This document shows positions 1 to 64,000 of a stretch of DNA of 64,000 nt, piece after piece. Source of the DNA: Pseudomonas asplenii. GTDB taxonomy: Bacteria; Pseudomonadota; Gammaproteobacteria; Pseudomonadales; Pseudomonadaceae. The stretch lies in assembly GCF_900105475.1 (NCBI RefSeq), contig NZ_LT629777.1, positions 1,178,001-1,242,000 on the forward strand, in the 5' to 3' direction. The position numbers were made by a program, and so were the translations under genes. Position 1 is the first letter of the stretch; each line of letters starts with the position of its first letter. The notes under the pieces are model-generated. The model did not search any database. It saw nothing but the letters and a program-made list of their open reading frames with translations, and was not told the origin of the DNA.

Positions 1-1107
1 CTGGCCTGGCTGTTCATCCTCGCCCGCACCGCCGAGCGGCTCTCCGCCGATGCCCGCCTGCTGCACCCGGTGGACGTGGTCAGCGACTACGAGAAAACCA
101 TCTACGACGAACTCGACCTGCTGCGCGAGGCGGCCAACGCCAGCCAACTGCGGCGCAACTTCGAAGGCTCGGACATGATGTACGTGCCCCAGGTCTACTG
201 GGACTGGTGCCGCCCGAAAGTGCTGGTGATGGAGCGCATCTACGGCATCCAGGTCACTGACCTGGCGACCCTCGCCGACCAGCGCACCGACATGAAGATG
301 CTCGCCGAGCGCGGCGTGGAAATCTTCTTCACCCAGGTCTTTCGCGACAGTTTTTTCCATGCCGACATGCACCCCGGCAATATCTTCGTCAGCACCGTCA
401 ACCCGTGGAGCCCGCAGTACATCGCCATCGACTGCGGTATCGTCGGCAGCCTGACGCCACAGGACCAGGACTACCTGGCGCGCAACCTGTTCGCCTTCTT
501 CAAGCGTGACTACCGCCGCGTCGCCCAGTTGCACATCGACTCGGGCTGGGTTCCGGCGGACACCCGGCTCAACGAGTTCGAGGCGGCGATCCGTACCGTC
601 TGCGAACCGATCTTCGAGAAACCGCTGAAGGACATTTCCTTCGGCCAGGTACTGATGCGCCTGTTCCAGACCGCCCGACGCTTCAACATGGAGGTCCAGC
701 CACAACTGGTACTGTTGCAGAAGACCCTGCTCAACATCGAAGGCCTGGGTCGCCAGTTGTACCCGGAACTGGACCTGTGGAGCACCGCGCAGCCGTTCCT
801 CGAGCGCTGGATGCGCGAGCGCGTCAGCCCCAAGACGCTGTTGGGCAACCTGCAAAGCCAGGTCGAGCAACTGCCGCACCTGGCCAACATGACCCGCGAC
901 CTGCTTGAGCGTCTGTCGCAACCGCATGCTGCCAACCCCGAGCCGCCCTACAAAAAGCGCAAGGACGACTGGCTGCTGCGCCTGCTCGGTTCACTGCATC
1001 TGGGCAGCGGCGCGTTCCTCGCCGCTGGCGGGCCGTTGCAGGACCTGGGTCACTGGCCTGCGGGCGTCATGATGGCAATCGGTCTGTATCTGGTCGTGCG
1101 CCGATAG
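1..1107 (+). CDS. ubiB: UbiB, ubiquinone biosynthesis atypical kinase/ATPase (3' part)
   Basis: The reading frame is open from the first base, so the 5' end lies outside the window. About 368 C-terminal residues remain. UbiB belongs to the ABC1/ADCK/UbiB protein-kinase-like family and acts at the inner membrane in ubiquinone synthesis. Visible family motifs are [10 protein letters not shown] (catalytic loop equivalent) followed by AIDCGIVG (metal-binding equivalent). The C terminus has a glycine/leucine-rich hydrophobic stretch (residues [20 protein letters not shown] onward) that fits the membrane-anchoring tail of bacterial UbiB. hisI follows 80 bases downstream on the same strand, the usual Pseudomonas order. 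Identification is confident; the start cannot be judged. Confidence 0.95.
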
Positions 1108-1187
1108 CCAGCAGGGCTCGCGGCTGGCAAACTGTTCATTCGCCGAGGCCCAGCCACGCAGGTTGTGTCCGGTTGTCGGAGTCGAAG

Positions 1188-1580
1188 ATGAAAGACTGGC
1201 TGGACGAGATCAAGTGGGACGAAAACGGCCTGGTACCGGCCATTGCCCAGGATCACAAGACCGGGCGCGTGCTGATGATGGCCTGGATGAACCGCGAGGC
1301 ATTGCAACTGACCGCCCGCGAAAACCGCGCTATCTACTGGTCACGCTCGCGTGACAAGCTGTGGCGCAAGGGTGAAGAATCCGGCCACGTGCAGCATCTG
1401 CATGAAATACGCCTGGATTGCGACGCCGACGTGATTATCCTGATGGTCGAACAGGTCGGTGGTATCGCCTGCCATACCGGCCGCCAAAGCTGCTTCTACC
1501 GCGTTTACGAAAACGACGGCTGGACGACGGTCGATCCGGTCCTCAAGGACCCGCACAGCATCTACGCAGCAGGACACTGA
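1188..1580 (+). CDS. hisI: Phosphoribosyl-AMP cyclohydrolase HisI
   Basis: Predicted 130-residue enzyme that opens the purine ring of phosphoribosyl-AMP, the third step of histidine synthesis. The zinc-ligand region is visible as CDAD near residue 79 and [10 protein letters not shown] near residue 96. The ATG at 1188 ([10 protein letters not shown]) is preferred over a TTG fifteen bases upstream because GGAG at 1178-1181 sits at a good distance and family members start this way. In Pseudomonas hisI and hisE are separate genes, unlike the enterobacterial fusion; here hisE starts 2 bases after the stop, so they are cotranscribed. Confidence 0.95.
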
Positions 1581-1582
1581 AC

Positions 1583-1915
1583 ATGACGGACACCCTGACC
1601 CGCCTGGCACAGGTGCTGGAGGAGCGCAAAGGCGCCGCCGCCGACAGCTCCTATGTCGCCAGCCTGTATCACAAGGGTTTGAACAAGATCCTGGAGAAGG
1701 TCGGCGAAGAGTCGGTCGAAACCATCATCGCGGCCAAGGACGCCGCCATCAGCGGCGATTGCAGCGACGTGATCTACGAAACCGCTGACCTGTGGTTCCA
1801 CAGCCTGGTCATGCTCGCCCAACTGGGCCAGCATCCACAGGCCGTACTGGATGAACTGGACCGTCGCTTCGGACTGTCCGGACACGCCGAGAAAGCCTCG
1901 CGTCCTTCTGCCTGA
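1583..1915 (+). CDS. hisE: Phosphoribosyl-ATP pyrophosphohydrolase HisE
   Basis: Predicted 110-residue all-helical MazG-like pyrophosphohydrolase for the second step of histidine synthesis. The metal-binding signature is visible as [14 protein letters not shown] and [14 protein letters not shown], with the EExxE acidic cluster and the later ExxD. It begins two bases after hisI stops and is followed 25 bases later by tatA, giving the conserved hisI-hisE-tatABC string. Length is normal for the family. Confidence 0.95.
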
Positions 1916-1940
1916 ACAACTTTTAGAGAGGAGCAACACC

Positions 1941-2210
1941 ATGGGCATTTTTGACTGGAAACACTGGATCGTCATCCTGGTTGTCGTCGTGCTGGTGTTT
2001 GGTACCAAGAAACTGAAGAACCTCGGCACCGACGTCGGTGAATCGATCAAGGGCTTTCGCAAGGCCATGAACGACGACGAGAAGCCGGCCGAGCCGGTGG
2101 TCCCACCGACCGTGCAACCGGCCCAGCCGCAGCCCGGCGCACAACAGAACGCGCCACACACCATCGATGTGCAGGCGCAAAAAGTAGAAGAGCCCCGCAA
2201 TCATTCTTGA
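1941..2210 (+). CDS. tatA: Twin-arginine translocase subunit TatA
   Basis: An 89-residue protein starting [20 protein letters not shown]: a short periplasmic N terminus, one membrane helix (about residues 6-22), the FGTKKL hinge, an amphipathic helix and a proline/glutamine-rich cytoplasmic tail. TatA oligomers form the passage for folded twin-arginine substrates. The ATG at 1941 has a strong ribosome site (GAGAGGAG at 1926-1933). A longer in-frame start inside hisE lacks such a site and was rejected. tatB follows 10 bases later. Confidence 0.96.
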
Positions 2211-2220
2211 GTACTGACCC

Positions 2221-2697
2221 ATGTTCGGTATCAGCTTCAGCGAACTGCTGCTCGTCGGCCTGGTGGCGCTACTGGTCCTCGGTCCCGAGCGCCTGCCGGG
2301 CGCTGCGCGGACGGCAGGCCTGTGGGTCGGACGGCTGAAACGCAGCTTCAACGCGATCAAGCAGGAAGTGGAACGGGAAATCGGGGCCGACGAAATCCGT
2401 CGGCAACTGCACAACGAACACATCCTGTCTCTGGAACAAGAGGCTCGCAAGATCCTCTCGCCAGTCCAGGAACCCGTTGTCCAGGCCCAACCGGTCGCCG
2501 AAGCGGCCACTGCTCCGGCTGGCGCGCCACTGCCGAGTGATCTGCCACCCGTCACCGTTGCGCCCGGCGATGCCGTGCCGGTGCTCGGCGCCGTCGAGCC
2601 GGCCCCAAACCTGCCGACCACGACCGAAGCCGTACCCGCGCCGACGCCAAGTGCGCCAGCCTCTCAAGACCCTACTTTGCCGCCGCGAGCCCCATGA
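2221..2697 (+). CDS. tatB: Sec-independent translocase subunit TatB
   Basis: A 158-residue TatB with an N-terminal membrane helix (residues about 3-20), the diagnostic LGPERLP motif just after it, an amphipathic helix, and a long Pro/Ala/Val-rich cytoplasmic tail from about residue 80. TatB forms the substrate-receptor complex with TatC. Its last four bases overlap the tatC start (ATGA), which suggests translational coupling. The low-complexity tail is long but of a kind common in Pseudomonas TatB. Confidence 0.96.
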
Positions 2698-3485
2698 GCG
2701 ATTTCCCGGAAAACGACCAGCACATGCCGCTGGTTTCGCATCTGACCGAGTTGCGCACCCGCCTGCTGCGTTGTGTCGCAGCGATCTTCCTGATCTTTGC
2801 CGGGCTGTTCGCCTTCACCCAGCAGATCTACACCTTCGTCTCCACGCCACTGCGCCAGTACCTGCCGGCCGGCGCGACGATGATCGCCACCGACGTGTCC
2901 TCGCCGTTCCTGACGCCACTCAAGCTGACCATGATGGTTTCGCTGTTCCTGGCGATCCCGGTGATTCTGCACCAGATCTGGGGCTTCATCGCACCGGGGC
3001 TGTACAAGCATGAAAAGCGCGTCGCCGTACCGCTGCTGGTGTCGAGCATTCTGCTGTTCTACACCGGCATGGCGTTCGCCTATTACCTGGTGTTCCCGTT
3101 GATCTTCAAGTTCTTCGCCGCCGCTACACCGGCCGGCGTCGAGATGATGACCGACATCACCAGCTACCTCGATTTCGTCATGACGCTGTTCTTCGCCTTC
3201 GGCGTGGCGTTCGAAATTCCGGTGGCCGTGGTGCTGCTGGTGTGGATCGGCGTGGTCGACGTCAAATACCTGAAAAAGATCCGCCCGTACGTGATCATCG
3301 GCTGCTTCGTGGTCGGCATGATCCTGACACCACCGGACGTGTTCTCGCAGACACTGCTGGCCGTTCCGATGTGGCTGTTGTTCGAGATCGGCGTGCTGTT
3401 CGGCGGTCTGGTCAGCAAGCGTGGCGACAAACCGGAAGAAACCCCAGCCGACAACGGCCCGCAGCCACCAGCGCCACTCGCGTGA
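2694..3485 (+). CDS. tatC: Sec-independent translocase subunit TatC
   Basis: A 263-residue polytopic membrane protein with six hydrophobic segments. Family signatures include [11 protein letters not shown] near residues 15-25 (the signal-peptide-binding N-terminal region), [29 protein letters not shown], and [11 protein letters not shown] in the middle (conserved F-x-x-G-x-x-F-E-x-P). TatC recognises the twin-arginine motif. It overlaps tatB by 4 bases upstream, and its TGA overlaps the GTG start of the next gene. Confidence 0.96.
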
Positions 3486-4189
3486 ACCTGCTGCTTCTGG
3501 AGGAGGCCGACTTCATCGCGGCCGACCGCGTGGTGTTGCGCGATAGACGCCTGACCCACATGCAGGAAGTCCATCGGGTCGCGGTGGGCGACAGCTTGCG
3601 GGTCGGGCGTATCGGCGGGCTGATGGGCCGTGCCGAAGTCCTGCACCTGGAAGCCGGCGAAGCCCAGTTGCAGGTCAGTCTCGACCAGCCGCCGCCGACC
3701 AAACTACCGCTGACCCTGATCCTCGCCCTGCCACGCCCAAAGATGCTCCGCCGGGTACTCCAGACCATTGCGACCATGGGCGTGCCCAAGCTGGTGCTGG
3801 TCAACAGTTATCGGGTGGAAAAGAGCTTCTGGCAGACGCCGTTCCTCGAACCCGAGGCGATCCGCGAGCAACTGATCCTGGGCCTCGAACAGACCCGTGA
3901 CACCGTGCTGCCGGAAGTCATCATCGAGAAACGCTTCAAACCTTTCGTCGAAGACCGCCTGCCGACCATCAGCGCCGACACCCTGGGACTGGTCGGCCAT
4001 CCCGGCAGCTATCCGGCCTGCCCCCGTGCCGTGGATGCACCCGTGACCCTGGCCATCGGTCCAGAGGGCGGCTGGATTCCCTATGAAATCGATCTGCTGG
4101 GCAAATCCGGCCTGCAACCGGTGCAACTCGGCGAACGCATCCTGCGGGTCGAGACCGCCGTCACCGCCCTGCTCGCCCGGCTGTTCTGA
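3482..4189 (+). CDS. RsmE-family rRNA (uracil-N3) methyltransferase
   Basis: A 235-residue SPOUT-class methyltransferase of the RsmE family, whose type member methylates 16S rRNA U1498 at N3. The trefoil-knot SAM-binding signatures are IGPEGGW at residues 192-198 and [11 protein letters not shown] at 217-227, with an N-terminal PUA-like region that contains [14 protein letters not shown]. The start is a GTG at 3482 that overlaps the tatC stop as GTGA, so the gene is coupled to the tat operon. Pseudomonas genomes usually carry a second RsmE elsewhere, so I leave the symbol blank: this copy could be the rRNA enzyme or a paralogue with another target. Confidence 0.85.
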
Positions 4190-4257
4190 CCCCATCATCT
4201 GAACAATCGTCCCTGGCCTACACGAGTGGGCCTGGGGAAACCAAAAAATCCCGGCAC

Positions 4258-4284
4258 TACAGAATCCCCCTCCGCCGCCGATAG
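4258..4284 (+). promoter_or_regulatory. Sigma-28 (FliA)-type promoter for chemoreceptor gene
   Basis: TACAGAAT at 4258-4265, eleven bases, then GCCGATAG at 4277-4284. This fits the flagellar sigma-28 pattern TAAAGTTT-N11-GCCGATAA with the exact spacing and 7 of 8 bases in the -10 element. It lies 61 bases before the ATG of the downstream receptor, whose class is often FliA-dependent. The -35 match is only moderate. Confidence 0.55.
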
Positions 4285-4345
4285 CACGGCAATATTGGAA
4301 ATCAGTCCGCCGCCAGGCGGGCAAACGCTGTCAGGAGTCCGTCCC

Positions 4346-6262
4346 ATGTACCGTTGGCTAACCCAGAGCCTGGGCAATGTGAGCATCAATCTGAAACTCG
4401 GTATCGGCTTCGGCCTGGTGCTGCTTCTGACGCTGCTCATCACCTTCACCGGCTGGAGTGGCCTGAGTTCAGTGATCGAGCGTGGTGACAAGCTGGGCGC
4501 CATCTCATCCCTGAACATGCTGACCAAAGACCTGCGCATCGCCCGCCTGGATTATGAGATGCGCAAGGGCGAACAGGGCCCGGGCGTCGTCAACGGTTTG
4601 CTGGACCAAGTGGAGAACGGTCTGAAGACAGCCCGCCAGCAGCTGAAAATCGCGCAAAGTCTCGAACTGATCGACCAACAACTGGCATCCATCACCCAAT
4701 ACAAACGCGCGTTCGCCGACATGAGCCAGGCGACGCAAAACCGCGAAGCCGCGCGTAGCAAGCTCGGCGCCAGCGCCGACAATGCTGTCGCCAAGGTCGC
4801 CGAAGTCGAGAAGTCGATGCTGCAAGGCGACAGCCTCATCCAGTTCAACAGCGTGATCGAACTCAGCAAGCTGATCCAGCAAGCCCGCTATCAGGTCCGT
4901 GGCTACACCTACAGTGGCCGTAGCGATGCCGAACAACCGGCCCTGGACGCCGTCGACAATGCGCTGAAGAACCTCGAAAGCCTGCCGGCCAAACTGCCTG
5001 AGCAGCATCTGACCAACTTGCAGCAGGCCAGTGAATCCCTCAAAGCCTACCGTGCCGCCGTCAGCGACTTCCGTGACTCGCAGATCGCCAACGCCCAAGC
5101 GCTCAAGAACATGCAGGAGCAAGGTGACCATTTGCTGAGTCTGAGCAACAAGTTGACCGATCTGCAGACCGCTCGCCGCGACAGCGATGTGGCGCAGGCG
5201 AGAAACCTGCTGGGCATCTCCGCCGCACTGGCTCTGCTGTTCGGTATCATCGCCGCCTGGGTTATCACCCGGCAGATCGTCACGCCTCTGCAGCAGACCC
5301 TCACGGTGGTCGAGCGTGTGGCCTCCGGCGACCTCAGCCAGGATCTGAAAATCGATCGCAGCGACGAACTCGGTCAACTGCAACGGGCCATGCAGAGCAT
5401 GACCGTCAGCCTGCGCAAACTGATCGGCGGTATCAGCGACGGCGTGACCCAGATCGCCAGCGCCGCCGAGCAGTTGTCGGCCGTGACCGAACAGACCAGC
5501 GCCGGGGTCAACAGCCAGAAGGCCGAGACCGACCAGGTGGCCACAGCCATGCACCAGATGACCGCCACCGTGCAGGAAGTGGCGCGTAACGCCGAAGAAG
5601 CCTCGGAAGCTGCGGGTGCCGCAGACCAACAGGCCCGCGAAGGTGACAAGGTGGTCGGCGAAGCCATTGCCCAGATCGAACGCCTGGCCGCCGAAGTCGG
5701 CCACTCCACCGAAGCCATGGCCCATCTCAAGACCGAGAGCGACAAGATCGGCAGCGTACTCGACGTGATCAAATCGGTGGCCCAACAAACCAACCTGCTG
5801 GCCCTCAACGCCGCCATCGAAGCCGCTCGCGCCGGCGAGGCCGGGCGCGGTTTCGCGGTGGTCGCCGACGAAGTCCGCAGCCTGGCCCAACGTACCCAGA
5901 AGTCCACCGAAGAAATCGAGGAATTGATCGTCGGACTGCAAGGCGGTACCCAGCAGGTGGCGAGCATCATGGACAACAGCCGCAGCCTGACCGACAGCAG
6001 CGTCGAGCTGACCCGCCGCGCTGGCAGCTCGCTGGAAAACATCACCCGCACCGTGTCGGCAATCCAGAGCATGAACCAGCAGATTGCCGCGGCCGCCGAA
6101 CAGCAGAGCGCCGTGGCCGATGAGATCAACCGCAGCGTGCTGAACGTGCGTGACGTGTCCGAACAGACCGCCTCGGCCAGTGAGGAAACCGCCGCGTCGA
6201 GCATTGAGCTGGCGCGACTGGGCAATCACTTGCAGGTTCTGGTCAGCCATTTCCGGCTGTAG
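4346..6262 (+). CDS. Methyl-accepting chemotaxis protein, HBM sensor, McpK/McpS-like
   Basis: A 638-residue chemoreceptor. Membrane helix 1 is about residues 17-36. A periplasmic all-helical sensor of about 250 residues follows to about 287, the size of the helical bimodular (HBM) domain known from McpS. TM2 is about 288-308, then HAMP, then the signalling domain with its hairpin tip [20 protein letters not shown] near residues 482-501. The ATG at 4346 was chosen because CAGGAGT lies just upstream and the protein then begins [10 protein letters not shown] like other HBM receptors. As I recall, the PAO1 gene after the tatC-RsmE pair is McpK, a 2-oxoglutarate receptor; ligand assignment here is inference from position. 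Confidence 0.88.
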
Positions 6263-6446
6263 GCCCGACGGGAAACGGCCGCGTCGCTGCAGGCGGCGCA
6301 GGCCAGTCCCCATCGTTCATAGATAACGGAAATTCCCTACGCCCGGTTCAGGTCGCGTCTCCCGCTGCAAAGCCGATGAGAAAGCCATGCCCCACGCAAG
6401 TCAGCACAGGGGCATCTTCACTCATTCGCCAGGCAGGAGATCCACC

Positions 6447-8024
6447 ATGTTCCCATGGTTGTCCCACGTTTTAGTCAACCGCAGCATCCGCTTCAAACTG
6501 GTTCTGGGCTTCGGCCTGGTCCTGCAACTGACCCTGGTCATTGCCGCAACCGGCTGGTACGCCCTGCAACGCAGCATCGATCATTCCGAGCAACTCTCAC
6601 TCATGGCCCGACTCGGCCAGATCACCCGTAACGTGCGCAGCCAGCGCATGGCCTGGCGGCAGCTTGACGACCCGCAGAGCCATGCCGAGCTGGAACCTCA
6701 ACTGGCCGAAATCGAACGGCATCTGGAAACGCTGCACGGGCGCATCCGGGAGCCGCTCTACCAGCAACGACTGGCGCAGCAGGGCGACCACCTGCGCGCC
6801 TTGCGCAGCACCCTCGGCGACCTCGATCCGATCCATGGCAATCCAGACGAGGCCGATCGACTTCACGAGCGCCTGGAAAATCTCGGCCAGGCTCTGCTCG
6901 ACGGCATCGACGCACTGAGCCAGGCCCAGACACAAAAACGCGATCAGGACGCCAATCTGTCAAAGCGGATGCTGATCATCGTCGCCAGCCTGGCCCTGAT
7001 CATCGGCACGCTGTCCGCGTGGGTGATCAGCGCACAGATCCTGATCCCGCTCAGACGTAGCCTCAAGATCGCCGAATACATCGCTGCGGGCGATCTGAGC
7101 CGTAACATCCGGGTAGAGCGCGGCGATGAACTGGGGCAGTTGCAGCAGGCCCTGCAACGTATGAGCCTGGGCCTGCGCGAGTTGGTCGTCGGGATCAGCC
7201 AGGAGACGACACGGATGGCCAGTGCTGCCCGGGAACTCTCCGACAACGCCGCTCAGACCCACCTCAGCATCGGCCATCAGCATGACGAAATCGACCAGGT
7301 CGCCACCGCCATGAAACAGATGAGCAGCAGTGTCCGGGAGGTTGCCCTGAATGCCGAGGCAACCGCCCAGGCCACCAGCCTGGCCGAACAACAGTCCCGT
7401 GAAGGCGATCGCGCGGTGGCCGAGGCCATCACCCAGATCGAGCATCTGGAGCAGGAAATGCAGCAATGCACCGAAGCAATGGCCTCTCTGCAGCAGGAAA
7501 GCGACAAGATCGGTGGGGTACTCGATGTGATCAAGTCGGTATCGTTGCAGACCAACCTGCTGGCCCTCAATGCCACGATCGAAGCCGCCCGGGCCGGAGA
7601 GGCCGGACGCGGCTTCGCGGTGGTCGCCGATGAGGTGCGTTGCCTGGCCCAACACACCCAGGACTCGGCCGAGGAGATCGAAGCCCTGGTCGCCGCCCTG
7701 CAGCACGATACGGCAAGGGTCGCGCAACGCCTGGACAAGAGCCGCAACCTGACCCGCAGCAGCGTCGAAGCAAGCCAGCACTGCGGCAGCAAGCTGGAAG
7801 GTATCAGTCGTAGCGTTTCACGGATCCAGGCGATGAACGAACAGATAGCGGCAGCGGGAGAAGAACAGAGTGTGGTGGCCGAACAGGTCAGCCGCAGCCT
7901 GCTGCAAGTACGAGACATTGCGCAACGGACGGCGGCGACCAGCGAAAAAACCGCGACCGCCAGTGCCGAACTGGCCTGCCAGGGATCGCGCCTGCAAGGA
8001 CTGGTGGGGCATTTGCGCGCCTGA
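6447..8024 (+). CDS. Methyl-accepting chemotaxis protein with shortened helical sensor
   Basis: A 525-residue chemoreceptor, in tandem with and clearly related to the preceding one ([23 protein letters not shown] versus [23 protein letters not shown] at the N termini). TM1 is about 18-36 and TM2 about 174-195, leaving only about 136 periplasmic residues, roughly half of its neighbour's sensor, so it may keep one four-helix bundle. The HAMP and signalling domains are intact, including [20 protein letters not shown] at the tip (Ala to Thr in ALNAT). The ATG at 6447 follows AGGAGAT. It probably arose by duplication and then lost one bundle. Ligand unknown. Confidence 0.85.
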
Positions 8025-8037
8025 AACACGCCTTTGT

Positions 8038-8835
8038 TCAGTCGATTTCGGCCAACCAGGCGGTTTCCTTGAACCACTTGTCATGGATCCGATCATAGGT
8101 GCCGTCTTCGGCGATCTGGTTGAGGAAGTGGTTGATCCAGTTCAGGCTGTCGTGATCGCCCTTCTTCAGCCCGAATGCCAGGCGCTCGTAGGTAAAGGGC
8201 TGATCCAGACACACCAGCTTGCCCGCACCCAACCTGTTTGCCGCCACCAGGTTGTAGGGCGCGTCGTGAATAAAGGCGTCGGCCTTGCCGTCGAGCACAT
8301 CGCGTACGCCCTCCTCCTCGGTGGCATAGCTGACCAGTTGGGCATTGCCGATCAGCTTTTTCGCAACAATCTCGCCCGTGGTACCGGCCTTGACCCGGAT
8401 GCGGAAGGCGGCATCGTTCAAGTCCTCGAAACCCTGGACCTTGCCCGACAACGCCTGAGTAATCAGCATCGTCTGCCCAACCACGATAAACGGGTCGCTG
8501 AAGTTCAGGCGCAGATTGCGCTCCGGGGTCAGGGTCATACCGCTGGCGATCAGGTCGGTCTTGCCGGCCAGCAGGTCGGGGATCAATTCCGGGTAGGCGC
8601 TGGGCAGCAACTCCAGCCGGACACCAAGAGCCTTGCTCATTTCATGCAGCAGATCGATTTCAAAACCCACGACCCGGCCCTGCTTGTCGGTCATCTGAAA
8701 TGGCATGTAGGTGGGGTTGGTGCCCACCTTGAGGCTGCCGCGCCTGACCGCCTCATCGATGGCGCCCGCCTGGAGACCGCCGGCCTGCAGCAATACAGCA
8801 ACGCCCAGCAGTAACGCCAGGTACCTTTTCGTCAT
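8038..8835 (-). CDS. Periplasmic amino-acid-type ABC transporter substrate-binding protein
   Basis: A 265-residue cluster-3 (SBP_bac_3) binding protein. It has a signal peptide (residues 1 to about 23) followed by LKVGTNPTYMPFQMTDKQG and GFEIDLLHEMSKALG, typical of polar amino acid binding proteins. The inner motifs DLIASGMTLTPER and FSDPFIVVGQT also fit. The ATG at 8835 has GAGGAG just upstream; an in-frame start 18 bases earlier is less likely. No permease or ATPase gene is adjacent, although as I recall the PAO1 homologue sits beside them. It may feed a distant transporter or act as a ligand sensor for the neighbouring chemoreceptors. Confidence 0.85.
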   Translation of the reverse strand: MTKRYLALLLGVAVLLQAGGLQAGAIDEAVRRGSLKVGTNPTYMPFQMTDKQGRVVGFEIDLLHEMSKALGVRLELLPSAYPELIPDLLAGKTDLIASGMTLTPERNLRLNFSDPFIVVGQTMLITQALSGKVQGFEDLNDAAFRIRVKAGTTGEIVAKKLIGNAQLVSYATEEEGVRDVLDGKADAFIHDAPYNLVAANRLGAGKLVCLDQPFTYERLAFGLKKGDHDSLNWINHFLNQIAEDGTYDRIHDKWFKETAWLAEID

Positions 8836-9015
8836 GAAAACTCCTCGATCCATTGCCCGGTGGGATCGACCTGCCTCGGCAATGCAGCGTCAGCCCAGGC
8901 CGGCACGATTTCGGGGCGCGATCCTAACGCACCCGCCCGTGCGGTCGAGTGGGTCTTTTGTTACCAAATGACAACGGATACGAGAGAGGAGGAAACGTCT
9001 TACAAGAAGGGTCGA

Positions 9016-9045
9016 ATCCCCCTGGAGCACGCGCTCCAGGGGGAT
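9016..9045 (-). terminator. Terminator-like hairpin after opgH
   Basis: A perfect 13-bp inverted repeat with a 4-base loop: ATCCCCCTGGAGC at 9016-9028 pairs with 9033-9045. It starts five bases beyond the opgH stop on the transcribed strand. It lacks a clear T run, so it may act as an mRNA 3' stabiliser rather than a full intrinsic terminator. Confidence 0.6.
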
Positions 9046-9049
9046 CGAA

Positions 9050-11620
9050 TCAGGCGGGCTGAGCTACCGCGACAGCCGGTTGCAGCGGCAGCAGCGGCGC
9101 GTGGGGATCGGCCTTGACCGATGCACGCCAGGCATCCAGCCACTCGCCGTGGCCTTCGCTCCAGACCTGCGCATGCAGACGCGCCAGGGCGACCGGGTCG
9201 CTGAGCAGTTGCAGGCGGGAATGGTTGTCCAACGCCGCCGGACCGACTTTCAGCGCATGCCGCACACGCTCCACCCGCAGCCACTCGATCGGCTCGGCCT
9301 GACCGTGCCGGGAAGTTGCCAGGGCGCAGGCCAGGGCGTTCTGCCGCGGATCGACCACTGCACGGATGAAACCGTCGTTCAGCGCATGCCAGCGGTTTTC
9401 GTGGGTGTACTCATCGGTCGCCTGCAGTGCCTGGGGCGGGTTGTATTCCTCAGGGATGAGGAACAACTGCTCGTCCCTGGAACGCAAGCCCAGGTTGACC
9501 CGGCTGGAGATCACCGACACCGGGATCGACAGCATCAGCGAACCGACGATCGGCACCAGCCACCACAGGAAGCTCGGGTTCAGCCAGATCACCAGCAAGG
9601 CCCAGAGCGCGCCCAACAGGGTCTGCGGACCATGACGGCGCACGGCTTCGCTCCAGGATGTGGAGTCGTCGTCACGCTTCGGCGAGTTCCAGGTCGCGGC
9701 CCAGCCGAGAAACGCGGCGAGAACGAAACGGGTGTGGAAAATCATCCGCACCGGCGCCAGCAGCATGGAGAACAGCATCTCCAGCAGCATCGACACGGTC
9801 ACCTTGAACTTGCCACCGAACTCTTTCGCGCCCTTGGCCCAGATCAGGATGACGCTCAGCAGCTTGGGCAGGAACAGCAACACGATGGTGGTGGAGAACA
9901 ACGCCACTGCCTTGTCCGGATGCCATTGCGGCCACAGCGGATAAAGCTGGCGCGGCTCCATGAAGTACTGCGGCTCCATCAGCGTATTGACCGCCAGCAG
10001 CGCGGTCGACAGCACCAGGAAGAAGAACCACAGCGGTGCCGACAGATAGGACATCACGCCAGTGAGGAACACGGCACGGTGTACCGGGTGCATGCCCTTG
10101 ACCAGGAACAGGCGGAAGTTCATCAGGTTGCCGTGACACCAGCGACGGTCACGCTTGAGTTCGTCGAGCAGGTTCGGAGGCAATTCCTCGTAGCTGCCGG
10201 GCAGGTCGTAGGCAATCCACACACCCCAGCCGGCACGACGCATCAGCGCCGCTTCGACGAAGTCGTGGGACAGGATCGCACCGGCGAACGCGCCCTTGCC
10301 TGGCAATGGCGCCAGGGCACAGTGCTCGATGAAGGGCTTCATGCGGATGATCGCGTTGTGACCCCAGTAATGGGACTCGCCCAACTGCCAGAAGTGCAGG
10401 CCGGCGGTGAACAGCGGACCATAGACGCGGGTGGCGAACTGCTGCATGCGCGCATACAGGGTGTCCATGCCCGACGCACGTGGCGCGGTCTGGATGATCC
10501 CGGCGTCCGGCGTGGCTTCCATGAGGCGGACCAGGCTGGTCAGGCATTCGCCACTCATGACGCTGTCGGCGTCGAGCACTACCATGTACTTGTAGTCGCT
10601 GCCCCAGCGACGGCAGAAGTCGTCGAGGTTGCCGCTCTTGCGCTTCACACGACGGCGACGGCGACGATAGAAGATCTTGCCGAAGCCCGAGGCTTCACGG
10701 CAGACGTCCAGCCAGGCCTGCTGCTCGGCAACGCAGATATCGGTGTCGTTACTGTCGCTCAGGACGAAGAAGTCGAAACGATCCAGGTCACCAGTGGCCG
10801 CGACCGACTCGAACGTCGCCCGCAGGCCGGCGAACACCCGGGGGACATCTTCGTTGCAGATCGGCATGACGATAGCGGTACGCGCATCGGCCGGAATCGG
10901 CTCGCTGCCGGCGCTGGCGCCGGAGATACGGTACTTGTCATGCCCGGTGAGCAATTCGAGGAAGCCCATCAGGGCCGTCCAGAAACCGGCCGAGACCCAG
11001 CAGAACAGAATGCCGAACATCACCAGAATGCTGGTCTGCAGGGCATAGGGCAGCACTTGCTTGGCGGTCTGCAGGATCGGCTGGTGCAGGACTTCGTTGA
11101 GGTCGACGAACGACCAGCCCTGGTACGGCATGATGCCCTTCATATACCAGCCGGCAACGATAGTCTGGCCAAGCATCAGAATCAGCAGGATGTAGCGTCG
11201 GATCGAACCTACCGTACGCCAACGGGCATGAGGCAGCTCGCGCTTGTCATCCTTGGGTGCAGGCGGGTTGCTGCGCCCGGTCAGACGGCGCCAGCCGCGC
11301 ACCAGGATGTTGGTCCGCCAAGGTTCCGGCACAACCCGGGTCCGCCGGATCGGTGGCGTGGCCTTGAGGCGTACCCGACCGCTGGCATCGACCGAGAGCA
11401 TCTCGGCCTCTTCCAGTTCGGCGGCGCTGTCGAGGGTCAGGCGGCGACCCACCGAGGCTTGCGCAGCCTCGGCGGAGTCGACGGTCGGTTGTGCACCAAG
11501 ACGCTCATGCAGCTCGGCGAACGACTTGCAGCTCGCCAGCTCGGCGCGTTGCTCGGTACTGAGCGGCAGGTGCGCCAGGTACTCGGAAAGAGACTCTGGC
11601 TGGGCGATTGAATTACTCAT
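9050..11620 (-). CDS. opgH: Glucan biosynthesis glucosyltransferase H (OpgH/MdoH)
   Basis: An 856-residue inner-membrane family-2 glycosyltransferase that polymerises beta-1,2-linked glucose for osmoregulated periplasmic glucans. Two membrane spans occur around residues 140-225. The catalytic cytoplasmic domain has [25 protein letters not shown] (a DxD-type site), and the [12 protein letters not shown] motif. Further membrane spans follow in the C-terminal third. It overlaps the end of opgG by 8 bases, so the two are translationally coupled in the order opgG-opgH. Confidence 0.95.
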
Positions 11621-13412
11621 CGGCAGGCAACTGGTAGCTCCAGGTCTCGGTCAGGACTTGTTCGGTCTTGGCCGGTTCCGGGGTGGTTGAGGCAGCCTCG
11701 GCAGCAGGCGCCGGGGCGTCTGGTTCTTTCTTGTCCTTGGACTTGTCTTTCTCCGAGGACTTGGCCGCGTCTTTTTCCTGAGCCTTGGCGACTTCCTTCT
11801 CATGCTTCTCATGAGTCCTGGCAGCGACCTTGTCGGCCTTGACCACCTGGGACGAAGCCTTGGCCGGCTCGGCGGTGACAATGTCCTTGACCAGCGCAGC
11901 GCGCAGTTCGGTGGACTTGCCCGGATCCTTGATCTTCAGACGCAGGGTCAGGCGCCAGCCCTGGGTTTCCGGGTTGTAACGCAGGCTGTTTTCGACCAGT
12001 TCGGCGTTGTCGCCGACACTGACCTGGCTACGCACCGGCGCATCTTCCGGCAGCGCCTTGAGGGACGGGCCCTCGAAGTCCACCAGATAGGCCACACTGC
12101 CGTCCGGCTGGCGGATCAGGTTCGATTGTTTGACGTCGCCGGTGGATTTCAGGGTCTGCTTGACCCAGGCGCTGTCCGGCGAATGCAGGGCCGCTTCGTC
12201 CAGGGTCCAGTGCATGCGATAGGCGAAGTTCATCGCCTCACCCGGCTGAGGGAGCTTTTCCGGGTTCCAGAAAGCCACGATGTTGTCGTTGGTTTCGTCG
12301 GCGGTCGGAATCTCTACCAGGTCGACGGTGCCCTTGCCCCAATCGCCCTTGGGCTCGATCCAGGCGCTCGGACGTTTGTCGTAACGATCGTCGAGGTCTT
12401 CATAGTGGCTGAAGTCACGACCGCGCTGCAGCAGGCCGAAACCACGCGGGTTCTCCACGGAGAAGTTGCTCACCGACAGGTGTTTCGGGTTGTTCAGCGG
12501 ACGCCACAGCCACTCGCCGTTACCGGCATGGATCGACAGGCCACTGGAGTCGTGCAGTTCGCGACGGTAGTTGAGAACTTTCGACGGCTGGTTGGCGCCG
12601 AACAGGAACATGCTGGTCAGCGGGGCCACGCCCAGCTTGCCGACCTTGTCGCGCAGGAACATCTGCGCCTTCACGTCGACGATGGTATCGGCGCCCGGAC
12701 GCAGGGTCAGACGGTAGGCACCCGTAGCACGTGGCGAATCAAGCAGGGCGAAGATCACCAGATGCTTGTCGGTCGGCTTGGGCTGCTGGATCCAGAACTC
12801 GGTGAAACGCGGGAATTCCTCACCGGACGGCAAAGCGGTATCGATCGCCATGCCACGGGCGGACAAGCCGTAGGCCTGGCCCTTGCCGACGACGCGGAAG
12901 TAACTCGCGCCGAGCATGGTCATGATCTCGTCCTGCTTGTCGGCCTTGTTGATCGGATAAAGCACGCGAAAGCCCGCATAACCCAGCTGTTCGGTGGTTT
13001 TCGGATCGAACTTCAGGTCGCCGAAATCGAAACGGTTCGGGTCGTACTTGATCTCCGAGACTTCGTTGGCGGTGATTTCGTTGATTTTCACCGGTGTGTC
13101 GAAATGCATGCCCTGGTGATAGAACGACAGCTTGAACGGCGTTTTCTGATCGGCCCACTCGGCCTTGTCGGTCAGGAAACGGATTTTCTGGTAGTCCGCG
13201 AACTTCATCTCACGAAATTCATTCGGCAGATTGCTGCGCGGAGCTTCGTACTTCTGCCCGGCCAGGGTCTTCGCCTTGGCCGCCACATCGTCCAGGTTGA
13301 ATGCAAAGAGTTGGCCGGCACTGAGCAGACAAAACAGTGCAGAACCCGTCACCAGTGCTTTCTTCAACCCTTTGGCAGTCAATTTTGGTGCATTACAGGG
13401 ACTAACAATCAC
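11613..13412 (-). CDS. opgG: Periplasmic glucan biosynthesis protein OpgG/MdoG
   Basis: A 599-residue periplasmic beta-sandwich protein of the OpgG/OpgD family, needed to release and branch osmoregulated periplasmic glucans. The likely start is GTG at 13412 ([10 protein letters not shown]), which gives a signal peptide cleaved after about residue 37 ([10 protein letters not shown]). A longer ATG start ten residues upstream would disrupt the signal. An unusual feature is a Lys/Glu/Ala/Pro-rich low-complexity segment of about 70 residues (about 515-585), placed just before the final strand [14 protein letters not shown]. The length thus exceeds enterobacterial OpgG. Confidence 0.94.
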
Positions 13413-13678
13413 GAGCAACCCTCGCCGAAAACAGATCAAAAAACCAACGGCTAGCTATCTATTCGCCAGGTTGGCGAGCATTGTTCCGACTCCACTGGGG
13501 CGAAATGATTCCCCAAACGATGTCGGACAAGTCTCTACCTAATTCAAAATGGGCCAACGAACGCTGATCCCCGTAGCGCGCGATTATCTAGTAGGCGGCG
13601 TTACAACGCATCAGGCGAAGCAAAGTATTTATCGACAAAACACTCTGTTTTCAGCCCGATACGTGGTTTTTTTCACTT

Positions 13679-14116
13679 TCAGGTCTGTAACAGGAAGGTT
13701 ACCGGGCCATCATTGACCAGATGAACCTTCATATCCGCCCCGAAACATCCCGTCGCCACCTGACCATGCAACCTCTGCGCCTGTGCCACCACGTAGCCGA
13801 AAAGCTCCTCGGCCAGCGCCGGTGGCGCTGCCGTGGAAAAACTCGGGCGTAGTCCGCTGCGGGTATCGGCGGCCAGGGTGAACTGCGACACCAGCAGCAA
13901 CCCGCCGCCGGTATCCGCCAGGGACAGATTCATCTTGCCCTGGAGATCGCTGAACACCCGATAGTTAAGCAGCTTATGCAGAAGTTTGTCGGCATTGGTG
14001 CGGGTATCTTCAGGCTCGACCGCCAACAGCACCAGCAAACCCTGATCGATGGCCCCGACCACCGCCCCATCCACCTCGACCCTCGCGCCACTGACACGCT
14101 GCAACAGGCCCCTCAT
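13679..14116 (-). CDS. dtd: D-aminoacyl-tRNA deacylase
   Basis: A 145-residue enzyme that hydrolyses D-amino acids (and misattached glycine) from tRNA. The two signature motifs are present: [12 protein letters not shown] near residues 78-89 and NDGPVTF near the C terminus, which carries the Gly-cisPro selectivity motif. The ATG at 14116 overlaps the pip stop (ATGA), so dtd is the distal gene of a pip-dtd pair. Confidence 0.94.
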
Positions 14117-15084
14117 GCTTCTTCTGGGGGCAGGTCGAGCAGGCGTCGCGCCATCTGGTCCGCGGCACGCACCAGCGCATCGGTGATCCCCGGTTCCGAA
14201 GCCGCGTGGCCGGCATCGCGAATCACCTGCAGTTCGCTGTTCGGCCAGGCCTGGTGCAACGCCCAGGCGTTGTCCAGCGGGCAGATGGCATCGTAGCGAC
14301 CGTGGACGATCACGCCAGGCAGATGGGCGATCCGATCCATGTCGCGAATCAGCTGATCGGGCTCGAGGAACGAGTTGTTGGTGAAGTAGTGACACTCGAT
14401 CCGGGCAATCGACAAGGCCCGCTGCGGCTCGGAGAAGCGATCGACCACCAGCGGGTTGGGCCGCAAGGTCGCGGTCCGCCCTTCCCACAGCGACCACGCC
14501 TTGGCCGCGTGCATCTGGGCGATCTGGTCGTTGCCGGTCAGGCGCTTGTGGAAGGCCGTGAGCAGGTCATCGCGCTCCTCCGGCGGGACGGGCGCCACAT
14601 AATCCTGCCAATAGTCCGGAAACAGACGGCTGGCACCACTCTGGTAGAGCCATTGGACATCCTGCGTACGCGCCAGGAAGATCCCCCGCAGGATCAGCCC
14701 ATGGACCCGCTCGGGATGAGTCTGCGCGTAGGCCAGCGCCAGGGTCGAACCCCAGGAGCCGCCGAACAGCACCCATTTGTCGATACCCAGGTGCTCACGA
14801 ATCCGCTCCAGGTCTGCCACCAGGTCCCAGGTGGTGTTGTTTTCAAGACTCGCATGGGGTGTCGAGCGACCGCAGCCACGCTGATCGAACGTCACGATGC
14901 GATAAAGGTTGGGGTCGAAATAACAACGACTCTGGGCATCACAGCCGGCACCCGGGCCGCCATGGATGAACACCACCGGCAAGCCCTCGGGCGAACCACT
15001 TTCATCGACGTACAGCACATGCGGCTGATCCACGGCCAGATCGTGCCGGGCGTAGGGTTTGATCTGCGGGTACAAAGTCTGCAT
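14113..15084 (-). CDS. pip: Proline iminopeptidase
   Basis: A 323-residue alpha/beta hydrolase that removes N-terminal proline from peptides. The oxyanion motif HGGPGAG is near residue 42, FDQRGCGRS near residue 70, the nucleophile elbow [14 protein letters not shown] near residue 108, and the catalytic His in DAGHAASEP near the C terminus. The ATG at 15084 ([11 protein letters not shown]) has GGAG seven bases upstream and matches family starts; an upstream in-frame ATG at 15111 lacks good spacing. The upstream region (15085-15355) is a divergent promoter region shared with the next gene. Confidence 0.93.
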
Positions 15085-15355
15085 CACGCGCTCCGTAAGG
15101 GTCGGGGTCATCCTTAGTGGCGAGTGTGGCCACCAGGGGGACTTCTTTGATTCTGCCGTCCGGCATCATAAACCCGAATCATGCAAACGGCATGTCCTTG
15201 TCAACAGTAAGGTTGCCGCCCGCGCGCTGCTGGCAACTAACCGTTCGGTCAGTGTTCAATTCGGTTCAATAAACGTTTCAATAAGAAAAGTAGAACCGAG
15301 CGGCAGGAGCCGCTTCCCACCGGCTGCCAGAGCCAGAAAAGACAGGGAGTTCCGA

Positions 15356-16276
15356 ATGAGCCAGTACCGTTTGCCCGACCTGCTTCGCTACCCGGAAAAA
15401 GCCGTTATCGTCGCCGACAACGAAATGTTCATCCGGGCTCTGCGCGAACTGGGACTGGAAGCCAGCTACCTGGGCAGCCTGCACAGGCTGCCCGAACAGA
15501 GCCTGGCGTTTTCCTTCACTCCCCAGGGAGCCCGACAGCTCTATCTGCAAGCGGCGCGCACCCGCTACAAGCAGACTCTGTTGTGTCCGCTGCATGCCTT
15601 CGATACCCGGCTGGAAAACGCGCTCTACAGCCTGATGCTGTTACTGCGCTGCGACTTCTGCGACTGCCTAGAGCGCCAGCAGCATTATCTGGCACAACTC
15701 GACGGCCTGCGTCGCGTGCACCTGACCAGTGCCAGTAGCCGGGGCGAAGTCCGGCTCAACGACAAGTGCGCCCCCTATGCCCTGACCCGGGAAGAAATCG
15801 GCGACAGCTTCGTGCTCTCGGTCACCGAACTGTTCGAAGTGCACTACGCCCACATGAAGCCCGACAGTCCGGATATCTTCCAGGTCAGCGGTGTGCTGCA
15901 CGTCAGTGGTCTGCTGCTGTCACGGGCCAGCCGAGCACGCCCCTTGCCGGACGGAATAAGGAACGACATGCGCAGACTGGCCGAGCAGGTCGGCCATCAT
16001 GACGCCTGGTTGCGGATCGAACATAACCGGGTCCGCTCGTTCAAGGTCGCGGGGGAGGAATACCTCGCCTTGCTCGACCAGGCCGCCGGACAGCGCGGCC
16101 TGTATCTGAGCGAGTTCGCCATCGGGGTGAATGACGCCATCGGGCCGAACATCAACTACAGCCACAATTCGCCGATGAACGAAGGTATCAAGGGCGTGCA
16201 TGTGGCCCTGGGAGATGGGGTCAACGGTTATCACATCGACTTCCTCTGCCCGGGAATCGATGTACTACCCGGTTGA
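15356..16276 (+). CDS. Conserved hypothetical protein, 306 residues
   Basis: I do not recognise a characterised family. The protein is soluble with no signal peptide or membrane span. Residues 14-21 (EKAVIVAD) could form a nucleotide-fold first strand. A short cysteine cluster C99-x2-C102-x-C104 follows a leucine-rich helix and could bind metal, but the motif is too brief to assert. The C terminus ends GVNGYHIDFLCPGIDVLPG. A GGGAG ribosome site precedes the ATG. It is divergent from pip and convergent with hutG. I recall homologues of similar size in other Pseudomonas near hutG, annotated only as hypothetical. Confidence 0.75.
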   Translation: MSQYRLPDLLRYPEKAVIVADNEMFIRALRELGLEASYLGSLHRLPEQSLAFSFTPQGARQLYLQAARTRYKQTLLCPLHAFDTRLENALYSLMLLLRCDFCDCLERQQHYLAQLDGLRRVHLTSASSRGEVRLNDKCAPYALTREEIGDSFVLSVTELFEVHYAHMKPDSPDIFQVSGVLHVSGLLLSRASRARPLPDGIRNDMRRLAEQVGHHDAWLRIEHNRVRSFKVAGEEYLALLDQAAGQRGLYLSEFAIGVNDAIGPNINYSHNSPMNEGIKGVHVALGDGVNGYHIDFLCPGIDVLPG

Positions 16277-16310
16277 CCGAGCGCAACACAAGATAGCCGG
16301 CTCGTTTCAT

Positions 16311-17114
16311 TCAACGCCCGTAATGCTCACGCCCCCAGGCCAAGAGGCCCTGCAACAGTTCCTTGAGCACCACGCGGGTCGGCTCGGCCAGATCGCTGCG
16401 GTAGTTGAACGGCTCGAACTCGTCCATGTAGTTGCACTGTCCCAGCTCCAACTGCACGGCATGGATATCGCCGGCCGGATTACCGTAGTGACGGGTGATA
16501 TGGCCGCCTTTGAAACGGCCGTTCAGCACGTGGCTGTAGGCGGGATACCCGGCACAGATGGCTTCCAGGCGCGACGCCAACTGCGCATCGCAACTGGCAC
16601 CGTTGAAGGTGCCGAGATTGAAGTCCGGCAACTTGCCGTCGAACAGGTGTGGAATCACCGAACGGATCGAATGGGCATCGAACAGCAGTGCATAACCGAA
16701 CTCGGCCTTGAGCCGCGCCAGTTCCTCCTGCAACGTGCGGTGATACGGCATCCACACCTGCTCCAGGTAGCTGGCCCGTTCCTCGGCGGACGGCTCACGG
16801 CCCTCCAGGAACAGCGGTACGCCGTCGAACAGCGTCGCCGGATAGAGCCCGGTGGTGGCGCCGGCATACAGCGGCTTGTCGTCGGACGGGCGGTTGAGGT
16901 CGATGACAAAGCGCGAGTATTCGGCCGCCAGGGTGCTGGCGCCCAGCTCCTCGGCAAAGTCATAGAGTCTGGGGATATGCCAGTCGGTGTCCGGCAGGCT
17001 GCGGGCCTCGGGGATCAGCCCATCGCGGACCGCCGGAGTGGTTTTCAGCCCGGCGTGGGGCATGCTGATCAGCAGCGGCACGCGGCCTTTCTTGAAACTC
17101 AGGACGTTATCCAT
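16311..17114 (-). CDS. hutG: N-formylglutamate deformylase HutG
   Basis: A 267-residue zinc amidohydrolase of the N-formylglutamate amidohydrolase family. It performs the last step of the five-step histidine pathway, giving glutamate and formate. Family features include LISMPHAGL near residue 16, DTDWHIPRLYDFA near 42, FDAHSIRSVIP near 145, and NGRFKGGHITRHYG near 200. The ATG at 17114 lies seven bases after AGGAG; the GTG two codons upstream is less well placed. It is the last gene of the long hut operon, ten bases after hutI. With hutF present, this cluster encodes the formylglutamate branch. Confidence 0.94.
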   Translation of the reverse strand: MDNVLSFKKGRVPLLISMPHAGLKTTPAVRDGLIPEARSLPDTDWHIPRLYDFAEELGASTLAAEYSRFVIDLNRPSDDKPLYAGATTGLYPATLFDGVPLFLEGREPSAEERASYLEQVWMPYHRTLQEELARLKAEFGYALLFDAHSIRSVIPHLFDGKLPDFNLGTFNGASCDAQLASRLEAICAGYPAYSHVLNGRFKGGHITRHYGNPAGDIHAVQLELGQCNYMDEFEPFNYRSDLAEPTRVVLKELLQGLLAWGREHYGR

Positions 17115-17124
17115 AACCACTCTC

Positions 17125-18330
17125 CTAGATCAGTACTTCGATACCGTGGCGGACCACGCGTTTTTCCAGGTCGCCGCCCAGCCAGTAGGCCAGGTCCGCC
17201 GGCCGGTCGATCTGCCAGGCGACAAAATCGGCGACCTTGCCGACCTCCAGCGAGCCATGGGTGGCGCCCATGCCCAGCGCCGTGGCGGCGTGCAGGGTGA
17301 CCCCGGCCAGGGCCTCCTCCGGCGTCATGCGAAACAGCGTGCAGGCCATGTTCAACATCAGCCGCAGCGACAGGCCCGGCGAGGTCCCGGGGTTGAGGTC
17401 AGTGGCGATGGCAATCTTCACCCCGTGCTTGCGCAAGGCATCCATCGGCGGCAACTGGGTCTCACGCAGGAAATAGAAAGCACCGGGCAGTAATACCGCC
17501 ACCGTGCCCGCCGCCGCCATGGCGATGACATCTTCCTCGGTCATGAACTCCAGGTGATCGGCCGACAGCGCCTGGTAGCGCGCCGCCAGGCTCGAGCCGT
17601 GCAACGAGGACAACTGCTCGGCATGCAGTTTCACCGGCAGGCCCAGGCGCTGCGCAACCTTGAACAGCCGCTCGACCTGGGCCGGGGAGAACGCCAGGTA
17701 CTCGCAGAACGCATCCACTGCATCCACCAGCTCCTCGGCCGCCAGGGCCGGGAGCATGTCGTTGCAGATATGCTCGATATAGTCGTCGCCGCGATCCTTG
17801 TATTCCGGGGGCAACGCGTGGGCAGCCAGGCAGGTGGTGCGCACGCTGACCGGCAGCTCGGTACCCAGGCGGCGAGCCACCTTGAGCATCTTGCGTTCGT
17901 TTTCCAGATCCAGACCGTAGCCGGACTTGATCTCGACGCTGGTCACGCCATCGCGCAGCAGGCAGGTCAGACGCTGCCGGGCACTGGTGAACAGTTGCTC
18001 CTCGCTGGCCGCGCGGGTCGCCCGCACCGTGCTGGCGATGCCGCCGCCGGCGGCGGCGATCTCGGCGTAGCTGACACCCTGCAGGCGCTGTTCGAATTCA
18101 CCGCTGCGGTTGCCGCCGAACACCGTGTGGGTGTGGCAGTCGATCAGCCCCGGCGTCACCCAGGCCCCGCCCAGATCGTTGACCTGTGGATAATCCGCAG
18201 CCGGCAACTCGGCGCGTGGGCCGATCCAGTCGATCTTCGATGCCACGGTCACGATGGCGGCATCCTCGATGATCGAGTAGGTGCCTTGGGCCATGCTTGC
18301 GACGTGACAGTTCTGCCAGAGCGTTTTCAT
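17125..18330 (-). CDS. hutI: Imidazolonepropionase HutI
   Basis: A 401-residue metal-dependent amidohydrolase that opens imidazolone propionate to formimidoylglutamate. Metal and substrate motifs are [15 protein letters not shown] near residue 64, [11 protein letters not shown] near 130, [16 protein letters not shown] near 235, and [12 protein letters not shown] near 305. Length is normal. It lies 16 bases after the permease gene and 10 before hutG, so it belongs to the same transcript. Confidence 0.96.
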
Positions 18331-18346
18331 CCGGGGCCTCCGTGGG

Positions 18347-19756
18347 CTATCGATGAGACAGGGAAGGTTCTTCTGCGAGCTGTGCCGCCTGGGCCGCCAC
18401 CGGCTTGACCCAGATCAGGTACGCCAACACCAGCAGGCCGATCCACACCGCACCGACGATCAGCGCCGGACGGCTGTCGGGGAACCAGCCCAGCACGCCG
18501 AAAATGAAGACCATGAAGGTAATGGCGGCGATCGGCGCATAGGGCCAGAACGGTACGGGGAACTTGAGCTGCGCGGCTTCCTCACGGCTCATCGAACGAC
18601 GCATCGCGACCTGGGTGATCAGGATCATGATCCACACCCAGACCGTGGCGAAGGTGGCGATCGAGGCGATCAGCAGGAACACGTTTTCCGGGATCAGGTA
18701 GTTGAGCAGCACGCCGCCGAGCAGCGCCGCGCCCATCACCACCACGGTCATCCACGGCACGCCGACGCGCGACAACTTGGCAAAGGCCTTGGGCGCCTGG
18801 CCTTGCTGGGCCAGGCCGTACATCATGCGGCCAGCGCCGAAGATATCGCTGTTGATCGCCGACACCGCCGCCGAGATCACCACGATATTGAGCAAGGTCG
18901 CCGCCGAGCCGATCCCCAGGTTCTGGAAGATCTGCACGAACGGGCTGCCCTGGCTGCCGATCTGCGGCCAGGGGTAGATGGACATCAGGACGAACAGGGT
19001 CAGCACGTAGAACAGCAGGATACGAACCGGCACCGCATTGATCGCCTTGGGAATGACCCGTTGCGGGTCACGGGCTTCACCGGCGGTGACGCCGATGATC
19101 TCGATGCCGCCAAAGGCGAACATCACCACCGCGAACGAGGCGATCATTCCGGCTGCGCCATTGGGCATGAAGCCGCCATGGTTCCACAAATTGCCGACAC
19201 CGATCTCGGCCGCCGGCGTCGCCGTGCTGATGCCGAAGAACATGATGCCGAGGCCGCCAAGAATCATCGCGATAATCGCCCCGACCTTGAGCAGTGACAG
19301 CCAGAACTCCATTTCACCGAAGACCTTCACCGCGCACAGGTTCAGCGCACCGATGAAGAACACAATGCCCAGGACCCAGATCCAGCGGTCGACTTCGGGG
19401 AACCAGAAGCCCATGTAGATACCGAAGGCGGTGACGTCGGCGAGGCCGACGATGACCATCTCGAAGGCGTAGGTCCAGCCGAGGATAAAGCCCGACATCG
19501 GACCGACGTAGGTGCTGGCGTACTGGCCGAACGAGCCGGACACCGGGTTATGCACCGCCATCTCGCCGAGGGCGCGCATCACCATGAACACCGCGGCACC
19601 ACCGATCAGATAGGCCAGCAGTACGGCCGGGCCGGCCATCTGGATGGCCGAGGCGGAACCATAGAAAAGCCCTGTACCGATGGCGGAACCCAGGGCCATG
19701 AAGCGAATGTGTCGGGCGGAAAGCCCGCGTTTCAAACCGTTGACTGGCTGTTGCAT
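18347..19756 (-). CDS. hutT: Histidine permease of the amino acid-polyamine-cation family (HutT)
   Basis: A 469-residue permease with about twelve membrane spans. The first span carries [20 protein letters not shown], the consensus of the AAT subfamily of APC transporters (HisP/ProY/LysP-like). Its place between hutH2 and hutI matches the gene called hutTh in P. fluorescens SBW25 from memory, so histidine uptake is the most likely job. It starts 215 bases after hutH2 ends, and that gap holds a strong hairpin. Confidence 0.87.
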
Positions 19757-19819
19757 GACTCGTCCTTAATTATTCTTATCGGTACGGATCGACAAGAATC
19801 AGACTTGGGGGCGAAGGTC

Positions 19820-19839
19820 TTGCGGCCACCTGGCCGCAA
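19820..19839. other. Intercistronic hairpin in the hut operon
   Basis: TTGCGGCCA at 19820-19828 and TGGCCGCAA at 19831-19839 form a perfect 9-bp inverted repeat around two bases. It sits in the 215-base gap between hutH2 and hutT. On the transcribed strand no U-run follows, so it looks like an RNA-processing or stability element rather than a terminator. Confidence 0.45.
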
Positions 19840-19971
19840 AAAGGGGTCGCAGAGTACCCAACCCGACCCGCTCAGGCAAAAAGCATCTGCCCGGTGGCAG
19901 CCGGAAACCACTCTGCCACCCACCTGCACCTACAGGTCTGTGCCCTTCCCAAGTCTGTTCCTGGGTAACGC

Positions 19972-21510
19972 TTACAGGCTGGGCAGCAACTTCGCCGGTA
20001 CCAGCGCGGTCAGGCAGCGCGATGCCAACAGATCGGTGGCGGCCTCGATGTCCGGGGCGAAGAAACGGTCCTTGTCGTAGTAGGCGACTTTTTCGCGCAG
20101 GGTCGCGCGGGCGGTTTCCAGGGTCGGCGAGGTTTTCAGACCGTTGCGCAGGTCCAGGCCCTGGCAGGCGGCCAGCCACTCGACCGCGAGAATCCCACGG
20201 GTGTTTTCAGCCATCTCCCACAGGCGTTTACCGGCAGCCGGTGCCATCGACACGTGGTCTTCCTGGTTCGCCGAGGTCGGCAGGCTGTCGACACTGTGTG
20301 GATGCGCCAGGGCCTTGTTGTCGCTGGCCAACGCCGCAGCGGTCACCTGGGCGATCATGAAGCCGGAGTTGACGCCACCGTTGGCCACCAGGAACGGCGG
20401 CAACTGCGACATGTGCTTGTCCATCATCAGCGAGATACGCCGCTCACTCAGGGAACCGATCTCGGCAATCGCCAGGGCCATGTTGTCGGCAGCCATGGCC
20501 ACCGGCTCGGCGTGGAAGTTGCCACCGGAAATCACGTCACCCTCGGCGGCGAACACCAGCGGGTTGTCCGACACGGCGTTGGCCTCGACCACCAGCACTT
20601 CGGCGGCCTGACGCAGCTGGGTCAGGCAGGCGCCCATGACTTGTGGCTGGCAGCGCAGGGAATACGGATCCTGGACCTTCTCGCAGTTCTGGTGGGAGTC
20701 GGACACTTCGCTGCGCTCGCCGAGCAGATGGCGATAACTCGCCGCCGCGTCGATCTGGCCACGCTGGCCGCGAGCTTCATGGATGCGCGCGTCGAATGGC
20801 GAACGCGAACCCAGCACCGCCTCGACTGTCAGGCCACCGGCGACCAGTGCACCGGCGAACAGGTCCTCACCTTCGAACAGGCCACGCAGGGCATACGCGG
20901 TGGACACCTGGGTGCCGTTGAGCAGCGCCAGGCCTTCCTTCGCCGCCAGGGTCAGCGGTTGCAGACCGGCCTGTTTCAGCGCGGCCGGCGCGTCCAGCCA
21001 CTGCCCCTTGTAGCGGGCCTTGCCTTCGCCGAGCAGCACCAGCGACATATGGGCCAAGGGCGCCAGGTCACCGGAAGCGCCGACCGATCCCTTGAGCGGA
21101 ATGTGCGGATAGACCTCGGCATTGATCAAGGCGATCAGCGCATCGATCACCTGCCGACGAATCCCGGAGAAACCGCGGCTCAGGCTGTTGACCTTGAGCA
21201 CCATGATCAGCCGCACCAGATCATCGCTGATCGGCTGGCCGACACCGGCCGCGTGGGACAACACCAGCGAACGCTGGAGGTTTTCCAGGTCGGCGCTGGC
21301 GATACGGGTCGAGGCCAGCAGCCCGAAACCGGTGTTAATGCCGTAGGCGGTACGGTTCTCGGCGAGGATCTGCTCGACACAGGCGACGCTGGCGTCGATC
21401 TGTGCCGAAGCGCTGGGGTCCAGGCTCAATTGCACCGGCTGTTGGTACACGGCACGCAGTTGCGCCAGGGTCAGTTGGCCGGGAATAAGGTTCAATGCAG
21501 TCACATTCAT
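19972..21510 (-). CDS. hutH2: Histidine ammonia-lyase HutH (canonical copy, hutH2)
   Basis: A 512-residue histidine ammonia-lyase that removes ammonia from histidine to give urocanate, the first pathway step. The cofactor-forming triad is intact: [15 protein letters not shown] places Ala145-Ser146-Gly147 for the autocatalytic MIO group. The catalytic tyrosine is Tyr56 in YGINTGFG. Other signatures are [11 protein letters not shown] and VSDNPLVF. This is the copy expected to carry the histidase activity; the upstream paralogue lacks the triad. Confidence 0.96.
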
Positions 21511-21627
21511 GCTCCTTTTGAGAGTGTTATCAACTGCCAGTCGCTCCGGAAGCTTCCGTTATCCGTCGCTGTCCGCTTTTTGAGCGGATGGCGCCTTGGC
21601 ACGCTGGCTATCTTTGTTTGAATCAAA

Positions 21628-23151
21628 TCAGTTCAGGTTCGGTAATCTGTCGAGCAATAGCCTCGGGTCCCGCAGCAAAGCCGCCGTTGTGGCGATATCC
21701 GGCGCCAGCCAGCGATCCTGGTCATAGGCCGGCACATGCTCGCGCAAGAGTTTCCAGGCGATATCAGTGCCGACGCCGAAGCGCTGCACCTTGAGAAATT
21801 CGAAGGCCTGGGCCGCCAGCAGATACTCGATGGCGAGGATCTGCGTGCAGTTCTCCAGCACCTGGTGCAACTTGAGCGCGGCGTTGGTGCCCAGGCTCAG
21901 GTGGTCTTCCTGCAAGCCTGAGGTGACGTAGTTGTCGAGTACCGCCGGTTGCGCCAACTGGCGGTTCTGCGCACAGAGCGACGCAGCGACGTACTGCACG
22001 ATCATCATTCCCGAGTTGACCCCTGGCTGGCTGACCAGGAACGCCGGCAGGCCGCTGACATGCGGGTTGATCAGACGGTCGAGGCGCCGTTCGGCGATCG
22101 AGCCGATTTCCGCCATGGCAATCGCCAGCAGGTCCGCCGCATGGGCGACCGACTGCCCATGGGGGTTGGCCTGGGACATCACCCGGAAGTGCTCTGGTGT
22201 ACCCAGCAGCAGCGGGTTGTCGGTGCAACCGTTGAGTTCGATTTCGATCTGCCGGGTCGCATGGGCCAGTTGGTCGCGGGCCGCGCCGTGCACCTGCGGG
22301 ATCGAACGGATGCTCAAGGCATCCTGAGTACGGATGCCCTTGCTCGCGGCGATCACCTCGCTGCCGTCGAGCAGGCCGCGCAGGTTGCTGCCGACCTGCT
22401 GCATGCCCGGGTGCGGTTTGAGCGCGATGATCTCGGCATCGAACGCGGCGATCTGGCCACGCTGAGCCTCGAAACTCATCGCCGAAGTCACGTCGGCCCA
22501 TTGCAGCAGACGGTACGCGTCCGCCAGGGCCAGGCAGCTCAGGCCGGTCATGCACGGTGTGCCGTTGACCAGGCACAGGCCGTCCTTGGCGCCCAGTTGC
22601 ACCGGCTGCAGACCTTCTCCGGCCAGCGCCTGCTGTGCCGATACGACCCGACCGCGATAGCTGACCTGACCGACCCCGAGCAGGGCGACACCGACATGGG
22701 CCATATGGGTCAGGTAGCCGACCGATCCCTGGGACGGCACCTGCGGGGTGATGCCATGGTTGAGCAACGCCAGCAGGGCTTCGACCACCTGGCGATGCAG
22801 GCCGGACTTGCCCTGGCTGTAGTTGATGATCGCCGCGCAGATGATCGCCCGGGTCTGTTCGTCGGCCAGTGGCGCGCCGACGCCGCAGGCATGGCTGAGC
22901 AGGGTATTGCGCGACAGTTGACTCAGTTGCTCGCCAGACAGCGAGACATTGGACAGAGCCCCCAGACCGGTATTGATGCCATAGGCGCGCTCGCCACTGA
23001 CGACGATGCGCTGGACGATCGCCTGGGCGTTGTCGATTCGCGCCCAGGTCTGCGGCGCCAGTTCCAGCCGCGCACCGTGGCGGGCGACGGCGACCACATC
23101 CTGCCAGCGCAACGGCGCATCGGCGATAACGACTTTTTCAGCCTGGGACAT
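21628..23151 (-). CDS. hutH1: HutH paralogue lacking the MIO Ala-Ser-Gly triad (hutH1)
   Basis: A 507-residue member of the aromatic amino acid ammonia-lyase fold. It keeps the tyrosine loop (YGINTGLG, about residues 57-64), NGTPCMTGLSCLALADA, and CTDNPLLLG. At the cofactor site, where the other copy reads [15 protein letters not shown], this protein reads GSVGYLTHMAHV: the Ala-Ser-Gly triad and neighbouring residues are missing. MIO cannot form by the usual route. The MSQAEK start at 23151 has GAGG six bases upstream, preferred over an ATG four codons earlier. As I remember, the PAO1 homologue shares this loop, so it is a conserved subfamily rather than a sporadic mutation. Function is unknown; possibilities are a pseudoenzyme, a regulator or a partner of HutH2. 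Confidence 0.88.
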   Translation of the reverse strand: MSQAEKVVIADAPLRWQDVVAVARHGARLELAPQTWARIDNAQAIVQRIVVSGERAYGINTGLGALSNVSLSGEQLSQLSRNTLLSHACGVGAPLADEQTRAIICAAIINYSQGKSGLHRQVVEALLALLNHGITPQVPSQGSVGYLTHMAHVGVALLGVGQVSYRGRVVSAQQALAGEGLQPVQLGAKDGLCLVNGTPCMTGLSCLALADAYRLLQWADVTSAMSFEAQRGQIAAFDAEIIALKPHPGMQQVGSNLRGLLDGSEVIAASKGIRTQDALSIRSIPQVHGAARDQLAHATRQIEIELNGCTDNPLLLGTPEHFRVMSQANPHGQSVAHAADLLAIAMAEIGSIAERRLDRLINPHVSGLPAFLVSQPGVNSGMMIVQYVAASLCAQNRQLAQPAVLDNYVTSGLQEDHLSLGTNAALKLHQVLENCTQILAIEYLLAAQAFEFLKVQRFGVGTDIAWKLLREHVPAYDQDRWLAPDIATTAALLRDPRLLLDRLPNLN

Positions 23152-23195
23152 CTTCAACCTCATCCGTACAACCTGAATATTGATGCAGCTTTACC

Positions 23196-23242
23196 GGCCT
23201 CTTCGCGGCGGTGCGGCGTTCCGACAAGCCCGCGAAGAGGCC
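23196..23242. repeat. REP-like inverted repeat between hutH1 and hutV
   Basis: GGCCTCTTCGCGG at 23196-23208 and CCGCGAAGAGGCC at 23230-23242 form a 13-bp perfect inverted repeat separated by 21 bases. The arms share the CTTCGCGG core with the repeat at 43896-43963 and the half-copy at 57541-57580, so these belong to one repetitive extragenic palindrome family. Confidence 0.7.
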
Positions 23243-23269
23243 TGCCCTGACAACACAGAACCAACCGGC

Positions 23270-24100
23270 TTAAACCGTCGCCGCCCGCCGCTGGACGAAC
23301 CGGTCCACATACTCATCCGCCGGCGAATGCAGAATCTCCCGGGGCGTACCGACCTGGATCAGCCGGCCATCCTTGAGAATCGCAATCCGGTTGCCGATGC
23401 GTACCGCTTCATCCAGGTCGTGGGTAATGAACACGATGGTCTTGTGCAGGGTCTTCTGCAGTTCCAGCAGTTGGTCCTGCATCTCGGCGCGAATCAGCGG
23501 GTCAAGGGCACTGAACGCCTCGTCCATCAGGATGATGTCGGTGTCCGCCGCCAGGGCGCGAGCCAGGCCGACACGCTGGCGCATGCCACCGGAAAGCTGG
23601 TGCGGGTACTTTTTCTCGTAGCCCTTGAGGCCCACGGTATTGATCCAGTGCAACGCGCGCTCGACGCACAGTGGCTTGCTCTCACCGCGCACCTTGAGGC
23701 CATAGGCGACGTTGTCCTGCACATTCTTGTGGGGCAACAGGCCAAAGCTCTGGAACACCATGCTGATCTTGTGCCGACGGAATTCACGCAGGGCGTCCAT
23801 GTCGTGCTGCAGGATGTCCACGCCATCGACCAGGATCGCGCCACTGGTGGGATCGATCAGCCGATTGAAGTGCCGCACCAGCGTCGACTTGCCGGAACCC
23901 GACAGCCCCATGATCACGAAGATCTCGCCGGTGCCGATGCTCAGCGACAGGTCGTTGACCCCGACCACGCAACCGGTCTCGGCCAGCACCTGGTCCTTGG
24001 TCTTGCCCTGGCGGATCAGGTTCAGCGCATCATTGGAGCGCGAGCCGAAAATCTTGAAGACGTTCTTGACTTCGATCTTGCTGACGATGGAATCAGTCAT
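23270..24100 (-). CDS. hutV: ABC transporter ATP-binding subunit HutV
   Basis: A 276-residue ATPase of the ProV/OpuA subfamily. Walker [10 protein letters not shown] is at residues 65-73, the signature LSGGMRQR at 169-176, and Walker [13 protein letters not shown] near 189-200. It ends soon after the nucleotide-binding domain with no CBS domains, unlike glycine betaine ProV, which fits the short HutV type. It overlaps hutW by 4 bases and forms an importer with HutW and HutX, known from work in other bacteria to take up histidine. Confidence 0.92.
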
Positions 24101-24948
24101 TTGCTCACCTCATGGCGCGGACGACCGTAGGCCTGGGTAATGCGGTCGATGACCACGGCGAGAATCACGATGGCCAGACCCGCTTCGAGGCCACGCCCGA
24201 CATTGAGGGTCTGGATGCCCACCAGCACGTCTTCGCCCAGGCCACGGGCACCGATCATCGAGGCGATCACCACCATCGACAGGGCCATCATGGTGGTCTG
24301 GTTGATCCCGGCCATGATGCTCGGCAGGGCCAACGGCAATTGCACGCCGAACAGTTGTTGCCAGCGGTTGGCACCGAAGGCGTTGATCGCCTCCATCACC
24401 TCGCCGTCCACCTGGCGTATGCCCAGATCGGTCAGGCGGATCAGCGGCGGAGCGGCGTAGATCACCGTGGCGAAAATCGCCGGGACCTTGCCCAGGCCGA
24501 ACAGCATCAGCACCGGGATCAGGTACACGAAGCTGGGCATGGTCTGCATGATGTCCAACAATGGCATCAGCACCGAGCGCAGGCGGTTGCTGCGCGCCGA
24601 CAGGATGCCCAGCGGAATCCCGATCAAGACCGAGATCAGCGTCGCCACCAGCATCAGCGCCAGGGTCTGCATCAGTTTGTCCCACAGGCCAACCGCACCC
24701 ACCAGGAACAGCAGGCCGACGATCACCACCGTCGTCACCACCTTGCGGGTGGCATGCCAGGCGATACCGCCGACGATAGCCAGCATCAGCCACCACGGTG
24801 CCATGCGCAACAGGCCCTCCAGGTTGACGATGGCCCACAGCAGTGTGTCGGAGATGTGCCGGAACACATCGCCATAGTTGGTCACCAGCGAATCGACCCA
24901 ACCGTTGACCCAATCGGCGATGGAAAACGTGAAATTCTCGGGAAACAT
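24097..24948 (-). CDS. hutW: ABC transporter permease subunit HutW
   Basis: A 283-residue binding-protein-dependent permease of the ProW/OpuAB type, with about six membrane spans and the ATPase-contact loop [24 protein letters not shown] in the C-terminal half. The start at ATG 24948 (MFPENFTF) follows GAGAG; thirteen extra upstream codons in frame lack support. It is translationally coupled to hutV. Confidence 0.93.
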
Positions 24949-25014
24949 TGGAAACTCTCGATCAAGTGGATGTAGCGTCCCGGCCAACCTCTCGATTAGC
25001 CGGGAGGAGTCGAC

Positions 25015-25983
25015 CTACAGAGCCGCGTTGATTTTCTTGGCAGCGTCAGCGCTGACCCAAGCCTGCCAGACCTCAGGGTGTTCCTTGAGGAAGATTTTCG
25101 CCAGTTTCGGCGACTCGATCCGCTCCTTGCTCATGCGTCCCAGGTTCTGGTTCAGCAGGTCGATCGGCAGGTTGGCCTTCTCCAGCACGGCAACCAGTTC
25201 CGGCGCTTGGTCATGGAACGTCTTGGACAGGCCGACCTTGATGCTCACACTTTTGTCGACACCTGGCTTCTCGCCCAGTTTGATCAGATCGACCTGGCCC
25301 ATCAGCGGCGTCGGCGACCAGTAGTAGAACAGGATCGGCTCGCCACGCTTGTAGCTCGACAGCACGGCGGCATCCAGAGCCGGCCCGGTACCAGGACGGA
25401 AGTTGGTGTAGGAACTTTCCAGACCGTAGCTCTTGAGCATCTCGCTGTTGTCCAGCTCGCAGGTCCAGCCGGCCGGGCAATTGTAGAAACGACCCTTGCC
25501 GGGTTCTTCCGGATCCTTGAACACGGAGGCGTACTGCGCCAGGTCGGCGATGTTCTTCAGGTTCGGCGCCTTGGCTTCGAGCTTGCGCTTGGCATCACCC
25601 TCGACCACATAACGCGGTACGTACCAGCCTTCGATGGCACCTACCACCGGCGCGCCGACGCCAACGACCTTGCCGGCTTTCTCGGCCTTGTTCCAGACCT
25701 CGCTGCGACCGACCCACTCCTCGGCGAACACCTGGATATCGTTGGTGCTCAGGGCGTTCTCCATGGTGATGGAGTTGCCCGGTATGCTGTCGGTCTTGCA
25801 GTCATAGCCCTTTTCCAGGACGAACTGCAGGACGTCGGTCAGCAACATGCCGCTTTCCCAATTCAGGCCCGCGAACTTCACCGGCTTGCCAGACTCGCAC
25901 CAACCGGCGGCCTGGCTTGCGCCGGCAGCGGTCAACAGGCCGAGAGATAACGCCGTGGTCAGCAGGGTCTTTTTCATTTTCAT
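25015..25983 (-). CDS. hutX: Periplasmic substrate-binding protein HutX
   Basis: A 322-residue binding protein of the OpuAC/ProX type with a signal peptide (residues 1 to about 26, ending near GASQA-AGW). It has the quaternary-amine-family pattern VKFAGLNWESGMLLTDVLQFVLE at the N terminus and EPILFYYWSPTPLM in the second lobe. It stands first of the hutXWV set; AGGAG lies nine bases before the ATG at 25983. Its location inside the hut operon argues for histidine rather than betaine as ligand. Confidence 0.9.
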   Translation of the reverse strand: MKMKKTLLTTALSLGLLTAAGASQAAGWCESGKPVKFAGLNWESGMLLTDVLQFVLEKGYDCKTDSIPGNSITMENALSTNDIQVFAEEWVGRSEVWNKAEKAGKVVGVGAPVVGAIEGWYVPRYVVEGDAKRKLEAKAPNLKNIADLAQYASVFKDPEEPGKGRFYNCPAGWTCELDNSEMLKSYGLESSYTNFRPGTGPALDAAVLSSYKRGEPILFYYWSPTPLMGQVDLIKLGEKPGVDKSVSIKVGLSKTFHDQAPELVAVLEKANLPIDLLNQNLGRMSKERIESPKLAKIFLKEHPEVWQAWVSADAAKKINAAL

Positions 25984-26087
25984 TCTTTGACGCTCCTAAT
26001 CATGAAGGGGTTAACGGCAGTCAAGAGGCATCCGGCCTGGGTTGGCCCGCAAGCGGGCCCTGTCCACATGTCGCTCAGGCGCGGGAG

Positions 26088-27560
26088 TCAGGTCGCCGAT
26101 GACGGCTGGACCCGACCATTGGCCTTGGGTGCTGCGACCTCGTCCTGCTCTGGCGGCAGGATCAAACGATCAGGAACTGCGCCGTGCCAATGCCTGGCGG
26201 CGAAGTAGTACAGCGCTGCCGGAACCACCAGGCCGATGATCCAGGAGATATCGGTATCGCCCAGGCTCGCCACCAGGGGACCGGTGTAGAAATGCGTGGA
26301 GATGAACGGCATCTGGATCAGCACGCCGAACACATAGATGCTGATGCCCAGGATGTTCCAGCGACCGTAGCGGCCGTTGGGATCGGACAACGCGGGAATG
26401 TCGTAACGCTCCTTGGTGATGCAGTAGAAGTCCACCAGATTGATCGCGCTCCAGGGCGTGAAGAACGCCAGCAGGAACAGGATGAACGCGGAGAATTCCT
26501 TGAGGAACGAGTCTTTGCCGAGCAAGGCCAGGGCCGCCGCGATGCTGACCATGATGAAGATGTACAGCAGGCGCACGCCGCTGCCGATGTGCCGACTGCC
26601 TCGAAAGCCACTGATGATGGTGGCGATCGACATGAAGCTGCCGTAGGCGTTGAGCGTGGTCACGGTGACTTTGCCGAAGGCCACGGCGAAATACAGCGCC
26701 GCCGCGACCATGCCGGTGCCGCCGAGGCTGACGATGAACGAGACCTCGTGGTGGGCGAATTGCGAACCGGCCAGGGCGGCGGCGAACACGCCGAAGACCA
26801 TCGACGCCTGGGAACCGATCACCGAGCCCAGGCCTACGGCCCAGAAGGTTTTCGACGCCGAGGTGCTGCGCGGCAGGTAACGTGAGTAGTCCGCCACGTA
26901 GGGCCCGAAAGCGATCTGCCAGGATGCCGACAACGACACCGCCAGCAGGAAGCTCGCCAGGGAGAAATGCTTGTTGTCCAGCAACGCCGAAACGTCGTTG
27001 CCGGCCAGCAGTTTGTAGAACAGATAGACGAAGGCGATCACCCCCAGCACGCTGGCAACCCGGCCGATACCGTGGATCACCCGGTAGCCGAAGATGGTGA
27101 AGACCAGGATCGAGGCCGCGAACAGCACGATGCCGACCCAGTCCTCGACGTGCAGCAACTGCGCTACCGCCTGCCCGGCCAGTAGCGAACCACTGGCCGA
27201 GAAACCGATGTACATCAGGCACACCAGCACCAACGGGATCACCGCGCCATAGACACCGAACTGCACGCGACTGGAGATCATCTGCGGCAGGCCGAGTTGC
27301 GGCCCTTGCGCGGCATGCAACGCCATCACCCCGCCGCCGAGCAGTTGCCCGAGCAGCAGGCCGACCAGCGACCAGTACACATCGCCGCCGAGCACCACCG
27401 CCAGCGCGCCGGTGACGATGGCTGTGATCTGCAGGTTGGCACCCAACCACAGGGTGAACTGACTGAGTAGACGACCGTGTCTTTCCGCTTGCGGGATGTA
27501 GTCGATCGAACGCCTTTCGATCAACGGTGTGTTGCTTGCACGATCATTCGAAACAGCCAT
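26088..27560 (-). CDS. NCS1/CodB-like permease, probable urocanate transporter (HutTu)
   Basis: A 490-residue nucleobase-cation-symport-1 family permease with about twelve membrane spans. Family features are SQFTLWLGANLQITAIVTGAL in span 1 and SFLLAVSLSASWQIAFGPYVADYSRY in the middle (the NCS1 ADYSRY motif). NCS1 proteins usually carry cytosine, allantoin or hydantoins. In the SBW25 hut locus, from memory, the CodB-like gene in this position is a urocanate transporter, so that is the most likely substrate. It lies 41 bases after hutU. Confidence 0.87.
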   Translation of the reverse strand: MAVSNDRASNTPLIERRSIDYIPQAERHGRLLSQFTLWLGANLQITAIVTGALAVVLGGDVYWSLVGLLLGQLLGGGVMALHAAQGPQLGLPQMISSRVQFGVYGAVIPLVLVCLMYIGFSASGSLLAGQAVAQLLHVEDWVGIVLFAASILVFTIFGYRVIHGIGRVASVLGVIAFVYLFYKLLAGNDVSALLDNKHFSLASFLLAVSLSASWQIAFGPYVADYSRYLPRSTSASKTFWAVGLGSVIGSQASMVFGVFAAALAGSQFAHHEVSFIVSLGGTGMVAAALYFAVAFGKVTVTTLNAYGSFMSIATIISGFRGSRHIGSGVRLLYIFIMVSIAAALALLGKDSFLKEFSAFILFLLAFFTPWSAINLVDFYCITKERYDIPALSDPNGRYGRWNILGISIYVFGVLIQMPFISTHFYTGPLVASLGDTDISWIIGLVVPAALYYFAARHWHGAVPDRLILPPEQDEVAAPKANGRVQPSSAT

Positions 27561-27601
27561 TTATGTTCAACCTCTGTGGATTGTTTTTCGGTGTCTACGC
27601 A

Positions 27602-29302
27602 TTACTTGCCGGTGATCATCGGCAGGTTCAGGCCCTGCTCCTTCGCGCAATCGATGGCGATCTGGTAACCGGCATCGGCGTGACGCATGACACCCGTGGC
27701 CGGGTCGTTGTGCAGCACGCGGGCGATACGCTCGGCCGCCTCGTCAGTACCGTCACAGACGATCACCATGCCCGAGTGCTGCGAGAAGCCCATGCCAACG
27801 CCACCACCGTGGTGCAGGGAAACCCAGGTCGCGCCGCTGGCGGTATTGAGCAGGGCGTTGAGCAGCGGCCAGTCGGACACGGCGTCGGAACCGTCCTGCA
27901 TCGACTCGGTTTCACGGTTGGGGCTTGCAACCGAACCGGAGTCGAGGTGATCGCGACCAATCACGACCGGCGCCGACAGCTCGCCGCTGCGCACCATTTC
28001 GTTGAACGCCAGGCCGAGCTTGGCGCGCAGGCCCAGACCCACCCAGCAGATCCGCGCCGGCAGGCCCTGGAAGCTGATGCGCTCGCGCGCCATGTCCAGC
28101 CAGTTGTGCAGGTGGGCGTCGTCGGGGATCAGTTCCTTGACCTTGGCGTCGGTCTTGTAGATGTCCTGCGGATCGCCCGACAGCGCGGCCCAGCGGAACG
28201 GGCCGATACCCCGGCAGAACAGCGGACGGATGTAGGCCGGAACGAAACCTGGGAAGTCGAACGCGTTTTCGACGCCTTCTTCCTGAGCCATCTGGCGAAT
28301 GTTGTTGCCATAGTCGAAGGTCGGGATGCCCTGCTGCTGGAACGCCAGCATCGCCTTGACGTGTACCGCCATCGATTGCTTGGCCGCCTTGACCACCGCC
28401 GCCGGCTCGGTCAGCGCACGGGCACGGTACTCTTCCCAGGTCCAGCCAGCCGGCAGGTAACCGTTGAGCGGGTCATGGGCGCTGGTCTGGTCGGTGACCA
28501 TGTCCGGGCGCACGCCGCGACGAACCAGTTCCGGGAGGATTTCGGCGGCGTTGCCGCACAGGGCGATGGAAATCGCCTTGCCTTCGGCGGTGTACTTGGC
28601 GATGCGGGCCAGGGCGTCATCGAGGTCTTTGGCCTGCTCGTCGACGTAGCGGGTCTTGAGACGGAAATCGATGCTGATCTGCTGGCATTCGATGTTCAGC
28701 GAGCAGGCACCGGCCAGGGTCGCGGCCAGCGGCTGGGCCCCGCCCATGCCGCCCAGGCCGGCGGTCAGGACCCAGCGGCCCTTGAGGTTGTTGTCGTAGT
28801 GCTGGCGACCAGCTTCGACGAAGGTTTCATAGGTGCCCTGGACGATGCCCTGGCTGCCGATGTAGATCCAGCTGCCGGCAGTCATCTGGCCGTACATGGC
28901 CAGGCCCTTGGCATCCAGTTCGTTGAAGTGCTCCCAGGTGGCCCAATGTGGCACCAGGTTGGAGTTGGCGATCAGTACGCGGGGGGCGTTGCTGTGGGTC
29001 TTGAACACGCCGACCGGTTTGCCGGATTGCACCAGCAGAGTCTCGTCGTCATTGAGGTTGGTCAGGCTCTCGACGATCTTGTCATAGCACTCCCAGTTGC
29101 GCGCAGCACGACCGATACCACCGTAGACCACCAGTTCCTTGGGGTTCTCGGCCACTTGCGGGTCGAGGTTGTTCATCAGCATCCGCAGCGGCGCTTCGGT
29201 CAGCCAGCTTTTGGCGGTCAGCTTGTTGCCACGGGCGGCACGGATCTCGACGTCACGGCGCTTGGTAAAGGTGGCGGTAGGTTTCTGGGTATTCTCAGTC
29301 AC
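27602..29302 (-). CDS. hutU: Urocanate hydratase HutU
   Basis: A 566-residue NAD-dependent urocanase that converts urocanate to imidazolone propionate. Family motifs include [17 protein letters not shown] near residue 62, [21 protein letters not shown] near 93, [19 protein letters not shown] near 173 (NAD site), and [14 protein letters not shown] with the catalytic-region cysteine. The GTG start at 29302 follows GAGGAG; the longer frame upstream has no support. It is the first gene of the hutU-to-hutG operon and carries the main promoter and operator. Confidence 0.96.
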
Positions 29303-29435
29303 GAAAAAACTCCTCTGCGATCGTCCGAACCCGCCCAGGCAGTGGGCAAGCGAGCTGGTGCCGGATACTCCCGCCACAAGCTGAAATTAGGTGGGTGCGT
29401 TACTGTTTCGGGGGACTCATACGCACACATATTTA

Positions 29436-29449
29436 CTTGTACATACAAG
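29436..29449. promoter_or_regulatory. HutC-type operator at the hutU promoter
   Basis: CTTGTACATACAAG is a perfect palindrome (CTTGTA, two bases, TACAAG) of the TGTA-N2-TACA type reported for HutC in Pseudomonas. It lies at the predicted transcription start of the sigma-54-type promoter, so bound repressor would block initiation until urocanate releases it. Confidence 0.75.
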
Positions 29450-29453
29450 CATA

Positions 29454-29470
29454 TGCAATCAAGCGGCCAA
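29454..29470 (-). promoter_or_regulatory. Sigma-54 (RpoN) promoter of the hutU operon
   Basis: On the minus strand the sequence reads TTGGCCGCTTGATTGCA: a GG at -24 and GC at -12 separated by exactly ten bases, close to TTGGCACG-N4-TTGCA. The expected start falls near 29443, inside the HutC operator, about 140 bases before the GTG. RpoN/CbrB-driven hutU transcription is established for P. fluorescens from the literature I remember. Confidence 0.75.
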
Positions 29471-29681
29471 CTCGTAAATCGAACGCTGAAGAATTGCCCA
29501 GAATAGTCGGCGATGGCCGTGGGACGTGGCTTTGAGCAGAAAATTAATATGTGAGACGAAGCGGGGTTGTATCTAGGATCCTGTTACCTGGAGGGGCTTT
29601 TGCGCCAAGCTGGGGCGTTCGGTAACAAAATGGTGCTTCTACTCAGAGCGCTGGTGAGCAAGGAAATACTCCCCACTGGGC

Positions 29682-30680
29682 TCAGCCTAGAACAAGCCAG
29701 TAAGGGTCGCATTGCCAATCAGGAGGAAAACCCATTGCAGCAAGATTGATCTCTGGAAACTCGCCCAGCAACTCATGCATGCGCCTATCCCAACGAGTAT
29801 GAGGAGCCACTTGCCGCATCAATAGATTCAGGATGCACAAAACGACAAACACACGTGAATGCTGACCAGACCGCTGCAAATGTTGTGGCCATGGAAAGCT
29901 GACCGTCCTGGGTAGCTCCGGACGGATTCCCAGCTCACGATTCCAGAGCCGCGCATGGTGGGCACAAATGTTTCGAATGGTCGTCAGGCAGTGCAACCAT
30001 GACTGCAGGAGCGGCCCAGGCAGAGCGAAACTACGAGCAATCGCTTTTTTGTCAGCATCGCGAGCTAGCCCTTTGAACAAATGCGAGAGATCACCCAGCG
30101 TGATTTCCTCCATCGCAGCCCATGCTGGCATCAGGGTCGGGCTGCTGTAATTCAGGGCATAGTGTCGCGCATAGCTTTCTCTGGAACGCAGCGTCTTCAA
30201 TTGCTCCTTGCGCTGATCAGAGGCCTTGGAGGCATCGATACGGCGACACTCTCTCTCATAGTCGCGGCGAGCTTCTTCCTGCTTGCGAGCAATGGTTTCG
30301 AGCAGCGCCTGATGACGATAGCTTTCCTGGAAAATGTGGCTCTCAAGGTACCAATGAGAGCCATAACGTGGCCCCATGTGATTGCTGATAGCGGCACGGG
30401 CGGCGACTTCAACGCGCTCAATGGCATCGATCACCAGCAAGCGTAGTCTGCGATCAAAATCGTACAGACGAGTCAAGAGGCGCAGACTGGCTCCGGGCCG
30501 GAACCCGTGGTCCACATCGTCGGCCAGCTGAAAAGGGCGCATATAGGGCGTCAGACGAAAGAAGCTGACGGCCTCCAGAAAACAATGTGCCTTGCTTTCA
30601 TCCTGAATGCTCAGGCCGCGCTGCTTCAGCAAAGCCAACTGCTCGGGAACGCCGATAGCAGGCTTACCAAAACACCTCAT
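29682..30680 (-). CDS. AbiF/AbiD (Abi_2) family HEPN protein, abortive infection toxin
   Basis: A 332-residue Abi_2 family protein. The N-terminal FGKPAIGVPEQLALLKQRGLSI and FFRLTPYMRPF are typical of AbiD/AbiF phage-exclusion proteins. YDFDRRLRLLVIDAIERVEV (residues 73-92) is the family's first helical signature. The HEPN ribonuclease motif is RNICAHH, with Arg236-x4-His241 followed by ARLWNRE. Base composition is visibly lower in GC than the hut genes around it, and it separates hutD from hutU, so it was probably acquired. The ATG at 30680 has no evident Shine-Dalgarno sequence. A terminated hairpin RNA lies 19 bases upstream. The likely role is a growth-arresting RNase in phage defence, held in check by that RNA; this last point is inference. 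Confidence 0.88.
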   Translation of the reverse strand: MRCFGKPAIGVPEQLALLKQRGLSIQDESKAHCFLEAVSFFRLTPYMRPFQLADDVDHGFRPGASLRLLTRLYDFDRRLRLLVIDAIERVEVAARAAISNHMGPRYGSHWYLESHIFQESYRHQALLETIARKQEEARRDYERECRRIDASKASDQRKEQLKTLRSRESYARHYALNYSSPTLMPAWAAMEEITLGDLSHLFKGLARDADKKAIARSFALPGPLLQSWLHCLTTIRNICAHHARLWNRELGIRPELPRTVSFPWPQHLQRSGQHSRVFVVLCILNLLMRQVAPHTRWDRRMHELLGEFPEINLAAMGFPPDWQCDPYWLVLG

Positions 30681-30698
30681 CAGGAAAAACGCCGGGGT

Positions 30699-30761
30699 AA
30701 AAAAAACCCGCTCAATTTGTGCATAGTTACCGAAGTAACCATAGGCATGGCGGGTGTGTTA
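30699..30761 (-). ncRNA. Candidate abiF-associated structured RNA with intrinsic terminator
   Basis: On the minus strand, directly upstream of abiF, CCCGC (30750-30754) pairs with GCGGG (30707-30711), followed by eight U residues (30699-30706). Enclosed in this stem is a second hairpin, GUUAC-UUCG-GUAAC (loop at 30731-30734) extended by a G-U pair and three A-U or G-U pairs. The layout of short RNA, terminator, then toxin start 19 bases on is that of a small RNA whose readthrough makes the toxin mRNA. Conserved abiF RNA motifs beside abiF genes have been published; I cannot test this one against the model. The 5' end is estimated; a weak promoter (TTGCAA at 30791-30796) is possible. Confidence 0.65.
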
Positions 30762-30887
30762 TGCGAAAGGTTAAGTAGAGCCACTCGCTTTTGCAAGATA
30801 TTTGGCACCCTGCTGATAAACGCAAAAACCTGGAAAGCTGCACACGATCAAAACCGGATGCAGCTGACCTCCTTTCACCGCAATCCG

Positions 30888-31175
30888 CTATTGGCAACCC
30901 ACCTGTGCAGCACGCGTCTGAATCACGTCCAGCACAGCACACCCTTCACGCATCAACAAATGTGCAACACGGGTTACACGCAGCAAGTCGCAATCATCTG
31001 TTTGACGCAAAGGAATCGTGGACAACGTGTCCATCAAGTCGCGAACCACAGTAAAACGATGAGCTGCACATATCGCCAAATCGTGAAATGAAGCATCACG
31101 GCTAATGAACAGGACAGGGTTTCCACCATCGTAAGTGTCAACCGGGGTGAAACGAGAGGATGTTGAGCTAGTCAT
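30888..31175 (-). CDS. Small DUF3077-like protein (tentative)
   Basis: A 95-residue frame starting MTSSTSSRFTPVDTYDGGN, with a longer version possible from 31274. The pattern of a short polar N terminus, NPVLFISRDASFHDLAICAAHRFTVV, and a C-terminal LLRVTRVAHLLMREGCAVLDVIQ helix resembles the small DUF3077/DUF6124-type proteins abundant in Pseudomonas, whose function is unknown. Neither start has a good ribosome site. The gene lies between hutD and abiF in the same inserted region. It could be a decayed or spurious frame; 31176-31393 between it and hutD holds nothing else I can name. Confidence 0.45.
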   Translation of the reverse strand: MTSSTSSRFTPVDTYDGGNPVLFISRDASFHDLAICAAHRFTVVRDLMDTLSTIPLRQTDDCDLLRVTRVAHLLMREGCAVLDVIQTRAAQVGCQ

Positions 31176-31393
31176 TGAAGGCACCAGAATCGCCGTTGCA
31201 AAACAAGCGTCAACACTGATGTCATGGACGCTTGTGCGTCTATACAACCAACCGGCCAAGGTCGTTTGCGACATGCATCGCGAACCCCGAGTCTAGGCGC
31301 AACGGCAGGAAGGGTGTAGTGAGTTATTGTAACTCAAGGTTATCTGCCAGGAATTGCTAACGATCATCAACCGTCAAGTTGGGCACAGCGGAA

Positions 31394-31972
31394 TCAGACA
31401 GGGATCAATTCGATCACGCAGCAACGCCCCGTCACCGCCACTTCCTGAAGCCCGACGCTACCGTCCAGCCGCAGGCAGTCATGCCGCCCGAGCACTTCAT
31501 AAGCATTGTCGGCCAAGCCGACATGCAACTGGTCGCAGACACTGAAGATCAGCAGCACCGCCGCCGAAGTGAAAAAGCGCTTGGGCTGCGCGGCCTCCAG
31601 CCACTGCAGACGGGCACTGTAGCGGTCCGGGGCGTAGATGAGGTTGAAGTCACGGATCGCGCCGTCGAGCAGCGTGCAGTTGACCTGGCTCGCGCCATTG
31701 AAGGCAAACGGGTCCAGTGGCAGCAGCGCCCGGGTGCGCTGACCGTCGACCTGCAGGGTCATGCCCGCGCCCTGCAGCACGGTGATGATCCGCTCGTAGC
31801 CGGCAAAGCTGGAGAAGCCGCCCGACTCACCGATATCGGCAATCGACAGCCGCCACCCGAACCCTTCCAGCCCGTCGCCTACGTCGCGGGTGATCTCTTC
31901 GGTGCTGCCACCGCCGTTTTTCCACGGCATGCGCGGGTAGTCCGCCGCACGCAAGACTTTCAATGAACTCAT
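31394..31972 (-). CDS. hutD: HutD, histidine-utilisation-associated cupin
   Basis: A 192-residue HutD/Ves family double-barrel cupin. Family signatures are MPWKNGGGSTEEI near residues 15-27 and FGWRLSIADIGESGGFSSFAGYER near 37-60. Genetic work in P. fluorescens, as I remember it, showed HutD is needed for full fitness on histidine and suggested it limits hut activity, possibly by binding formylglutamate or urocanate. The ATG at 31972 overlaps the hutC stop by 4 bases, so hutC-hutD are coupled. Confidence 0.92.
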   Translation of the reverse strand: MSSLKVLRAADYPRMPWKNGGGSTEEITRDVGDGLEGFGWRLSIADIGESGGFSSFAGYERIITVLQGAGMTLQVDGQRTRALLPLDPFAFNGASQVNCTLLDGAIRDFNLIYAPDRYSARLQWLEAAQPKRFFTSAAVLLIFSVCDQLHVGLADNAYEVLGRHDCLRLDGSVGLQEVAVTGRCCVIELIPV

Positions 31973-32718
31973 TTGGTAAAACGTCCTTCCAGACGATGAC
32001 GGGAACCGGGGTGGATCAGGCGAGCGGCCGTCACCGGCTGGCGACCGGACCAGGTCCGCCGACGAATCATCAGGCACGGCTCGCCCGGCTCGATCTGCAG
32101 CAACTCGCATTCGGTGGCATCGGCGAGAATGGCTTCGACCACGTGCTCGCCCTCGGTCAGCGGTGCGACCTGGGACAGATAGGCGTAGGGCGTTTGCAGG
32201 GTGAAATCCTGCTTGAGGTAGTCCGGCGCCACCAACGCGTTGACGAAACGATCCTCGATCTGCACCGGGATGTCGTTCTCGAAATGCACGATCAGCGAGT
32301 GAAAGACCTTCTGCCCTTCGCGCATGTCCAGGGCCACAGCCCGCTCGGAGCCGGCAGCCTCTTCACCGAGGGTGATGATCTTGCAGCTGTGGCGATGACC
32401 GCGCGAGGCGATCTCGTCGGCGATGTTATGCACCTCGAACAGCGCCGACTGGGTCTTGGGCTCGGCGACGAAAGTGCCGACACCCTGCATACGCACCAGC
32501 AAGCCTTCGGCGGTCATTTCCCGCAGGGCGCGGTTGATGGTCATGCGGCTGTAGCCCAACTGCTCCACCAACTCGCTCTCGGACGGCACGCGGTAATGCG
32601 GCGGCCAGTTTCCGCTGTCGATCTGCTGGGTGATCATCTGTTTGACACGGGCATATAACGGCGCCGGACTTTCGCCCATTTGGGCAGCCAGCGGGTTGTT
32701 GGCAGGCGGAGTCGGCAC
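31969..32718 (-). CDS. hutC: Histidine utilisation repressor HutC
   Basis: A 249-residue GntR-family regulator of the HutC subfamily. An N-terminal winged helix-turn-helix (about residues 20-85, with VPSESELVEQLGYSRMTINR) precedes a UTRA ligand domain (about 100-240). Urocanate is the known inducer. The GTG at 32718 has AAGGA six bases upstream. It represses hutU and hutF through the TGTA-N2-TACA operators seen in this window, and probably itself, since the operator at 32892-32901 lies in the shared hutC-hutF promoter region. Confidence 0.95.
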   Translation of the reverse strand: MPTPPANNPLAAQMGESPAPLYARVKQMITQQIDSGNWPPHYRVPSESELVEQLGYSRMTINRALREMTAEGLLVRMQGVGTFVAEPKTQSALFEVHNIADEIASRGHRHSCKIITLGEEAAGSERAVALDMREGQKVFHSLIVHFENDIPVQIEDRFVNALVAPDYLKQDFTLQTPYAYLSQVAPLTEGEHVVEAILADATECELLQIEPGEPCLMIRRRTWSGRQPVTAARLIHPGSRHRLEGRFTK

Positions 32719-32891
32719 GGGAAATCCTTGTTCGATTTAAGGGTGGCAGGTTCCTGTCGCGCAAATGGCTGTTCGTCCTCGGGAGCGCCTGTTGCGCAAT
32801 CCGGACCGGGGCCGCAGGCAAGGAACCGAACGTATTTGCCGGACAGGATACTAGCTTGCCGGAGTTTACCGGGCACGCAAACGTCTGTATA

Positions 32892-32901
32892 TGTATATAC
32901 A
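32892..32901. promoter_or_regulatory. HutC-type operator between hutC and hutF
   Basis: TGTATATACA is a perfect TGTA-N2-TACA palindrome, matching the core at the hutU operator. It lies 26 bases before the hutF start and 174 bases before the hutC start on the other strand, so HutC can control hutF and perhaps itself. Confidence 0.65.
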
Positions 32902-32927
32902 AATAACACACGATAGGGTGCTGAACC

Positions 32928-34292
32928 ATGTCCGCCTTCTTTGCCGAACGCGCGCTGCTGCCTAGTGGATGGGCCAAAAACGTACGTCTTGAGGTCGATG
33001 CCGCAGGCGTACTGGCCCGGGTCCAGGCCGACTCCCATGCAGAAGACGCTGAACGGCTGGGCGGCCCGCTGCTGCCGGGCATGCCGAACCTGCACTCCCA
33101 CGCTTTTCAGAGCGCAATGGCCGGGCTGGCGGAAGTGGCCGGCAACCCGAACGACAGTTTCTGGACCTGGCGCGACCTGATGTACCGTCTGGTGGGCAAG
33201 ATCAGCCCCGAGCAGATGGGCATCATCGCCCGCCAGCTCTATATCGAGATGCTCAAGGCCGGCTACACCTCGGTCGCCGAGTTTCACTATGTGCACCACG
33301 ATACCAACGGTCAACCCTACGCTGATCCGGCGGAACTCGCCTTGCGCATCAGCCAGGCCGCCACGGACGCCGGGATCGGCCTGACGCTGTTGCCGGTGCT
33401 CTACAGCCACTCCGGGTTCGGCGGCCAGGCCCCCAACGAAGGCCAGCGGCGCTTTATCAACAGCACCGAAAATTACCTGAAACTGCAGACACGTCTACAG
33501 CCGTTGCTGGCAAAAACCCCGGCCCAGGCCCTGGGCTTGTGCTTCCATTCGCTGCGGGCGGTGACCCCACAGCAGATCAGCGAAGTGCTGGCCGCCAGCG
33601 ACCGGCAATGCCCGGTGCACATCCACATCGCCGAGCAGCAGAAGGAAGTCGACGACTGCCTGAGCTGGAGCGGCAAGCGGCCGTTGCAATGGCTCTACGA
33701 CAATGTCGAGGTGGACCAGCGCTGGTGCCTGGTGCACGCCACCCATGCCGATACCGAGGAAGTCAGCCGCATGGCCCGCAGCCGGGCGATTGCCGGGCTG
33801 TGCCTGACCACCGAAGCCAACCTCGGTGACGGGATTTTCCCGGCGGTGGACTTCCTCGCCCAGGGTGGACGGCTGGGTATTGGTTCCGACAGCCATGTGT
33901 CATTGAGCGTGGTCGAGGAACTGCGTTGGCTGGAATATGGCCAGCGCCTGCGCGACCAGCGCCGCAACCGTCTGTACCGTGCCGATCAGCCGATGGTCGG
34001 GCGCACGCTGTTTGACGCGGCACTGGACGGCGGTGCCCAGGCGCTCGGCCAGGCCATCGGCGGCCTGGCAGTGGGCAAGCGCGCCGACTGGCTGGTGCTC
34101 GACGGCAACGACCCGTACCTGGCGACAGCCGAGGACGACGGCATTCTCAATCGCTGGCTGTTCGCTGGCGGTGATCGTCAGGTGCGTGACGTGATGGTCA
34201 ACGGCCAGTGGGCGGTACGCGGGGGCCGGCATGCGGGCGAACAGGAAAGTGCGCGGGCGTTTGCCCAGGTGTTGCGTGAATTGCTGAGCTGA
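32928..34292 (+). CDS. hutF: Formimidoylglutamate deiminase HutF
   Basis: A 454-residue amidohydrolase that deaminates N-formimino-glutamate to N-formylglutamate, the step that defines the five-enzyme pathway used with HutG. Zinc-site motifs are GMPNLHSHAFQSAMAG near residues 51-66, HIHIAEQQKEVDDC near 228, LVHATHADTEEVSR near 265, and GIGSDSHVSLSVVEELRWLE near 319. It is divergent from hutCD, with a HutC operator just upstream. Confidence 0.95.
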   Translation: MSAFFAERALLPSGWAKNVRLEVDAAGVLARVQADSHAEDAERLGGPLLPGMPNLHSHAFQSAMAGLAEVAGNPNDSFWTWRDLMYRLVGKISPEQMGIIARQLYIEMLKAGYTSVAEFHYVHHDTNGQPYADPAELALRISQAATDAGIGLTLLPVLYSHSGFGGQAPNEGQRRFINSTENYLKLQTRLQPLLAKTPAQALGLCFHSLRAVTPQQISEVLAASDRQCPVHIHIAEQQKEVDDCLSWSGKRPLQWLYDNVEVDQRWCLVHATHADTEEVSRMARSRAIAGLCLTTEANLGDGIFPAVDFLAQGGRLGIGSDSHVSLSVVEELRWLEYGQRLRDQRRNRLYRADQPMVGRTLFDAALDGGAQALGQAIGGLAVGKRADWLVLDGNDPYLATAEDDGILNRWLFAGGDRQVRDVMVNGQWAVRGGRHAGEQESARAFAQVLRELLS

Positions 34293-34313
34293 CGCCAAAC
34301 GCGCTGTTCTGCG

Positions 34314-34349
34314 GGAGTGGCCAGCAACCGAGCGTCGGCCGGCCACTCC
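34314..34349. repeat. REP-like palindrome between hutF and blc
   Basis: GGAGTGGCC at 34314-34322 and GGCCACTCC at 34341-34349 form a 9-bp inverted repeat in the convergent gap after hutF. It may also act as a bidirectional 3' hairpin. Confidence 0.5.
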
Positions 34350-34376
34350 TACGATGGATTTTGCCTACCGGTCAGA

Positions 34377-34934
34377 TCAGTTGGGCATCTTCGAATCCGG
34401 CGTACGCCAGATCAGCCGGGTGGTGTCATAGCCCTGCTGCCGCGCCCTGCTCAGCAGGTCCTCGCGGGTGTCAACATTGATCTTGGGGCTGCGCGACAAC
34501 AACCACAGGTAACGCCGGCTCGGGTCGCCGACAATCGCGTTGTGATAGTCATCGCTGACATAGAGAATCCAGTAGTTACCCTTTGCCACGCCGGGCAGCA
34601 AAGCGGTGAACCAGTTGTCAAAACGCACCCAGAGCTTGTCGGTCTGCCCTTCGATCTGCGGCGTCGCCGTGCCCTTGGCCTCCTCCCATGTCCACTGCTC
34701 GGTCAGGCAGCGGTTGAACACCGCCATCTTTCCGTCGGGCATCAGACTGTAGCGGGCCTCGGACTGCGCACAGTTGCGCTGGAAATACATCGGCATCCGC
34801 GCCATTTCGTACCAGGTGCCCTGGTAACGCTTGAGGTCGACATGACCTGCGGTCTTGGGCGCCAGATCGTCACCAGACGTGGCGCAACCGGCCAGCAACA
34901 AGCCAGCCAAAAGAGTAACCACTAAACGCAACAT
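34377..34934 (-). CDS. blc: Outer-membrane lipocalin (Blc-type) lipoprotein
   Basis: A 185-residue bacterial lipocalin with a lipoprotein signal (LLLAGC, lipidated Cys about residue 17). The lipocalin signature GTWYEMARMPMYFQRNC (about residues 40-56) and later YVSDDYHNAIVGDPSRRYLWLLSR match the Blc family. Such proteins bind lipids in the outer membrane and respond to envelope stress in E. coli. It is followed downstream in the same direction by no gene, and preceded by a small lipoprotein gene 30 bases upstream, so the two are likely cotranscribed. Confidence 0.93.
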   Translation of the reverse strand: MLRLVVTLLAGLLLAGCATSGDDLAPKTAGHVDLKRYQGTWYEMARMPMYFQRNCAQSEARYSLMPDGKMAVFNRCLTEQWTWEEAKGTATPQIEGQTDKLWVRFDNWFTALLPGVAKGNYWILYVSDDYHNAIVGDPSRRYLWLLSRSPKINVDTREDLLSRARQQGYDTTRLIWRTPDSKMPN

Positions 34935-34964
34935 TCTTCTTCTCCCGAGGGACTGCTCCCCGGT

Positions 34965-35219
34965 TTACTTCAGGCCTTGCCCGGAAAACATCAGGACTTT
35001 GTCACCGGCGTACTGCACGCTGATAAAGCTGTTTTTGTCACCCCAGGTGCAACTGGACATGCCCAGCGCGCCAGAACAATCGGAAGGAGAACCGAGCAAC
35101 GCCTCGACCTCAGCCTTGGGCATGCCCGTGGACAGCTTCGAATAGTTTGCCTGGGTGACCTTGCTGCACGCGGCCAGCAGCACGCAGAACGACAACAGAG
35201 CAAGAGAACGCAACGACAT
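34965..35219 (-). CDS. Small BamE-like/DUF3862 lipoprotein
   Basis: An 84-residue lipoprotein with signal MSLRSLALLSFCVLLAAC and lipobox LAAC. The mature part, ANYSKLSTGMPKAEVEALLGSPSDC and later SCTWGDKNSFISVQYAGDKV, fits the SmpA/BamE-like fold of DUF3862, whose function is not established. Two conserved cysteines near residues 48 and 57 could form a disulfide. It is the first gene of a two-gene unit with the lipocalin. Confidence 0.8.
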   Translation of the reverse strand: MSLRSLALLSFCVLLAACSKVTQANYSKLSTGMPKAEVEALLGSPSDCSGALGMSSCTWGDKNSFISVQYAGDKVLMFSGQGLK

Positions 35220-35529
35220 GGGGAGAAACTCCTGGGGACGAAAAGGTCGACGCGGGGCCTACCGCAAGCTTAGAAGAGAAAACCGCCATCTGGTTCCCGA
35301 GCCTACGAGCTTTTCTTACAGGACTTTCCTTTGCAGATCAGTTCTTTTGCAAGCAGGCCGCCACAAGCCATGCTGTCGACAGCCATCAGTCAAACGACAG
35401 AGCCCTGATCGAGCTACACCAGTTTGCGGGACACGCCCTCTCCAGTTCGTCGAGATAGAGAGGCAAGATCCGCTAAAACATGGCAGATTGTCGCCCCCTC
35501 GTTGAACTCCCCCCTGCGACAGCTATTTC
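35220..35529. other. Intergenic region between small lipoprotein and chemoreceptor
   Basis: A 310-base divergent gap holding promoters for the lipoprotein pair and the receptor. I looked for sigma-28 and sigma-54 elements and repeats and saw none convincing; CTAAAACATG near 35474 is only a loose sigma-28 start. No gene is supported. Confidence 0.5.
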
Positions 35530-37422
35530 ATGACCAGAAATTTCAAATTCAGCCACAAGATTCTCCTGGCTGCGGCCCTCGTGGTCGCCGTGGCATTCGC
35601 CTGCTTCATCCTGTTCAACGACTATCGTCAGCGCCAGGCGCTATACAACAGTACCCAGACTTCGATGCAGGAGCTGGGTAGTCTGACCAGCAGCAACGTC
35701 CAGACCTGGCTGGAAAGCCGCATCCAACTGCTGCAATCGCTATCGCAGCAGATTGCCGTCGACGGCAGCTCCGCCGGCAGCCTCAAGCGCGCCGTCGGCC
35801 TGCCCGCCTACAGCAGCAACTTCCAGTTGAGCTATTTCGGCAGCCAGGAAGGCGTGATGTTCTCGGTGCCGGCCGCCAGCCGTCCCGCCGACTACGACCC
35901 ACGCGCCCGTGGCTGGTACAAGGCGGCCAACGCGGCCCAGCAGACCATCGTCACCGACCCCTACATCGCCGCCTCGTCGGGCAAGCTGGTGATCACCGTG
36001 GCCACCCCGGTAAAGCATCAGGACAAGTTCATTGGCGTCAGCGGCGCGGACATCGATCTGGGCAGCGTCAGCACCATCATCAACTCGCTGAACTTCGGCG
36101 GCCACGGCCACGCCTTCATCGTCAGCGCCGATGGCAAGATCCTGATTCACCCAGACAGCAAACTGATCCTCAAGAATCTCGCCGAAGCCTATCCCGACGA
36201 CACCCCGAAGATCAGTTCCGGACTGAAACAGGTCACGCTGGACGGCAAACCCCAGTTCATTTCCTTCACCCACGTCAACGGCGTGCCATCGACCGACTGG
36301 TACGTGGCCCTGGTACTGGACAAGGACACCGCCTTCTCGATGCTCAGCGAATTCCGCACCTCGGCGATCGTTGCCATGGTGATCGCCGTGATCATCATCA
36401 TCGCCCTGCTGGGCATGCTGATTCGCGTCCTGATGCAGCCACTGCACCTGATGGGCCGGGCCATGCACGATATCGCCGAAGGCGAAGGCGACCTGACCAA
36501 ACGCCTGACCATCCACGCCCATGACGAATTCGGCACCCTGGGTATATCGTTCAACCGTTTCGTCGAGCGTATCCACACCTCGATCCGCGAAGTGGCCTCG
36601 GCCACCGGCCAGGTCAACGAGGTCGCCTTGCGGGTGGTCAGTGCCTCCAACTCATCGATGCTCAACTCCGACCAGCAGGCCAACCGCACCAGCAGCGTGG
36701 CGGCGGCCATCAACCAGCTCGGCGCCGCAGCCCAGGAAATCGCCCAGAACGCCGCCCTTGCCTCGCAGCATTCGAGCGAAGCACGCAACCTCGCCGAAGA
36801 CGGTCAGCACGTGGTAGACAAGACCATCGGCGCGATCCAGCAACTGTCGGCACAGATCAGTGACTCCTGCGGCAATATCGAGACCCTGAACAGCAACACG
36901 GTGAACATCGGCCAGATCCTCGAAGTGATCACCAGCATTTCCCAGCAGACCAACCTGCTGGCGCTCAACGCGGCCATCGAAGCGGCGCGGGCCGGTGAAG
37001 CCGGGCGCGGATTTGCCGTGGTTGCCGACGAAGTGCGCAACCTCGCCCATCGCACCCAGGATTCGGCGCAGCAGGTGCAGAAGATGATCGAGGCGTTGCA
37101 GGTCGGCGCCCGCGAGGCGGTCACCATCATGACCGACAGCCAGCGCCAGAGCGAAAACAGCGTCGGCATCGCCAACCAGGCAGGCGAACGACTGGGCAGC
37201 GTGACCCAGCGAATCGGCGAAATCGATGGTATGAACCAATCGGTGGCGACCGCCACCGAGGAACAGACTGCCGTGGTGGAATCGATCAACGTCGATATCA
37301 CCGAGATCAACACCCTCAACCAGGAAGGCGTGGAGAACCTGCAGGCCACCTTGCGCGCCTGTGCCGACCTGCAACAGCAGGCGGCACGCCTGAAGCAACT
37401 GGTGGGAAGTTTCCGGATCTGA
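35530..37422 (+). CDS. Methyl-accepting chemotaxis protein, dCache amino-acid receptor (PctA-like)
   Basis: A 630-residue chemoreceptor with TM1 at about residues 11-30, a double-Cache sensor to about 275, TM2 at about 278-300, HAMP, and a standard signalling domain. The residues that define amino-acid-binding dCache domains are all visible: Tyr122, Arg127, Trp129, Tyr130 (within YDPRARGWY), Tyr145 and Asp174 (GAD). They are offset by one from PctA numbering as I recall it, so binding of L-amino acids through their amino and carboxyl groups is likely. The signalling tip contains [20 protein letters not shown]. Confidence 0.92.
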   Translation: MTRNFKFSHKILLAAALVVAVAFACFILFNDYRQRQALYNSTQTSMQELGSLTSSNVQTWLESRIQLLQSLSQQIAVDGSSAGSLKRAVGLPAYSSNFQLSYFGSQEGVMFSVPAASRPADYDPRARGWYKAANAAQQTIVTDPYIAASSGKLVITVATPVKHQDKFIGVSGADIDLGSVSTIINSLNFGGHGHAFIVSADGKILIHPDSKLILKNLAEAYPDDTPKISSGLKQVTLDGKPQFISFTHVNGVPSTDWYVALVLDKDTAFSMLSEFRTSAIVAMVIAVIIIIALLGMLIRVLMQPLHLMGRAMHDIAEGEGDLTKRLTIHAHDEFGTLGISFNRFVERIHTSIREVASATGQVNEVALRVVSASNSSMLNSDQQANRTSSVAAAINQLGAAAQEIAQNAALASQHSSEARNLAEDGQHVVDKTIGAIQQLSAQISDSCGNIETLNSNTVNIGQILEVITSISQQTNLLALNAAIEAARAGEAGRGFAVVADEVRNLAHRTQDSAQQVQKMIEALQVGAREAVTIMTDSQRQSENSVGIANQAGERLGSVTQRIGEIDGMNQSVATATEEQTAVVESINVDITEINTLNQEGVENLQATLRACADLQQQAARLKQLVGSFRI

Positions 37423-37439
37423 CGGCGAGCCACCTTTGG

Positions 37440-37463
37440 GGCGAGCTGGCTTGCCCGCTCGCC
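37440..37463. repeat. REP-like palindrome downstream of chemoreceptor
   Basis: GGCGAGC at 37440-37446 and GCTCGCC at 37457-37463 pair across ten bases containing TGGCTTGCCC. It lies 18 bases after the receptor stop and about 35 bases from the broken end of the DUF924 remnant. Confidence 0.5.
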
Positions 37464-37496
37464 ACAAGAGGCCATTCAACAGACAGCAGGGCTCGG

Positions 37497-37613
37497 CTCG
37501 CGGTCTCTGCTGATACGCTTGCCAAACCACAGCGTGCGCTTGTCAGCCCCGATCTCGCTGGGCTGGTCGGCTGAACCGAACCACCCTTCGAGCAGCGGCT
37601 GCCAAGGCGCGGG
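37497..37613 (-). pseudogene. N-terminal remnant of a DUF924 family gene
   Basis: Immediately after fbp, on the same strand, a short frame encodes PAPWQPLLEGWFGSADQ followed by EIGADKRTLWFGKR, which resembles the N terminus of DUF924 proteins (pattern WFG, then KxxLWFGKR). About 39 residues remain against a family length near 180-200. No start codon or ribosome site is left, and homology stops just before a REP-like palindrome. I infer that a DUF924 gene downstream of fbp was deleted apart from this scar. Recognition is from memory. Confidence 0.55.
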
Positions 37614-37620
37614 CAGGGGT

Positions 37621-38631
37621 TTATGCCTTGTGGTAAGCGGTGACCCGCTCCACTTCTTCCTTCGAACCGAGGAACACCGCCACGCGCTGGTGCAGACCTT
37701 CGGGCTGGATGTCGAGGATACGCTGGTGGCCGTCGGTGGAAGCACCGCCCGCCTGCTCGATCAGGAAGGACATCGGGTTGGCTTCGTACATCAGGCGCAG
37801 CTTGCCCGGCTTGGATGGCTCACGGCTGTCGCGTGGGTACATGAACAGGCCACCACGGGTCAGGATGCGATGCACGTCGGCCACCATGGCGGCAACCCAG
37901 CGCATGTTGTAGTTCTTTTTCAGCGGACCTTCTTCACCGGCCAGCAACTCGTCGACGTAACGCTGTACCGGGGCTTCCCAGTGGCGCTGGTTGGACATGT
38001 TGATCGCGAATTCCTGGGTGGAAGCCGGGATGGTGATGTCTTCGTGAGTCAGCACGAAGCTGCCCATTTCACGGTCCAGGGTGAAGCCCTTGACGCCATC
38101 GCCCAGGGTCAGGATCAGCATGGTCTGTGGGCCGTAGATCGCGTAGCCGGCAGCGACCTGTTGGGTACCCGGCTGCAGGAAAGCCTTTTCGTTCAGGGCT
38201 TCGTTCTGGCTCAGGTATTCGTTCGGGCAACGCAACACCGAGAAAATGGTACCGACCGGCGCGTTGATATCGATGTTCGACGAGCCGTCCAGTGGGTCGA
38301 ATACCAGCAGGTAGGCGCCTTTCGGGTACTTGCCGGGAATCTGGTAGGCGTTGTCCATTTCCTCGGACGCCATGCCGGCCAGGTGGCCGCCCCACTCGTT
38401 GGCTTCGAGCAGGATTTCGTTGGACAGCACGTCGAGTTTCTTCTGTACTTCGCCCTGCACGTTCTCGGTGCCCATGCTGCCCAGGACACCACCCAGCGCG
38501 CCCTTGGAGACGGCATGGCTGATTTCCTTACAGGCGCGCGCGACCACTTCGATCAGGAAACGCAGATCGGCAGGCGTATTGTTGCTGCGGGTCTGCTCAA
38601 TCAAATAGCGACTCAGGGTAACGCGGGACAT
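37621..38631 (-). CDS. fbp: Class I fructose-1,6-bisphosphatase
   Basis: A 336-residue gluconeogenic phosphatase. Metal and substrate motifs are [22 protein letters not shown] near residues 117-138, the conserved [13 protein letters not shown] near 163, and [19 protein letters not shown] near 275-293. Pseudomonads lack a working upper glycolytic route but use this enzyme in gluconeogenesis and the Entner-Doudoroff cycle. It stands between a chemoreceptor (convergent) and the DUF3999 gene, 202 bases upstream. Confidence 0.97.
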
Positions 38632-38833
38632 GGATGACTCCGGAGAAAGGGGGGCTTGAAAACCCGCGCAGTTTAACGCGAGTCGCGCTGCAAATCCTCA
38701 TGCTCAGACACAGATGACGCACAGAGAGTTCACAGGTCGGCTTCAGCGTAGTCCAAAAGCGCTGCCAGGCCGCGTCCGTAGAGGCCCGAATCATGGCTTC
38801 CCCAGACTGCGACCTCTCTCTGTCGCCCCACCA

Positions 38834-40198
38834 TCAGGCCTGCGGCTTGCGCAGCATGCTGAACGCCATGCCACCCAGCGCCGCCACGCCCAACAGCAGC
38901 ACCGCCCACAAGCCGATCTTCTTCCAGTCGGTCGCCGGCGGCGTCACGGTCTGCGGAACTTGCGGCGCCACCGCCTGCGCCGTGCCCGCAGTGGCCTTGC
39001 CGATCCCGGCCAGACGCTGCGGACTGTAGTCGGGGATCAACGTCGACAGCGGCAGGTTCGCCGCATTGACCGTCGCATTCCCCAACGCCAGGGAATACGG
39101 CCCGTTACCCCGTGCCAGGAACACCAGTTGTGTCGGGTGCACGGCATAACTCAAGGCCGGAGCGGTCGCGCCAAGCCCACCACCACGCTCATCGACCACC
39201 AGTTTCAATTGCGCAACGGTGTCACCGGAAAGCTCCAGCGTGTCCTGCTGCACCTCCTCGCCACCCTGCGTCAGCCGATAGAGCAAGCCGCTGGTCAGGG
39301 CCTGCCATGCCTGATTGCCCGTACGCCGACCGTACAGACGCACCGGCGCCAGGCTGTTGGGCTGGGCCAGCTGGACCCGGACCTGTTCCAGATCCAGCCC
39401 GGTGGGTAACGTCCAGGTGTACTCGCCTGCCTGGGTGGTGCTGCCAGCCAACGGCTGCGACCAGACCAGCGGCGACACCGACAGGCTGCTGGTGCTGCTC
39501 ACCAACTGCGCCGCACTCAACACCGGTGCCGACTGCGGCGACTGCCACAACAAACGCAGGTAGCGCGCCGACTGACCGGGCAGGTTCACTTCACGCTGCT
39601 CGATGCGTTCGTCGGCAAAGGACAGTCGCGCCACCTGGCCATCGCCCCAGGACTGCCAATGTTGCAGATCGTCGCTGGCCTCGATACTGAAACGCTGGAA
39701 ACCCTCGCGCTCACTGGTCCAATCAAGCACCAACTGCTGCAACGGCGCCTTGATCGCACTGGCATCGAGCAACCAGCCACGCAGCACTTCCTCACCGGCC
39801 TCCAGTTGGCTGGTAGGGCTCACCTCGACCAGCGTACCGCTGGTCGTCGCCTGGACACGCACGCTGGGTGCCGCCTGGGGCGCATCGGCCGAGCTGAAGA
39901 GCGGGAACCACTTCACATCGGTCTGGCTGCGCTGTTGCGTCGACTGCGCCTGCTCCTTGACCAGGGCATAGGCCTGGGGCTCGCCTGCCGCGTTGAATAC
40001 CCGAACGTCGTTCAAGTCGGCCTGACGGGCCTGCGCCTGCAAAGCCAGCGGCAGCTCCAGTCGGTACCAGGGGCCTTCACCGCTCACGGTCAAGGGCACC
40101 AGAGTGGCGTAATCCAAGGGTTTTTCCTGGGCCAGCAATGGCGCGCTCAGGCACAACAGCAGCACGCCCAGGCAACCCGGGCTCAACGTGCGAATCAA
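38834..40198 (-). CDS. DUF3999 family membrane-anchored protein
   Basis: A 454-residue DUF3999 protein: signal peptide (residues 1 to about 23), a large periplasmic beta-rich region, and one C-terminal membrane helix (IGLWAVLLLGVAALGGMAFSML). The TTG start at 40198 overlaps the DUF2339 stop as TTGA, with GGAG a few bases upstream, so the two are translationally coupled. DUF3999-DUF2339 pairs recur in Pseudomonas, which argues for a joint envelope function. None is established. Confidence 0.85.
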   Translation of the reverse strand: MIRTLSPGCLGVLLLCLSAPLLAQEKPLDYATLVPLTVSGEGPWYRLELPLALQAQARQADLNDVRVFNAAGEPQAYALVKEQAQSTQQRSQTDVKWFPLFSSADAPQAAPSVRVQATTSGTLVEVSPTSQLEAGEEVLRGWLLDASAIKAPLQQLVLDWTSEREGFQRFSIEASDDLQHWQSWGDGQVARLSFADERIEQREVNLPGQSARYLRLLWQSPQSAPVLSAAQLVSSTSSLSVSPLVWSQPLAGSTTQAGEYTWTLPTGLDLEQVRVQLAQPNSLAPVRLYGRRTGNQAWQALTSGLLYRLTQGGEEVQQDTLELSGDTVAQLKLVVDERGGGLGATAPALSYAVHPTQLVFLARGNGPYSLALGNATVNAANLPLSTLIPDYSPQRLAGIGKATAGTAQAVAPQVPQTVTPPATDWKKIGLWAVLLLGVAALGGMAFSMLRKPQA

Positions 40199-43100
40199 GA
40201 CGACACTCCTTCAGTTGGTGCCTCGGACAATTCAACCTCCGCGCGCTTGGGCGGCAGCGGCGCGAAATAGCCCACCACCAGCATCAATACACCAACGCCG
40301 ATGAACGAGACAATTCGCGCCAGCCCGCCACGGTTGCTCAGTTCGACGAAAAACAGTTTGGCAACCACCACCGCGATCAACGCGGCACCGATCAGCCAGA
40401 CTTCGCGCCGATGGCGCAGATGGCCGCCAATCATAAGGCTCAGGGCAATCAGGCTCCAGGCGATCGACAGACCCGCCTGAACCAGCATCGATGCCAGCAG
40501 TGCATCGAGTTCGAACGCCACACCACCCCAATGGTGGGCTGCACGCATCACCAGCGCCGTGACAAAAGCGAACAGCGACAGGCCAGAAACCGCCTGGGCG
40601 GCCAACTCGGCATGGGCGGCACGAACGCCCAACTGGGGCACGGAACTGCGCGACCAGATATAGACACTCCCCAGAGCGAACAACAGCCCCAGTTCCAGCG
40701 GGTTGAGCAGCGGCACATACGGCAGCGGCTCGGCGTGACCGTCACTGAAGCTGTTGGCCAGCCAGAACCAGCCGAGCATCAACAACGCCAGCGGTGCGGC
40801 AGCGTACAGACGGTACTCGCGCGCATGGGCGGCGATCGGCCATGGCCACTCGCGCGGCGCGGCCATCAGTAGCAGGTACAGGCTCGGCAGGATCGCGTAA
40901 CCCAGCCAGCGCCAGGCATTGTAATGCTCCGACAACAGCAGCAGGCCGTAGCGCAGCTCCAGCGCCAATACACTGATGATCAGCCAGCAGCCCAACACAT
41001 GGGCGCAACTGAGTAGCCGCGCCGGCAACTGCGGCGCCAGCTTGCGCAATGACAGCAGGTGCACGGCAAACAGCGCCGGCCACACCAGCCAGCCGAAGTG
41101 CGCCGCCGGGTTGTAGATTCGCACCCAGTCCAGCAGCAGTATCAACCCGGCCACCGGCACCAGCAGGGTGCACAGCAGCGCCAGGTCCGACCAGCGCAGG
41201 CGCAGGGCCAGCAACGTCCACAGCGCCACGCTGGCGGCGGTCATGGCCAGCATCCAGGACGCCCAGGTCGCCGATGCGGCGAACAGCATGATTTCAGCCG
41301 CCCATGCCAATACCCACCAGCCCGTGCCCCAGATCAGCAACACCCGGGACAGGCGCCGCAGGCTCAAGGCATCGAACACCGTCGGCTGGCTGTCGCGCTG
41401 CAGGCGCCAGGCGCCGACGAAAGCGGCCAGCCCAAGCACCATCGGCGTCCAGAAACCACTGTGGGCGAGCAGGCGTAGGCCCTCGTTATTGAAGTAGCCG
41501 AATTGCCCCAACCCTTCGAGCAGGAATGCGCCGCCACCGATCAGTTGCAGCAGCAGGCCGAACAGGAAACTCAGGCGCTGGCGCAGATACAGGCTCAGCC
41601 AGATGATCAGCAGGCCGCTGGCGGCCCAGACACCACTGGCCGTCGCCCACGGCAGCACGAACAGAACCGCCAGGTTGATCAGCACCAATCCGGCCAGCAG
41701 CACCACCGACAGCCCACGCAACAGCCGGGCATCGTTACGCACCATCTCGTCACGCGCGGCCAGCAGCATCCCGCCGATCAGCGACAGGCCGATCAACGAA
41801 GCACTCATCAAGCCGCCCCAACCGGCGCTGAACACCGCCGTCGATTCGCCTTCGGCGCCCTGCAGCCGTGCCAGAAACAACGCCCCGCCGAGCAGTTGCA
41901 CGGCAAATGCGCTGAACAGGAACGCCCGCGATTGCAGGCGCAGACCGACGAACAACGTCGCCAGGCCGGCCAGCGCCCAACAGATGGCGGTGCCCTGGCT
42001 GAAGAAGAACAACGGGGCCAACAGATAGAGGAACCCCAGCCCCAGGCAAGCCAGCACCGGTACCCCACGCCGCTCCCAGTGCGCCGCCTGCCCGGGGGCG
42101 GCCTGGCGCAGTTGCCAGAAGCTGAACAGCAAGGCCAATCCCAGCAGCAATGCACCCAGCGGCGCCGCATCGAGCAGGCTGTGCTCGCCGATCTGCAAGG
42201 TATCGAGGAACGCCAACGCCGAGCCCAATTGCAGCAACAGTGCGAAGATCCGCGCGAACGGCCGCTGCTGGCGCAGGCCCAGCCAGAACATACCTGCCCC
42301 TTCCACGGCCCAGGCGGCCGCCGTCCAGCGCGCATCGAGGCCCAGCGGAATCGCCAGGCTGGCGAAGATCACGCCCAGCGCCAGGCAGGTCTCGGCCAGC
42401 AGCAGCGCCCGGCCGCCCATCAGCAGGCGGGCCAGGCCCATGTAGATGATACCCAGCGCCAGCGCACTGAACGCGGCGGCGAATTCCAGGTGCTGGACCA
42501 GTGCGAACTGCAGCCCGAAGCCCACCAGCGGCGGGCCGAACAGCATCGTACCGTCGACATAGTCGCCCTGGCGCGCCGACCAGCGCAGCAACCCCTCACG
42601 ACTGTCGTCTTGCGGCCCACCGGCCATCTCGCGCAGCTTGCGCCGGGCGAACAGCAGGCCGATAGCCAGGTACATCAGGAAGAACAGCACCAGGAACGGC
42701 TCGGTACTCCACAGCAGCTCGGGCTGATAGGAGCGCAGGCCCCAGGCGAAGCCGATACCGAAGGTGCCGACAAAACCGATCAGGTTCAGCAGGCGCCAGG
42801 CCTTGAACCAGGCGATCGCCAGAATGCCGCTGTTCAACAAGATGAAGTAGCTGAACAGGGCGACATGGTTGCCGGAACCGGTGGAGGTCAGGATCGGTGC
42901 GGCAAAACCACCCAGCGCCGCAGCGGCGGCCAGCCCGACGGCGTCCTGGGTCACGGCGAGAATCGCCGAGAACACCGTGACCGCGACCAGCAGGCCGAGA
43001 GCAGCCGAAGGGTCGAGCAATGGATGCAGGCGCATCGCGGCGAAGACCGTCAGGTACAACACCGCGATCCCGGTGCCCTGCAACATCAGGCCGTAGTTGC

Positions 43101-43830
43101 TGTTGCGCAGCCGCAGCCACCAGCCCAGGCCGAGCAGACCGAGGGCACAACCGGCGACCCCGGCGTAACGCAGTTCGACAGGCACCACCATGCCTTCAGT
43201 GGCATAACGCAGCAGGAACGCCAGACCGAGGAACAGCAGCAGCACGCCGACCCGCAGCACAGTGTTACCACCGAACAGCCAGTTGCGCGCGCCAGCCACG
43301 GCACGTTCGATCAGATTCGGTTCACGCGGTGCGCGCGGAGCAACTGGCGCGACCGGCTCGCGGAGTTCGACCGGCTCCGGCGCCCAGGCATCGATTTCGG
43401 GGCGCACGGCCTGGGGCTCGTTGCGCCTCGCCGGTTCCTGCAGGTCTTGGGGCAGTTCCCAGATCAGTTCGGGGACGGCACGCAGCGCTTGGGCAATTTC
43501 TTCGACAGCCGGTTCGGCCGCCTGGGCCGGCGCGGCGGCAGGTGTTTCATCGACAACGATGGGGGTGGGCTCGACGGCAGCGGAAACAGGCGACTCGGCT
43601 CGGCTGACGCCAGTAACCTCCAGTTCACGCACTCGCTGCTCGACAGTGGCCAAGGCCTGTTGCGTTTGCTGTAAGCGGGCTTCCTGGCTGGAAGCCTGAC
43701 GACCCAGACTCCTGAGGCGGAACGCCTGGCCAATCACCAGGCCCATCAATGCACCGATCAGGGCGTCGAGGATGATCTCGTCGATCATCCAGCCCAACAC
43801 CAACCCGACCAGCATCAGAATCCATTGCAT
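40195..43830 (-). CDS. DUF2339 family giant polytopic membrane protein
   Basis: A 1211-residue DUF2339 protein. An N-terminal helix and a short coiled-coil segment (residues about 40-75, rich in Gln, Arg and Glu) are followed by a Pro/Ala/Glu-rich linker to about 170. From about 185 to the end there are more than twenty hydrophobic segments, with only short charged loops. No catalytic motif is visible. It is coupled to the DUF3999 gene downstream. Function unknown; a channel, flippase or polysaccharide-handling role would be speculation. Confidence 0.87.
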   Translation of the reverse strand: MQWILMLVGLVLGWMIDEIILDALIGALMGLVIGQAFRLRSLGRQASSQEARLQQTQQALATVEQRVRELEVTGVSRAESPVSAAVEPTPIVVDETPAAAPAQAAEPAVEEIAQALRAVPELIWELPQDLQEPARRNEPQAVRPEIDAWAPEPVELREPVAPVAPRAPREPNLIERAVAGARNWLFGGNTVLRVGVLLLFLGLAFLLRYATEGMVVPVELRYAGVAGCALGLLGLGWWLRLRNSNYGLMLQGTGIAVLYLTVFAAMRLHPLLDPSAALGLLVAVTVFSAILAVTQDAVGLAAAAALGGFAAPILTSTGSGNHVALFSYFILLNSGILAIAWFKAWRLLNLIGFVGTFGIGFAWGLRSYQPELLWSTEPFLVLFFLMYLAIGLLFARRKLREMAGGPQDDSREGLLRWSARQGDYVDGTMLFGPPLVGFGLQFALVQHLEFAAAFSALALGIIYMGLARLLMGGRALLLAETCLALGVIFASLAIPLGLDARWTAAAWAVEGAGMFWLGLRQQRPFARIFALLLQLGSALAFLDTLQIGEHSLLDAAPLGALLLGLALLFSFWQLRQAAPGQAAHWERRGVPVLACLGLGFLYLLAPLFFFSQGTAICWALAGLATLFVGLRLQSRAFLFSAFAVQLLGGALFLARLQGAEGESTAVFSAGWGGLMSASLIGLSLIGGMLLAARDEMVRNDARLLRGLSVVLLAGLVLINLAVLFVLPWATASGVWAASGLLIIWLSLYLRQRLSFLFGLLLQLIGGGAFLLEGLGQFGYFNNEGLRLLAHSGFWTPMVLGLAAFVGAWRLQRDSQPTVFDALSLRRLSRVLLIWGTGWWVLAWAAEIMLFAASATWASWMLAMTAASVALWTLLALRLRWSDLALLCTLLVPVAGLILLLDWVRIYNPAAHFGWLVWPALFAVHLLSLRKLAPQLPARLLSCAHVLGCWLIISVLALELRYGLLLLSEHYNAWRWLGYAILPSLYLLLMAAPREWPWPIAAHAREYRLYAAAPLALLMLGWFWLANSFSDGHAEPLPYVPLLNPLELGLLFALGSVYIWSRSSVPQLGVRAAHAELAAQAVSGLSLFAFVTALVMRAAHHWGGVAFELDALLASMLVQAGLSIAWSLIALSLMIGGHLRHRREVWLIGAALIAVVVAKLFFVELSNRGGLARIVSFIGVGVLMLVVGYFAPLPPKRAEVELSEAPTEGVSS

Positions 43831-43895
43831 GCACGATATCCCTCAGCGGCTTAAGCCGGATCGGGCCCGGACAGCCCCGCCCCCGCCGATACCGT

Positions 43896-43963
43896 AGGAG
43901 CAGGGCTTGCCCGCGAAGCTTTTGGCGGCCTTGATGGCCTCTTCGCGGGCAAGCCCTGCTCCT
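43896..43963. repeat. REP pair (BIME-like) between DUF2339 and glgP
   Basis: A perfect 23-bp inverted repeat: the arm at 43896-43918 (AGGAGCAGGGCTTGCCCGCG plus AAG) and its exact complement at 43941-43963, with 22 bases between. Within the arms, GGGCTTGCCCGCGAAG is the familiar Pseudomonas fluorescens REP core. Confidence 0.8.
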
Positions 43964-44081
43964 GCAGAAACGGGACCGATGTGCTGTCCGGCAAGGTGTT
44001 GCGCCCCCGGCCAATCTGCCGCGTAGTATATCGATCCGGCCCCGCCAGAGTGGGGCCGGCCTCACAACTTATTGCAAAAGA

Positions 44082-46532
44082 TTACTCAAGTGCCTTCCAG
44101 ATTTCGGTCGCGTATTCGCGAATGGTCCGGTCCGACGAGAACCAGCCCATCCGTGCACTGTTAAGTACGGCAGAACGCCACCACTCCTTGCTGTCGTGCC
44201 AGTGCGCCTCGACCTTGCCCTGGGCAGCCCAGTAAGTATCGAAGTCGGCACAGACCAGGAAACGATCGTAGTCGACCAGCGAGTCGACCAGGCCAACGTA
44301 ACGCCCCGGATCGTCCGGGGAAAACACCCCGCCCCGAATGGCCTGCAGCACGTCATTGAGGCGATGGGACGCGGCCACGTCCTGCGCCGCACTGAACTCG
44401 CCGTTGCGCTTGCGCGATTCGACCTGCTGGGCACTGAGGCCGAAGATGAACATGTGTTCCTGGCCGACCCGCTCGCACATTTCCACGTTGGCACCGTCCA
44501 GGGTGCCGATGGTCAGCGCGCCATTGAGGCCGAATTTCATGTTGCTGGTGCCCGAGGCCTCGAACCCGGCCGTGGAAATCTGCTCCGACAGGTCCGCCGC
44601 CGGGATGATGCTTTCCGCCAGGCTGACGTTGTAGTTGGGCAGGAACACCACCTTGAGCAGGCCACGCACGGTCGGGTCATTGTTGACCGTGCGGGCGATG
44701 TCATTGGTCAGCTTGATGATCAGCTTGGCCTGGTGATAACTCGCCGCAGCCTTGCCGGCGAAGATCTTCACCCGAGGCACCCAATCGGTTTCCGGCTCGG
44801 CGCGAATCGCCTGGTACAGCGCCACGGTGTGCAGCAGGTTGAGCAACTGGCGCTTGTACTCGTGGATACGCTTGACCTGCACATCGAACATCGCCGCCGG
44901 GTTGACCGCGATACCCAGGCGATCCTGGATCAACGCCGCCAGGGCGCGCTTGCTGTGCAGGCGCTGCTCGGCGAACTGCTTGCGAAAACCGGCCTTCTCG
45001 GCGAACGGCTCCAGCCCCTGCAGCAGATCTTCGGGATGATCGAGCACTTCGGGGCCCAGGGCATCGACCATCATCTCGGTCAGCCGCGGGTTGGCCTGGT
45101 ACAGCCAACGGCGGAAGGTGATGCCGTTGGTCTTGTTGTTGATCCGGTCCGGGTAGAGCTTGTGCAGTTCGGAGAACACCGTGCTGCGCATCAACTGCGT
45201 GTGCAGCCCGGACACGCCGTTGACACTGTGGGAGCCGAGAAACGCCAGGTTGCCCATGCGCACCCGGCGGCCGTTGTCCTCCTCGATCAGCGACACCGAG
45301 CGCAGCACGTCGAAATCGTGAATGCCCTTGGCCCGCAGCGAGTCGATATGCTGGGCGTTGATCAGGTAGATGATCTGCATGTGGCGCGGCAACATGCGCT
45401 CCATCAATCCCACCGGCCAGGTTTCCAGGGCTTCCGGCAACAGGGTGTGATTGGTATAGGAAAGCGTCTCGACGGTGACCTGCCAGGCCGCATCCCAGGT
45501 GACCCCATGCAGGTCCACCAGTTGCCGCATCAGTTCGGCGACCGCAATCGAGGGGTGCGTATCGTTGAGTTGGATGGCCGCATGTTCGCCAAGGCTGAGC
45601 ACCGAGTCATGCATGTTCTTGTGCCGCCGCAGCAAGTCCTGCAACGACGCCGAGACGAAGAAGTATTCCTGGCGCAAACGCAGTTCCTGGCCGGCCTCGG
45701 TGCTGTCCGCCGGGTAGAGCACGCGAGAGATGCTTTCCGCCCGGGCAACCTCGGCCACCGCGCCGAGGTGATCACCGGCGTTGAAACGCTCCAGGTGCAG
45801 TTCTTCCGTCGCCCGGGCCCGCCATAGGCGCAAGGTATTCACGCTGGCGCCGCGCCAACCGACCACCGGCGTATCGTAGGCGACCGCCCGCACGGTTTCC
45901 GCCGGCCACCAGACCTGCCGGGCCTGGCCGGTTTCGTCATGTACGGTTTCGACACTGCCGCCAAAGCCCACCGGGTAGATCACCTCGGCCCGCTCGAACT
46001 CCCAGGGGTTGCCGAAGTCCAGCCAGTTCTCGGTCTGTTCCTGCTGCCAGCCGTCGACGATGGCCTGACGGAACAGCCCGTGCTCATAGCGGATGCCATA
46101 ACCGTGGCCGGCGATGCCGAGGGTCGACATGCTCTCCATGAAACAGGCCGCCAGCCGCCCCAGACCGCCGTTGCCGAGTGCCGCGTCGGGTTCGAGCAGG
46201 CGGATGCGCTCCAAGTCGACACCGAGGTCCACCAGCGCCTCACGGGCGATATCCAGCAGGCCGAGGTTGCTCAGGCTGTCGTAGAGCAAGCGGCCGATGA
46301 GGAATTCCAGGGAAAGGTAATAGACCCGCTTCTGTCCCTTGCGATAGATCTGTCGCGTGTGATCCATCCAGTGCTCGACAATATGGTCGCGGGCGGCCAG
46401 GGCAATGGCCTCGAACCAGTCGTGATCGAAGGCATGGTCGGGATCCTTACCCACGGCGTAGGTAAGTTTGGCAAGGACGGCGGCACGAAAGGCAGCCACC
46501 TCAGTTTCACGGACAAGCGTTTCCTGAGACAT
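44082..46532 (-). CDS. glgP: Glycogen/starch phosphorylase
   Basis: An 816-residue alpha-glucan phosphorylase releasing glucose 1-phosphate from glycogen or maltodextrins. The pyridoxal-phosphate region EASGTSNMKFGLNGALTIGTLDGANVE lies near residues 635-660, and NALGNGGLGRLAACFMES-type sequence near residue 118. The start MSQETLVRE at 46532, with AGAGG upstream, gives the usual length; a frame extending to 46643 would add 37 unsupported residues. No other glycogen gene lies nearby. Confidence 0.95.
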   Translation of the reverse strand: MSQETLVRETEVAAFRAAVLAKLTYAVGKDPDHAFDHDWFEAIALAARDHIVEHWMDHTRQIYRKGQKRVYYLSLEFLIGRLLYDSLSNLGLLDIAREALVDLGVDLERIRLLEPDAALGNGGLGRLAACFMESMSTLGIAGHGYGIRYEHGLFRQAIVDGWQQEQTENWLDFGNPWEFERAEVIYPVGFGGSVETVHDETGQARQVWWPAETVRAVAYDTPVVGWRGASVNTLRLWRARATEELHLERFNAGDHLGAVAEVARAESISRVLYPADSTEAGQELRLRQEYFFVSASLQDLLRRHKNMHDSVLSLGEHAAIQLNDTHPSIAVAELMRQLVDLHGVTWDAAWQVTVETLSYTNHTLLPEALETWPVGLMERMLPRHMQIIYLINAQHIDSLRAKGIHDFDVLRSVSLIEEDNGRRVRMGNLAFLGSHSVNGVSGLHTQLMRSTVFSELHKLYPDRINNKTNGITFRRWLYQANPRLTEMMVDALGPEVLDHPEDLLQGLEPFAEKAGFRKQFAEQRLHSKRALAALIQDRLGIAVNPAAMFDVQVKRIHEYKRQLLNLLHTVALYQAIRAEPETDWVPRVKIFAGKAAASYHQAKLIIKLTNDIARTVNNDPTVRGLLKVVFLPNYNVSLAESIIPAADLSEQISTAGFEASGTSNMKFGLNGALTIGTLDGANVEMCERVGQEHMFIFGLSAQQVESRKRNGEFSAAQDVAASHRLNDVLQAIRGGVFSPDDPGRYVGLVDSLVDYDRFLVCADFDTYWAAQGKVEAHWHDSKEWWRSAVLNSARMGWFSSDRTIREYATEIWKALE

Positions 46533-46735
46533 CGATGCGACCTCTAGCGAGATGGACGATTTGAAAGCCGAGTTGTCTGAGCCTAGTCGGTTCGACACAA
46601 GGCGATGGCTCTGGTTCGGGGTTTTTTCCGAATGGCGCGACAAAGGCCGGTAAATCCGGGGGGATGCGCAAACCCGGGATCCGCGAAAAATTTTCCGGCA
46701 AAGTCGTGATTGTGCGAAAAACCGCCAAAAGGTTG

Positions 46736-46763
46736 TTCACAAATCCACAAGCCCCGGTATGAT
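46736..46763 (+). promoter_or_regulatory. Sigma-70-type promoter of the cysteine-cluster gene
   Basis: TTCACA at 46736-46741, sixteen bases, and TATGAT at 46758-46763. The -10 is near consensus and the start codon follows 32 bases later. The -35 match is modest. Confidence 0.45.
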
Positions 46764-46795
46764 CGCGCGCCCGATACACCCCTGGACGCCACCTG

Positions 46796-47230
46796 ATGAA
46801 ACCGACCCTGATCGCTGCCGCGGAACTCGACCGCCTCGAAACCTGGCAGAAGTACTCCAGCCACATGTGCGGGGGCTGCATGTCCAGCTGCTGCACGCTG
46901 CCTGTGGAAGTGAAGATCAAGGACCTGATCCGCATCGGCATCGTCGATGAGTTCGAGCGCGGTGAGCCGGCGAAAAACATCGCCAAGCGCCTGCAGAAGG
47001 AAGGCATCGTCGAGCGTTACAACCAGAAGTCCGAGATCTTCACCCTGCAGCGCATGAGCAACAACGACTGCCTGTACCTGGATCGCAAGACACGGCTGTG
47101 CACCATTTACGAAAAACGCCCGGACACCTGCCGTAACCATCCAAAAATCGGGCCACGTCCAGGGTATTGCGCCTACAAGCCCAAGCCGCAGGAGCGCCAG
47201 GCGCCAAGCCGGAACCTGGAACGCTTCTGA
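46796..47230 (+). CDS. YkgJ-type cysteine cluster protein
   Basis: A 144-residue member of the CxxCxxCC (YkgJ) family. The cluster is Cys25, Cys28, Cys32, Cys33 (MCGGCMSSCC), with further cysteines at 92, 102, 112 and 125, a pattern suited to binding zinc or an iron-sulfur cluster. The biological role is not established. It is divergent from glgP and convergent with typA. Confidence 0.88.
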   Translation: MKPTLIAAAELDRLETWQKYSSHMCGGCMSSCCTLPVEVKIKDLIRIGIVDEFERGEPAKNIAKRLQKEGIVERYNQKSEIFTLQRMSNNDCLYLDRKTRLCTIYEKRPDTCRNHPKIGPRPGYCAYKPKPQERQAPSRNLERF

Positions 47231-47562
47231 TCCTGACACGCAGCCTGTAACCCGCTCATGGCTCCGCCCCTGTGGTGAGCGGGCTTGCAAGCGCCGGGGC
47301 CGCGCAGCGACCCCAAGACCTGCCACCACGGTGTATCAGGCACAACGCGCCCACCGGGTCTACGGCTGCACTGCAGCCGAGCGCAGGCAAGCCTACTCGC
47401 CACAGAATGCGGCGCCGCTACAAAGGTCCCGTTCACTTGCAGGGCCAGGCTCACTGACAGAGCCCAGCACAGTTGCACAGCCCGGCTCACTTCTCACAGA
47501 CATAAAAAAACGCCCCCGGCCTTTCGACCGGGGGCGTTTTTCATTCAGCCGGGGCTAGAAGA
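47231..47562. other. Convergent gap between cysteine-cluster gene and typA
   Basis: This 332-base stretch contains REP-like GC-rich sequence (GAGCGGGCTTGCAAGCGC near 47276) and, at its right end, the typA terminator. No gene is supported. Confidence 0.5.
47503..47541 (-). terminator. Bidirectional intrinsic terminator for typA
   Basis: ACGCCCCCGG at 47510-47519 pairs with CCGGGGGCGT at 47528-47537 around an 8-base loop, flanked by a run of A on one side and T on the other. On the minus strand it lies 25 bases past the typA stop and ends in a U tract. Confidence 0.9.
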
Positions 47563-49383
47563 TCAAGCCTTGGCTTTCTTGGCAGCGCGGGTACGCTCGC
47601 TTTCGTCCAGGATCTTCTTGCGAAGACGGATGGACTTGGGCGTGACTTCGCACAGCTCGTCTTCCTGGATGTATTCCAGAGCCTGTTCCAGGGTGAAGCG
47701 AACAGGTGGGACCAGAGCGATGGTTTCGTCTTTACCCGAAGCACGCATGTTGTCGAGCTTCTTGCCCTTGGTAGGGTTGACGCCCAGGTCGTTGTCGCGG
47801 CTGTTCTGACCAACGATCTGACCGTTGTAGATCTCCTGGCCGTGTTCTACGAACAGCTTGCCGCGAGCCTGCAGGGTTTCGAGCGAGTAGGTCAGCGCCT
47901 TGCCGGTTTCAACCGAAACCAGTACGCCGTTCTGACGGCCGGACATGTGGCCCGACTTGACGGTGTCGTAACGGTCGAAGATCGAGGTCAGGATGCCAGC
48001 ACCGTTGGTCAGGGTCAGGAACTGGTTACGGAAACCGATCAGACCGCGAGCAGGGATGTTGTACTCAAGACGTACACGGCCCTTGCCATCCGGAACCATG
48101 TTGCTCAGGTCGCCCTTACGCAGGCCCATCTCTTCCATGACCTTGCCCTGAGCTTCTTCAGGGATGTCGATGGTGACGTTCTCGTACGGTTCCTGCTTGA
48201 CGCCGTCGACTTCACGAATGATCACTTCCGGACGGCCCAGGGCCAGTTCGAAGCCTTCGCGACGCATGGTTTCGATCAGTACCGAGAGGTGCAGCTCACC
48301 ACGGCCGGAAACCTTGAACTTGTCAGCCGAGTCGCCTTCTTCAACGCGCAGTGCAACGTTGTACAGCAGCTCTTTGTCCAGACGGTCCTTGATGTTCCGG
48401 GAGGTCACGAACTTGCCTTCCTTACCGCAGAATGGCGAGTCGTTTACCTGGAAGGTCATGGAAACGGTTGGCTCGTCAACGGTCAGCGGCTTCATCGCCT
48501 CGACGGTCAGTGGGTCGCACAGGGTGTCGGAGATGAACAGCTCTTCGAAGCCGCTGATGCAGACGATGTCGCCGGCAGCTGCTTCTTCGACGTCGACGCG
48601 GTGCAGACCGTGGTGACCCATCAGCTTGAGGATACGACCGTTGCGACGCTTGCCGTCAGCACTGATCGCTACAACCGGGGTATTGGGCTTGACGCGGCCA
48701 CGAGCGATACGGCCAACACCGATGACGCCCAGGAAGCTGTTGTAGTCCAGTGCCGAGATTTGCATCTGGAACGGACCTTCACGGTCAACGTTCGGCGCAG
48801 GGACGTGGTCGACGACCGCCTGGTACAGCGGGGTCATGTCTTCGGCCATGTCGGTGTGATCCAGACCGGCGATGCCGTTGATGGCCGAGGCGTAGACGAC
48901 TTTGAAGTCCAGCTGTTCGTCGGTAGCACCGAGGTTGTCGAACAGGTCGAAGATCTGGTCCAGAACCCAGTCAGGACGCGCGCCCGGACGGTCGACCTTG
49001 TTGATCACGACGATCGGTTTCAGACCGGCTTCGAACGCCTTCTTGGTCACGAAACGGGTTTGCGGCATAGGGCCGTCCTGGGCGTCGACCAGCAGCAGCA
49101 CGGAGTCGACCATCGACATGACACGCTCAACCTCGCCACCGAAGTCGGCGTGGCCGGGGGTGTCGACGATGTTGATGTGGTAGCCGTTCCAGTTGATGGC
49201 GGTGTTTTTCGCCAGAATGGTAATGCCGCGCTCTTTTTCCTGGTCGTTGGAGTCCATCACGCGCTCGTCGTTGAGCTCGTTGCGCTCCAGGGTGCCGGAT
49301 TGACGCAGGAGTTTGTCTACCAGGGTGGTTTTACCATGGTCAACGTGGGCGATGATGGCGATGTTGCGTAGATTTTCGATCAC
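47563..49383 (-). CDS. typA: Ribosome-associated GTPase TypA/BipA
   Basis: A 606-residue translational GTPase of the EF-G family, involved in ribosome assembly and stress or virulence control. The GTP-binding motifs are [12 protein letters not shown] (P loop, residues about 11-22), RGITI (switch I), [15 protein letters not shown] (G3) and [11 protein letters not shown] (G4). Domains III, V and the BipA-specific C terminus are complete. The start is GTG at 49383. The codon usage is strongly biased, as in a well-expressed gene. Confidence 0.96.
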
Positions 49384-49522
49384 TTGTGTATCTCGATCAG
49401 AGGATTCGGTGTGCTGACAAGTCTTGGCAGCGATTGACGGTAGTGTCTGGCGTGGCCGTTACAGCTTGACGGCGGCGTCGGGTGGCCGGTGACGCAGGCC
49501 ACAGGCAAACAGCCCCGGGCAC

Positions 49523-50977
49523 TTAGCTCGGTCGATAAACGCGCACATTGGCATGCCCCTCACTGAGCAGATGGTGGGCATGCAGGCGACTCATCACGCC
49601 TTTGTCGCAATACAGCAGGTACTGGCGAGTAGGGTCCAGTTCCTTGAAACGAGCATTCAGTGCATAGAACGGCATCGTTTGTACCTCGATGCCAGCCAGA
49701 CCCAGCGGTTCATCGTCAACGGCATCCGGGTGCCGGATGTCGATCACGATATGCCCCGCCAGCGCCTCGCTGACCTCTTCGATCTGCAAATCCTGGCCCA
49801 GTTCGTCGATCACATGATCGATCGAGACCAGCTTGGCGCGCTCGAGCGCACGCTCGAGGATCGCCATGTCGAACGCTTTCTCTTCGTGCTCCACGCGGTA
49901 ACGCTTGGCGTGGGTCTTGGGGTTGACCGAAATCACCCCGCAGTATTCAGGCATGTGCCGGGCGAAGTTGCCGCTACCGATCTGGTCGGCCAGATCGATG
50001 ATGTCCTGCTTGTGACTGGCGATCAGCGGGCGGATCACCAGCTTCTCGGTCACGCAGTCGATCACCGACAGATTCGGCAGCGTCTGGCTGGACACCTGGG
50101 AAATCGCCTCGCCGGTCACCAGCGCGTCGATGTGCAGCCGTTCGGCCATCGACGATGCCGCGCGCAACATCATACGCTTCAATACGACGCCCATATGACC
50201 GTTATCGACTTTGCCGAGAATTTCTCCCAGCACTTCCTCGAACGGTACGCTGATGAACAGCACGCGATGGGAGCTGCCGTACTTCTTCCACAGGTAGTGG
50301 GCGACTTCCATCACCCCCAGCTCATGGGCGCGGCCGCCCAGGTTGAAGAAGCAGAAATGGGTCATCAGACCGCGACGCATCATCTGATAGGCGGCGACGG
50401 TGGAATCGAAGCCACCGGACATCAGCGTCAGGGTCTGCTCCACCGAGCCCAGCGGGAAGCCGCCGAGGCCTTCATGCTGGCCGTGGATGACGAACAACCG
50501 CTTGTCGCGAATCTCGATTCGCACCTCGACCTGCGGGTCTTTCAGGGAGATCCCCGCCGCACCACATTCACGCCGCAGCCGGCTGCCGACGTATTTCTCG
50601 ACGTCCATGGAGCTGAAACTGTGCTTGCCGCCACGCTTGCAACGCACCGAAAAGATCGTGCCCGGCAGCACGTCGGCATAGTGCAGCAGGCACTTGGCGG
50701 TGATGTCGTCGAAGTCGCCCAGCGGGTACTCGTCGACCTGCAGCAGGTGCGCGATACCCGGCGTACAGCACAGGCGCTCCTTGAGCTCCTGCAAGGCCCT
50801 GGGCTCGGTCAGCGCAGTTTCCAGCTCGAGGTTGTCCCACACGCCATTCACCACCACGGCCGGGTCCAGATCTTTGAGCACGGCACGGATGTTCTTCGCC
50901 AACTGGCGGATGAAACGCATCCGGACAGGGCGACTCTTGATGGTGATTTCGGGGAAGACTTTTACGATTAGTTTCAT
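49523..50977 (-). CDS. thiI: tRNA 4-thiouridine synthase ThiI with rhodanese domain
   Basis: A 484-residue enzyme that makes s4U in tRNA and delivers sulfur for thiamine thiazole. The N-terminal ferredoxin-like and THUMP regions (residues 1 to about 165) precede the PP-loop ATP-binding motif SGGFDS (187-192) and a C-terminal rhodanese domain (about 385-484). The rhodanese domain has the persulfide-carrying Cys457 in YLLYCDKG. The ATG at 50977 gives the E. coli-like length; the longer upstream frame was rejected. It is divergent from glnA. Confidence 0.95.
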
Positions 50978-51074
50978 GAAAACAGCGCGCGCCGGGCTGG
51001 CCGAAAAAGTGGGGCGCGGATTATAGCGGAAATTGCTCAAGGTTTGACCAGTTATTGTACGGACGGTTTTCGTC

Positions 51075-51120
51075 GCACCAAAAAAGGTCGTTTCGACATT
51101 TTTTGGCACTACAAAGGTGC
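51075..51120. promoter_or_regulatory. Two NtrC-type binding sites upstream of glnA
   Basis: GCACCAAAAAAGGTC at 51075-51089 and GCACTACAAAGGTGC, spanning 51107-51120 in its core, resemble the NtrC consensus GCAC(C/T)-N5-GGTGC. They lie about 100-140 bases upstream of the predicted glnA start, normal enhancer positions. The second is the better match; the first lacks the final GC. Confidence 0.65.
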
Positions 51121-51193
51121 AATCTATGCCCGGAAATTCCCCTATGCTGGCTGGAACGCTTGAGATTGGGGCAAAAAACCCATGACGGGGCAC

Positions 51194-51209
51194 TGGCATG
51201 CAATTTGCT
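51194..51209 (+). promoter_or_regulatory. Sigma-54 promoter of glnA
   Basis: TGGCATG-CAAT-TTGCT matches the TGGCAYR-N4-TTGCW consensus at every defined base. Transcription should start near 51220, giving a leader of about 88 bases before the ATG at 51308. Confidence 0.88.
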
Positions 51210-51307
51210 CCCTTGTGAGGCAGGTTGCCTTGGCCGACTATTCGCGCCGGCATCACTACTATTTCAGGGCTCATCCACTACCAGCCCGAAGCCACCCGGA
51301 GGACACC

Positions 51308-52714
51308 ATGTCGAAGTCGGTTCAACTCATCAAAGATCATGACGTTAAATGGATTGATCTGCGCTTCACGGACACCAAAGGTACTCAGCACCACGTGACC
51401 ATGCCGGCCCGTGATGCGCTGGACGACGAATTCTTCGAAATCGGCAAGATGTTCGACGGTTCCTCCATTGCTGGCTGGAAAGGCATCGAAGCCTCCGACA
51501 TGATCCTGATGCCGGACGACAGCACTGCCGTGCTCGACCCGTTCACCGAAGAGCCAACCCTGATCCTGGTCTGCGACGTCATCGAGCCGTCGACCATGCA
51601 AGGCTACGATCGCGACCCACGTGCAATCGCCCGTCGTGCCGAGGAATACCTGAAATCGACCGGTATCGGCGACACCGCCTTCTTCGGTCCAGAGCCTGAG
51701 TTCTTCATCTTCGATTCGGTCAAGTTCAAGTCCGACATCTCCGGCTCCATGTTCAAGATCTTCTCGGAACAAGGTTCCTGGATGTCCGACCAGGACGTGG
51801 AAGGCGGCAACAAGGGCCACCGTCCAGGTATCAAAGGCGGCTACTTCCCGGTTCCACCGTTCGACCACGACCACGAAATCCGTACCTCCATGTGCAACGC
51901 ACTGGAAGAGATGGGTCAGACCGTCGAAGTTCACCACCACGAAGTGGCGACTGCCGGCCAGAACGAAATCGGCGTGAAGTTCAACACCCTGGTTGCCAAG
52001 GCTGACGAAGTTCAGACCCTGAAGTACTGCGTACACAACGTGGCTGATGCCTACGGCCGTACCGCTACCTTCATGCCAAAACCGCTGTACGGCGACAACG
52101 GCTCGGGTATGCACGTTCACATGTCCATCTCCAAAGATGGCAAGAACACCTTCTCCGGCGAAGGTTATGCCGGCCTGTCCGATACCGCTCTGTACTTCAT
52201 CGGCGGCATCATCAAGCACGGCAAGGCCCTGAACGGCTTCACCAACCCTTCGACCAACTCCTACAAGCGTCTGGTCCCAGGCTTCGAAGCTCCAGTGATG
52301 CTGGCCTACTCGGCTCGTAACCGCTCCGCCTCGATCCGTATTCCTTACGTCAACAGCCCCAAGGCTCGTCGTATCGAAGCACGCTTCCCGGACCCGGCTG
52401 CCAACCCATACCTGGCCTTCGCTGCTCTGATGATGGCCGGCCTGGACGGCATCCAGAACAAGATCCACCCAGGCGATGCCGCCGACAAGAACCTGTACGA
52501 CCTGCCGCCTGAAGAGGCCAAGGAAATCCCACAGGTTTGCGGTAGCCTGAAAGAAGCCCTGGAAGAGCTGGACAAAGGTCGTGCGTTCCTGACCAAAGGC
52601 GGCGTTTTCAGCGACGACTTCATCGATGCCTACATCGAACTGAAGAGCGAAGAAGAAATCAAGGTGCGTACCTTCGTACACCCACTGGAATACGAGCTGT
52701 ACTACAGCTGCTAA
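51308..52714 (+). CDS. glnA: Glutamine synthetase type I
   Basis: A 468-residue GSI-beta enzyme that makes glutamine from glutamate, ammonia and ATP. Signatures are [17 protein letters not shown] near residues 50-66, [16 protein letters not shown] near 264-279, and the adenylylation site Tyr397 in NLYDLPPEE, so activity should be controlled by GlnE. The ATG at 51308 gives the standard length. Transcription is expected from the RpoN/NtrC promoter upstream, and ntrBC lie downstream. Confidence 0.98.
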
Positions 52715-52751
52715 TCCGGTGGCGCCCGTGCAAGCGGGCGCAGCTTGAGAA

Positions 52752-52785
52752 AATGCCCCGCATCGAAAGATGCGGGGCATTTTTC
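52752..52785 (+). terminator. Intrinsic terminator of glnA
   Basis: AATGCCCCGCATC (52752-52764), GAAA loop, GATGCGGGGCATT (52769-52781), then T residues. A 13-bp stem with a tetraloop, 37 bases after the glnA stop. Confidence 0.93.
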
Positions 52786-52906
52786 ATGGGCGCTGGAAAA
52801 ACCGGACGCCGACAGCGGTATTCGATAAAAATGCGCTGGCGCTGACAGGGCCTTGTGACGTTAACTCTGGCCCCTGCCCTCGCCCACGGAAAACTCGGAG
52901 CCCACG

Positions 52907-53467
52907 ATGTCACCGCACAACCGCATTGCCAGCCTGCTGTTTGCCACTATCGTCAGCACCAGCGCGCTGGCCGCCCCCCCGCCCGCCCCCGAAAGCCTGG
53001 CCCCGCTGCTGCAGACCATCAGTGAACGCCTGACCATCGCCGACCAGGTCGCCCTGACCAAATGGGACAGCGGCAAGCCCGTCGAGGACAGCCTGCGCGA
53101 ACAGCAGGTGATCGCCAACGCCGGGGAGAAGGCGCAGAACTATCAACTCAAGCCTGAAGAAATCAGCCCGTTCATCTCGGCACAGATCGAAGCCAACAAG
53201 CTGGTGCAGTACGCACTGCTGGCCAAATGGCGGGATGCGGGCAAGGCCCCGGTGATCGCCAGACCCGACCTGGTCAAGCAGATCCGCCCGGTGCTGGATC
53301 AACTGCAGATCAAGCTGCTGCAGCAATACGCCGCGTTCGCCCCGCACCGGCAAGACCCGCAGTGCCCGGTCTGGCTGGCTCAGGCGCGCCAAGACCTGGC
53401 CACGGACAGCATCCACGACCTCGCCCTGGTGCGCGCCGTGGGCGAATTGTGTCTGCGCCCACAGTGA
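52907..53467 (+). CDS. Secreted chorismate mutase, AroQ-gamma type
   Basis: A 186-residue protein with a signal peptide (cleavage near Ala22-Ala23) and an all-helical AroQ domain. The active-site pattern is visible: Arg41, Lys52, Asp61 and Arg64 (ERLTIADQVALTKWD, then VEDSLREQQ), with the same spacing I recall for the secreted chorismate mutase of M. tuberculosis. The glutamate of the second helix region is Gln101 here. It should convert chorismate to prephenate in the periplasm, a reaction whose role there is unsettled. It lies alone between glnA and two DUF4124 genes. Confidence 0.85.
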   Translation: MSPHNRIASLLFATIVSTSALAAPPPAPESLAPLLQTISERLTIADQVALTKWDSGKPVEDSLREQQVIANAGEKAQNYQLKPEEISPFISAQIEANKLVQYALLAKWRDAGKAPVIARPDLVKQIRPVLDQLQIKLLQQYAAFAPHRQDPQCPVWLAQARQDLATDSIHDLALVRAVGELCLRPQ

Positions 53468-53532
53468 AAGAACCGGTAGTTCTGCTCTATGCTGACGGTT
53501 TGTCAGGATCAGGACGCTCACCGGGAGCCGCC

Positions 53533-54060
53533 ATGGGTCGAACCCTGCTCTATCTGCTGTTGGCCTTGGCCCTGCCCGTGTCAGCGCAGATCTACAAGTA
53601 CACCGATGCCAACGGCAACACGGCCTACAGCAGTCAGCCGCCCGACGGCATCGCCGCCAAGACCCTGGAGCTGCCGCCGCTCAACAGCGTCGAGACGCAG
53701 AAGCCAGGCGTGGCCGCGCCCGCCCAACCGATAACCGCACAGCCGGCCAACGCCCTGCAGAGCGCGGCGCCCTACAGCGCGTTCGAACTGACGGATATCC
53801 CGACCGAGGAGGCCCTGCGCGCCAACAACGGTACCTTCACCGTCGGCGTGAAGATCGAGCCGCGCCTGCAACGCCAGCACCAGCTACGATTGGTGCTTGA
53901 TGGCGCGCCCTACGGTCAGTCGAGCAACGTCCCGCGCCTGCAACTGGTGAACGTCGACCGCGGCGAACACACACTCGCCGTGCAGGCCCTGGACGGCGAG
54001 CAGGTTGTGCAGCAAAGCCCTGCCGTCACGTTCAGCGTGCAGCGGGTGCACAAACCTTGA
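53533..54060 (+). CDS. DUF4124 domain periplasmic protein (first copy)
   Basis: A 175-residue exported protein. A signal peptide (to about residue 18) is followed by the DUF4124 motif IYKYTDANGNTAYSSQPP, a proline-rich linker, and a beta-rich C-terminal domain with HQLRLVLDGAPYG and VDRGEHTLAVQALD. DUF4124 proteins are common envelope proteins of unknown function. It is 7 bases before the next, related gene. Confidence 0.85.
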   Translation: MGRTLLYLLLALALPVSAQIYKYTDANGNTAYSSQPPDGIAAKTLELPPLNSVETQKPGVAAPAQPITAQPANALQSAAPYSAFELTDIPTEEALRANNGTFTVGVKIEPRLQRQHQLRLVLDGAPYGQSSNVPRLQLVNVDRGEHTLAVQALDGEQVVQQSPAVTFSVQRVHKP

Positions 54061-54067
54061 TCAGCCC

Positions 54068-54700
54068 ATGAGCAGAGCATTCCTTCGGGCACTGGGCCTG
54101 GCCTCAACGCTCATCGCCCTGCCGGCGGTGGCCGAGGTCTACACCTACATCGACAGCCAGGGCAACCGGGTCTTTACCGACCAGCCCCATAAAGGTGCGA
54201 CCCGCGTACCACTGGCACCCAGCAACCGCATGTCGGCCAACCCCCACCGCCCGACAGCCAAGCCTGCCACCAGCCAGGCCCACACCGCCCCCATCTTCCA
54301 CTACCAGATGGTCCGCATCCTGGTACCCGATCCCGATGCCACGGTGCGCAGCGCCGAGGGTAATCTGATCGTCAGCGTCACCAGCGATCCCGGCCTGCAG
54401 ACCGGCCATGGCTATCGCCTGCTGCTGGACGGCAAACCCACCGGGGCCGCTGGCACCAGCCCGGTGTTCGCCCTGGAAAACATCGACCGTGGCACTCACC
54501 AGCTCGCCGTGGAAATCCTCGACGAACAAGGCCGCATCGCCGAACGCACCGCCAACCAGCCCTTCCACATGGTGCGCATGTCCCTCAGCCAGAAACGCCA
54601 GGCACAGCCCTGCCAAATTGCCGATTACGGCCAGCGCCCGGAATGTCCATTGGCGGACAAACCCGCAGAAGAAAAAAGCAGCCTCCTGCCCTTTCTGTAG
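54068..54700 (+). CDS. DUF4124 domain periplasmic protein (second copy)
   Basis: A 210-residue exported protein with signal peptide (to about residue 22) and the DUF4124 motif VYTYIDSQGNRVFTDQPHKG, a linker, then a C-terminal domain with GYRLLLDGKPTG and IDRGTHQLAVEILDEQG. The same layout as the preceding gene indicates tandem duplication. Both precede ntrB, and in PAO1 as I recall the same pair sits upstream of ntrBC. Confidence 0.87.
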   Translation: MSRAFLRALGLASTLIALPAVAEVYTYIDSQGNRVFTDQPHKGATRVPLAPSNRMSANPHRPTAKPATSQAHTAPIFHYQMVRILVPDPDATVRSAEGNLIVSVTSDPGLQTGHGYRLLLDGKPTGAAGTSPVFALENIDRGTHQLAVEILDEQGRIAERTANQPFHMVRMSLSQKRQAQPCQIADYGQRPECPLADKPAEEKSSLLPFL

Positions 54701-54856
54701 CGCGCGCCACAAAAGCACCAAAGCAGTGCAATAAACTACACATTCATCCGAACACGATCCCATTTTGGTTCGAAAATACCCGCCGCGCCCGGGAGAACGC
54801 CACCCAATCGAGCCTGAAACGCCCATTCCAGGCGATTCACGCTTCTTTTCGGAGCC

Positions 54857-54873
54857 TTGGTTTGTTTTTTGCA
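54857..54873 (+). promoter_or_regulatory. Possible sigma-54 promoter of ntrB
   Basis: TTGGTTTGTTTTTTGCA has the invariant GG and GC separated by ten bases and a good TTGCA -12 element; the -24 flank (TTTG for CACG) is imperfect. It lies 74 bases before the ntrB start. A palindrome-like CCCATTTTGGTTC near 54767 could be a weak NtrC site. Confidence 0.45.
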
Positions 54874-54946
54874 TTTTCCCCATATCGGCGCCTTGTTCGC
54901 GCACCAACGGGCCCCATCCCGTTTGACATGCTCCAAAAGAGGTCCC

Positions 54947-56032
54947 ATGACCATCAGCGACGCCCTGCACAGACTGTTACTCGACAACCTGACCACCGCA
55001 ACCATCCTGCTCAATGCCGAACTGCGCCTTGAGTACATGAACCCTGCGGCCGAAATGTTGCTCGCCATCAGCGGCCAGCGCAGCCATGGTCAGTTCATCA
55101 GCGAGTTGTTCACCGAATCGAGCGAAGCGCTGAACTCCCTGCGCCAGGCGGTCGAGCAGGCGCACCCGTTCACCAAGCGCGAAGCCATGCTGACCGCCCT
55201 GACCGGCAATACCCTGACCGTCGACTATGCCGTGACTCCGATCCTCAGCCAGGGCGAAACCCTGCTGCTGCTGGAAGTCCATCCCCGCGACCGGCTGCTG
55301 CGCATCACCAAGGAAGAGGCCCAGCTGTCCAAGCAGGAAACCACCAAGATGCTGGTGCGCGGCCTGGCCCACGAGATCAAGAACCCCCTCGGCGGGATTC
55401 GCGGCGCGGCCCAATTGCTGGCCCGCGAGTTGCCGGAAGAAAGCCTCAAGGACTACACCAACGTCATCATCGAGGAAGCCGACCGCCTGCGAAACCTGGT
55501 GGATCGCATGCTCGGCTCGAACAAGCTGCCCTCGCTGGCCATGACCAATGTCCACGAAGTGCTGGAACGGGTCAGCAGCCTGGTGGAAGCCGAGAGCCAG
55601 GGTTGCATCACGCTGGTGCGTGACTACGACCCGAGCATCCCCGACCTGCTGATCGACCGCGAACAGATGATCCAGGCCGTGCTCAATATCGTGCGCAACG
55701 CCATGCAGGCCATCAGCAGCCAGAACGAGCTGCGCCTGGGCCGCATCAGCCTGCGCACCCGGGCCATTCGCCAGTTCACCATCGGCCACATCCGCCACCG
55801 CCTGGTGACCAAGATCGAAATCATCGACAACGGCCCGGGCATTCCTGCCGAACTTCAGGAAACCATCTTCTATCCAATGGTCAGCGGTCGCCCCGACGGT
55901 ACCGGGCTAGGCCTGGCCATTACCCAGAACATCATCAGCCAGCATCAGGGCCTGATCGAGTGCGAAAGCCATCCTGGCCACACCACGTTTTCGATCTTCC
56001 TGCCCCTGGAACAAGGAGCCACATCGACATGA
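54947..56032 (+). CDS. ntrB: Nitrogen regulation sensor histidine kinase NtrB (GlnL)
   Basis: A 361-residue cytoplasmic histidine kinase/phosphatase that controls NtrC in response to PII. An N-terminal PAS domain (about residues 5-115), the phosphorylated His142 in GLAHEIKNPLGG, the N box NIVRNAMQA, and the G boxes DNGPGIP and DGTGLGLAI are visible. The ATG at 54947 has AAGAGG upstream. It overlaps ntrC by four bases. Confidence 0.96.
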   Translation: MTISDALHRLLLDNLTTATILLNAELRLEYMNPAAEMLLAISGQRSHGQFISELFTESSEALNSLRQAVEQAHPFTKREAMLTALTGNTLTVDYAVTPILSQGETLLLLEVHPRDRLLRITKEEAQLSKQETTKMLVRGLAHEIKNPLGGIRGAAQLLARELPEESLKDYTNVIIEEADRLRNLVDRMLGSNKLPSLAMTNVHEVLERVSSLVEAESQGCITLVRDYDPSIPDLLIDREQMIQAVLNIVRNAMQAISSQNELRLGRISLRTRAIRQFTIGHIRHRLVTKIEIIDNGPGIPAELQETIFYPMVSGRPDGTGLGLAITQNIISQHQGLIECESHPGHTTFSIFLPLEQGATST

Positions 56033-57465
56033 GCCGTAGTGAAACCGTGTGGATCGTCGATGACGACCGTTCTATCCGTTGGGTTCTGGAAAAAGCCTTG
56101 CAACAGGAAGGCATGACCACCCAGAGCTTCGACAGTGCCGATGGCGTGATGAGCCGCCTGGCCCGCCAGCAGCCGGACGTGATCATCTCCGACATCCGCA
56201 TGCCCGGTGCCAGTGGCCTGGACCTGCTGGCGCGAATTCGCGAGCAGCATCCGCGCCTGCCGGTGATCATCATGACCGCCCATTCCGACCTGGACAGCGC
56301 CGTGGCTTCGTACCAGGGCGGTGCCTTCGAATACCTGCCCAAACCGTTCGATGTCGACGAAGCGGTCTCGCTGGTCAAGCGCGCCAACCAGCATGCCCAG
56401 GAACAACAGGGCCTGGATACGCCGCCGACGCTGACCCGCACCCCGGAAATCATCGGTGAAGCGCCGGCGATGCAGGAAGTGTTTCGCGCCATCGGGCGCC
56501 TGAGCCACTCCAACATCACCGTACTGATCAACGGCGAGTCCGGTACCGGCAAGGAACTGGTCGCCCATGCCCTGCACCGTCACAGCCCACGGGCCACATC
56601 GCCATTCATTGCGCTGAACATGGCGGCGATTCCCAAGGACCTGATGGAGTCGGAACTGTTCGGCCATGAAAAAGGCGCCTTCACCGGCGCTGCCAATCTG
56701 CGCCGTGGACGCTTCGAACAGGCCGACGGCGGCACACTGTTCCTCGACGAGATCGGCGATATGCCGGCCGACACCCAGACCCGTCTGTTGCGGGTACTGG
56801 CGGACGGCGAATTCTATCGGGTCGGCGGTCATACGCCGGTCAAGGTCGACGTACGCATCATCGCCGCAACCCACCAGAACCTGGAAACCCTGGTGCACGC
56901 TGGCAAGTTCCGCGAAGACCTGTTCCACCGTCTGAACGTGATCCGTATCCACATCCCGCGGCTGTCGGATCGTCGCGAGGATATTCCGACCCTGGCCAAG
57001 CACTTCCTCGGACGGGCGGCGCAGGAACTGTCGGTGGAGCCCAAACTGCTGAAGACGGAAACCGAGGAATACCTGAAGAACCTGCCGTGGCCGGGCAACG
57101 TGCGTCAGTTGGAAAACACCTGCCGCTGGATCACCGTGATGGCTTCCGGTCGCGAAGTCCATATCAGCGACCTGCCGCCGGAACTGCTGAACCTGCCACA
57201 GGATTCGGCGCCGGTGACCAACTGGGAACAGGCCCTGCGCCAATGGGCGGACCAGGCCCTTGCCCGGGGCCAGTCGAGCCTGCTCGACAGCGCCGTGCCG
57301 AGCTTCGAGCGGATCATGATCGAGACCGCGCTCAAGCACACCGCCGGCCGCCGCCGCGACGCCGCCGTGCTGCTGGGCTGGGGCCGCAACACCTTGACCC
57401 GCAAGATCAAGGAGTTGGGCATGAAGGTCGATGGCGGGGATGACGACGACAGCGAAGAAGCCTGA
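56029..57465 (+). CDS. ntrC: Nitrogen regulation response regulator NtrC (GlnG)
   Basis: A 478-residue sigma-54 activator. Receiver domain with Asp55 (SDIRMPG), AAA+ domain with Walker A GESGTGKE (169-176), the sigma-54-contact GAFTGA (216-221) and Walker B GGTLFLDE (234-241), and a C-terminal Fis-type helix-turn-helix ending near GRNTLTRKIKELGM. It is expected to activate glnA and the repeat RNA downstream, both of which have RpoN promoters here. It ends with an acidic tail and a strong terminator. Confidence 0.97.
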   Translation: MSRSETVWIVDDDRSIRWVLEKALQQEGMTTQSFDSADGVMSRLARQQPDVIISDIRMPGASGLDLLARIREQHPRLPVIIMTAHSDLDSAVASYQGGAFEYLPKPFDVDEAVSLVKRANQHAQEQQGLDTPPTLTRTPEIIGEAPAMQEVFRAIGRLSHSNITVLINGESGTGKELVAHALHRHSPRATSPFIALNMAAIPKDLMESELFGHEKGAFTGAANLRRGRFEQADGGTLFLDEIGDMPADTQTRLLRVLADGEFYRVGGHTPVKVDVRIIAATHQNLETLVHAGKFREDLFHRLNVIRIHIPRLSDRREDIPTLAKHFLGRAAQELSVEPKLLKTETEEYLKNLPWPGNVRQLENTCRWITVMASGREVHISDLPPELLNLPQDSAPVTNWEQALRQWADQALARGQSSLLDSAVPSFERIMIETALKHTAGRRRDAAVLLGWGRNTLTRKIKELGMKVDGGDDDDSEEA

Positions 57466-57485
57466 GCCCTCGTCGCATCGAACAA

Positions 57486-57518
57486 AACCCTCTGCAGCCA
57501 GGCTGCAGAGGGTTTTTT
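57486..57518 (+). terminator. Intrinsic terminator of ntrBC
   Basis: AACCCTCTGCAGCC at 57486-57499 pairs with GGCTGCAGAGGGTT at 57501-57514, followed by T residues. It lies 20 bases after the ntrC stop and separates ntrBC from the downstream RNA gene. Confidence 0.92.
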
Positions 57519-57822
57519 ATTACCCAAGGGGAGCAGGTGCAAGGCTTGCAGGCCTCTTCGCGGGCAAGCCCGCTCCCACAGAAGCTGTGTCACACACACA
57601 TTCTGCCCACGGCACCGACCTTGAGCTGGCTTGCCAGCGATCCGCCGCAGGCGGCCATCCGGCAACGCACCATGACAATGCACCCCGACCCGCCATCGAG
57701 CAGCTCACACCGACTCGCCGCCTCCAGCCCTTTTTCCACTCAAAAGCGAAAAGTCCCGGATTTCGGGGCCTCCAGCCACTTCAGAAAAATTTCGCACACA
57801 ATCTTGAGTACTTTTCCAAAGC
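57519..57822. other. Region between ntrC terminator and sRNA promoter
   Basis: Holds a REP half-copy (GGCCTCTTCGCGGGCAAGCC near 57551) with the small palindrome GCGGGCAAGCCCGC. A GCACC-containing half-site at 57667-57671 could be part of an NtrC enhancer, but a full palindrome is missing. No gene is supported. Confidence 0.5.
57541..57580. repeat. Single REP copy
   Basis: GGCCTCTTCGCGGGCAAGCC with CGCTCCCACAG after it carries the same core as the repeats at 23196 and 43896. A 6-bp palindrome (GCGGGC, AA, GCCCGC) is at its centre. Confidence 0.6.
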
Positions 57823-57838
57823 TGGCACGTCCTCTGCA
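57823..57838 (+). promoter_or_regulatory. Sigma-54 promoter of the repeat RNA
   Basis: TGGCACG-TCCT-CTGCA differs from TGGCACG-N4-TTGCA at one base only. Transcription should start near 57850, just before the first repeat unit at 57858. Confidence 0.85.
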
Positions 57839-57849
57839 ATAGCTACTGT

Positions 57850-58238
57850 ACTACCCAGTTTTGGGGACCTTGGTACAGGCAGGCCGGGGATTCCCCTTCT
57901 TTACACTCGGGACTCATACCGCTCAGAGCGACGAGTCCTACAAGCTTTGGGGACCCCGGTACAGGCAGGCCGGGAATCCTCATCTTTAATCCGGGATTCA
58001 CTCCTCCCAGAGTGATCGATCCCAGCCGTTTTGGGGACCTTGGTACAGGCAGGCCGAGAATCCCTTCTTTACACCCGGGGCTCACACCGCTGTGAGCGAC
58101 GAGCCCCACCGTTTCGGGAACCCTGGTACAGGCAGGCCAGGGATTCCCTCTTTAACAGCCGGGATTCGCAGCGCCCAGCGCGACGCGTCCCGAACCGTTC
58201 AGGGAGCTTTGGTACAGGCAGGCCGGAGATTCCCTCTT
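57850..58238 (+). ncRNA. nrsZ: NrsZ-like nitrogen-regulated sRNA made of five structured repeats
   Basis: About 390 bases downstream of ntrC, behind an RpoN promoter, formed of five units of 83-86 bases. Each unit has hairpin A: a stem of about six pairs directly around the invariant loop UACAGGCAGG, enclosed by a GGGA-UCCC type outer stem. Between units lies hairpin B (for example GGACTC 57910-57915 with GAGTCC 57933-57938). Stems change sequence between units but keep pairing. Short UCUUUA segments between hairpins suit RNase E cleavage. As I remember, P. aeruginosa NrsZ is an NtrC/RpoN-dependent, processed RNA next to ntrC built of repeated stem-loops. This copy appears larger. The end is set by the opposing gene's stop. 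Confidence 0.82.
57858..58236 (+). repeat. Five-copy tandem repeat, 83-86 bp period
   Basis: The 14-base core GGTACAGGCAGGCC is identical at 57872-57885, 57958-57971, 58042-58055, 58125-58138 and 58211-58224. Steps are 86, 84, 83 and 86 bases. Flanking stem sequences diverge but remain complementary within each unit, so this is RNA structure rather than a simple satellite. Confidence 0.95.
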
Positions 58239-58688
58239 TTATTCCTCACGGAGATTGATCGCCAATCTCCAGCGCCCATCGACCTTGGCTCCGGCCCAAT
58301 TGCCCTGCAAGGGCCGTGCGGCCACCACCGTCAACAACACCCCCTTGTCGGTCAGGCGCAAGCGCCAGTTGGCGTCCTTGCCGGCAATCTTCAGGCGACC
58401 GCCCTGAGCCCCCTGGGCCTTGCCTTCGGTATCGAACAACAGCGCCACGGTGCCATCCACCTGTTCGCCATGCACCTTCGGCTCGCTGGTAAACCACACC
58501 ACCAAGCGATCGTCCGCCGCGTCGACCTGCTGCAACTGCGCCGGTTCGGGATTGGTCAGGCGGCCGATCATCAACCCCACCATCACCCCGAAAATCGCCA
58601 GGGACCCCATCACCCGCAGCATTAGCTTCGGCCGCGAGCCCTCTTCGGGGGTAGAATGCTGTCCATCTTCATCTTCGGAGCCGTGCAT
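58239..58688 (-). CDS. Hypothetical single-span membrane protein (PA5126-like)
   Basis: A 149-residue protein of unknown function. It has an acidic N terminus (GSEDEDGQHSTPEEGSR), one membrane span (about residues 25-43), and a periplasmic domain of about 105 residues with RLVVWFTSEPKVHGE and DANWRLRLTDKGV, probably beta-rich. Its start ATG shares the tetranucleotide CATG with the divergent trmL start, and its ribosome site is weak, so an internal start at Met23 is possible. Its 3' end abuts the end of the repeat RNA on the other strand. Confidence 0.75.
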   Translation of the reverse strand: MHGSEDEDGQHSTPEEGSRPKLMLRVMGSLAIFGVMVGLMIGRLTNPEPAQLQQVDAADDRLVVWFTSEPKVHGEQVDGTVALLFDTEGKAQGAQGGRLKIAGKDANWRLRLTDKGVLLTVVAARPLQGNWAGAKVDGRWRLAINLREE

Positions 58689-59142
58689 GTTTCACGTCAT
58701 CCTTTTCCAACCAGAAATTCCGCCGAATACCGGCAACGTTATCAGGCTATGCGCCAATAGCGGCTGCCATCTGCATTTGATCGAACCCATCGGGTTTGAA
58801 ATGGATGACAAGCGCCTGCGTCGGGCCGGCCTGGACTACCACGAATATGCCACGCTCAAGGTTCACCCGGACCTGGCCAGTTGCCTGGAAAGCCTCGGAC
58901 ACCCACGACTGTTCGCCTTCACCACCAAGGGCTCGCGGTTGTTCCACGATGCCCGCTTCGCCGAGGGCGACGCCTTTCTCTTCGGTCCGGAAAGCCGTGG
59001 CCTGCCTGCCGAAGTGCTCGACAGCCTGCCTGGCGATCAACGCCTGCGGCTGCCGATGCGCGAAGGCTGTCGCAGCCTGAACCTGTCCAATACCGTGGCC
59101 GTGGCGGTCTACGAGGGTTGGCGCCAACTGGGCTTTGCCTGA
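58687..59142 (+). CDS. trmL: tRNA (cytidine/uridine-2'-O-)-methyltransferase TrmL
   Basis: A 151-residue SPOUT methyltransferase that 2'-O-methylates the wobble base of leucine tRNAs. Knot motifs are FGPESRGLP near residues 99-107 and LNLSNTVAVAVYE near 127-139; the N terminus MFHVILFQPEIPPNTGNVIR is diagnostic. GGAG lies six bases before the ATG at 58687. The start overlaps that of the divergent gene. Confidence 0.95.
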   Translation: MFHVILFQPEIPPNTGNVIRLCANSGCHLHLIEPIGFEMDDKRLRRAGLDYHEYATLKVHPDLASCLESLGHPRLFAFTTKGSRLFHDARFAEGDAFLFGPESRGLPAEVLDSLPGDQRLRLPMREGCRSLNLSNTVAVAVYEGWRQLGFA

Positions 59143-59150
59143 GCGGTATA

Positions 59151-59176
59151 AAAAAAGCGCCTTCAGGCGCTTTTTT
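59151..59176. terminator. Bidirectional terminator between trmL and secB
   Basis: AAAAAAGCGCC (59151-59161), TTCA loop, GGCGCTTTTTT (59166-59176). An 11-bp symmetrical stem flanked by A and T runs, between two convergent genes. Confidence 0.93.
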
Positions 59177-59217
59177 CATGTGTATCGAGCACACATCCAA
59201 GCCGGCTCCTACAGTCC

Positions 59218-59700
59218 TTACTGGACAGTCGGCGAACCTTCCTGCTGCAGACGCTGCAGTTCCTGCGCATACAGGGCATCGAAGTTCACCGGAGCCAGCA
59301 TCAGCGCCGGGAACGAACCACGGGTCACCAGGCTGTCCAGGGCTTCGCGAGCGTACGGGAACAGGATGTTCGGGCAGAACGCGCCCAGAGTGTGGTTCAT
59401 CGACGCCGGGTCAAGGTTCTTGATCAGGAAGATACCCGCCTGCTGGACTTCAGCAATGAAGGCAACTTCTTCACCATTCTTGACGGTAACCGAGAGCGTC
59501 AGCACCACTTCGTGGAAGTCGTCTTCCAGGGCTTTCTGCCGGGTGTTCAGATCCAGGCCGACACTCGGCTCCCACTGCTGGCGGAAGATCGCCGGGCTCT
59601 TCGGCGCTTCGAAGGACAGGTCACGCACGTAGATGCGCTGCAGGGAGAATTGCGGTTGGCTTTCTTCGTCAGCGGCAGCAGTGTTCTGTTGGTCAGTCAT
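59218..59700 (-). CDS. secB: Protein-export chaperone SecB
   Basis: A 160-residue tetrameric chaperone that delivers unfolded precursors to SecA. The conserved core runs from [16 protein letters not shown] (about residues 18-33) through [27 protein letters not shown] to [34 protein letters not shown]. It is the last gene of a rhodanese-grxC-secB operon, as in other gamma-proteobacteria. Confidence 0.97.
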
Positions 59701-59742
59701 GGCAGATCCTTCTTGATCTAGAGGTCTTTAAGGGGTTCAGAG

Positions 59743-59997
59743 TCAGACGTTGAGCAATGCGTCGAGTTTACCGCCGCGCTCGAGAGCGAACAGGTCGTCG
59801 CAACCACCGATATGCTGGTTGCCGATCCAGATCTGCGGCACGGACGTACGCCCGGCCTTGTGCGCCATTTCGGCACGCAACTGCGGTTTGCCATCGACCT
59901 TGATCTCTTCGAAGGCAACCTGCTTGCTCGCCAGCAGTTGCTTGGCGCGCGAGCAATAAGGGCAATAATCGCTGGAGTAGACGACAACCTGGGTCAT
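59743..59997 (-). CDS. grxC: Glutaredoxin 3
   Basis: An 84-residue dithiol glutaredoxin with active site CPYC at about residues 12-15 (YSSDYCPYCSRAK), the cis-proline SVPQIWIG, and the GGCDDL glutathione-binding motif. It reduces disulfides using glutathione. It starts one base after the rhodanese stop, so the two are cotranscribed. Confidence 0.95.
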   Translation of the reverse strand: MTQVVVYSSDYCPYCSRAKQLLASKQVAFEEIKVDGKPQLRAEMAHKAGRTSVPQIWIGNQHIGGCDDLFALERGGKLDALLNV

Positions 59998-59998
59998 A

Positions 59999-60412
59999 TC
60001 ACTTCACCAATGGCAGATTGTCGGCTTTCCAGCTGGAAATGCCGCCGGACAGCTTGGCTGCGGTAAAACCGGACTTGAGCAGTTCGCGGGCGTGAGTCCC
60101 CGAATGCTGGCCCTGGGCGTCGACTAGAATCAGGGTCTTGGCCTTGTACTTTTCCAATTCACCGACGCGCGCCATCAGCTTGTCCTGGGGAATGTTCAGC
60201 GCACCGACGATATGGCCGGCAGCAAAATCCTTGCTAGGGCGCAGGTCGATCACCACGGCCTGGTCCTTGTTGACCAGCGCGGTCAGCTGGCCGGTACTGA
60301 GGCTTGCGCCGCCACGGCTCATTTCATGGGCGATCAGCAGGGCCAGCAGCAGTACGAAGGCACCGGTCAGCAGGTAGTGGTTAGTGGCAAATGCAATCAG
60401 GTGATCGACCAT
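59999..60412 (-). CDS. Membrane-anchored rhodanese-like protein without catalytic cysteine
   Basis: A 137-residue protein with an N-terminal membrane helix (about residues 13-29) and a rhodanese domain (VVIDLRPSKDFAAGHIVGALNIP, about residues 53-75). At the active-site loop, where a catalytic Cys normally leads a CxxGxxS-type loop, the sequence reads LILVDAQGQHSGTHA, with Asp in place of Cys. Sulfur transfer by the usual mechanism is therefore unlikely. It is first in the operon with grxC and secB, and divergent from gpmI; the E. coli neighbour is YibN. Confidence 0.9.
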   Translation of the reverse strand: MVDHLIAFATNHYLLTGAFVLLLALLIAHEMSRGGASLSTGQLTALVNKDQAVVIDLRPSKDFAAGHIVGALNIPQDKLMARVGELEKYKAKTLILVDAQGQHSGTHARELLKSGFTAAKLSGGISSWKADNLPLVK

Positions 60413-60559
60413 CAGGAGGTTCCAGGGCGTTAAAATGTCGGCCAGTATACACAGCCGTCAAGGTCGGCCAAACCCCGCCTGGCGGTGACTACGTTTGAAC
60501 TTGCCTTTAAACTGCGACTCTTTTTCCATGTTCTTTCAATCCAGCCGCGAGTGGGATCT

Positions 60560-62095
60560 ATGACTGCCACGCCTAAACCTTTGGTCCTGATCATCCTGGA
60601 TGGCTTCGGTCACAGTGAGAGCCAGGACTACAACGCTGTCTACTCGGCGAAGAAACCGGTACTCGATCGACTCACCGCGAGCATGCCCAACGGCCTGATC
60701 TCGGGCTCCGGCATGGATGTCGGCCTGCCGGACGGGCAAATGGGCAACTCGGAAGTCGGCCACATGAACCTCGGCGCCGGCCGGGTGGTGTACCAGGATT
60801 TCACTCGCGTCACCAAGGCCATCCGTGACGGCGAGTTCTTCGACAACCCAACCATCGGCAAGGCCGTGGACCAGGCCGTGGCCGCCGACAAGGCCGTGCA
60901 CATTCTAGGCCTGCTGTCCGATGGCGGCGTACACAGCCACCAGGACCACCTGGTCGCCATGGCCGAACTGGCGTTCAAGCGCGGCGCGCAGAAGATCTAC
61001 CTGCACGCCTTCCTCGACGGTCGCGACACGCCGCCCAAGAGCGCCCAGTCGTCCATCGAGCTGCTGGATGAAACTTTCCGCACCCTGGGCAAGGGCCGCA
61101 TCGCCAGCCTGATCGGCCGCTACTTCGCCATGGACCGCGACAACCGCTGGGACCGCGTCGCACAGGCCTACAACCTGATCGTCGACGGCCAGGCCGAATT
61201 CCAGTCCGCCACCGCCCAGGAAGGCCTGCAGGCCGCCTACGAGCGCGGCGAAAGCGACGAATTCGTCAAAGCCACGTGCATTGGCGAGCCCGTGCGGGTC
61301 GAGGACGGCGACGCCGTGGTCTTCATGAACTTCCGCGCCGACCGCGCCCGCGAGCTGACCCGCGTGTTCGTCGAAGACGACTTCAAGGACTTCGAGCGCG
61401 CCCGTCAGCCCAAGCTGGCCGGCTTCGTCATGCTCACCCAGTACGCCGCAAGCATTCCTGCGCCCTCGGCTTTCGCGCCGGGCAGCCTGGAGAACGTGCT
61501 CGGCGACTACCTGGCGAAAAACGGCAAGACCCAGTTGCGTATCGCCGAGACTGAAAAGTACGCCCACGTGACCTTCTTCTTCTCCGGCGGTCGCGAAGAG
61601 CCGTTCCCGGGCGAGGAACGCATCCTGATCCCGTCGCCGAAAGTCGCCACCTACGACCTGCAACCGGAGATGAGCGCCCCGGAAGTCACCGACCGGATCG
61701 TCGATGCCATCGAAAACCAACGTTATGACGTGATCGTGGTCAACTACGCCAACGGCGACATGGTCGGCCACAGCGGCGTATTCGAGGCGGCCGTCAAGGC
61801 CGTGGAATGCCTGGATTTGTGCGTAGGACGAATCGTCGATGCCCTGGAAAAGGTCGGCGGCGAAGCGCTGATCACCGCCGACCACGGCAACGTCGAACAG
61901 ATGGAAGACGAGAGTACCGGCCAGGCCCACACCGCCCACACCACCGAGCCGGTGCCGTTCATCTACGTCGGCAAACGTGACCTGAAGGTCCGTGAAGGCG
62001 GCGTGCTGGCGGATGTCGCACCGACCATGCTCAAGCTTCTGGGCCTTAAACAGCCCGAAGAGATGACCGGTACTTCGATCCTGACGGACCGTTAA
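60560..62095 (+). CDS. gpmI: 2,3-bisphosphoglycerate-independent phosphoglycerate mutase
   Basis: A 511-residue manganese enzyme that interconverts 3- and 2-phosphoglycerate. The metal-binding motif [10 protein letters not shown] is at the N terminus, the phosphorylated Ser64 is in [14 protein letters not shown], and HSHQDH, RDTPPKS and [10 protein letters not shown] carry the other ligands. The ATG at 60560 gives the family length; the longer upstream frame was rejected. It starts the gpmI-envC-ctpA string common in proteobacteria. Confidence 0.97.
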
Positions 62096-62108
62096 AAGCT
62101 GAAAATCC

Positions 62109-62130
62109 GGCCGACAGCGTGCTGTCGGCC
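62109..62130 (+). terminator. Terminator-like hairpin after gpmI
   Basis: GGCCGACAGC at 62109-62118 and GCTGTCGGCC at 62121-62130 form a tight palindrome 13 bases after the gpmI stop. TACCTCTTTAT follows, so the U tract is weak and readthrough into envC is plausible. Confidence 0.6.
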
Positions 62131-62234
62131 TACCTCTTTATCGGAAACGCCTGAAAGCAACCGCTTTTGGACGTTTTTTTTGCAACGCGTGGCGGGCATA
62201 CTAGGCCGTCTCGTTTCCAGGTGTCGCCCGCCCC

Positions 62235-63530
62235 ATGCTTCGCGCCCTTATCGCCCTAGCCCTGATCTGCCTGCTCCAACCGGCCTTTGCCGACGAGCGC
62301 GCACAAACCCAACAACAGTTGGACGCCACGCGTCAGGACATCGCCGAACTGAAGAAACTCCTGGGCAAGCTGCAGGAAGAAAAATCCGGCGTGCAGAAAG
62401 ATCTGCGCGGCACAGAAACCGAGATGGGCAAGCTGGAAAAGCAGGTCGATGCACTGCAGAAAGATCTGAAGAAGAGCGAGAGCGAACTGCAGCGGCTCGA
62501 TGGAGAGAAAAAAAAACTCCAGAGCGCGCGCACTGAACAGCAACGACTGATCGCCATCCAGGCCCGCGCCGCCTACCAGAGCGGCCGCCAGGAATACCTC
62601 AAGCTGCTGCTCAACCAGCAGAACCCGGAAAAATTCGCCCGCACCCTCACCTATTACGACTACTTGAGCAAGGCCCGCCTGGAGCAGTTGAAGAACTTCA
62701 ACGAGACCCTGCGCCAGTTGGCCAACGTCGAAAAAGACATCAATCTGCAGCAGGCCCAATTGCTGGTGCAGAAGAGCGATCTCGACAGCCAGCGTGAGGA
62801 ACTCGACAAGGTCCGCAAGGAGCGCCAGACCGCACTGGCCAAGCTCAACCAGGACGTCAAGGACCGCGACCAGAAGCTCGCCGCCCGCGAGCAGGATCAG
62901 GCCGATCTGTCGAAAGTACTGAAAACCATCGAAGAAACCCTGGCCCGTCAGGCCCGTGAGGCGGAGGAAGCGCGTCAGAAAGCGCTGCTCGCCCAGCAGG
63001 AAGCGGAAAAAAAGCGTCAGCAGGAAGCCCAGGCACTGGCCGATCGGGGCGACGACAGCCCGCGAAAACCGCAGCATTCGACGCCAGGCCCACTGGTTTC
63101 CAGCGCAGGAGAATCATTCGGCGGCCCTTTTTCCGCAGCGCGCGGCAAACTTCCATGGCCTGTTAATGGTCGATTGTTGGCGCGCTTTGGAGAAACCCGT
63201 GGTGACGACGTGCGCAGCAAGTGGGACGGTGTGATGATCGGGGCCGCCGCCGGCAGCCAGGTCCATGCCGTACACGGCGGGCGCGTGGTGTTCGCCGACT
63301 GGTTGCGCGGTGCCGGCCTGCTGGTGATTCTCGACCACGGCAACGGCTACCTGAGCCTGTATGGCCACAACCAGACCCTGCTTAAATCGGCCGGGGATGT
63401 GGTAAAAGCCGGTGAGTCGATCTCTACTGTAGGCAACAGTGGCGGTCAGGAGACACCGGCGTTGTATTTCGCTATACGTCAGCAGGGTCACCCGAGTGAT
63501 CCGGCCCAATGGTGTCGCGCGCAAGGATAG
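62235..63530 (+). CDS. envC: Murein hydrolase activator EnvC (degenerate LytM)
   Basis: A 431-residue periplasmic protein: signal peptide (to about residue 19), a long coiled coil (about 20-265, with heptads such as LEKQVDALQKDLKKSESEL), a short linker and a C-terminal LytM/M23 domain (about 300-425). The zinc ligands are missing (KWDGVMIGAAAG at the first site and LYFAIRQQG at the last), as in EnvC, which activates amidases rather than cutting peptidoglycan itself. The role is septal cell-wall splitting with FtsEX. Confidence 0.92.
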   Translation: MLRALIALALICLLQPAFADERAQTQQQLDATRQDIAELKKLLGKLQEEKSGVQKDLRGTETEMGKLEKQVDALQKDLKKSESELQRLDGEKKKLQSARTEQQRLIAIQARAAYQSGRQEYLKLLLNQQNPEKFARTLTYYDYLSKARLEQLKNFNETLRQLANVEKDINLQQAQLLVQKSDLDSQREELDKVRKERQTALAKLNQDVKDRDQKLAAREQDQADLSKVLKTIEETLARQAREAEEARQKALLAQQEAEKKRQQEAQALADRGDDSPRKPQHSTPGPLVSSAGESFGGPFSAARGKLPWPVNGRLLARFGETRGDDVRSKWDGVMIGAAAGSQVHAVHGGRVVFADWLRGAGLLVILDHGNGYLSLYGHNQTLLKSAGDVVKAGESISTVGNSGGQETPALYFAIRQQGHPSDPAQWCRAQG

Positions 63531-63561
63531 GCGCCGTACCTTATTTAGGAGTTCGTTCGAC

Positions 63562-64000
63562 ATGCTGCATTTGTCCCGCCTCACCTCGTTGGCCCTGACG
63601 ATCGCCCTTGTGATCGGTGCGCCCCACGCGTTCGCTGCGCAACCCGCTCAGCCCGCCCCGGCCGCCGCTCCTGCGGTTACCGCCAAGGCTCCGCTGCCGC
63701 TCGATGAGTTGCGCACCTTCGCCGAGGTCATGGACCGGATCAAGGCCGCCTACGTTGAACCCGTGGACGACAAGACCCTGCTGGAAAACGCCATCAAGGG
63801 CATGCTCAGCAACCTTGACCCGCACTCCGCGTACCTGGGGCCGGAAGACTTCGCCCAATTGCAGGAAGACACCAGCGGCGAGTTCGGCGGCCTGGGCATC
63901 GAAGTCGGCATGGAAGACAACTTCGTCAAGGTCGTCTCGCCCATCGACGACACCCCCGCTTCCAAGGCTGGCATCGAGGCTGGCGACCTGATCGTCAAGA
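63562..64000 (+). CDS. ctpA: Carboxy-terminal processing protease CtpA (5' part)
   Basis: The first 146 residues of an S41 family periplasmic protease; the gene runs off the window. Signal peptide to about residue 25, an Ala/Pro-rich linker, the N-terminal helical region LRTFAEVMDRIKAAYVEPVDDKTLLENAIKGML, and the start of the PDZ domain (GEFGGLGIEVGMEDNFVKVVSPIDDTPA). AGGAG precedes the ATG at 63562. It lies 31 bases after envC. Confidence 0.92.
   Translation, partial: MLHLSRLTSLALTIALVIGAPHAFAAQPAQPAPAAAPAVTAKAPLPLDELRTFAEVMDRIKAAYVEPVDDKTLLENAIKGMLSNLDPHSAYLGPEDFAQLQEDTSGEFGGLGIEVGMEDNFVKVVSPIDDTPASKAGIEAGDLIVK

Follow-up and report, generated by a model that had tools for sequence, protein, structure and literature searches.

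Within a 64,000-nucleotide stretch of Pseudomonas asplenii DNA (contig NZ_LT629777.1; hereafter the window), we observed the genes of a nitrogen two-component system followed by a tandem array of short repeats. The sensor kinase gene ntrB (54947–56032, + strand) encodes PAS, HisKA and HATPase_c domains and the sigma-54 activator gene ntrC (56029–57465, +) encodes Response_reg, Sigma54_activat and HTH_8 domains; both names rest on domains and position. This is in line with the initial annotation, which had placed the array downstream of ntrC. A gene for a DUF4124 protein lies upstream of ntrB (54062–54697, +). By eye, we found a probable intrinsic terminator of ntrBC (57488–57521, +), formed by CCCTCTGCAGCCAGGCTGCAGAGGG and a subsequent T run, for which a simple terminator scan returned no entry at these positions. 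A palindrome, GCGGGCAAGCCCGCTCCCACA (57560–57580, +), is located between ntrC and the array. It resembles REP elements and is the sole match to this sequence in the window at up to two mismatches. Two NtrC-like 17-mers set 20 bp apart, box 1 (CGCACCATGACAATGCA, 57666–57682, +) and box 2 (CGACCCGCCATCGAGCA, 57686–57702, +), precede a sigma-54 promoter of the form TGGCAC-N5-CTGCA (−24/−12; 57823–57838, +) with a predicted start at ~57850. On the other side of the array lies a convergent gene for a 149-aa protein with no Pfam match (58239–58688, − strand).

The array consists of direct repeats. Repeat comparison detected five copies at 57847–58240 with spacings of 86, 84, 83 and 86, and Tandem Repeats Finder reported a period of 84 with 4.5 copies. 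Five copies of one hairpin (A) alternate with four copies of a second (B), and a hairpin fold was predicted for 5/5 A units and 4/4 linkers, which corroborates the five-unit array with two alternating hairpins described at the outset. On the + strand, hairpin A occupies 57863–57896 in unit 1 (loop 57875–57882), 57948–57982 in unit 2 (loop 57961–57968), 58033–58065 in unit 3 (loop 58045–58052), 58116–58148 in unit 4 (loop 58128–58135) and 58201–58235 in unit 5 (loop 58214–58221), the last being also a predicted terminator stem. Hairpins B1 to B4 (57909–57939, 57993–58023, 58077–58107 and 58160–58192, all +) are supported by predicted folds and linker covariation. The five units lie where they had originally been placed, and a U-rich tail after the last unit, CTTTTATT (58236–58243, +), with the run of four U typical of last units, moves the 3′ end to ~58243. 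When compared to dinucleotide shuffles, the A units had folding z values of −1.1 to −3.3 and are not exceptional in folding energy by themselves; the B hairpins reached −2.5 to −2.9. The region 57850–58244 (395 nt) folds at −158 kcal/mol (z −2.47), and none of 100 shuffles was equally good. Stem and linker sequences vary from unit to unit. Over the 64 kb of the window, the + strand has the loop sequence ACAGGCAG at five positions and no others, namely 57875, 57961, 58045, 58128 and 58214. All five window units, and 80/80 distinct aligned A units, share one 10-nt loop region, UACAGGCAGG.

NrsZ is a known small RNA of Pseudomonas that is produced when nitrogen is short. Its Rfam model, RF02695, matched the window at 57852–58081 with 146.6 bits and at 58105–58297 with 91.4 bits, against a gathering score of 76.9 bits; an overlapping placement on the array scored 128.6 bits. 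The model itself contains three hairpin-A modules, so that two placements are required to span the five-module array. Elsewhere in the 6.53-Mb genome RF02695 gave two matches only (E 1.6 and 6.4), and a covariance model of a single unit, searched genome-wide with an E cut-off of 0.01, gave five matches, all in the array. The array is NrsZ in a five-module form. The initial annotation had named NrsZ of P. aeruginosa as the likely relative, with more modules here than in known NrsZ; both parts are borne out, with five hairpin-A modules compared to three in RF02695. The PAO1 study of Wenner et al. 2014 reportedly names three similar short modules in its abstract. We do not take module number as family-defining, since the genomes sampled in the genus have between 1 and 8.

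Compensatory change between the units had been put forward as strong evidence for RNA structure. In the five inner A stems of the window, scored against the commonest pair, two pairs vary through UG, CG and UA, three are invariant, and both bases are replaced in just one pair, which in unit 5 goes from CG to UA. With a single two-sided pair, the five units alone make a weaker argument than claimed, and the case rests on homologues. The A stems had also been described as paired throughout; all five fold, but units 2 and 3 have a C-A mismatch in place of the outermost quoted pair. To cover homologues, we made a gapless MAFFT alignment of 80 distinct A units from the window and 30 genus loci, the latter being the best-scoring Rfam matches and hence no random sample. 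Over a 12-pair structure, 96.0% of the cells were paired compared to 93.1% after shuffling, and there were 33 two-sided cells compared to 2.8 expected, values that none of 500 shuffles reached. Two-sided changes affected five pairs compared to 2.0 (3/500 shuffles), and every slid register scored lower on all measures. The pair at columns 12/33 is unpaired in 26/80 sequences, window units 2 and 3 included. The set for hairpin B held 24 linkers, namely the window's four and 20 of near relatives (42 nt) picked from 35 distinct 42-nt linkers. Here 93.2% of the cells were paired and five pairs carried two-sided changes, compared to 1.4 after shuffling (0/500). The covariation check on homologues, as proposed in the initial annotation, came out positive for both hairpins (score 0.265 vs 0.194 shuffled for A and 0.152 vs 0.111 for B, 0/500 shuffles each), with the reservation that shuffles overstate significance because the aligned sequences are related, and that kinship alone can let sequences beat shuffles without any structure. 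The number of further pair types is an unconvincing measure for A (16 vs 14.7, reached by 112/500 shuffles) as well as for B (12 vs 10.0, reached by 30/500). A set of 137 distinct linkers (23–46 nt), taken from 53 arrays, had a median folding z of −2.7, with 131 below −1 and 104 below −2. Hairpin A thus retains its loop sequence; in hairpin B, it is the pairing that persists through changes of sequence and length. The B hairpins may simply serve as spacers.

We next compared the surroundings of 81 arrays, 75 of which are distinct (six array sequences occur twice). A sigma-54 element, TGG[CT]A[CT]-N5/6-TGC, is present upstream of the first unit in 81/81, so the RpoN promoter claimed initially for the window (57823–57838) is upheld and recurs throughout. 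Tandem 17-mers like the window's boxes recur upstream of relatives' NrsZ. Using a box pattern that was defined only after viewing the alignment, at least one NtrC-like box was found in 54/81 arrays compared to 2.2 in Markov shuffles, and at least two in 33/81 compared to 0.04. The 27 arrays lacking the pattern comprise 23 single-unit, two three-unit and two seven-unit arrays. The convergent 149-aa gene adjoins NrsZ in relatives as well, being found beside 66 of the 81 arrays, 22 of which were fetched via that gene. At nine single-unit loci (L046–L054), the downstream gene is kept and ntrC was not found within ~3.5 kb upstream; these loci may have NrsZ apart from ntrC.

The two kinds of unit differ at their 3′ ends. 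Hairpin A is followed by four consecutive U in 52/53 last units and 28/28 single units, compared to 8/171 internal units (48/49, 26/26 and 8/152 when only distinct arrays are counted). This distribution suggests that the last copy doubles as terminator. From the sequence pattern, we take the final copy to be a putative intrinsic terminator, and the internal copies to be apparently prevented from acting as terminators. A simple terminator scan, with a threshold of five or more T within eight bases, listed no site in 57400–58700. In the parts of published NrsZ accounts available to us, we found no description of this U-run pattern.

NrsZ has been characterised in P. aeruginosa, as far as the partial literature covered shows. 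Reviews, consulted in excerpt, place it under the control of NtrBC with RpoN and describe an RNA of ~226 nt that is processed to ~40- and 140-nt species. They further report that the first 60 nt are functional, that the motif ACAGGCAG is conserved, and that rhlA is activated via an apparent interaction with the rhlA 5′ leader. A passage of an eLife paper likewise locates NrsZ downstream of ntrBC. In an excerpt of an Hfq cross-linking paper, NrsZ is among the Hfq-associated sRNAs, with an enrichment that is higher in planktonic cells, though not significantly. The window's array shares with NrsZ of P. aeruginosa PAO1 the position downstream of ntrC, the sigma-54 promoter and the hairpin modules with ACAGGCAG loops, and differs in having five modules over ~395 nt, compared to ~226 nt in the excerpted accounts of PAO1 and three hairpin A in the Rfam model.

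The anatomy of the window fits the P. aeruginosa scheme, with five modules. Sequence comparison shows the structure with its near-invariant loop, the promoter, the pattern of the terminator and the variation in copy number. NtrC binding, processing, base-pairing, targets and dose are what we infer for the window strain, as follows. Under nitrogen limitation, phosphorylated NtrC at the tandem boxes (~57666–57702) would activate sigma-54 polymerase at 57823–57838. A transcript of ~395 nt would run through the five A hairpins and stop at the fifth, which would act as an intrinsic terminator by virtue of its U-tract. Cleavage in the single-stranded, U-rich linkers beside the B hairpins might then release several near-equivalent short RNAs, each displaying the ACAGGCAG loop for base-pairing with target mRNAs. 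More modules would in this way yield more active RNA per transcript. Taken as a whole, a five-module NrsZ that is transcribed by NtrC and sigma-54, terminated at the fifth module, processed, active through base-pairing loops and dosed by its modules is the likely explanation of the locus.

To determine how module number varies, we searched Pseudomonas genomes with the single-unit covariance model, a search along the lines suggested in the initial annotation, which located NrsZ in 291/298 sampled genomes of the genus. Four of the seven genomes without a match are less than 90% complete, and the other three are split into ~80, 270 and 1200 contigs. The 291 genomes carry 1 to 8 units. Apart from the window's, 79 have one unit, 53 two, 117 three, 29 four, six five, one six, four seven and one eight. 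Five units are thus found in 7/291 genomes and at least five in 13/291, the window's included in both counts, with more than five in six; a five-module form is uncommon in the sampled genus and not unique. In the family sample, 118/148 genomes and 15/19 genera had matches. In the order sample 8/115 genomes matched, and the four of these outside the family were rejected as weak (E 7e-5 to 1.6e-3), with the exact loop absent from the fetched loci. No blastn match to NrsZ was obtained in phage and plasmid records, nor any match to one exact NrsZ pattern in viral contigs. One genome from another genus of the family (G310) has NrsZ units on two contigs, C1 and C8, a possible second locus. Given how widespread NrsZ is, its principal target probably has a more general role than rhlA.

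Module number changes at least 19 times on a tree of 66 rows, a quick tree built from the downstream gene and part of ntrC (downstream gene only in 12 rows) in which 18/59 inner branches are open. All 16 rows of the window's clade, which include P. fuscovaginae, P. gingeri, P. batumici and four identical pairs, have four to eight units. Window units 1–4 are closest to units 1–4 of P. fuscovaginae, in the same order (likeness 0.86–0.94), whereas the window units resemble one another at 0.85 at most, which indicates that the window's array is old. In 25 distinct arrays of at least four units, the nearest relative lies within the same array for 32/82 inner units, compared to 2/25 first units. Several arrays contain near-identical units, some alternating with a period of two, which suggests that blocks of one and of two units were recently duplicated in those arrays.

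Such turnover might also be neutral. Slippage could add modules with no effect on dose, one module being enough, and this would be compatible with the explanation preferred above on everything but dose. The frequent copy-number changes on the 66-row tree, the near-identical adjacent units of several arrays and the single unit of 79/290 other genomes are in its favor. However, only one changed loop was detected in 257 units, and the diverged units of the window's clade retain pairing and loop, which suggests selection on each copy. We regard neutral slippage as rather unlikely. That copy number may tune dose, as the initial annotation had remarked, is a hypothesis. It leads to a more specific proposal, which we advance tentatively as a possibility: module number may be an evolvable gain control of sRNA dose per transcription event, with loop, promoter and terminator fixed and the last module serving as terminator. 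If so, the strength of the nitrogen-starvation response would be set by an often-changing number of modules between 1 and 8. The combination of a near-invariant loop with variable module number provides a natural series for asking whether modules set dose. Tandem or multi-copy sRNAs such as PrrF1/PrrF2 resemble NrsZ in that an equivalent effector is present more than once, but the NrsZ modules share a single predicted promoter and a single predicted transcript. The NrsZ family is already known, and its copy-number spread may be new; the 1-to-8 range, the proposed use of the last module as terminator and the rarity of changed loops are possibly new to specialists. No title on NrsZ module number was found in the literature searched, which was covered by titles, abstracts and excerpts, and NrsZ by name was found in no title or abstract there, which does not imply absence from print.

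The loop is the most constant part of the unit. The single-unit model identified 257 units in 83 fetched loci, and the alignments show the exact ACAGGCAG loop in 256 of them; the model was trained on exact loops, so badly decayed units may be missed in this count. The one changed loop, CCAGGCAG, belongs to the fourth and last unit of one array (L105). To look for targets, we searched for the 10-nt complement of the loop region, CCTGCCTGTA. The window's own genome has 17 sites, five of which are NrsZ itself, and ten relatives have 87 sites outside recognised NrsZ positions. Among the 99 sites compared there are 98 real candidates, the other (L124) being the own NrsZ of genome G003. Singletons account for 62/99, and the remainder fall into nine groups common to two to eight genomes. 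Checks of two members per group showed the site to encode Cys-Leu-Tyr inside a long open reading frame in eight groups; in the ninth it encodes Cys-Leu followed by a stop, where a gene ends. Genes named by eye at these groups are gltB, nadB, nuoN and a nirB-like gene. None of the nine groups shared among the 11 genomes places a conserved loop complement near a start codon. An excess over control speaks against a purely coding reading of these sites: the 10-mer complement was commoner than a reversed control in 11/11 genomes (for instance 17 vs 4 in G000 and 19 vs 1 in G217), and an excess was also seen for the 8-mer complement followed by ATG (93 vs 30, 90 vs 10 and 68 vs 32). NrsZ itself and codon usage can account for part of this excess. 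Shared 8-mer-ATG sites, judged by eye among the matches listed for the window's genome and for at least part of G005, were apparently coding or antisense to a coding start. Two genes identified by eye, which would be nitrogen genes, contain the complement, namely gltB in 8/11 genomes (G000:C1:1140666-1140675 and relatives) and the nirB-like gene in 3/11; both probably reflect codon usage at Cys-Leu-Tyr. In the window's genome, one 10-nt complement (L098) falls within a transporter-like gene, ~20 nt past its start.

The repeated loops could alternatively titrate an RNA-binding protein, as CsrB/RsmZ or CrcZ do, instead of base-pairing with mRNAs. One invariant loop in many copies per transcript is the usual layout of a sponge, and it would go with the outcome of the target search, in which no conserved mRNA target was found near a start codon. 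CsrB/RsmZ and CrcZ are, like NrsZ, repeated units in one activator-controlled transcript. RsmA sponges expose GGA in several of their hairpin loops, and Hfq/Crc sponges carry a CA motif, AANAANAA, in repeated form. In the window's RNA, 12/12 GGA sites are at least partly in predicted stems and 0/12 are fully unpaired in the predicted folds, and we therefore rejected an RsmA sponge. A CrcZ-type Hfq/Crc sponge was rejected as well, since AANAANAA does not occur within 57850–58244; a four-fold ARN run is also absent from this region. Single-module versions are common in NrsZ, unlike in these systems, with one unit in 79/290 other genomes. The apparent interaction with the rhlA leader, reported in a review, also speaks against titration. 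Sponging of a protein other than RsmA or Hfq/Crc may occur, but overall we consider titration improbable.

The stems and linkers differ between units, as would be expected if the modules had different targets and the array were a polycistronic set of distinct sRNAs. Against this stands the fact that UACAGGCAGG does not vary among the five units or among the 80 distinct aligned ones, which makes such a set very improbable. Another kind of repeat, dispersed REP/BIME elements or a coding repeat, was suggested by short GC-rich tandem hairpins between genes and by the REP-like element at 57560–57580 and can be dismissed with near certainty, because the five unit-model matches genome-wide (E up to 0.01) all lie in the array with no dispersed copies, and because spacings of 86, 84, 83 and 86 break the reading frame, so that the repeated peptide changes frame from unit to unit. 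Finally, in 64/75 distinct arrays the first hairpin A is immediately preceded by the hexamer CAGTTT.
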